IMG/VR virus record: IMGVR_UViG_3300044714_000110 | Coordinates: 1-29,538 of that record | DNA: 29,538 nt | Origin: a virus | Reading direction: 5' to 3' (one strand) | Part shown: positions 1 to 29,538 of the stretch, one piece after another | Layout of the letters: the number at the start of each line of letters is the position of its first letter | How positions within the stretch are numbered: position 1 is the first letter of the stretch | Notes under the pieces: model-generated | The model's database searches: none | What the model was told of the DNA's origin: nothing | What the model saw: the letters and a program-made list of their open reading frames with translations, nothing else | Position numbers and translations under genes: made by a program

Positions 1-349
1 ATCGACGATTAAGTGCTCTTCTGCTGTTAACGCGATGCGGAGGTACTCCGACGAACCGAAGCGGGCTAACTGTTCTCCACTTTCTTCTCCAGACGACGAC
101 CGTGCGACTGAAGCTTCAGTGCAGTAGATGAGGCAAATGCTTACCTATCTGAGTGATGGCGGAGAGGGGGGGATTGACCGCCCATGGCTAGCCCCGACAC
201 TCCTGCCTGCACAATTCTGCCCGCGTGCTGCACTAGATAGCAAGACCTGAGCGCCAGGCGAAACGAACCACACCAGACTGCCGAAGAGAGCACAGCCCGA
301 AAACGGCAGAATTGTAAAGATTGTAAACTGGCTCCTAGGAATCGCCCAT
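1..349. other. Left-edge stretch without a supported gene
   Basis: No gene with a normal start and good coding character was found here. A leftward frame is open from about 144 to the left edge and reads like protein (for example EYLRIALTAEEHLIVD at the edge), but it has no ATG, GTG or TTG in the window, so it may be a remnant or chance. Just before the first gene is a direct repeat of ATTGTAAA. No tRNA cloverleaf or attachment core was recognised. Confidence 0.4.
311..328. repeat. Tandem ATTGTAAA direct repeat upstream of first gene
   Basis: Two copies of ATTGTAAA with a 9-base period lie about 20-40 bases before the start codon of the 297-residue protein (coordinates may be off by one). 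The position suits a regulator-binding site or part of a promoter, but no factor is known. Confidence 0.35.
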
Positions 350-1243
350 ATGAAGCCACTCGATAAGGCCGATTTTCGTGCACGACGCTATTTGTTCGAA
401 AAGAAGGACTTCGCTCAGGCGAAGGGTGAATATCCCGGCCCCACAAATCTCATCGAAAAAACCACATGGATGAGTATTGTGGCTCTGCCAGATGATGTCA
501 GCATCAGAACCTCTGACAAGTACGGTCCACAAATTCGGACGATTTGGGATTATTGGGGCATGTGGACTTGGTTGGTACGCGGAATCCAGGCTCTAACGAC
601 GAATCCTGCCGAGTCGCCCACTGCAATTGCCGCATGTGATGCGACAGACGAATTTCAGGCGGCAACTTACGCAGCTCTCGTCGGATTCTATCGTCTAGCG
701 TTTTCTGCCCTTCGCAACGTGCTGGAACAGATCACGATTGCGGTGCAATTGACTCTTAGCAATGATGCTAAGAATTTCCGCGATTGGAGAAACGGCGAGG
801 AGCGGATCAGATTTGGTTGGGCTGCGGACATGCTTTCCAGCAATCCATCCGTAGTCATTTTGGAAAAACATCTGAAGGCCGCAACCAATGATTCTCTGTT
901 TGCCCAATCTCCGAAAGGATTAGTGCGTCGATTCTTTGTTGAAACATCAAAGTACACACACGGGGTAGCTGGTTTTGCAGATGGGGATTCGCGTAAGAGT
1001 AACGGACCTATCTTCTTACCCAAGACCTTCTTGCAATGGTGTGTCACCGCTCTCAAGACTTATGCCATCGTTCTGCACCAAATCAAGCTCGCTCATCCAA
1101 CCTTAAATGACGTGCCCGACGAGATTGAGCCGATTGGGCCGCCCCTTAGCGTCAACGATTTCCGACGACGCGTAATCGCGGATATTCCCCCGAACGATCC
1201 AGAGTTGGTTGTGCTGAACTCGCTAGCTGCCTTCTGGCCCTGA
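350..1243 (+). CDS. Hypothetical protein, 297 aa, possibly HEPN-like
   Basis: I do not recognise this protein. It has no signal peptide or clear membrane segment and looks like a soluble, mostly helical protein. The middle (about residues 95-240) has an LRNVLEQ helix, an FRDWRNGEE stretch and a later SKYTHG motif. Such a spacing of a helical Arg/Glu segment and a late His is reminiscent of HEPN-like helical domains found in RNA-targeting toxins and abortive infection proteins, but the match is by eye and weak. ATG at 350 has an AGGAA Shine-Dalgarno about 8-9 bases upstream. It sits alone, with non-coding DNA on both sides and GC lower than the structural genes, which fits an accessory (moron) gene. 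The open frame is certain; the function is not. Confidence 0.75.
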   Translation: MKPLDKADFRARRYLFEKKDFAQAKGEYPGPTNLIEKTTWMSIVALPDDVSIRTSDKYGPQIRTIWDYWGMWTWLVRGIQALTTNPAESPTAIAACDATDEFQAATYAALVGFYRLAFSALRNVLEQITIAVQLTLSNDAKNFRDWRNGEERIRFGWAADMLSSNPSVVILEKHLKAATNDSLFAQSPKGLVRRFFVETSKYTHGVAGFADGDSRKSNGPIFLPKTFLQWCVTALKTYAIVLHQIKLAHPTLNDVPDEIEPIGPPLSVNDFRRRVIADIPPNDPELVVLNSLAAFWP

Positions 1244-1369
1244 TCGCACGCGGAGTGCGCTTGTAGTCTGGAGACCAGCCACGCTGCAATAGTTCAGAAT
1301 TCTTCATAAGCGTGAAGCAGGCCGAGTGTTTCAAAAGGCTGAGGAATCTTCCGGAAACCCGTGGCCCGT

Positions 1370-1386
1370 TCGTACATCTCGTACGA
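1370..1386. promoter_or_regulatory. Inverted repeat TCGTAC-n5-GTACGA
   Basis: A perfect 6-bp inverted repeat with a 5-bp spacer lies in the 206-bp gap before the small coiled-coil gene. Its geometry suits a dimeric DNA-binding protein. No T-run follows it, so it is not a good terminator. Confidence 0.3.
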
Positions 1387-1449
1387 CACTCATGCCCAGC
1401 CCGCTCTGATCTTGAGTATTAAAGTCGCGCAACTTTGTATTTCTTCTTT

Positions 1450-1755
1450 ATGAACCCACGTCCACCAGCAAAGCCACGTCCCGTGATTGTCAATCGCGCA
1501 GTTGTTAAACCCGTCGTCAGGCCAGCGGTCTGCAGACTCAGTCCGGTATCCCAGCCGAAGGCTCAACAGCAGACCGTACTCGAACGTCTGGCCGCTCTTG
1601 AGCAGCGCGTCGAAACTTTGGAGATGGTTCTGGATTTCAAGAAGGACATCGCAGCCGCACGCGCCGATGTCGAACGACAAGAGAAGGAATCGCGCCAGGA
1701 GACTCAGGCTGGCCATTACCCCAGCTCTGGAATCCCGCGAATAGAAGTCGCGTAA
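1450..1755 (+). CDS. Small coiled-coil protein, 101 aa
   Basis: Unrecognised small protein. The N-terminal third is rich in Pro, Arg and Val (NPRPPAKPRP onward). Residues about 40-85 show heptad-like spacing of Leu and Val (VLERLAALEQRVETLEMVL), predicting a coiled coil, followed by a charged Glu/Arg/Gln tail. ATG at 1450 is preferred over an in-frame TTG at 1435, but neither has a clear Shine-Dalgarno sequence. It converges on the leftward regulator gene with a 26-bp gap. The opposite strand also has a long open frame here, so coding is likely rather than certain. Coiled-coil proteins of this size are often structural or regulatory partners; no function can be assigned. Confidence 0.5.
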   Translation: MNPRPPAKPRPVIVNRAVVKPVVRPAVCRLSPVSQPKAQQQTVLERLAALEQRVETLEMVLDFKKDIAAARADVERQEKESRQETQAGHYPSSGIPRIEVA

Positions 1756-1781
1756 CAGTAAGCTGTCGGGCTAAGTGGGTT

Positions 1782-2288
1782 TCATTTCGGAGCGGTCACG
1801 ATGTAACCTCTGCCGTCCGGCTTGAACACACTCCAGAAATCCTCGCCTCTTGCAATCCGTGCATACTCTGGAGAACCTTTGTAGTTTTCAAGATCATAAT
1901 CGTATAACTTCCGAAGCCAGTCGCGTCCCCATCCACGCGGTACAGGCCAGTGCTTGGTTCGCGCAGCCTGCTTCCACTCTTTCCGAGTGAGTCCGCGATA
2001 ACACGGTTCATTCTCTTCCGCATAACTTGTCGGTTTCGAAATGTTGGGATTCAGAGTTCCAAACCACTCCACAGACTTGCTGTAGACAGCGGCCAATCGT
2101 TCAAGTCGCACGAAGTCGATGCGCCCATGACCTTCGACCTTTGAGAAATACGATTGCGACCATCCCATGATGTATGCCACTTCAGGCTGCGTGTAACCCG
2201 CTTCTAGTCGCGCCTGTTTCAGCTTCTCCCGAAGCAGTTTCCTCCCTTTGGAATCCTGCGTTCTAACCTGCTGAACGATGGTTGCCAT
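1782..2288 (-). CDS. XRE-family helix-turn-helix regulator (repressor candidate)
   Basis: The only confidently leftward gene in the window. Residues about 22-73 of the 168-residue protein form a Cro/C1-type helix-turn-helix: KLKQARLEAGYTQPEVAYIM, then GWSQSYFSKVEGHGRID and LERLAAVYSKSVEWF, the usual family pattern. After it comes an unusual Trp- and Tyr-rich C-terminal part (CYRGLTRKEWKQAARTKHW and a YDYDLENYKGSPEYARI stretch) that I do not recognise; it has no LexA/CI-type peptidase signature. The ATG at 2288 is chosen over an in-frame TTG at 2351 because an inverted repeat and an extended -10-like TGCTATATT overlap the region between them, so the message may be nearly leaderless. It faces away from the replication block, the classic place for a phage repressor or early-gene regulator. 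Confidence 0.85.
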   Translation of the reverse strand: MATIVQQVRTQDSKGRKLLREKLKQARLEAGYTQPEVAYIMGWSQSYFSKVEGHGRIDFVRLERLAAVYSKSVEWFGTLNPNISKPTSYAEENEPCYRGLTRKEWKQAARTKHWPVPRGWGRDWLRKLYDYDLENYKGSPEYARIARGEDFWSVFKPDGRGYIVTAPK

Positions 2289-2305
2289 ATTCCGAAATGG
2301 AATAT
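2287..2305. promoter_or_regulatory. Candidate operator 1: ATATTCC-n5-GGAATAT
   Basis: A perfect 7-bp inverted repeat with a 5-bp spacer touches the start codon of the leftward regulator and overlaps its likely -10 sequence (TATATT on the minus strand). A dimeric XRE protein bound here would block its own promoter. The repeat is seen directly; its use as an operator is inferred. Confidence 0.55.
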
Positions 2306-2306
2306 A

Positions 2307-2327
2307 GCACTTTCCTGCATAAAGTGC
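2307..2327. promoter_or_regulatory. Candidate operator 2: GCACTTT-n7-AAAGTGC
   Basis: A second perfect 7-bp inverted repeat, with a 7-bp spacer, begins one base after operator 1 but has a different sequence. It lies in the divergent control region between the regulator and the rightward gene at 2410. Two adjacent dyads of different sequence could bind two different proteins or give ordered binding. Confidence 0.5.
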
Positions 2328-2409
2328 ATCGCTAAGTACCTGATTCAACAATAGAAATAGAGCACTGCAAACTTACCGGTTCTTCAGAATTTCTCTGGAT
2401 AAGTCTCCC

Positions 2410-3144
2410 ATGAGCGAAAATATCCAGCTAAGCCCTGCGCCCGAAGCCTCTGTCCTGACGGTTGTTCCCGCCAAGACCGAAGCTCGGGTGTTCGAAGCTG
2501 AGGCCACCAAATTGGCAGATTCTGCCATTTTGACAAACGCCGAAGCTACCACCGCAGTACGAACCGAAGATGATTTGTGCGCCGAGATCACACGGCTGTG
2601 GACCGCAAACAAAGTGAATCGCTACGAACTGGGCGAGAAGCTTTGTCAGCTTAAGCAGCAAGCCAAACACGGGGAATGGATGAAGAGAGTGGAGGCCACC
2701 ATTGGAATTCCCCAGCGTACGGTTAACAGCCTGATGAGCTACTACCGCGAGGAATTTCAGCAGCGGACGGCGAAGTCAGTGCTTGACGTCGCATTTGACG
2801 CTGAATTGGCAGACCCTGCCAATTCTGACCAAGAGGACGAACCGCAAGGCGAGCGGAACAAAGCCCCATACTTTCGTCCGAAGATTTCGCTGAAGTGGGA
2901 GGAACAGACGGCGTGGAAAAGTGCCATCGAGGTGATCATCGCCCAAGTGGACCACGTCAACAATCCCACCGAGGCAGTTTTTTACGCGGTGACCATGGCA
3001 GCGGAACGCTTCGCGGCTGTGGAGCCGACGGAACCTGCCGTCGAGGCAGTCACCGTCGATCCTCCTGCTGTGCCAGTGCCCCTTCTGCTCGCGGGAGCGC
3101 CTGAATACGCTCGACCGTATGACGAGTTTGAGGAGGTACAGTGA
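2410..3144 (+). CDS. DUF3102-like phage protein
   Basis: First gene of the rightward early operon, 244 residues. Residues about 55-115 carry the recognisable core: a helix with ELGEKLCQLKQQAKHGEW followed by MKRVEATIGIPQRTVNSLM and a YYRE end. This resembles DUF3102-type phage and plasmid proteins, in which an HGEW segment precedes a helix-turn-helix-like part. Flanks are low in complexity: an Ala/Glu-rich N-terminus and a Pro/Val/Glu-rich C-terminus (residues about 205-244). The stop overlaps the start of the next gene (TGATG), so the two are probably translationally coupled. No strong Shine-Dalgarno is seen before ATG 2410. A DNA-binding role in replication or regulation is plausible for the family but not proven. 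Confidence 0.8.
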   Translation: MSENIQLSPAPEASVLTVVPAKTEARVFEAEATKLADSAILTNAEATTAVRTEDDLCAEITRLWTANKVNRYELGEKLCQLKQQAKHGEWMKRVEATIGIPQRTVNSLMSYYREEFQQRTAKSVLDVAFDAELADPANSDQEDEPQGERNKAPYFRPKISLKWEEQTAWKSAIEVIIAQVDHVNNPTEAVFYAVTMAAERFAAVEPTEPAVEAVTVDPPAVPVPLLLAGAPEYARPYDEFEEVQ

Positions 3145-4061
3145 TGAAACTGCCCATCGTCACTCTTTCTCACCAAGAGCCAGAGCAGGAAATTGCTGCT
3201 CTGGAGGGGCAGTCGATTGGGGCGGGTCATTACGACCGCCTCATCGATCCGTCCACCATCTATCTCAAACCCAACGGAGAATTTCTCTGTCTCTGGCTCA
3301 AGAATGTGATTCCGCTGAATTTGCAGCGAGAAGCCTATCACGTACTTAAGCACAAAGAGATTGCCCCTCCCGGCAGTGCTAAGCGACGTGGTAAAGCGTC
3401 AGGGAACGGGGCAGATCGCAAAGCCGGGAGCAGCATCCTTGGTGCTTACGACAGAGATGGCCGCCATCATCCTTGTGCGGCAAAGGCTGCCTTCAACGCT
3501 AAACACCCGCATCTGTTTCGGCGATTTCTGCCGTACGCAATGAAGGTCAATCAACTGTATGAGAAGAACCTCCTGGCCATATACAACTCGCAATATTTGG
3601 TCGCTCTCGCAACGTGGCCAGAGTGGCTCGTTGGGAGCAGCGTCTTCACGACCATTCAAGTTAACAAGGGTTTCCGTACGCAGGTTCACAAGGACGGGAA
3701 CAACTTGCACAGCAGCGTCGCCCCGATGACTTGTTTCACTAATGCCGTTGGTGGAGAACTCATTTTTCCAAAGTACGGCGTCGCCGTTCCGTATGGCAAC
3801 GGAGACATGTTGTTCGCCAACGTTCACGAGTGGCACGGCAATGCACCGTTTGTCCGCGTTCTCAATACTACGTTCCGTACCACGTGTGTGTTCTATTACC
3901 GAGCACGAATGGTGCAGTGCGGAACGATGGCTGAGGAGATCGAGCGCATGCGGAATCGAGACCTCGGAGATCCGTTGTACGGCTGGATCAACGACGGAAA
4001 GTTCTTCTCACCGGAGGAACAAAGAAAGCTGACAGTTCCAGAAGAGGATGAACTGCTGTGA
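3144..4061 (+). CDS. 2OG-Fe(II) dioxygenase, TET/JBP-like (candidate DNA base hydroxylase)
   Basis: A 305-residue protein with the signature of the 2-oxoglutarate- and iron-dependent oxygenase fold. Counting from a possible GTG at 3141, the metal ligands are the HxD of HKDGNN (His183, Asp185) and His232 of EWHGN, with Arg246 a candidate 2OG-binding Arg. Between them is GGELIFPKYGVAVPYGNGD, which closely follows the pattern I know from trypanosome JBP and related TET/JBP enzymes (GGEL, PxxG, GD, HGN, then R and a YYRARM strand). Such enzymes oxidise the methyl group of thymine or 5-methylcytosine in DNA; phage members take part in DNA hypermodification. AGGAGG at 3131-3136 lies 7 bases from ATG 3144, so that start is preferred. 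No DNA methyltransferase or glycosyltransferase is in the window, so thymine, host-made 5mC, or a non-DNA substrate all remain possible. Confidence 0.8.
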   Translation: MKLPIVTLSHQEPEQEIAALEGQSIGAGHYDRLIDPSTIYLKPNGEFLCLWLKNVIPLNLQREAYHVLKHKEIAPPGSAKRRGKASGNGADRKAGSSILGAYDRDGRHHPCAAKAAFNAKHPHLFRRFLPYAMKVNQLYEKNLLAIYNSQYLVALATWPEWLVGSSVFTTIQVNKGFRTQVHKDGNNLHSSVAPMTCFTNAVGGELIFPKYGVAVPYGNGDMLFANVHEWHGNAPFVRVLNTTFRTTCVFYYRARMVQCGTMAEEIERMRNRDLGDPLYGWINDGKFFSPEEQRKLTVPEEDELL

Positions 4062-4147
4062 CGGCGGAGGAAAATTGACCGTCGGCACCAGCCACTAACG
4101 TGGGTATTAATTCCTGTCGTGCCGTGGCCGGGACGACATTTCATGGG

Positions 4148-4180
4148 GCGGTGAGCTTAGTCCCCTCACCGCTCTGTTCT
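4148..4180 (+). terminator. Hairpin after the dioxygenase gene
   Basis: A perfect 8-bp stem, GCGGTGAG (4148-4155) with CTCACCGC (4165-4172) and a 9-base loop, is followed by TCTGTTCT. The short, mixed T-tract makes it a modest intrinsic terminator or attenuator ahead of the replication genes. Confidence 0.5.
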
Positions 4181-4204
4181 ACTATCGGGACTAAATAGGG
4201 ACTA
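4158..4204. repeat. GGGACTA triplet: one inverted, two direct copies
   Basis: GGGACTA occurs at 4187-4193 and 4198-4204 (11-base period), and its complement TAGTCCC lies in the hairpin loop at 4158-4164. The last copy ends one base before the next start codon. The cluster could be a protein-binding site, or allow loop pairing between the hairpin and the ribosome-binding region of the next gene. Confidence 0.4.
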
Positions 4205-4205
4205 C

Positions 4206-4391
4206 ATGCCACACAAAGACATTCCAGCCGATGTCCCGCAGCGTGTGCTGCGTGATCCAGCGCGTCGAGATTCGCTCGAAGGTCGCGAAGTTTTCCCAGA
4301 CGAAATTATTTCATCCGTCTTCGCAGACGAGATTGAAGCCACCACTCTGCCAGAAGATCCCCACGAGAACAGCGATCTGACCGATTTATGA
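4206..4391 (+). CDS. Small acidic hypothetical protein, 61 aa
   Basis: Unrecognised 61-residue soluble protein, acidic in its C-terminal half (DEIISSVFADEIEATTLPED). It is accepted as real because its TGA overlaps the ATG of the replication gene (ATGA at 4388), a usual sign of translational coupling, and because an AGGG sits five bases before its ATG. Its place directly before the primase suggests an accessory replication role or simple translational coupling. Confidence 0.65.
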   Translation: MPHKDIPADVPQRVLRDPARRDSLEGREVFPDEIISSVFADEIEATTLPEDPHENSDLTDL

Positions 4392-6982
4392 GTCAACTGC
4401 GAGAGACGATAGCGGCGTTGTTCTACAGCGGACAGTTAGTAGAATTGCGCGTGCTCGGCCACAAGGCCACCTACGATCTGTGGTTCAACGAACCTGACCA
4501 GTTGGCTGAGGCTGCTGAAGAATTTAGCAACGATCCTTCGATCAAGGGCACGTACGTCACACTGCACACGCTCGACAAACAAAAGATCTGCACGAAGCAG
4601 CGTGGTGTCATCCTGAACTCGCTGGCGAATATGGCGAAGCCAGCAGCTCAAGCCACCACGAACGACGATGTGAAAGCCCTCAACTGGTTCCTCATCGACT
4701 GCGATCCAGAACGCACGAATGGACAGAGCAAATCCAACAGCACACGCGGAGAGAAGAAAGCTGCCGCTGATCGTGCGAATGTCGTGCACGAATACCTCAC
4801 TTCACTGGGATGGCCGGAACCTGTCCTTGCTGACAGCGGAAATGGCTGGCACATGCTTTACCGTGTCGATATTCCATTGTGGAAGGAACATGACGGGAAG
4901 CTGGTAGGCACGGGTGATGCGCTCATTCTGCGTAGTTGCTTGGTGGCTCTCAGCTCGATGTTCACGACACCCGAGGCCAAAATCGACATCTCGGTATGGA
5001 AGCCAGCACAGGTCACGAAGCTGTACGGCAGCATGACCAGAAAAGGTGCGAACGAGGAAGACAGACCATGGCGTCGCAGCAAACTAGTCGATGTACCGCG
5101 TCCGATTGAAACAGTACCGCTGGAGAAACTGAAGGAACTCGCCGCGCTCGCTCCACCAGAAGCCAGAAAGCGTCAGGGCGAAATGCCCACGCTGGAAGAA
5201 GATTTCGACATTGAAGATTTCTGCACTTTCTACGGGCTGGAAGTGATCGGCGAGCCATACGAGAAAGGTGATGGCAGAACCTACCACATTCTGGCTGAGT
5301 GTCCCCTTGCCGGGCACAAGCATTCTGGCGACGGCAACAAAACGGCGCTCATCATCGGCGATACGCTCGGCTTTCACTGCTGGAGTGACGACTGCGATGG
5401 CAAAACCATCGGCGATCTACTCCGCAAGCTGAACGAAACTCACAATCGCTACGATGGCCCGCTGTTCGTCGAGCAAGAGATCGACTGGAATGCATGGGGT
5501 GCAGCAGTGGATGTCGCAGAGATGCCTGAAGAAGAAAAGCCAGCGGAGACGTTCGAAGAAACTGACTCGCTGAAGTTCGAAGGCAAGATCGTAGTAGGTG
5601 CAACGCAGACACAAGAAGCACAGCCTATACAGCAGAAAAACTATGCCAAAATCACTTTGAAGTATCCCGAACTTGCATTCCCATACGAATCGCTGCCACC
5701 CGGACGCCTGAAAGATCTGGTGGACAAAGCCTGCGAAGGCGGACTCGATCCGGGACTCGCCTGTCCAGCCATTATGTCACTCGCATCTTCGCTCCCATTC
5801 AAAGATCGCATGGACGGAGCGAAGATCAATCTGTACGTCTGCCTACTCGCACTGGTTGGAGCTGGCAAGGATACAGCCATCAAGCGTGCGCTCAACGTGC
5901 TCGGCATCGAAGGCAACCAGTTGGTCTACACCTCGTATGCACCATCTGGCGAACGCAGCATTGCGATGCTGTTGGGCGACAAACAGACTGGCACCAAGAA
6001 CGCTCCTGTAACCACTCCAGGACCACTCCGTCACTGCATCGTTACAACCGAACTCGAAGATACGCTGGCGAAATCACGCGGAGAAACCAGCAGCGTGTTG
6101 CAAGCCATGCAGCACTACTGGGACCACAACAACAAAACCTATTCCGATTCGAAAAAGGGCACACAGAAGGTCAATTGCCGTTTGTCATGGCTCACAGCGC
6201 TGCCAGTAGGTGACGACGAGATCAGCACAGATGCATTTCGTCTGGCGTTTGGCGAGCATACTTCACACGGGATCGTGGATCGTATGTTCTTCGGCTTCAG
6301 CGAGCGCAAGTTCGACGGACGTCGTTCACGCAACTGGGAAGTGCCTTTCGATTTCAACAACTACACCATCGTTGATGATTCGCCGATGGACAACCCCAAC
6401 GTGAAAGTTACTGTGGAGCGGACAGAAACCCTGCTCGGTCGATTGCAGAAAGCAGAGGTTGTGGGCTTCGCTGATGGCGTTGAGGAGCTATATCTCAACT
6501 GGAATGGTGAAGGCCGCAGAACATACGACCTGCTGAAACTAGCTGTGATCGTGGCCCTGATCAACGGCCACAAGCAGATCGAAATGGAGGATTGGCAGTT
6601 CACCTGTGCGCTGATGGACTGGCAAGCGCGAATCCGCGAAGTATTCAGCACCGGAAAGGCCAAGCGTGTACACCAGGGTGAGATGAACGAACTCGTCATT
6701 AAAGAACTGGAAAAGCGCACTACGAAAGTTCTGGATGGAATCACCAGCGCCAACATGAAGATGATCCCTCAGAAGAACGGCAAGGGTGAAATGGTCGAGC
6801 GTCCCTTTGTCCGCTGGAAGGCGATGGCAAATGAAGGACGCTGGTACAAGTTCGGCATGGACGCGGAGCGAACCATCGACCAATTGCAGAAAGCAGCCGC
6901 GATCCAGTTCCGCGAGATCTACGACGGTGACACGACCGAGATCGACAAGTCGTGGATTCGTCTGATGGGGCAACCGAAATGA
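4388..6982 (+). CDS. Primase-polymerase / P-loop ATPase replication protein
   Basis: An 864-residue replication protein. The N-terminal part looks like an archaeo-eukaryotic-type primase-polymerase: FLIDCDPER gives the metal-binding Asp104-x-Asp106, SGNGWHMLYR (150-159) gives the Ser/His motif, and KIDISV (Asp200) is a likely third acidic motif. Residues about 305-336 form a zinc-binding candidate (Cys305, His310/312, Cys331, Cys336) like that of primases. The C-terminal half has a degenerate Walker A, LVGAGKDTA (Lys494), and a Walker B-like IVTTELED (about 551-558), resembling DUF3987/helicase-type ATPases. Between the two is a Glu-rich linker (about 365-415). It would make primers and probably unwind or load at the origin, which may be the iteron region just downstream. 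No separate DNA polymerase is in the window. Confidence 0.85.
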   Translation: MSQLRETIAALFYSGQLVELRVLGHKATYDLWFNEPDQLAEAAEEFSNDPSIKGTYVTLHTLDKQKICTKQRGVILNSLANMAKPAAQATTNDDVKALNWFLIDCDPERTNGQSKSNSTRGEKKAAADRANVVHEYLTSLGWPEPVLADSGNGWHMLYRVDIPLWKEHDGKLVGTGDALILRSCLVALSSMFTTPEAKIDISVWKPAQVTKLYGSMTRKGANEEDRPWRRSKLVDVPRPIETVPLEKLKELAALAPPEARKRQGEMPTLEEDFDIEDFCTFYGLEVIGEPYEKGDGRTYHILAECPLAGHKHSGDGNKTALIIGDTLGFHCWSDDCDGKTIGDLLRKLNETHNRYDGPLFVEQEIDWNAWGAAVDVAEMPEEEKPAETFEETDSLKFEGKIVVGATQTQEAQPIQQKNYAKITLKYPELAFPYESLPPGRLKDLVDKACEGGLDPGLACPAIMSLASSLPFKDRMDGAKINLYVCLLALVGAGKDTAIKRALNVLGIEGNQLVYTSYAPSGERSIAMLLGDKQTGTKNAPVTTPGPLRHCIVTTELEDTLAKSRGETSSVLQAMQHYWDHNNKTYSDSKKGTQKVNCRLSWLTALPVGDDEISTDAFRLAFGEHTSHGIVDRMFFGFSERKFDGRRSRNWEVPFDFNNYTIVDDSPMDNPNVKVTVERTETLLGRLQKAEVVGFADGVEELYLNWNGEGRRTYDLLKLAVIVALINGHKQIEMEDWQFTCALMDWQARIREVFSTGKAKRVHQGEMNELVIKELEKRTTKVLDGITSANMKMIPQKNGKGEMVERPFVRWKAMANEGRWYKFGMDAERTIDQLQKAAAIQFREIYDGDTTEIDKSWIRLMGQPK

Positions 6983-7236
6983 ACGTTGACGAGCTGTTCG
7001 AGAATCGCGAGAAACTGCGCGCCCTGGTCGCTGAGGCTAGGCTCTATATAGAGACAAACGAGCGACGTGTGGCAAAGAAGCGGGCGAAACTGAAGGAGCT
7101 GGAACACGGATTGGCGATGACTCAATCGGCCTTGGACGGCATGGAAGCCAACCGCCAGCCGGGTGCGCCGTCGATTTTCGGCGAAGGGTGCGGAGCAAGG
7201 AGCTTGTATGATTCATCATGCGGCTCCCGGTCATGA
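6979..7236 (+). CDS. Small coiled-coil protein, 85 aa
   Basis: Starts at ATG 6979 inside the ATGA overlap with the replication gene. Residues about 5-60 are charged and helical, with regularly spaced Leu, Val and Ala (VAKKRAKLKELEHGLAMTQS), predicting a coiled coil; the last 25 residues are Gly/Ser-rich and probably disordered. The 3' end overlaps the next gene by 29 bases in another frame. An upstream in-frame ATG at 6952 lies within the replication gene and is less likely. It could be a helper of the replication protein, but no family is recognised. Confidence 0.65.
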   Translation: MNVDELFENREKLRALVAEARLYIETNERRVAKKRAKLKELEHGLAMTQSALDGMEANRQPGAPSIFGEGCGARSLYDSSCGSRS

Positions 7237-7474
7237 CGTCACCGAGCTTCTGGACGAGTCCGGGAATATCCAGCTAGCCTGCTCTTGTAACTGGAGAGCG
7301 GGATATCTCGATTTCGTGCTGGACGACAATGAGAAACCCTCCCCAGCCGTGATCACACGCTACATCGAAGAGCACGTCAAGCGCAGCAACCAATTGGAGC
7401 GCGATCGCATTTTCGATCTTCCGGATTACGATGCACCAAAGCCAGTGATCCTCCCGGAGAACTCCACTGAGTGA
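7208..7474 (+). CDS. Small CxC-containing hypothetical protein, 88 aa
   Basis: ATG 7208 is chosen because AAGGAG (7197-7202) lies five bases upstream; an earlier in-frame start at 7163 has no such site and would overlap its neighbour far more. The 88-residue protein has a short LACSCNWRAG motif (two Cys one residue apart) and later RYIEEHVKRS, a Cys-x-Cys plus His pattern that could bind metal. The rest is acidic. It is the last gene of the replication block before the iteron region. Family unknown. Confidence 0.7.
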   Translation: MIHHAAPGHDVTELLDESGNIQLACSCNWRAGYLDFVLDDNEKPSPAVITRYIEEHVKRSNQLERDRIFDLPDYDAPKPVILPENSTE

Positions 7475-7479
7475 TTTGC

Positions 7480-7665
7480 ACGGAGCAACGGAGCTTATAT
7501 AGGGGGAGAGAGAACTTTTCAAAAACGTGGAACTAGGACACGACATTGCTCCGCGTGGTAGACGACTCAGAAAAAGAGTCTTACTCTCACGTATTAAAGC
7601 GTTCTTCTTATTTATTTAATAAATGTCTTCCTCCCTCTCCTTGCTCCGTTGCTCCGTTTGCTCCG
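7480..7665. repeat. TTGCTCCG iteron-like repeats in both orientations
   Basis: TTGCTCCG occurs at 7546-7553, 7641-7648, 7649-7656 and 7658-7665 (the last three nearly in tandem). The complement CGGAGCAA is at 7481-7488, with CGGAGC again at 7489-7494, and another CGGAGCAA at 7191-7198 inside the preceding gene. As a result ACGGAGCAACGGAGC (7480-7494) and GCTCCGTTGCTCCGT (7643-7657) form a perfect 15-bp inverted repeat about 150 bp apart. Confidence 0.75.
7610..7624. repeat. AT-only palindrome ATTTATTTAATAAAT
   Basis: A perfect 15-base palindrome about a central T, made only of A and T, 16 bases before the tandem TTGCTCCG units. In an origin it would suit the DNA-unwinding element. Confidence 0.55.
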
Positions 7666-7715
7666 TGTGATGCCTTTTCGGTTTGAGACATCTGTTTCAA
7701 CGAACCGGCAGCGGC

Positions 7716-7727
7716 GAACATATGTTC
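7716..7727. promoter_or_regulatory. Palindrome GAACATATGTTC, SOS-box-like
   Basis: A perfect 12-bp palindrome in the context cGAACATATGTTCt. It fits the Bacillus/actinobacterial LexA box pattern CGAAC-n4-GTTC. No gene with a good ribosome-binding site follows closely, so the controlled target, if any, is unclear. Confidence 0.3.
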
Positions 7728-7862
7728 TCTCTGGGTATCCAGCCGCTCGCTGGTATGCAAGAGCCAAGCGACCTGCGATGTGCCTATAGACTCCCAGCCT
7801 GGCTCGCGGTGTTGTCGGCAAACCGATCTCGATATCGAGCCAGCCCGGTCAGTGAGCCAACT

Positions 7863-8048
7863 TCACCAGGCGGAGAAGACCTTCCTCTCCGCTCCATACA
7901 GTAGTGTGCTGTAGAGCACAGCGTGGAACGTGCTCCAGTCCTTCCTATGAAGCATTTCATGAACGATTTCTGTCTCTGAAACGACAACATCAGCAGGCTT
8001 AGCTGGCTGCGTATTAGGTTGTGAGGCGGACCCGGCCCTCGTTGGCAT
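7863..8048 (-). CDS. Possible small leftward protein, 61 aa
   Basis: A weakly supported leftward gene in the otherwise gene-free region. From ATG 8048 (GTG at 8060 is an alternative) it encodes 61 residues: a Pro/Ala/Ser-rich start, then VVVSETEIVHEMLHRKDW and FHAVLYSTLLYGAERK, which read like a natural helical protein. A GGTGGA sequence lies about seven bases before the ATG. Several dyads fall inside it, which argues against coding. Unrecognised. Confidence 0.28.
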   Translation of the reverse strand: MPTRAGSASQPNTQPAKPADVVVSETEIVHEMLHRKDWSTFHAVLYSTLLYGAERKVFSAW

Positions 8049-8123
8049 TAGGATTTCCACCGCTCGGCACGCTCAAGCCCGCATGAACCCTAGAGACAAA
8101 ATCCAATTTCGGCTGGATGAGAA

Positions 8124-8351
8124 ATGAACCTCGACCGCGTTCTCTCGAACTTCAAGGATTACCACCTTCCGATTTTCATCGGGATGTTCGGCATCGGTTC
8201 GGTCCTGCAATGGTTCGGGCACTTGACGATGGGTTACGTGGCGTTCACCGGAACGATCATCGGCGGTATCACCGGACACGCATTCTCCCCGGCTCAGTCC
8301 GCTCCCGATGTTCAGAACACTGTGGTCGTAAATAACGACGCCAAAGGATAG
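8124..8351 (+). CDS. Small membrane protein, 75 aa (holin-like?)
   Basis: Residues about 13-53 are strongly hydrophobic (YHLPIFIGMFGIGSVLQWF, then a short polar turn and YVAFTGTIIGGITGHAF), which allows one or two membrane helices, followed by a short polar Asn-rich tail. Size and layout suit a holin or another small phage membrane protein, but no lysin is adjacent, so the role is open. This frame is preferred over an overlapping frame at 8117-8335 because of its clean hydrophobic pattern and because the next gene follows two bases after its stop. Confidence 0.7.
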   Translation: MNLDRVLSNFKDYHLPIFIGMFGIGSVLQWFGHLTMGYVAFTGTIIGGITGHAFSPAQSAPDVQNTVVVNNDAKG

Positions 8352-8353
8352 CT

Positions 8354-8740
8354 ATGAACAAACACCGCAACAAGAATGTCGCCGAGCAGTCTGCGATGGA
8401 CCCGACCAAGATCCTGAACGCCATGAACGAACAGGAGCTGTTCCAGTACATCATTCACCGTTTCGTGGCTCATCAGTTCAAGCCGGAGTTCCTGGCGAAC
8501 AAGGTCTCGCGCGGCGAGCTGTTCGCTCTGTTGCAGAGCATGGCTCCCGCTGTCGGCTGCGTGGGCTTCCACGCCATCGTAATTCACCTGTTGTTGGAGA
8601 AGCTGGGCGTAACGGACGCTGAGATCGAAGCGCACAAGACGAAGCTAGCCGAGCAGAAGGTATCAGAGATTGAAGCCGAGCAGCAGAACGCAGAGGCCGC
8701 ACTCGCCACTGTGGCGGAGATTCCTCCGACGATTCAATAA
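8354..8740 (+). CDS. Hypothetical phage protein, 128 aa
   Basis: AAAGGA (8343-8348) lies five bases before ATG 8354, overlapping the previous gene's end. The protein is mostly helical: residues about 25-60 (NEQELFQYIIHRFVAHQFKP), a hydrophobic stretch at about 67-84 (MAPAVGCVGFHAIVIHLLLE) and a C-terminal Glu/Ala/Lys-rich helix (about 88-122) likely to form a coiled coil. The hydrophobic stretch could be a membrane segment or a buried helix. It is in a run of three small genes between the membrane protein and the terminase. No family is recognised. Confidence 0.72.
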   Translation: MNKHRNKNVAEQSAMDPTKILNAMNEQELFQYIIHRFVAHQFKPEFLANKVSRGELFALLQSMAPAVGCVGFHAIVIHLLLEKLGVTDAEIEAHKTKLAEQKVSEIEAEQQNAEAALATVAEIPPTIQ

Positions 8741-8749
8741 GGACACGGC

Positions 8750-9094
8750 ATGACCGAAACCAAGATCATCATCGCTGGCAAGCCGTATGAGATTCCCGAA
8801 GGCTGGGAGAACGACGGCTTCAGCCGGAAGCCCGACGGCAGTTATCAGTTGAACTTGAAGCGCGTGGAGCGACAGAAGGGCGACGGTGCCCTCATCGCGG
8901 ACTACATCCGCACTGTCACCAAGAACATTTACCTCGAAGCCGACGGCAGCGAAGCCGCGAGTGTCGAGACGATCCCAGAATTTGCTATTGAGAAGCCCTC
9001 AATTCCCGGCAACGCGAATCACTTGCTGCGGAACCCTGACAAGCCGCGCATCGTGACTCCTCCCGCGAAGAAGCTTGTCATCGCAGGAGCCTAA
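8750..9094 (+). CDS. Hypothetical phage protein, 114 aa
   Basis: Start ATG 8750 has AAGGA just upstream, 9 bp after the previous stop. The protein is soluble and begins with a beta-like segment (KIIIAGKPYEIPEGW) followed by a repeated charged pattern and a Pro-rich C-terminus (KPRIVTPPAKKLVIAGA). No family is recognised. It is the last gene before an 83-bp gap and the packaging genes, so it probably belongs to the same transcript as the two genes before it. Confidence 0.68.
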   Translation: MTETKIIIAGKPYEIPEGWENDGFSRKPDGSYQLNLKRVERQKGDGALIADYIRTVTKNIYLEADGSEAASVETIPEFAIEKPSIPGNANHLLRNPDKPRIVTPPAKKLVIAGA

Positions 9095-9177
9095 CCAAGT
9101 TTCGTGGAGAGTGTCACCACGGGGCTGAGCCGTTAGCCAACACGGTGCCCGTTTGCCATTCTCCCGAATTCATTTCT

Positions 9178-9699
9178 ATGCCCGACGAGACACCACAACC
9201 CGCTGGATCGCCACCGGAGGAGAAGCCTAAACGGAAGCTTCCTGAGGCGATGGTCCGCGCTCAATGGAAGCCAGGGGAGAGCGGCAATCCACTCGGGCGT
9301 CTGCCGTCTACCGGCAAGCGAACCATGTCTCCGAAGATTCTCCAGAAGCTGACGCAAATCTGGCTTCGCGCCGATGCACAGGATGATTGGTTCGCTGGTG
9401 GTCTGGAGTTCATGAAGAAGCAGGGACTCTCCATCGCCGAACTCATCACTGCCCGCAAGCTGTACTGTCTCGCGACCAACGTTCGCTACAACAACACCGC
9501 ATTGCTCAAAGACCTCGAGGACCGCACTGGTGGCAAGGTGCCACTCTTCGTCGGCAACAAGATCGGCGAGCAGGACGACTTCGAAGAGTTGAGCGACGAG
9601 GAGCTGGAGGCTTACATCACCGAGCGCACTAACCGTGTGCGTATGGCTCTGGAGGAAGGCGAAGCTTCTCCGCCAGAAGGTTCACCACCGGATGCCTAG
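9178..9699 (+). CDS. DUF5681-type protein, likely small terminase subunit
   Basis: A 173-residue protein from ATG 9178. Near the N-terminus it has QWKPGESGNPLGRLPSTGKR, the hallmark of DUF5681 proteins (PGxSGNPxGR). Proteins of this type commonly sit right before the large terminase and are thought to be small terminase subunits that recognise phage DNA; the 7-base overlap with the large terminase here supports that. The rest is helical, ending in an acidic Glu/Asp-rich tail (EELSDEELEAYITERTNR) and a Pro-rich end. No good Shine-Dalgarno precedes ATG 9178; a GTG at 9145 is an alternative. Confidence 0.75.
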   Translation: MPDETPQPAGSPPEEKPKRKLPEAMVRAQWKPGESGNPLGRLPSTGKRTMSPKILQKLTQIWLRADAQDDWFAGGLEFMKKQGLSIAELITARKLYCLATNVRYNNTALLKDLEDRTGGKVPLFVGNKIGEQDDFEELSDEELEAYITERTNRVRMALEEGEASPPEGSPPDA

Positions 9700-11362
9700 A
9701 GTCACCAAAGCCGATATCGCTGAGATTTCGAAAGCCGAGCGCAAGCTGGAAGCTCGCAAACTCGCAGCCGACTTCAGCCTATTCTTCCGCGAAGCGTGGA
9801 AAGTTCTCAACGATAAAGTCCCGCTCACCGAGTCGTGGCACTACGACTACCTCTGCGAGTGGCTCACCTACGCTGCCTCGGGGCAGATGAAGAAAGACCA
9901 CCCGACGTGGCGCGGCATTATCATCAACGTCCCTCCGCGCACCTTGAAGTCCGCGATGGTAAACATCCTGTTCCCGGACTGGGTGTGGGCCTCGCATCCT
10001 GAGAAGAAATTCCTGTGTGTGTCGTACGGCGCGGAACTGGCTATCAACGAACTCGCCACCAAGCGTCGCAAGCTTCTCGGCACCGACTGGTACACCGAAC
10101 GCTGGAGCAAGGTTCGCATTCAGGAAGACGTGAACCTGAAGCATCGTTGGGACTCGAACGAAGGTGGCTACATGATTGCCACCACTCCCGGTGGTCACGC
10201 TGCCGGCTCGGGCGCGAACATCATCGTCATTGACGACATCATCAAGATGGCCGACGAGTCCGTGTATGGAGCGGATCGCGAGAACGCGAACGGCTGGTAT
10301 GAAACAGAAGGTTACTCGCGTCTCAACGACCAGAGCAAAGACTTCTTTATCGTCGTGTGCCAGCGCCTGCACGAGATGGACTTCCCCGGCTACTTGAACA
10401 AGAACGAGTCGGGTCTGTGGCACAACATCGTCATTCCCCTGGAGTGCGAAGAGGACACCGACTACGTCTTCCCGATTTCTGGCAAGGTCTATCACCGCAA
10501 GAAGGGCGAAGTTCTGCTGCCCGATCGTTTCCCACCACACGTCGTTGAACAACTGAAGCGGCACCCCGTTCGCTGGGCTGGGCAGTACCAGCAGAAGCCG
10601 ATGCCTGACACGGGCAACCTGATGGACCCGAACTGGTGGATGGAGTATGAGACAGACCCGAGCGGCAAGCCCGATCCAGAGCATCCGCTGCCCGGCTTCG
10701 ATCAGGTGCTGGTGTCTGTGGACGCTTCGATGAAGGGCACGCAGTCATCAGACTTCTCCTGCCTCCAGAAGCACGGCTTCAATCGCGAGAAGGATTACGT
10801 TCTCGATTGCGTCAATGAGCGCATGGATGCGGTCCGGCTGGAGAGCGCGATCATTGACATGGTGTGCGACACAAAGTGCCCGAAGGAACTCCGGCCCACT
10901 GTGCTGCTCATCGAAGAAACTGCCAACGGCGCAGCCGTCATCCAGCGTCTCCGCAAGCTACCGAATCCGCTCCCGGTGACCATCGTCGCTGTGAATCCAG
11001 AAGGCGGAAAGAAGTCCCGAGCCATGGCCTGTCAGCCTGAGGTCGCTCAGGGCAATTGCTACCTGCCAAAGAATGCGCCGTGGAAGCGCGACTTCCTCCA
11101 GCAGCTCGCTCTTGGTGTGGATGTCGCAGAGTACGACGACATGATTGACTCGTTCTCGCAAGCGTGGGCTTATCGCCGCGAACATCGCTGGGGTTTCTTC
11201 GAGAGCCTTGAAACGGCGAAGGTTGTGACTTCACGTGCTTCAGTAGAACGCAAACAGCCCGTGGCTCCGACAGCGGAGGAGCGCAAGAAGTCGAACAGCG
11301 AAGGTATGAAGGACACCATGCGTGCGGAGTTCGGCAGACGCATGGGTCGAGGGAGGTTCTAA
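9692..11362 (+). CDS. terL: Terminase large subunit
   Basis: The packaging motor, 556 residues from ATG 9692, which overlaps the stop of the small subunit. The ATPase part has the deviant Walker A NVPPRTLKS (79-87), Walker B IIVIDD (177-182) and a likely coupling motif near CQRLHEMD (223-230). The nuclease part has Asp344 in VSVDAS, acidic LIEET (406-410) and YDDMIDSFSQA (481-491), the RNase H-like triad. The layout fits the psiM2 ORF9-type large terminases common in siphophages. The ATPase drives DNA into the prohead and the nuclease cuts the concatemer. An upstream start at 9635 exists but lies inside the small subunit gene and is unlikely. Confidence 0.95.
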   Translation: MPRVTKADIAEISKAERKLEARKLAADFSLFFREAWKVLNDKVPLTESWHYDYLCEWLTYAASGQMKKDHPTWRGIIINVPPRTLKSAMVNILFPDWVWASHPEKKFLCVSYGAELAINELATKRRKLLGTDWYTERWSKVRIQEDVNLKHRWDSNEGGYMIATTPGGHAAGSGANIIVIDDIIKMADESVYGADRENANGWYETEGYSRLNDQSKDFFIVVCQRLHEMDFPGYLNKNESGLWHNIVIPLECEEDTDYVFPISGKVYHRKKGEVLLPDRFPPHVVEQLKRHPVRWAGQYQQKPMPDTGNLMDPNWWMEYETDPSGKPDPEHPLPGFDQVLVSVDASMKGTQSSDFSCLQKHGFNREKDYVLDCVNERMDAVRLESAIIDMVCDTKCPKELRPTVLLIEETANGAAVIQRLRKLPNPLPVTIVAVNPEGGKKSRAMACQPEVAQGNCYLPKNAPWKRDFLQQLALGVDVAEYDDMIDSFSQAWAYRREHRWGFFESLETAKVVTSRASVERKQPVAPTAEERKKSNSEGMKDTMRAEFGRRMGRGRF

Positions 11363-11697
11363 TGAAGCTGCCAGCGTGGATCGTACGAATCTATCATTAT
11401 TATTCCTATCAATTCAGGACCGCCTTCGCCCGCGCCTTCACAGTCGATAAGTTTGCCGATCTGCTCTGTCCTGGCTGCGGTCTCGTCGGTCCGAAGAAGC
11501 TTCGCTTCATGCCTGAGTATCAGAAGGTCATCGCCACTTGCAATCTGCGGTGTGGTGCGAATTGGGGAGTGGCTCCCGTCCTTGGCTACGACGCTTGGAA
11601 GATTCAGGGTCTTGCTGACGTGCTCGCTGAACAGCAGGCCGTGGAGGATGAGGCCACGGCGAACCGCGAACGTGACGAGCTGGGCATCAGACGATAG
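11362..11697 (+). CDS. Small zinc-ribbon-like protein, 111 aa
   Basis: Starts one base inside the terminase stop (TAATG) with a strong GGAGG upstream. Two Cys pairs, CPGCG (36, 39) and CNLRC (60, 64), make a zinc-ribbon candidate; the N-terminal 25 residues are Tyr/Phe-rich and the C-terminus is a charged Glu/Arg helix. No known family. Its place between terminase and portal suggests a packaging or head accessory role, for example contacting DNA or the terminase, but that is only from position. Confidence 0.75.
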   Translation: MKLPAWIVRIYHYYSYQFRTAFARAFTVDKFADLLCPGCGLVGPKKLRFMPEYQKVIATCNLRCGANWGVAPVLGYDAWKIQGLADVLAEQQAVEDEATANRERDELGIRR

Positions 11698-11703
11698 TCC
11701 TGC

Positions 11704-11731
11704 CTTTGCAAACCCTTAGTAGGACTCTTTC
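11704..11731 (+). promoter_or_regulatory. Leader element before portal gene
   Basis: CTTTGCAAAC followed by CCCTTAGTAGGA and then a short spacer to the ATG. It resembles the leaders before the protease, capsid and major tail genes. TAGGA, seven bases from the ATG, can serve as the Shine-Dalgarno. Confidence 0.45.
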
Positions 11732-13399
11732 ATGACAAATCCTTCATTGAAGCAAACGTTCGCGCAGATGGCTGCACAGCGGGCTGTGCCCGTTCAGCAA
11801 ATCAAGCGACCCGGCGGAGCTGAAGAAATCCCAGGCATCGACCCGTTCTGGTTCTCCGCACTTCAGCCGACTATCCCGACAGCTCCAAAGTCGTATCGTC
11901 CGCGCCAGTGGCCCTTCATCCCTGGCTTCAACAAAATCTGGGAGCCGCGTGGTGAGGACACCGCACGCGTCCCATTCGACATTCTGTTCCGAGCCAGCGA
12001 TGAGTGGAACCTCTGGTCCTGCGCGATGGAAACGGTCATCGACAAAATTCTGTCGCTCGACTGGCAGATTCGTCCTAAGGGCGAAGCGAAGGATACGCCA
12101 GCGCAAACAGCTGATGAAGACCCGATTATCGACAAGCTGACAGCGTTTTTCGAGCACCCATGCCGCGTGGCTGGCCTCGACAATTTCCGCGGATTCGGCA
12201 ACCGTATCCTCACCGATATGTACGTCGGTGACTGCGCGACGATCTGGATGGAGCAGAACGTACTTGGCCAGATTCTGTCGGCCACACCCATCAGCGGTGC
12301 GTTCATCAAGGTCTTGATCGACGACACTGGACGCCGTCCGTGCGAAGTCGTGACCGATCCAGATGATCCGCGCTGTGGACAAAAGGCAGCCGCGTACCAG
12401 CAGGTAGCGTATGGGCTACCAGCCATCGACTTCACCGAAGACGAAATAATCTACGCCGTTCGCAAGCCTCGCAACCATACGGCCTACGGCCGTTCGCACC
12501 TCGAACAGATTCTCACGATGGCGAACATCGGCATCCGTGCGCAGGAGTTCTTGCTCGCTTACTACGCTGAGGGCAACACGCCAGAGATGCTCATTCCTGT
12601 GGACGCCTCCACCCCGGCTCAAAAGATTGAGGAATGGAATCAGCTCATCGACTCCAACCTATCCGGCCAGCTAGGCGAGCGTCGCAAGATCAAGATGATT
12701 CCGGCCATGACTTCGGACGGCAAGATGCAGGCCATCTTCCCGAAGGAACCGTTGCTGAAATCGGAGATTGACGAGTGGCTTGCACGTATCGTGTGCTTCA
12801 CGCTCGGTCTCAACCCACAAGCTTTTGTGCGGTCGATGAACCGCGCTACGTCTGAACAGGCGCAGGATACCGCTGAGGCAGAAGGCCAGCAGCCAGTTAT
12901 CAATTGGTTTGAAGACGTGATGAACGAAATCATCCGTCGTTTCGGCTATGGCGACAAATACGAGTTTGCATTCCGCGTGCGCCGTGAACAAGACGGTCTC
13001 AAACAAATGCAGATCGACACGGGTTATCTCGCGAAGGGCGTCTGGACCGTCAACGACGTTCTCCGTGACCTCGGTATGGACACGGTGGACGAGCCGTGGG
13101 CTGACGAACACTTCATTGACACTCCGACCGGAGCAATTCCGTTCCCGATGGTTGAGGAGATGACGCAGGCCAACATTGACAAGATCAAGCAGCCACCTGC
13201 TCCACCAAAGGCTCCGGCTGTGCCATCCACGCCAGACGAGACCGCTGAGGTTGTGAAGAAGTCCATCAGCGAAGTGATGACTCTGGTGAAGGCGCATCAC
13301 CCGGCTGCGAAGGAAGCGGCTGACAAGATCGAAGCGAAACTCAATCGCAAGCTGGCTGAGTTGCACGAGAAGGTAAAGGCCAAGATCGGGCGGAGGTGA
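11732..13399 (+). CDS. Portal protein
   Basis: A 555-residue protein placed directly after the terminase, as portals usually are. Motifs of siphophage portals include PFDILFRASDEWN, the YVGDCATIWMEQN strand pair, YGRSHLEQIL (about 251-260) and the late LARIVCFTLGLNPQAF segment (about 351-366) with a SMNRATSEQAQ stretch, matching the stem and clip helix order of the family. The last 90 residues are Pro/Ala-rich and then a Lys/Glu-rich helix. Twelve copies form the ring through which DNA enters and to which the tail connectors bind. The start is set by the TAGGA seven bases upstream. Confidence 0.93.
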   Translation: MTNPSLKQTFAQMAAQRAVPVQQIKRPGGAEEIPGIDPFWFSALQPTIPTAPKSYRPRQWPFIPGFNKIWEPRGEDTARVPFDILFRASDEWNLWSCAMETVIDKILSLDWQIRPKGEAKDTPAQTADEDPIIDKLTAFFEHPCRVAGLDNFRGFGNRILTDMYVGDCATIWMEQNVLGQILSATPISGAFIKVLIDDTGRRPCEVVTDPDDPRCGQKAAAYQQVAYGLPAIDFTEDEIIYAVRKPRNHTAYGRSHLEQILTMANIGIRAQEFLLAYYAEGNTPEMLIPVDASTPAQKIEEWNQLIDSNLSGQLGERRKIKMIPAMTSDGKMQAIFPKEPLLKSEIDEWLARIVCFTLGLNPQAFVRSMNRATSEQAQDTAEAEGQQPVINWFEDVMNEIIRRFGYGDKYEFAFRVRREQDGLKQMQIDTGYLAKGVWTVNDVLRDLGMDTVDEPWADEHFIDTPTGAIPFPMVEEMTQANIDKIKQPPAPPKAPAVPSTPDETAEVVKKSISEVMTLVKAHHPAAKEAADKIEAKLNRKLAELHEKVKAKIGRR

Positions 13400-13403
13400 A
13401 GTA

Positions 13404-13628
13404 ATGGACGACGCTCTGCTTCTTGAATCACTCAAACGGATCGAGGGCAAGGTTGACACCGCCATCGTTAGTCACGGTGAGCGCATTGCGAAAACCGAAA
13501 CTCGCCTCGATGCCGTGGAGGCCGCTGCCACCAAAGCCGAATACAAGGATTGGGGTAGAGCCGTTCTGACTTACCTCAGCGTCATGCTCTCGCATCTTGG
13601 TCTGGCCCGTGCTGGCTGGAAAATCTAA
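13404..13628 (+). CDS. Small coiled-coil/hydrophobic protein (XhlA-like?)
   Basis: Strong Shine-Dalgarno (GGAGGTGA) just before ATG 13404. A heptad-rich N-terminal helix (ESLKRIEGKVDTAIVSHGERI and RLDAVEAAATKAEY) leads to a short hydrophobic C-terminal segment (AVLTYLSVMLSHLGLA, about 54-69). A coiled coil plus a C-terminal membrane-like helix is the layout of XhlA-type lysis accessory proteins, but the segment is short and the gene lies between portal and minor head protein. It may instead be a small head or membrane-targeting protein. Confidence 0.75.
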   Translation: MDDALLLESLKRIEGKVDTAIVSHGERIAKTETRLDAVEAAATKAEYKDWGRAVLTYLSVMLSHLGLARAGWKI

Positions 13629-14227
13629 TGCCGCTCACTGCTGAACAGCAAGCCCAGGTCGAGGAGATTCTCGGCGTCCTTGATTGGTCGGACGTGCCAG
13701 CGGAAATCCGCGCTGAACTTGAAGCAGCCACGCTTGCCGGAAACGATAACGCTCTTCTCGGTGGGAGCGTTAGCGCCGATCTTTTGTCCGCTGTCAACCA
13801 AGCGGCTGCGAATTATGCGAAGGAGAGAGCAGCAGAGTTGGTCGGCTCCGGTGCCCAGTCCATTGCCGAAACCACTCGCGATAAGCTACGCGACGTTATC
13901 ACTCACTCCTTCGAGGACGAAACCGGGATCGAAGACCTTCTTTCCGGTATTGAGTCATCGGGCATATTCTCGCCCGCTCGTGCCCTGTGCATCGCTCGAA
14001 CCGAAGTCAACCGAGCTGAACTCACGGGAAACCTAAACACGTGGGACGAGATCGGGAACGTAGAAGAGGTCGATTGGATAGCAAGACCTGAAGCCTGCGA
14101 GGAATGTCAGGATTTGGCTGATGATAGTCCGTACAGTCTGGATGAAGCCCGTGACCTTCTGGACGACACTCACCCGAATTGCACGTGTGGCTTGATGCCC
14201 CGGCTCGCCACGCCAGACGAAGAATAA
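13628..14227 (+). CDS. Minor head protein, SPP1 gp7 / Mu F-like C-terminal domain
   Basis: Starts in a TAATG overlap. The C-terminal half carries the head-morphogenesis signature: CIARTEVNRAE (121-131), then a Cys pair (157, 160), then DDTHPNCTCG (179-188) with His182, Cys185 and Cys187. These Cys/His residues probably bind zinc. At 199 residues it is much shorter than SPP1 gp7 (about 300), mainly because the N-terminal part is reduced. Family members bind the portal and act early in DNA ejection or head assembly. Its position after the portal and before the protease is the standard one. Confidence 0.9.
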   Translation: MPLTAEQQAQVEEILGVLDWSDVPAEIRAELEAATLAGNDNALLGGSVSADLLSAVNQAAANYAKERAAELVGSGAQSIAETTRDKLRDVITHSFEDETGIEDLLSGIESSGIFSPARALCIARTEVNRAELTGNLNTWDEIGNVEEVDWIARPEACEECQDLADDSPYSLDEARDLLDDTHPNCTCGLMPRLATPDEE

Positions 14228-14258
14228 CTTCGTCGCCCTTTAGTAGAGACAAACACCC
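14227..14258 (+). promoter_or_regulatory. Leader element before protease gene
   Basis: ACTTCG (14227-14232) and CCCTTTAGTAGAGACAAAC (from 14236) before ATG 14259. It is closely similar to the leader before the major tail gene, and TAGAGACAAA also occurs at 7049 and before the membrane protein gene at 8124. Confidence 0.45.
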
Positions 14259-15827
14259 ATGGCTGAGAAGTGGCAAGAGTTTCTTCAACTGACAAAGTAC
14301 GACCCGTTCACCGGGGAGTTTGAAGCCACAGCCATCAAGGGCGGTGTTCCCGACCGTGCCAAAGAACGTCTCGACTATCTCCGCTCCAAACCCAATTTTG
14401 AAAAGGTCATTGCGTCACAGTCCGCTGCCTCTGGTGGCGAGAACCTGTTTCCTGTCCGGCTCCAGCACGACGTGAAGAAGCCCGTCGGTCTTATCAAAGC
14501 TGTTGAGTGGAAGGACGATGTACAGGAGCTGAAGGTCAACGGCTTGGCTGTTGATCCGATCACAAAAGAACTAATGCGTATGCGCGTCTTGACCGGAGTC
14601 TCCATCGGAGGAGCCTACGTTGAGAAGCGGTTGAACCCGAAGGATGGTATCACCGACTACGTTGCGGACCCGGCTGAAATCTCGCTCGTGGATCGCCCTT
14701 GCTTGCCGCAGGCTACATTCTCGATGGTAAAGGACGCCAGCGGAGCGCTGGAACTTTGCAAGTTCGCGAGCGACAGCGAGAGCACGTCCGCCGATGAACT
14801 CATCGCTAAATACTTTCCGAAGGACAAGCAGACCGAAGAATTGACCGCGAAACTCGCCATTCTCCAGAAGAGTGTGGACGATTTGATCGCGTTGCAGAAG
14901 GCCGCGAGCGAATGCAAGTGCTCCGCGGACGGTCCTTGCTCATGCGGCAAGTGTGCCTGCAAAGCATGTGAGACGTGCGCGAAGCGCGACTTCAGCGATG
15001 ACGAGCGCAAAAAATTGACTGAGTCTGGTGCCGCGATGCCCGGTGGTAGGTATCCAATCAAAACAGAGCAGGATCTGAAGAACGCCATCCAAGCCATCGG
15101 TCGCGCCAAGGATCGCGCAGCGACAATCGCACACATTAAGGACCGGGCAAAAGCACTCGGCCTATCAAGTTTGATTCCAGAAAGCTGGGAGAAGGTCGAA
15201 AAAGCTGACTTCCAGAACACTAATCCAGAGGTCACCATGAAGACACAAGTTCCCGAAGAGTTGCAGAAAGCGTACAAGGCAGCGACCGATCACATTATGG
15301 ACTGCCACAAAACCGCGACTGCGCAACATGCAGAACGCTGCGCCAAGTCTGCCGATCACATGAATGCTGTCCACGGACACCTTGCTGCAATGCACAAGGC
15401 ACTCACTGGTGAAGACCTCACCGTTCCCATGGAAACCACCAAAGCTGACGCCTCAGGCGATCTGAAGAAGGAAGACAAGAAGGACGTGCCCGTCTCCGAT
15501 GAGCGCATTGCCGAGATTGTCGCCCAGACCCTGAACAAGGCACTGGGTATCGAGGAAGAGAAAAAGCAGGAGCCAGTGACGCTCGAAGAGCGCATCGCGA
15601 AGGCGGTGGGCTCGGCTCTGGAGCCTCTTCTGAAGAAGGCCGATCCTGCCCGCAGCAAGCCTCGCTTCGTCGATGGCAGCAACAAGGAAGAAAAGGCGTT
15701 GACGTCTGAGGACGCTAACAAGCTGGCGAAGAGCATCACCGCTGGCAGCCGCGAAGAGAAGGAAGCTTCGATCCTCGCATTGTTCAAAGATTCGGCCCGC
15801 ACGCAAGCCGAGCAGATGACGAACTAA
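14259..15827 (+). CDS. Prohead protease fused to scaffold, with Cys-rich cluster
   Basis: A 522-residue protein with several parts. Residues about 1-160 look like a U35/XkdF-type prohead protease: VRLQHD (His70), MRVLTGVSIGGAYVE (Ser115) and EISLVDRPCLP (140-150). Residues 219-240 hold eight Cys in 22 positions with mostly Cys-x-Cys spacing, like a metallothionein. Residues about 243-310 (SGAAMPGGRYPIKTEQDLKN to SLIPESW) match the small DUF6582-like domain seen in phage protease/scaffold proteins. The rest (about 327-522) is helical, charged and Lys/Glu-rich, fitting a scaffold. It would build and then clear the prohead interior, cutting itself and perhaps the capsid. It lies right before the capsid gene. 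Confidence 0.88.
   Translation: MAEKWQEFLQLTKYDPFTGEFEATAIKGGVPDRAKERLDYLRSKPNFEKVIASQSAASGGENLFPVRLQHDVKKPVGLIKAVEWKDDVQELKVNGLAVDPITKELMRMRVLTGVSIGGAYVEKRLNPKDGITDYVADPAEISLVDRPCLPQATFSMVKDASGALELCKFASDSESTSADELIAKYFPKDKQTEELTAKLAILQKSVDDLIALQKAASECKCSADGPCSCGKCACKACETCAKRDFSDDERKKLTESGAAMPGGRYPIKTEQDLKNAIQAIGRAKDRAATIAHIKDRAKALGLSSLIPESWEKVEKADFQNTNPEVTMKTQVPEELQKAYKAATDHIMDCHKTATAQHAERCAKSADHMNAVHGHLAAMHKALTGEDLTVPMETTKADASGDLKKEDKKDVPVSDERIAEIVAQTLNKALGIEEEKKQEPVTLEERIAKAVGSALEPLLKKADPARSKPRFVDGSNKEEKALTSEDANKLAKSITAGSREEKEASILALFKDSARTQAEQMTN
15237..15827 (+). CDS. Possible nested in-frame scaffold protein
   Basis: Met327 of the protease fusion (ATG 15237) is preceded by AGAGGT (15227-15232), four bases away. 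Starting there would yield a 196-residue scaffold without the protease, as in lambda C/Nu3. The fragment begins exactly where the conserved small domain ends and is charged and helical. The internal start is inferred from the ribosome-binding site and the known arrangement. Confidence 0.45.
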   Translation: MKTQVPEELQKAYKAATDHIMDCHKTATAQHAERCAKSADHMNAVHGHLAAMHKALTGEDLTVPMETTKADASGDLKKEDKKDVPVSDERIAEIVAQTLNKALGIEEEKKQEPVTLEERIAKAVGSALEPLLKKADPARSKPRFVDGSNKEEKALTSEDANKLAKSITAGSREEKEASILALFKDSARTQAEQMTN

Positions 15828-15842
15828 GTCGGACTCGATCTG

Positions 15843-15877
15843 ACTTCGCAAACGATTTTGTAGGGGAGATATAAAAC
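15843..15877 (+). promoter_or_regulatory. Leader element before capsid gene
   Basis: ACTTCGCAAAC (15843-15853) and TTTTGTAGGGGAG (15856-15868) before ATG 15878; GGGGAG is nine bases from the start. It aligns best with the portal leader (CTTTGCAAAC and TTAGTAGGA). Confidence 0.45.
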
Positions 15878-17485
15878 ATGCTCAGTTCAGGACTTTCACT
15901 CCGCGCTCTGTTCGAGAAGAACGGCTTGCGCAAGAACGCCGAATCTGCTTCGGGTCAGACGATTTTCTCAGCCCTCGGGTTGAACGCCGTCAACCTCGAA
16001 ACGCAGGCGAAGTCGCTCATTCCGTACAACGCCCCGTTCTACAACAGCACTCCTCGCGTCACTTCTGACGTGGGTGGCTTGACGGTTCAGTGGAAGGCCG
16101 TGCTCGCGGCTTCTGCCGGGTTCATCACCCTGCCTGAGTCCGAGCGTAACCAAGCAGCTTCGTTGCTTGAGCGCGACTACAGCGCACCTTTCAAGTCGAG
16201 CGGCGTGGACGTTGACGTTTCGATGTTCGCCCAGGAAACTGGACGCGAGTTCCAAGACAACCTTGGCTTCGCCCAGTTCTCCGCGCTCCAGATGTTCCTC
16301 CGTGCTCAGGACCAACAGCTCCTGTGCGACGGCAACTCTGGAACTTCCGGTAACGGGTATGAGCTTGGCACCACGCCGACTCCGACCGTCGCGTTGGTCC
16401 TGAACAGCACTGTGCAGGGCAGCATTCCCGCCAGCACTCACGTGTCTGTCCGTATCGTCGCATTGACCCCGTTCGGTCTGCGCGCCCAGAAGGACCCATT
16501 TGTCAACCCGCTGAACGGCACTGGCTTGACGCCTCAGTTGTCTGCCGTCAGCATGACGGGTGACACAATCACTGCCTCCGGTGGAACGGCTGCTGTCTCG
16601 GCTTCGTCCAACGTTGTTGAGACCGACAGCACGCACCAGACGGTTCAGGTTTCGTATGACGCTCCGTTCGGCGCGGTCGCTTTCGCTGTCTACGTTGACT
16701 CCGAGGACACCAGCTCGCCGCCAGCCGCTGACGCTTTCTTCGCTGGTATTTTCAACGGCGAGTCTTGCTACATCACGGCGCTGCCTTCCGACAGCAACCA
16801 GCCCGCATCCGCAACTGGTCTGAACGTTGACTACAGCTACGACGTGAATGCCGTTGACTCCTACTTCGCGTGGGCGGTCAACTGGTCGTCTCAGGGCGAG
16901 TCTGCCACGGGCGACTACGCTGCGTTCCAGTCGTATGTTGCAGACCAAGGTGGAAGCACCCTCACTGCGGTGGGCGATGGCTCCATCCAAGAGTTCACTG
17001 ATGCAGCCGACTACCTGTACAACAACTATAAGTCGGCTCCTGATCGCATCCTGATTGCATCACAGACCGTCAGCGGAACCTCGCTGAAGGCTGAGATTCA
17101 GAAGGCGATGTTGAGCGGTTCTGAGGGCTTCGGCAACTCGTCCGCGTCACGCATTATCTTCGAATCGAAGGATGGCGAGATCAAGGGTGGCACCAAGCAG
17201 CTTGCTTACGAGTGGCCTTACAGCTACGACGGCATCAGCAAGGTCATCACCATCGAAGTCATGCCCTGGTTGCAACCCGGCATGATCGTCTTCCAGACGA
17301 CTCAGAACCCCTATCCGCAGGCTGCCGGACGCATCCCCGCTGCATGGGAAGTCCACGCGCTTCTGGATACGTTCTCAATCGTGTGGCCGATCCGCAAGTT
17401 GCAGCGCGAACTCGGTGTGTACAACTTCACCGCAACGAAGTCGTACCTGCCGCACGTCGCTGCCGCGTTGCAAAACGTCGGATAA
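15878..17485 (+). CDS. Major capsid protein with insertion domain
   Basis: A 535-residue HK97-fold capsid candidate, long for the family. The N-terminal 150 residues (a delta-like part with AKSLIPYNAPFYNSTPRVT and QWKAVLAASAGFITLPE) and the C-terminal 210 residues (LYNNYKSAPDRILIASQTV, ending in LGVYNFTATKSYLPHVAA) surround a beta-rich insertion at about 165-305. The insertion has VRIVALTPFGL and QVSYDAPFGAVAFAVYVD, like an immunoglobulin- or Fn3-type domain displayed on capsids. Place (after protease-scaffold, before connectors), length and the strong hairpin after it support the call. The leader before it suggests high expression. Confidence 0.93.
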   Translation: MLSSGLSLRALFEKNGLRKNAESASGQTIFSALGLNAVNLETQAKSLIPYNAPFYNSTPRVTSDVGGLTVQWKAVLAASAGFITLPESERNQAASLLERDYSAPFKSSGVDVDVSMFAQETGREFQDNLGFAQFSALQMFLRAQDQQLLCDGNSGTSGNGYELGTTPTPTVALVLNSTVQGSIPASTHVSVRIVALTPFGLRAQKDPFVNPLNGTGLTPQLSAVSMTGDTITASGGTAAVSASSNVVETDSTHQTVQVSYDAPFGAVAFAVYVDSEDTSSPPAADAFFAGIFNGESCYITALPSDSNQPASATGLNVDYSYDVNAVDSYFAWAVNWSSQGESATGDYAAFQSYVADQGGSTLTAVGDGSIQEFTDAADYLYNNYKSAPDRILIASQTVSGTSLKAEIQKAMLSGSEGFGNSSASRIIFESKDGEIKGGTKQLAYEWPYSYDGISKVITIEVMPWLQPGMIVFQTTQNPYPQAAGRIPAAWEVHALLDTFSIVWPIRKLQRELGVYNFTATKSYLPHVAAALQNVG

Positions 17486-17521
17486 GACGGAACGGTTTCA
17501 TCAGACGGTTATCCCCAGATC

Positions 17522-17560
17522 AAGGGTCGGATCAAAACAGATCCGGCCCTTTTCATTTTT
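17522..17560 (+). terminator. Strong intrinsic terminator after capsid gene
   Basis: A 12-bp stem, AAGGGTCGGATC (17522-17533) with GATCCGGCCCTT (17540-17551), has one G-U pair, an AAAACA loop and a T-rich tail ending TTCATTTTT. It would end or lower transcription after the capsid gene, separating high capsid expression from the connectors. Confidence 0.85.
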
Positions 17561-17568
17561 GAGGAATC

Positions 17569-18156
17569 ATGGAAACGAATCCTACAGAGCAATTGAGTAC
17601 GGTGGCCCTCGTCAAGGCGGAGTTCGCGAGCGGCCTCGACACGTCTGTTGCCGACTCTGACATTCAGGAATACATAGACGACCTCAGCCAAGACTGGCTT
17701 GAGCGTTGTGGCGTGTACTCGCTTAGCACGCTTTACGAACTCACCGAAACTTACGACGGCTCGGGTAGCAACTCGCTTCCGCTTCGCCAGTATTACCAGT
17801 CGATCTCGACTGTAGCAATCGGTGTCCGCACTATTCCGCAGAGTACATCCGTGAACCAGTGCGGATGGGTTCTCGATAGCGCGAACGGTAGATTCCTGCG
17901 TCTGCGGGGATATATGGGCTTCCTGCGTGGAGTCCAGAACATCACAGTGACCGGGCAGGCCGGGAACGACGGCATTCCCGGTGACGTGCAACGTGCGTTT
18001 ACTCGCCACTGCGCTATTGAGTTCAAGCGGAAGGACAGCATCAACGTCAAGTCGCTCAGTCTTTCGAGCGGTGGCACCACCACTTACTTGACCAATGATG
18101 AGCTACCTCCCGACATTCAGCGTGTGATTCGAAATCATTCGAGACTGGGAATGTAA
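17569..18156 (+). CDS. Head-tail connector, HK97 gp6-like
   Basis: A 195-residue protein with the gp6-like layout: an N-terminal helical region (TVALVKAEFASGL, then DIQEYIDDLSQDWLERCGV), a beta part with YYQSISTVAIGVRT and a C-terminal helix (DVQRAFTRHCAIEFKRKDS). Such connectors form a ring under the portal and receive the next connector or tail. It begins the head-tail joining group with GAGGAA before its ATG, just after the terminator, and is followed by the gp10-like gene six bases later. Confidence 0.8.
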   Translation: METNPTEQLSTVALVKAEFASGLDTSVADSDIQEYIDDLSQDWLERCGVYSLSTLYELTETYDGSGSNSLPLRQYYQSISTVAIGVRTIPQSTSVNQCGWVLDSANGRFLRLRGYMGFLRGVQNITVTGQAGNDGIPGDVQRAFTRHCAIEFKRKDSINVKSLSLSSGGTTTYLTNDELPPDIQRVIRNHSRLGM

Positions 18157-18161
18157 GCGTC

Positions 18162-18650
18162 ATGATCGCTGTACAGCACAACATTGATAGCTTCGCGGGC
18201 CAGATGCGTGCCCGTGCTGCCGTGCTCTCGCAGCGATTGATAGCTTCGATCAACGATCTTTCGATCAAGCTGCAGCAGCGCATCTTAAGCCGCCCTGGTA
18301 GCCCTGCGAGTGCTTCTCACCGGAGGAAAGGATGGCTCGCCAACTCGGTGCGGCCTATTCCCGCCGAGGCTGCGGGAGGAGTCGTCTCCGGTGGCGTTCA
18401 AGGCGCTGGTGGCGACGCGTGGTACGGCAGACTTTTTGAAGACGGTACGACCAGTGCATACGAGATCATGGCTCGCAACAAAAAGGCGATGATGCTCGCT
18501 TTGCACGGGGACCAGATGATCCTGCGCAAAGTGATCCATCCGGCTTTCGACAGCAGCAAGTTGGCATTCATGTCGCCCGCGCTGAAGGATATGGAAGCCG
18601 AGATCACAGCAGAGATTCAGGCAGTGACAATGGAGACGTTACGTGGCTAA
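18162..18650 (+). CDS. HK97 gp10-like head-tail/tail component
   Basis: A 162-residue protein. WYGRLFEDGTTSAYEIMARN (residues about 87-106), then LRKVIHPAF and a C-terminal helix, follows the HK97 gp10 pattern (Tyr, Glu-x-Gly-Thr, Ile near Lys, then His-Pro). The N-terminal half is helical, with a Ser/Arg/Gly-rich patch (SRPGSPASASHRRKGW). gp10-like proteins help join head and tail. It overlaps the next gene by eight bases. Confidence 0.82.
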   Translation: MIAVQHNIDSFAGQMRARAAVLSQRLIASINDLSIKLQQRILSRPGSPASASHRRKGWLANSVRPIPAEAAGGVVSGGVQGAGGDAWYGRLFEDGTTSAYEIMARNKKAMMLALHGDQMILRKVIHPAFDSSKLAFMSPALKDMEAEITAEIQAVTMETLRG

Positions 18651-19128
18651 AGCACCCAGGGAACAAGTTTTCGCCGCTCTGTACCAGCTATTGCTTACCG
18701 GAGACTATCCATTCGAGATAGTGAATGAAGGGCAGGGACGGCTGATGCGCCAGTGGGACCAGTTCCCATCGGCGAATCAGCCCGCTCTCTATCTTCAGGA
18801 AGGTCCGCAGAAGGCGGAACAGAACACCCCTGGTGGGGCGCTGGGTTTGAATCGTTGGCTCTACACTGCGAAGGCTTGGTTTCTCTTCCGTCGCGACGCC
18901 GCCGTACTTCCAGCTACTGTGTACAACCAGATTCTTGACGCCGTCGATGCCGTGATTGTCCCTCCTGCGCTCCCCGGCCAGAAGCAGACTCTTGCAGCAC
19001 AGAATGGTGGCAAGCCGCTCGTGACCAACGTCCGCGTAACTGAGGCCATGTGGGACGAGGGAACTCTCGATCCAGTTGTGGGCCAGGTAATAGTCATGGT
19101 GGGCCTTGAAATCCTGACGAGCAATTAA
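18643..19128 (+). CDS. Tail terminator-like protein
   Basis: A 161-residue protein starting at GTG 18643, within the end of the gp10-like gene, with GGAG upstream. Order (gp6, gp10, this, major tail protein) matches the tail terminator or tail completion position of siphophages. The sequence has an N-terminal helix (PREQVFAALYQLLL), a beta part with RWLYTAKAWFLFRR and a C-terminal strand VVGQVIVMVGLEIL, consistent with the small alpha/beta fold of the family. It would cap the tail tube at the head end. The assignment rests more on order than on sequence. Confidence 0.72.
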   Translation: MAKAPREQVFAALYQLLLTGDYPFEIVNEGQGRLMRQWDQFPSANQPALYLQEGPQKAEQNTPGGALGLNRWLYTAKAWFLFRRDAAVLPATVYNQILDAVDAVIVPPALPGQKQTLAAQNGGKPLVTNVRVTEAMWDEGTLDPVVGQVIVMVGLEILTSN

Positions 19129-19131
19129 CCG

Positions 19132-19164
19132 ACTTCGGCTCGCCTTTATAGAGGTAAACGCAAA
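19132..19164 (+). promoter_or_regulatory. Leader element before major tail gene
   Basis: ACTTCG (19132-19137), then CGCCTTTATAGAGGTAAACG before ATG 19165. It aligns with the protease leader: both have ACTTCG, a CC-TTTA run, TAGAG and AAAC in the same order. GAGG is ten bases from the start. Confidence 0.45.
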
Positions 19165-19965
19165 ATGTCCAGCTCCGCGATGCAACTCGTAGACTCGTTT
19201 GCCATTGGGAACATTTTCATCAATCCCAACAGCGGTCTACTCCCGGCGAATCCGACGCCGTTCGAACTCAAGACGATCTCCGAAATTTCGCTCGACTACA
19301 AGGGCAAGAACGTGGCCCTGCGTGGACAGTATCTCGTCCCGGTCGATGCGCGTATTGCCGACGTGGAATTCACGGGCAAGTTCACCATCGGAACCTCCAG
19401 CCTCAACCAATTGAACAACCTGCTGTTCGCCGGAACGCTGAACACGGCGGTTGTGGACAACATCGTTCCAGATGAAGCAGCGACTCCAGCCGAGGCCGGC
19501 AGTCCTCCATCTGGCCTGTTTCTCTATCAGGTCGCTGGCCACGCCTCCTTCGTGGAAGACTTGGGCGTATCAGCGCAGGCGAGCTCGGCTCAGTTCGAGC
19601 GGGTCGCGACTTCTGAGGACGTGATTCAGGCGGGTCAGTATTACGTCGATGACGAAGGCAACTACAGTTTCTTCGACGATACACCAGTCTTCATTTCATA
19701 TGTCAACACCGTCGACACAGGCGCATCTCTGTCGATCCCGAACAACCTGCAAGGCCAGTCGCCACAATTTGAGTTTGCCGCTTGGATTCCGGCCTCCGCA
19801 GGAGCCACCGCTGGTTACAACGGCTACCGTTTCTTCGCGTGCCGTGCGACAAGCTGTAAGCTTCTGGCTGGCAAGAACAACGACTTCAACAAGTGGGAAG
19901 TAGACTTCTCAGTTTACTGCCCAGTGAACGCGCAAGTTGGCGAGCTGATCCAGACCGTCATCTAA
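19165..19965 (+). CDS. Major tail (tube) protein
   Basis: A 266-residue beta-rich protein in the place of the tube protein, after the tail terminator and before the chaperones. Features: FELKTISEISLDYKGKNV, then GKFTIGTSSLNQLNNLL, and a late FEFAAWIPASAG with CRATSCKL and NKWEVDFSVYCP, the beta-strand pattern of tube proteins of the lambda V/GTA type. Many copies stack to form the tail tube. High expression is suggested by the leader before it and by a hairpin after it. Confidence 0.85.
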   Translation: MSSSAMQLVDSFAIGNIFINPNSGLLPANPTPFELKTISEISLDYKGKNVALRGQYLVPVDARIADVEFTGKFTIGTSSLNQLNNLLFAGTLNTAVVDNIVPDEAATPAEAGSPPSGLFLYQVAGHASFVEDLGVSAQASSAQFERVATSEDVIQAGQYYVDDEGNYSFFDDTPVFISYVNTVDTGASLSIPNNLQGQSPQFEFAAWIPASAGATAGYNGYRFFACRATSCKLLAGKNNDFNKWEVDFSVYCPVNAQVGELIQTVI

Positions 19966-19983
19966 GATTCACCAACGAGTAAT

Positions 19984-20020
19984 GGGAGTCTCGCCCGAGA
20001 CTCCCAGCAGTATTAATTCT
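19984..20020 (+). terminator. Hairpin after major tail gene
   Basis: GGGAGTCTC (19984-19992), a four-base loop GCCC and GAGACTCCC (19997-20005) make a perfect 9-bp stem, followed by AGCAGTATTAATTCTT rather than a clean T-run. It may be a weak terminator or a 3'-end stabiliser, as after the capsid gene. Confidence 0.6.
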
Positions 20021-20085
20021 TCACGCGGCCTTCGCACTCTGCGGACGCCCAATCGTTCTGAAAAATCCCAATCAAAGGAAACACC

Positions 20086-20415
20086 ATGTTTGGATCTGAC
20101 AAAAAGAAAATCCCCGTCAAGCCGACTCAGTTCGTCGTGACCATCGCAGGGCAAGAATACCGATTCGGTGCTCTATCTCAAAGGGAGATGGAGAAGTTCG
20201 TCAGCGAAGAACTCGCCGTCAAAACCGACCCAGCGAAGCTCAAGGCCGTGTGGCAACAGGTTGTCGCCACCGCTTTCAGCAAAGGTGGCAACGACACCAC
20301 TGTTGAAGACCTCGCGGAGTTGGACGTGCCCCTGTTCAACGCTTTGTTTCAAGCCATCATGAATGCACACCACATGAAGCTTGAGTCGAAGTTGGGGGAA
20401 GCGAAACCTCTTTAA
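20086..20415 (+). CDS. Tail assembly chaperone (lambda G-like)
   Basis: A 109-residue protein located between major tail protein and tape measure, the place of lambda gpG. It has a helical C-terminal half (AVWQQVVATAFSKGG, VEDLAELDVPLFNALFQAIM) and a beta start (TQFVVTIAGQEYRFG). Near its end is a GGGGG run and the next frame is open without a stop, so part of its ribosomes probably shift by -1 to make a longer G-T-like product. The chaperones coat the tape measure during tail assembly and are lost from the mature tail. Confidence 0.85.
   Translation: MFGSDKKKIPVKPTQFVVTIAGQEYRFGALSQREMEKFVSEELAVKTDPAKLKAVWQQVVATAFSKGGNDTTVEDLAELDVPLFNALFQAIMNAHHMKLESKLGEAKPL
20394..20400 (+). other. Candidate -1 frameshift slip site (G GGG GAA)
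   Basis: In the reading TTG GGG GAA, the heptamer G GGG GAA lies at 20394-20400. The -1 frame is open from 20385 to 20801, across this site, and reads TSLTEWLRLMRGRLATECGY without interruption. Slipping on GGG at 20395-20397 would give a product of 104 + 134 = 238 residues. Position and order match the lambda G/GT shift (GGGAAAG). Confidence 0.65.
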
Positions 20416-20432
20416 CCGAGTGGCTGCGGTTG

Positions 20433-20801
20433 ATGAGGGGAAGATTGGCCACCGAGTGCGGCTACTCGCAGGAGTACATCGACCAGATGGAATTCCTCGA
20501 CGTGCAGAAGATGGCGGAATACTGGGCGATTGAACCACCGCTCGCATACATGTACTTCGCCGCCCACTTCAAGCGTAAGGAGAAAACTGCGCAGGGCATG
20601 AACATCATCCCGAACACTGGTGGATCGAAGCCGTGGCACCAGCAGCCCGCGCATATCAAGCAGGCGATTATCGGTCACTACATGGCCGCGAACCCCGGTA
20701 AGACGGCAGAGGATTTTGAGCTGGAACGTGCGGCTCAGCAGAAGGCGCGTTACGCCGCACGGCTGCAAGAAGAACGCAAGAAGAAGCAGGCAACTCATTG
20801 A
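20433..20801 (+). CDS. T-part of the G-T tail chaperone fusion
   Basis: In the -1 frame relative to the G-like gene. The conventional ATG at 20433 has no clear Shine-Dalgarno and would begin inside a conserved-looking helix (TEWLRLMRGRLATECGY), so expression mainly by frameshift from the upstream gene is favoured. The rest has MAEYWAIEPPLAYMYFAAHF and a charged C-terminal helix (QQKARYAARLQEERKKKQ). In lambda the T-part links the chaperone to the tube protein. The stop overlaps the tape measure start. Confidence 0.78.
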   Translation: MRGRLATECGYSQEYIDQMEFLDVQKMAEYWAIEPPLAYMYFAAHFKRKEKTAQGMNIIPNTGGSKPWHQQPAHIKQAIIGHYMAANPGKTAEDFELERAAQQKARYAARLQEERKKKQATH

Positions 20802-23029
20802 GCGACGAGATCGTAATCCGAATCACCGGGGACCCGAGTGGCGCAAGCAGCGCCATCAACGAGGTCACTCAGGACACCAAGGCGTTGGAGAACGCACTGT
20901 CCGGTGCCGGTGCTGCCGGCATTGAGGCTGGCAACCAGATCGCAGAAGGTGCGCAGAAGGCCGACTTCTCCATGCGTGAGGCTCGTGGAACCGCAGCCTT
21001 GCTGGGCGAAGAAATCGGAGTCCGCATCCCACGTCACGTTGCATCTTTCGTGGCGGAAATTCCAGGAGTCGGTGAAGCGATGGCCCTCGCCTTCTCTGGT
21101 ATCGCGGTCATCGCCCTGGTCGAAATCTTAACCAAGGGTATCGAGAAGCTTGAGGAGTTCATCTCCGAAACCTTCATCTTCACGTCCGCTCAGAAAGCAC
21201 TCAACGATGAGATTCTTTCCACCAATGCAAAGATCGCGGACTACGACAAGAAGCTGAAGGAACTCGGCATCGAGTACGAGAAAATTGGCAAGACTGGTTC
21301 GCAGCTCACCGACATCGATCTCGCTCACGGCACCGATGAGATTCTGAAACAGCAAGCCGCTCTCCGCCAGTTGGCCGATCAAGTCTATGGCGTGAAGAAT
21401 GGCATGGTCACCCTGCCCGATGCCATCAACACCGTTAACGGTGCCCTGACAAATCTCAACCCAGGTTTGAAAGGTGACGAGCTGAAAAAGATGCTTCTGC
21501 CAGCCAGCGCTGACGAGGAGACCGTCCTCGCTGCATACGCCAATGTTCAGGGCCAGTTGCAGAAGCAACTTGAGGTTAGCCAAGCTGCCATCCAGAACAT
21601 TGCTAAGAAGGGCAGCGTCGAATACCAAGAGGAACAGAATCGTATCCAAGAAGCCATCCTCACTTCCACTAAGAACTTTCTCGACGCCAAGGCCAGCATG
21701 ATGGAAGCGGCAGCGAAGACTCTGCCGTCCGACTCCACTGCCGAGATCCAGGCATCGACCAACCTTGAAAAGATCGCGGCACAGCAGCGTCTGGCAGCGG
21801 CAAAGGAAGAAGTCGAAGGCAAGATTGCGATCGCGCAGCAAGACCCGACCAAGAACGCGGCTCTAATAACCGAGCTGAATGGCCAGCTCCAGACACTTCA
21901 GGAAAATTACCGCTCCAAGCTGCTGGAGATTGACGCTTCGTACTACACGAAGGTCACCGCGTTGATGGAGAAGCAGCAGAAGGACTCCGAGAAGCTCATT
22001 GACGAGGAGCTAAAGACTGAACTCGATGCCGACTTGAAGCGTGGCGAGGCCATCCTCAAGGCTACTGATGCTCAACTGAAACTCAATGAGGCCACCGCCA
22101 GAGCGGCTGCTGAGACCCAAGCGGACGTGGTGGCACGAGACAAGGCCGCTGGCCTCGTCGATAAGGCGATGCAGGATGAGGCGAGACTCGTCGAGCTACT
22201 CCAGCAACAGAAGGCGGCTGAGCTTGGCATCGTGGACGCGAAGCTGGCTGAAGCGCAAGCGGCTATGGAAGTCGCAAAGACCTCCGGTGCCGGTGGTGGA
22301 GAAAACGTTACCGATTACAACACCGCGCTCGCACAGTACACCGAGTACCAAGCCCAGCGCGTGCAGATCGCAGCCGAGGCTGACAAGAAAATTGCAGCCG
22401 CTCAGGATTCTGAACTGAAGGGAGAGACGAAGGAATACCAAGCCTACCTCCAGCAGTTCAACACTGAGTTCGCTACCACGTTTGCCAATATCGAGATGGG
22501 TCACGAAACCCTGGGCAAAGCGGCCATGAAGATGTACGACCAGATGGCACAGTCGCTGCTCAAGAACTTAGCGATCATGGCCCTGGCTGAACTCGAAGGT
22601 CTGGCGTTGCACAAGACGGTAGCCGCACAGAAACAGCTCAGCGACGCTAAAGGCGCGGCTGGTGGTGCCTACAACGCCGTGGTGGACACTCCGATCATCG
22701 GCCCAGTCATCGCTCCGATCGCAGCCGCAACCGCTTTCGCTGCCGTCATGGCCTTTGATGAAGGTGGCATGGTGCCACAGACGCAGATGGCTCTCGTCCA
22801 CAGTGGTGAGGCCGTTCTGACTCCGCAACAGGCTGAGAACTTGCGCTCTGCCGCAGACGAAGGTGGCGGTGACACGCACTATCACCAGCACGAGACCAAT
22901 ATCAGCACTATGGACTCCGCGGACTTTGCTCGTTTTCTGAAACGCAATCCCGGTGCCCTGAGCGCAGGGATTACACACGCCGCGAAGAACGGTCACTTGG
23001 ATGTGGCGTCTCTCGCCAGAGGTAAATAA
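20798..23029 (+). CDS. Tape measure protein
   Basis: Starts at TTG 20798 overlapping the previous stop (TTGA), with a weak AGG upstream. It is the longest gene before the tip cluster, 743 residues, mostly helical and Ala/Gln/Glu/Lys-rich. It has a hydrophobic segment at about 90-112 (GVGEAMALAFSGIAVIALVE), another near 627-652 (PIIGPVIAPIAAATAFAAVM), and a C-terminal GGMVPQTQMALVHSGEAVLT motif that recurs in tape measures. Its length sets the tail length; at about 1.5 angstrom per residue 743 residues suggest a tail near 110 nm, a short-to-medium siphovirus tail. The hydrophobic parts probably enter the host membrane at ejection. Confidence 0.9.
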   Translation: MSDEIVIRITGDPSGASSAINEVTQDTKALENALSGAGAAGIEAGNQIAEGAQKADFSMREARGTAALLGEEIGVRIPRHVASFVAEIPGVGEAMALAFSGIAVIALVEILTKGIEKLEEFISETFIFTSAQKALNDEILSTNAKIADYDKKLKELGIEYEKIGKTGSQLTDIDLAHGTDEILKQQAALRQLADQVYGVKNGMVTLPDAINTVNGALTNLNPGLKGDELKKMLLPASADEETVLAAYANVQGQLQKQLEVSQAAIQNIAKKGSVEYQEEQNRIQEAILTSTKNFLDAKASMMEAAAKTLPSDSTAEIQASTNLEKIAAQQRLAAAKEEVEGKIAIAQQDPTKNAALITELNGQLQTLQENYRSKLLEIDASYYTKVTALMEKQQKDSEKLIDEELKTELDADLKRGEAILKATDAQLKLNEATARAAAETQADVVARDKAAGLVDKAMQDEARLVELLQQQKAAELGIVDAKLAEAQAAMEVAKTSGAGGGENVTDYNTALAQYTEYQAQRVQIAAEADKKIAAAQDSELKGETKEYQAYLQQFNTEFATTFANIEMGHETLGKAAMKMYDQMAQSLLKNLAIMALAELEGLALHKTVAAQKQLSDAKGAAGGAYNAVVDTPIIGPVIAPIAAATAFAAVMAFDEGGMVPQTQMALVHSGEAVLTPQQAENLRSAADEGGGDTHYHQHETNISTMDSADFARFLKRNPGALSAGITHAAKNGHLDVASLARGK

Positions 23030-23031
23030 CA

Positions 23032-23751
23032 ATGCCAGTTCCGTCAACCATCTCGGGCACGCCGATCCTCGGGTTCTCTGATCCGAAGACCTTCTTCGTG
23101 GGTTATACGGGCAGTGGAACATATCCTCTGCGCGGCCTCGGCTGGTCAATGGTTGATGAACCAACTTTCGTGACGCTGGACCAGAAGACGCAAGGTGGAC
23201 GCGAGGTCATGAATGTCATGTACCTCAACCCACTACACGCTTTTAAGCTCGTCTACAACTTCTTGGAGAACGACCCCGCGCTGAACATCAGCGGAAACCC
23301 TGACACCGATTTCAGAATGCTCTACAGTTTTTACCTCGCGCAGAATGGACGCTTTCAAGAATTGCTGTACCAGACGCGAGAAGCCTCGGTGGTCAAGCAA
23401 GCACTCGCGGCTCCCGACGCCAACGGCTACGTCGAGATCGTTTATTCGAATGGCCCATTCTTCAGCGAGTCAGTGCAGGAAATGAATAACGTCCTGCCGA
23501 CTATCTATTCGGTGAACGATGGCGTGTACACCGACCGGACCGTTGACTGCTCGTTCTACACGGCTGGCTCTATCGCTCCATACTCCGGCATCGCGTTCAC
23601 GAGCACGTACACGCTGGGGGCTGGAGAGTTCTTCGCGTGGAGCGGCACGTGGTACTACCGCTGCCACTTCGATAAGGACAGCTATTCGTTCGAAGAATTC
23701 ATGTATCAGCTCATGAAGGTCGGAGTGGGGCTGTCGCAAGTTCGTATTTAA
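23032..23751 (+). CDS. Distal tail protein, DUF2460-like
   Basis: A 239-residue protein directly after the tape measure. It is beta-rich, and its end (FFAWSGTWYYRCHFDKDSYSFEEFM, about residues 201-225) recalls DUF2460-type distal tail proteins, as in gene transfer agents and many siphophages. The distal tail protein forms a ring between tube and hub. The assignment uses sequence pattern and order (tape measure, this, hub, NlpC/P60, tip). Confidence 0.75.
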   Translation: MPVPSTISGTPILGFSDPKTFFVGYTGSGTYPLRGLGWSMVDEPTFVTLDQKTQGGREVMNVMYLNPLHAFKLVYNFLENDPALNISGNPDTDFRMLYSFYLAQNGRFQELLYQTREASVVKQALAAPDANGYVEIVYSNGPFFSESVQEMNNVLPTIYSVNDGVYTDRTVDCSFYTAGSIAPYSGIAFTSTYTLGAGEFFAWSGTWYYRCHFDKDSYSFEEFMYQLMKVGVGLSQVRI

Positions 23752-23755
23752 TCTC

Positions 23756-25048
23756 ATGAAACAAGTCATCAACACGGCGGGAGTTGATCGCACTGCCATG
23801 TGCTTCCAATGGCTAACAGGCCAAGGAGTGGCCGCGTGGTCCTCCACCACGGACTACGTCAAGGGCGACATGGCGCAGACCTCGGACAACAAGCTGTGGC
23901 GTTGCATCGTGGCGAACACGAACGAGGAGCCGGGAACGGCTGGCAGTCCTCCAGGGACCTACTGGCTCCCGGTTGACCAGCATGGCGAGCGAAACGTCGT
24001 GATGAAAGATTTCTACTTTCTGGGCCCACCAGTTTTCTACCCAAGCTTGGATCAGGGCACTCCAGCTTTGGATTCCAACTACGGTGCTTACCCTTTGGTG
24101 GATGGCGATTTTCCCATTGCGTATCAACCGTACCCTGAGATTCCAAACCAGGACTATGTGCCCGTCATTACGTTCGTTCCGTTCAGCGTCGAAAAGGACA
24201 AGCTGGAATACAAGACTGGCTTCGAAGCATCGACCATGACGCTGACCTTGCGACCGCGTGATCCAAATCCCGCGACTGCTCCAGCGAGCAACGTTGAACC
24301 GTATCTCAGTCGTGGCCCTGCTGGGACGGTTGGCAGCTACGAGACGCCGTCGTTCGCGGAAAGTATTCAGACGAAGGCTCCTTACTCGGACAGCTACTCG
24401 CACGTAGCGACGAAGCTTTATCAGACGATGCGGCAGTCCTTTGCGCAGAGTCAGGAGTGGTATCTCGCTCCGCTCACGGTGTGGCGAACGTTCAGTCCCG
24501 CTGAGGACCCATCGGATGTCACGAGCTACGGAGCGGCAGTTATGTTCCGTGGACGCGTGTCGAACATCAACGTGGACGCCGAGGACGTCAAGATCCAAGT
24601 TGCCTCGCTGATGGAGATTTTCAAGCAGAAGGTTCCTTCGCAGACCATTCAGCCAGGGAACCGCTGGGCACCGTTCAACTTTCAAGGCACTGAGGACTAC
24701 TTTGTCAGCATCACGAACAGTCCCATCGCCAGTTTCAGCTACTGTCAGTTCGAGTTCCCAGGAGAAGTGGCAGATGGCGATCTCGCCGAAGGGTTCGCAC
24801 TCGTGGCCGCGTTCAATGGCGTAAATCTCGCGGGCTGCTGGTGGAGACATATTTACACCAACATTGGAACGTTCCAGTCTGGTGGAAACTACTACTCCAC
24901 GGTCGTGTTCCTCGAACCTCTGCCGCTAATGCTCAACTCAGGCATCGTGGAAGCGCGGCTCTGGAAGTCGAGCGACACGAGCACGAATCCAAGTGGACCG
25001 GGAAGCGGCTTCCCGTATGTTCCGCAGCCTCTCACGGGTATTGCCTAA
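23756..25048 (+). CDS. Tail hub protein, DUF2163-like, with CBM-like module
   Basis: A 430-residue tail-tip protein. The position after the distal tail protein and before the NlpC/P60 peptidase is that of the DUF2163-type hub protein of gene transfer agents. The middle (TFVPFSVEKDKLEYKTGFEA, then TMTLTLRPRD and YGAAVMFRGRVSNINVD) fits the hub fold. An insert at about 26-72 has the spacing of small carbohydrate-binding CBM5/12-like modules: AAW28, Y34, G37-D38, W48, P59 and W70. It may touch cell-surface sugars. The C-terminus is Ser/Gly/Pro-rich. The family call is by pattern and order. Confidence 0.75.
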   Translation: MKQVINTAGVDRTAMCFQWLTGQGVAAWSSTTDYVKGDMAQTSDNKLWRCIVANTNEEPGTAGSPPGTYWLPVDQHGERNVVMKDFYFLGPPVFYPSLDQGTPALDSNYGAYPLVDGDFPIAYQPYPEIPNQDYVPVITFVPFSVEKDKLEYKTGFEASTMTLTLRPRDPNPATAPASNVEPYLSRGPAGTVGSYETPSFAESIQTKAPYSDSYSHVATKLYQTMRQSFAQSQEWYLAPLTVWRTFSPAEDPSDVTSYGAAVMFRGRVSNINVDAEDVKIQVASLMEIFKQKVPSQTIQPGNRWAPFNFQGTEDYFVSITNSPIASFSYCQFEFPGEVADGDLAEGFALVAAFNGVNLAGCWWRHIYTNIGTFQSGGNYYSTVVFLEPLPLMLNSGIVEARLWKSSDTSTNPSGPGSGFPYVPQPLTGIA

Positions 25049-25504
25049 ATGACGCAAGCGCTGAGGCATGAGCAACTCGAACGCAATGAGGTTATTGCTG
25101 AAGCCCATCGGTGGGTAGGAACGCCTTTCAAGCACGACGCTGAAGTGCTCGGTGTAGGAGTGGATTGCGCCCATCTGATAAACGCCGTGTACACGGCAGC
25201 GAAGAGGATGACGCACATCAAATTTCCACATTACGCGCCTGACTGGTGGAAGCACGCGGAGGACCCTGAGCAACACATCATCGAGAACGCGAAGCTTCAC
25301 TTCAAGGAGATCACTGCTGCGCAGGCGAAGCCGGGAGACTGGGTCGTGCTGTTCATCGGTCGTGCCTGGGCTCATTGCGCCATCATCGTTGGAAACCATC
25401 AAGTTATCGAAGCATGGCCCACGAGGGCGTTGGTCTCGCTGGTCAACAGTCGCGAGGAACGGCTGTACCGCACGCATCAGAAAAGGTATTTCACATGTTG
25501 GTAG
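25049..25504 (+). CDS. NlpC/P60 cell-wall peptidase (tail-associated)
   Basis: A 151-residue NlpC/P60 peptidase. The catalytic Cys is Cys40 in GVGVDCAHLI, the His is His109 in AWAHCAIIV, and a polar third residue follows near HQVIEAW (117-123). A start motif RWVGTPFKHD (21-30) is typical. Such proteins in the tail tip cut peptidoglycan peptides at infection to let DNA pass. ATG 25049 follows the TAA of the hub gene directly. No signal peptide is seen, as expected for a virion protein. Confidence 0.92.
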   Translation: MTQALRHEQLERNEVIAEAHRWVGTPFKHDAEVLGVGVDCAHLINAVYTAAKRMTHIKFPHYAPDWWKHAEDPEQHIIENAKLHFKEITAAQAKPGDWVVLFIGRAWAHCAIIVGNHQVIEAWPTRALVSLVNSREERLYRTHQKRYFTCW

Positions 25505-25650
25505 AAACCGAAAAAGTCTACAAAGTTCTTTTCACCTTCACGGTGAAAGCCAACTCGCAGGAGCAGGCTAACAGCTTCATTCTCGAACGCATGAAGAAGT
25601 TGGCAGAAGCAAACGGCTGGGAAGTTCCGCAGGCGCTGGAGAAATTGTAA
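25495..25650 (+). CDS. Small hypothetical protein, 51 aa, before tip protein
   Basis: Starts at ATG 25495, with AAAAGG about eight bases upstream, overlapping the peptidase gene by 10 bases; its stop overlaps the start of the tip gene (TAATG). It has a beta-like part (KVYKVLFTFTVKANS) then a helix (QEQANSFILERMKKLAEANG). Tight overlap at both ends and a good ribosome-binding site support a real gene. No family recognised; a helper of tail-tip assembly is possible from position. Confidence 0.65.
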   Translation: MLVETEKVYKVLFTFTVKANSQEQANSFILERMKKLAEANGWEVPQALEKL

Positions 25651-28600
25651 TGGCTGGTGGATTAGTAGGCGCAAAGACGAACGCGACGCAGGAGCCGCAA
25701 ATCTTGGGTGTCCAAGTCACCACGTCGCTCTACAACCAAGCCATTCCTCTGCTTATTGGCAAGCGCCGCGCCGCAGGCCACGTCATCTGGTACGGTGACT
25801 TCGGTCCCTCTGGCGGCTCGGGCAAAAAGGGCAAGTCAGGGAAGAAAGGTGGGCCAACCAGCTACCAAGCGAACCTCGACCTGCTCATCGCGTTCGGTCC
25901 CATCTGGTCCATTCAGTCCATCTGGCAGAACAGCAGCATCGTGGGCTACGGTTCCGGTCTGTCCTCGTTCTCGCAGGCTGGAAGCCAGACCTTCACCATC
26001 ACGGCTGCGAGCACCTTCAGCGGCACAGTCAACAATCAGCCAGGAGGCTACAACCTCGACTTCATTTCAGCGATCAGCTTCACTCCGAGCACACCAGTCT
26101 CGGCAACCATCGATGACTACGGCGATCCGCTCGGCTCGCGCACCATCACCGAGACGGAGACGGAGCAGTGGCTCTACAACACGTACGAGAATTTCTCCAG
26201 CTCAGGTCTCGGCAGCATCGCGTGGCGTCCCGGCTCCTGGGAGTTCGGCAAGCCATACTGCAACGCACCAAGTTGCAGTTTCCCCATCGGTGTCGATCAC
26301 GGTGGCGCGGACTTCACCTGCACGTTCCCTGAAGCCGTCACTGGAACGATCACTGTCCATTGGGGAGCCACTAAGGCCGACCACGACAATCCGCTCACGT
26401 ACATCCACTACGAGTTTGAAGCAGAGCTCGGCTCCGGCAACGAGTTCAGTTCAACCCCGAGCCAGCAGATCATCTACCCGGAACTATCGGGTGTTGGTGG
26501 CGTGGCCATCGATCTCGGCATTTCAGGTACGGCTCCTGAACTCGACGTCGAGGCGCAAGGCCTTTACTCGCTGGACAAGAACGGTCAGGTCAATCCTGCC
26601 GATCTGATCCTCGACCTGATTCTGTCGGGCAACGCTTATCACAACAACCTGAACGGCACGTGGACACCGTTTTGTTTCAGTCACGGTTTGAACTTCGGTG
26701 GTGACCCGAGCCGCGAAACATTCCAAGGATTCGATCCCGGATTCCCCGGCTCGCTCACGTGGCCGCCAGTGTGCAGCTTTCCTTGGGTTCTGCCAATGCC
26801 TGCTTCAGGAGCGTCCTCTGGCTCGCAGTTTCAAATCTTGCGTGACCCTCCGACTTTCAACCAAGGTCCGTTTAGTGGTTCGAGTGCGCCGTACTCCGCC
26901 AACTCAATTGTGGAGGGCAGCGACAGCAACTTCTATCGCGCATTGACCTATGCCGAGGCGGACCCTGTCAGCGGTGGCACCACGACGTGGGCACAGTTCG
27001 ACGGAGACTTCTCAGATGGTTTGGAGGACGTACGCAATTACTGCGCAGCGAACGGCATCTTCATCTCGACTTACATCAGCTCCCAGAAGGCTTGCTCCGA
27101 CATCCTCAACGAAGTTTGCGAGATTGCTAACTGTGTCCCGGTGTGGAACGGGCAGTCGCTCGACTTCTATCCGCTGAGCGAAGTGAGCCAAGTTGGCGGA
27201 GGAGTCGTATACACCCCACGCACGGCGTCTGGACCCATCGTTGTGCTGGATTCCAACTACTTCGAGATGGAGAAGGACGAGGCACCCGTTACCGTCAAGC
27301 AAGAGAACATGCAGTCGGTGTGCAACATTCTGGACATCAACTACTCTGACGCGGCCTTCGACTCCAACGGCATGTGCGGCTACCAGGCTTACCAGTCGAC
27401 GTCGGTTCGCATCTCCGACGCCGAGCACTGTGGCCTTTACGGGCCGATGAATGGCTCGCCTCGCGGCTACGACGACTACATCTGCGACGCCACAACTGCC
27501 ACCAAAGTGGGCTGGCCCATCATGAAGCGGCAACGCTTCGCTGATACCTACGCCGTGGATTTCAAGTTGCCTCAGACCGTTGGAAGCTTGCTCGATCCGA
27601 TGGACCTCATCACGGTGAACGATCCACTATTCGGTGGCATTCTGACGACGGGAGTTGCCACCACTGGCCCTGCGGGTCAGGACGTGCGCATTAGCGAACT
27701 TTCCGAAGACAAGGACGGCGTCTGGACTTTGTCTTGCGAACGCTTCATGTACGGAATGTCGGCTCCGCAAGCACCATCGACTGCCGGCACTGTATCGAAT
27801 CCGCCACCGAGCGTGAGTGCTCCGGCAGGCGACATCAATACTCCATATTTCTTCGAGCCAACGGCTGCGCTTGCTGTGGCGCTCGGCATGACCTCAGAAG
27901 GTGGGCTGGCCATCGCTGTGTCCGGCTCGGCAACAAACTACGGTGGCTGCGTGGTCAACGTCTCGACAGATGGCGGATCGAGCTACAGTGCAATCGGCAG
28001 GTTGCCTGGAAATTCCACCATGGGCTACACCACCGCCGATTACCCGCTCTCACCGAACCCTGATGCCAGCGACACCCTGTCCGTGGACCTAACCGAGTCG
28101 GAAGGCGAGCTGATGTCGTACACCTCTGGCCAGCAAGCGCAATTGATCCCGATTGCGCTCGTGGACAACGGCGGCACGACAGCCTCGGGCAGCGCAGCAG
28201 GCTACACCACTGAGATTCCATACGAGATCGTCGCTTACGAAACGGTGTCGCTCGTCTCTACCTACAACTACGATTTGTCACCGACCATTCTGCGCGGACA
28301 GTTAGGAACGGTGCCCGCTGACCATCCATACGGTGGCTCGCCAGTCGCGGGCAGCGTGTTCGTGGATCTGAGCAATCCCAATTCAGTTTTCAAAACTTCG
28401 GTCCCGAGCGGCAACATCGTGGGCAACACGCTGTACTTCAAGTTCCAAACTTTCAATCAGTACGGCGCTGCGATCCAGGACATCTCGGACTGCACGGCAT
28501 ACAGCTTTGCTCTCACTGGCGCGACGAACCCGACCTCACCCAACAGTCCCGGTGGCAGCTATACGCTGACTCCGTCGCCGCTTTTGTACCAAGGCAAGTC

Positions 28601-28982
28601 AGGTGGATGGCCAGGAGTTGATGGTTCCTCGACGTCGTGGACAAATCCAGACTACATCTACTGGCCATCGTTCACTGCGAACTTTGCGTCAGGTGCAGTG
28701 GACTACGCAGCCAACGATTCCGGAACTTCGGCCTTCACTGGTAGTGGGCAGACCGTGTTCGTCACGATCTACGGTCCATCACGCTCTGGCTCGGGCACGG
28801 CCCACGTGGATTCGACCAACGCAAACGCCACGACACCGGGCTATGTCTACCTCGGTCAGATCACGAGCAGCGCGGCTGGAAATTCCGGTGGCACTGGTGG
28901 CTCAAGTGGCAGTGGTGGGCCGCAAGACCCCGGCTCCACGGGCACGTGGGATATCACAGTGGATGGAGCACCGATCATCTAA
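25650..28982 (+). CDS. Large tail tip / host-specificity protein (gpJ-like)
   Basis: An 1110-residue tip protein, the largest gene here. The start (EPQILGVQVTTSLYNQAIPL and IWYGDFG) is like the N-terminus of gpJ-like and gene transfer agent tip proteins, with a Gly/Ser/Lys-rich insert at about 53-70. A part at about 412-451 (APYSANSIVEG, FYRAL, TTTWAQF) resembles a small carbohydrate-binding module. From about 455 on a typical tip region follows (YCAANGIFISTYISSQKAC, then VPVWNGQSLDFYP). The C-terminal 150 residues are Gly/Ser/Thr-rich and may be fibre-like. It would be the central tip and receptor-binding protein. Confidence 0.85.
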   Translation: MAGGLVGAKTNATQEPQILGVQVTTSLYNQAIPLLIGKRRAAGHVIWYGDFGPSGGSGKKGKSGKKGGPTSYQANLDLLIAFGPIWSIQSIWQNSSIVGYGSGLSSFSQAGSQTFTITAASTFSGTVNNQPGGYNLDFISAISFTPSTPVSATIDDYGDPLGSRTITETETEQWLYNTYENFSSSGLGSIAWRPGSWEFGKPYCNAPSCSFPIGVDHGGADFTCTFPEAVTGTITVHWGATKADHDNPLTYIHYEFEAELGSGNEFSSTPSQQIIYPELSGVGGVAIDLGISGTAPELDVEAQGLYSLDKNGQVNPADLILDLILSGNAYHNNLNGTWTPFCFSHGLNFGGDPSRETFQGFDPGFPGSLTWPPVCSFPWVLPMPASGASSGSQFQILRDPPTFNQGPFSGSSAPYSANSIVEGSDSNFYRALTYAEADPVSGGTTTWAQFDGDFSDGLEDVRNYCAANGIFISTYISSQKACSDILNEVCEIANCVPVWNGQSLDFYPLSEVSQVGGGVVYTPRTASGPIVVLDSNYFEMEKDEAPVTVKQENMQSVCNILDINYSDAAFDSNGMCGYQAYQSTSVRISDAEHCGLYGPMNGSPRGYDDYICDATTATKVGWPIMKRQRFADTYAVDFKLPQTVGSLLDPMDLITVNDPLFGGILTTGVATTGPAGQDVRISELSEDKDGVWTLSCERFMYGMSAPQAPSTAGTVSNPPPSVSAPAGDINTPYFFEPTAALAVALGMTSEGGLAIAVSGSATNYGGCVVNVSTDGGSSYSAIGRLPGNSTMGYTTADYPLSPNPDASDTLSVDLTESEGELMSYTSGQQAQLIPIALVDNGGTTASGSAAGYTTEIPYEIVAYETVSLVSTYNYDLSPTILRGQLGTVPADHPYGGSPVAGSVFVDLSNPNSVFKTSVPSGNIVGNTLYFKFQTFNQYGAAIQDISDCTAYSFALTGATNPTSPNSPGGSYTLTPSPLLYQGKSGGWPGVDGSSTSWTNPDYIYWPSFTANFASGAVDYAANDSGTSAFTGSGQTVFVTIYGPSRSGSGTAHVDSTNANATTPGYVYLGQITSSAAGNSGGTGGSSGSGGPQDPGSTGTWDITVDGAPII

Positions 28983-29538
28983 TGGCTGGCACTCTAAATT
29001 TTTCGAGCACGACTCCGGCAGCACCCGGCTCTAACGTCAATGTCACGTGGCAGAAGGATGCTGACGGGAACCTGTCCGGCTATGTCCCCCCAAGTGGCGG
29101 AGGAGGAGGTTCAGGTGCACCGAGCGGGACTTTCCACAGCATCGTCGTTAATCCCAGTGGCGTCGGTGGAGCTGGAACTCAGCTCGGCACGTATGCAGTC
29201 ACTGTGGGAAGTGTGGGAGGTCCGTTCTCCAGCTCCGACAATGCGAGTCTCCCATGGTTCAGAGTAGAAGCGTCAGGACCCTCGACGAGCGGTATTACAG
29301 ACGACATCTTTTGCATCACTCCTGCGACCATGCAGCAGATCCAATTCTACGTAGGAATTGGCAGTGGTTCTCTCGGCAGCGGTGTGTTGACTGGATGTCG
29401 CTGGTGGTTAGGATTCTCGGACTTGGGAATCGGTTCACTGGACGCGACCAACCCCGCCGGACACATCGTCGGCTTCCGCTTGGATCAGAGCGGTGGACTC
29501 AACACGCCAGATACGAACTGGCAAGCCTATGTCTCCAG
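28982..29538 (+). CDS. Tail fibre-like protein, truncated by window end
   Basis: Starts at ATG 28982, overlapping the TAA of the tip gene, and stays open for 185 codons to the right edge, so the 3' end is missing. It begins MAGTLNFSSTTPAAPGSNVN, then NVTWQKDADGNLSGYVPPS and a Gly-rich linker (GGGGGSG), and goes on with beta-rich, Gly/Ser-rich sequence. This is the usual look of a fibre or tip-appendage protein after a gpJ-like gene. The receptor-binding part would lie beyond the window. Confidence 0.78.
   Translation, partial: MAGTLNFSSTTPAAPGSNVNVTWQKDADGNLSGYVPPSGGGGGSGAPSGTFHSIVVNPSGVGGAGTQLGTYAVTVGSVGGPFSSSDNASLPWFRVEASGPSTSGITDDIFCITPATMQQIQFYVGIGSGSLGSGVLTGCRWWLGFSDLGIGSLDATNPAGHIVGFRLDQSGGLNTPDTNWQAYVS

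Follow-up and report, generated by a model that had tools for sequence, protein, structure and literature searches.

A Divergent Phage TET/JBP-Type Dioxygenase Gene Downstream of a DUF3102 Gene, with Thymine as the More Likely Substrate

Introduction

Phages that make 5-hydroxymethyluracil (5hmU) before replication use dUMP hydroxymethylase. For oxygenases of the TET/JBP family, Iyer et al. are said to have predicted in 2013 that the products feed complex base modifications in phages, and Burke et al. reportedly described, in PNAS in 2021, a phage TET with activity on cytosine. The gene set of phage Tonitrus has been annotated as a thymine hypermodification system (PMC11955845), and a kinase/ADDT route for 5hmU in DNA was described by Lee et al., as far as that work is quoted in PMC11955845.

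The window studied here covers an entire IMG/VR record (29,538 bases), which is classified as linear. A first-pass annotation had proposed that it carries a TET/JBP-like dioxygenase in an early operon and is a candidate for DNA base hypermodification. The gene was re-examined at the level of family, predicted fold and gene neighbourhood.

Organisation of the Window and Its Putative Early Region

Because it ends inside an ORF at position 29538, the record is a fragment and partner genes may be missing from it. An end repeat was searched for in the record and none was found. The oxygenase ORF is intact. Its start and the stop of the upstream gene overlap by 1 nt in TGATG, and AGGAGG at 3131–3136 lies 7 nt ahead of the ATG; translation could also begin at a GTG at 3141. 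Judged by its sequence, this is a real phage TET/JBP oxygenase gene, a divergent member of a known family, and it is probably functional.

The features of the region are listed in Table 1. Divergently from the repressor-like gene, the DUF3102 and TET genes lie on the forward strand, where the small ORF and then the primase/helicase-like gene come next; genes for terminase, portal and tail proteins lie beyond them. This layout fits the early operon proposed earlier; a consensus scan of the early region gave no sigma-70-like promoter. In a tblastn search, the 864-aa replication protein matched a Bacteroides phage gene annotated as DNA polymerase (E 1e-25).

In agreement with the first-pass annotation, no methyltransferase or glycosyltransferase was found when 30 window proteins were scanned with Pfam and the record was searched for individual families. 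In this record, incomplete at its end, there was no match to PF18724 or PF18751 (5hmU kinase and the amino acid:DNA transferase ADDT/aGPT-PPlase), nor to PF00145 or PF20691 (C5-methyltransferase and TAGT). The earlier term "hypermodification" thus goes beyond the contents of the window, where no tailoring enzyme is present.

Elsewhere in the window, tail genes at 23032–28982 (DUF2460, a weak phiJL001 Gp84-like match, NlpC/P60 and Rcc01698-like) have the order seen in tail cassettes like those of gene transfer agents, and a 297-aa ORF at 350–1243 has no Pfam or PHROG match. CTAG occurs at 0.48 of the Markov expectation (15 vs 31.4).

Table 1. Features of the early region and of the predicted oxygenase. 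Residue numbers count from the ATG at 3144; invariance refers to an alignment of 55 phage relatives.
Feature	Position	Strand	Basis
Divergent HTH repressor-like regulator	1782..2351	−	HTH_31 E 2.9e-7; phage repressor PHROGs
Upstream partner, 244 aa, DUF3102 domain	2410..3144	+	DUF3102 25.0 bits, cutoff 24.4
TET/JBP-type 2OG-Fe(II) dioxygenase (predicted), 305 aa	3144..4061	+	PF12851, phrog_24024, AlphaFold model, best solved folds
HxD iron-binding motif, H182 and D184	3687..3695	+	invariant in 55/55 aligned relatives
N187, equivalent to hTet2 N1387 / NgTet1 D234	3702..3704	+	Asp in 55/55 aligned relatives
Distal iron-binding His, H231	3834..3836	+	invariant in 55/55 aligned relatives
2OG-binding Arg, R245	3876..3878	+	invariant in 55/55 aligned relatives
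Small ORF between TET and replication gene, 61 aa	4206..4391	+	ORF only
Primase/helicase-like replication protein, 864 aa	4388..6982	+	phrog_5311 helicase E 8.9e-7

Family Assignment, Catalytic Residues and Predicted Fold

The Pfam search assigned the protein to Tet_JBP (PF12851, E 4.1e-13) with 49.3 bits, above the curated cutoff of 34.9 bits, and the PHROGs search placed it in phrog_24024 (E 4.6e-39); these scores, like the invariant residues of Table 1, are well outside chance. A tblastn search returned 78 phage records, with Pelagibacter phage HTVC112P and Nonlabens phage P12024L first at 30% identity. All motifs on which the first-pass annotation had based its TET/JBP reading (HKDGNN, GGELIFPKYG, NGDMLFA, EWHGN and a following Arg) are present, and the reading itself holds. 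The ligand residues are also those named before, at shifted numbers: 183, 185, 232 and 246 had been counted from the GTG at 3141 and become 182, 184, 231 and 245 from the ATG.

The AlphaFold model, built from the relatives' alignment, has a mean pLDDT of 88 and a pTM of 0.86. In a fold search against the PDB, every one of the 26 best matches was a DNA oxygenase of the TET family (E 4e-12 to 3e-9; TM-score on the query of 0.52–0.64 for the predicted model). CcTet, NgTet1, human TET2 and CMD1 were the best solved folds, and FTO came next (E 5e-7). A sequence search of solved structures gave chance matches only and no TET match.

Taken by profile, invariant residues and predicted fold, the assignment as a TET/JBP-type DNA oxygenase is well supported, and family and fold make DNA very likely the substrate. 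The first-pass annotation had named prolyl hydroxylases, PhyH and other non-DNA oxygenases as the matches that would speak against it. A prolyl hydroxylase, PhyH or small-molecule 2OG oxygenase, with a substrate other than nucleic acid, would have the double-stranded beta-helix core common to all these enzymes. Such an enzyme is nevertheless extremely improbable here, since Tet_JBP was the sole Pfam family found up to E 10, TET-family folds rank orders of magnitude above FTO and small-molecule enzymes, and nearly the whole protein is homologous to phage TETs.

Phylogenetic Position

In a tree of 66 rows, the window TET stands alone on a long branch that falls between the actinophage TETs and all other rows; because of long branches and a quick search, this placement is unsure. 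Its identity to relatives is about 26–36%. A single-protein scan of viral contigs found no close relatives, and DNA patterns for TTIQVNK and VHKDGNN, run over viral contigs, gave 117 new loci, only two of them with a TET and neither close. The scan of genome contigs for TET relatives yielded two distant MAG loci. A scan of viral contigs for the window replication protein found no relatives; the window terminase was found at 98–100% in two short contigs, without a TET.

Gene Neighbourhoods of Phage TETs

When viral contigs were scanned with an alignment of five sequences, at least 550 of 600 candidate stretches were TET relatives, and 80 were kept. Neighbourhoods were counted at 83 loci, the window included, 62 of which have at least 3 kb downstream. 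ADDT was present in 28 of these 62, accompanied by a P-loop kinase in 27, a glutamine amidotransferase in 19 and a GNAT in 12. An FkbM-type methyltransferase was found in 10 of the 62 and TAGT in 9. Over all 83 loci, ADDT (33) and TAGT (15) never occurred in one locus together. ADDT and the kinase adjoin TET genes in both clades neighbouring the window protein.

At the level of records, ADDT was found in 17 of 42 relatives and a C5-methyltransferase in 4 of the same number of whole records. None of eight complete cultured TET phages (P12024L, HTVC112P, Cr30, DLP_6, Margaery, KayaCho, Altadena, S-CBWM1) encodes a C5-methyltransferase. ADDT contigs have a TET and lack the dUMP hydroxymethylase class: a thymidylate synthase/dUMP hydroxymethylase-type gene was present in 0 of 17 such contigs and, among 44 records, only in Cr30. 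Because many relatives' contigs are fragments, absences weigh less than presences in these counts. They lead to a testable statement, that most phage TETs act in the absence of a C5-methyltransferase of the phage, and that many supply a thymine pathway.

The window might belong to a full hypermodification pathway, with kinase and amino acid transfer or with sugar transfer, whose tailoring genes lie beyond the end of the 29.5-kb record. We consider this less likely than not. An ADDT, Ploopntkinase3 or TAGT gene is found in 11 of 13 cultured TET phages, and the window is cut within the ORF at 29538; however, partner genes lie mostly within a few genes of the TET, both flanks of the window TET are present and hold none, and no partner gene is found in 14 of the 62 loci with 3 kb or more downstream, one of these 14 being the window.

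Several of these neighbourhoods have features of their own. The FkbM-type methyltransferase downstream of TET (L003:8497-9195 and about nine more loci, including that of Pelagibacter phage HTVC112P) might O-methylate a hydroxymethyl base. A recurrent TET operon (L061:2782-5153, L039:2839-3243 and similar) encodes a class II glutamine amidotransferase, a GNAT, ADDT and a P-loop kinase, which suggests amidated or acylated amino-acid derivatives of thymine. TET/JBP genes are widespread in phages but often carry wrong names in phage records: SNF2 DNA repair protein, DnaJ chaperone or queuine tRNA-ribosyltransferase.

The Upstream DUF3102 Protein

A ParB-type gene lies upstream of the TET in 63 of the 83 loci (PF02195 in one representative). 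Directly upstream of the window TET there is no ParB_N gene, and the DUF3102 protein is found there instead. The ParB-like proteins upstream of relatives' TETs have a conserved C-terminal strand-helix-helix-like tail (e.g., L059:1368-1994, L056:2983-3201), and a stand-alone protein of ~72 aa resembling this tail precedes the TET in 11 loci. Among window proteins, the C-terminal segment of the DUF3102 protein was the best match to the tail profile, with a single-sequence E of 0.005 and a non-significant E of 6.8 against all proteins. The segment may correspond to the ParB tail, which we regard as a lead. The predicted model of the DUF3102 protein is poor (pLDDT 52.6, an uninformative single-sequence fold), and a scan of viral contigs for its relatives found none.

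One conceivable arrangement is a minimal two-gene TET system of a temperate-looking phage, in which DUF3102 would replace ParB as the DNA-targeting subunit. It would leave bare, site-selected 5hmU, or oxidised 5mC of host origin, with no tailoring enzyme. We consider this arrangement unlikely.

Proposed Substrate and Role

The following explanation is proposed, at a probability of roughly 0.6. The window gene would encode a phage TET/JBP-family dioxygenase dependent on Fe(II) and 2-oxoglutarate, whose substrate, early in the infection, would be phage DNA that is already double-helical. Its target would be a pyrimidine, thymine most probably, whose 5-methyl group would be hydroxylated to yield 5hmU. 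The modified base, alone or tailored further by enzymes encoded outside the recovered 29.5 kb, would shield the phage DNA from restriction. The DUF3102 protein, translated together with the oxygenase, may direct it to DNA; in relatives a ParB-like protein has this place. We infer both the anti-restriction role and this role of the DUF3102 protein.

Family context makes thymine more likely than methylcytosine, since C5-methyltransferases are rare in relatives' records and ADDT with kinase is common in the neighbouring clades. The first-pass suggestion of a JBP-like action on thymine, needing no methyltransferase, is in keeping with this context. Since neither ADDT nor a kinase nor any other downstream enzyme is present in the window, the argument is drawn from relatives only 26–36% identical.

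Oxidation of 5-methylcytosine to 5hmC or a further oxidised cytosine, as in published C5-MTase/TET/TAGT phage systems, is somewhat doubtful. The nearest solved folds are 5mC oxygenases, and TAGT, whose family of sugar transferases has been described on glucosylated hydroxymethylcytosine in T2/T6, stands next to the TET in 15 of 83 loci. The host, or a missing part of the phage, could supply the methylcytosine, the record being cut inside a gene. In addition, N187 equals N1387 of TET2; hTet2 N1387 and NgTet1 D234 contact N4 of 5mC (PMC11040006). Against methylcytosine stand the 38 of 42 relatives' records, and the eight complete TET phages, that have no C5-methyltransferase.

After HxD, the window TET has NN where all 55 aligned relatives have GD; the second of these residues is the one at the base-contact position, and Asn occupies it also in seven actinophage TETs and in S-CBWM1. 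Of the seven, four (Tonitrus, CaiB, Kozie and MO526) are accompanied by ADDT and Ploopntkinase3 and two by the kinase alone. Because Asn-bearing actinophage TETs stand mostly beside such thymine-pathway genes, Asn alone is no argument for methylcytosine. The natural Asp-to-Asn change in an isolated branch offers a handle on how TET/JBP enzymes discriminate between methylcytosine and thymine.

The same position bears on a reading in which a methyl mark (5mC or 6mA) is taken off by the enzyme, or RNA or free nucleotides are its substrate, so that the phage escapes modification-dependent restriction or alters host transcription. CcTet, which ranks with the best fold matches, has activity on 5mC as well as 6mA (PMC11040006). 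Its 6mA activity, however, needs a Gly at the position equivalent to N187 (PMC11040006), where the window protein has Asn and its relatives Asp, and the neighbours of the family are base-tailoring enzymes. This reading is very unlikely, and hydroxylation of thymine remains the one we prefer.

Comparison with Known Systems

The TET/JBP family is already known in phages, and the window member is, as far as sequence comparison goes, isolated and deep-branching, without the usual partner genes. The TETs of the HTVC112P, P12024L, Cr30 and DLP_6 type (PF12851, phrog_24024) are homologous to it over residues of about 3–280, including the N-terminal region, and have the Fe/2OG residues and the VNKxFRT and WHGN motifs in common with it. 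The window protein differs from them by a best identity of about 30–36%, by the NN after HxD, by DUF3102 rather than ParB upstream and by the absence of a tailoring enzyme from the record.

The actinophage Tet-like J-binding proteins (Margaery, KayaCho, Altadena, Tonitrus, CaiB) resemble it in the HxDGNN-type motif, the Asn at the base contact and the order of the GG and HG motifs. Identity to them is only 24.6–33.6% over 35–85% of the window protein, and, unlike the window, these phages encode ParB together with ADDT and/or kinase or TAGT. Two described systems differ by genes absent from the incomplete window record: the TET variant of the phage thymidine hypermodification system by the 5hmU kinase and ADDT/aGPT-PPlase, and the phage C5-cytosine hypermodification system (C5-MTase, TET, TAGT) by the C5-MTase and TAGT.

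Eukaryotic TETs (human TET2, NgTet1, CcTet) and CMD1 share the predicted fold of the window protein, with the iron triad, the 2OG Arg and the base-contact position in common, although identity on the fold alignment is 8–15% and the window protein is compact at 305 aa. Compared with the kinetoplastid thymidine hydroxylases JBP1 and JBP2, the window protein has no J-binding or SNF2 domain (Pfam Tet_JBP only), but the Pfam domain is common to both and the reaction on thymine is possibly the same.
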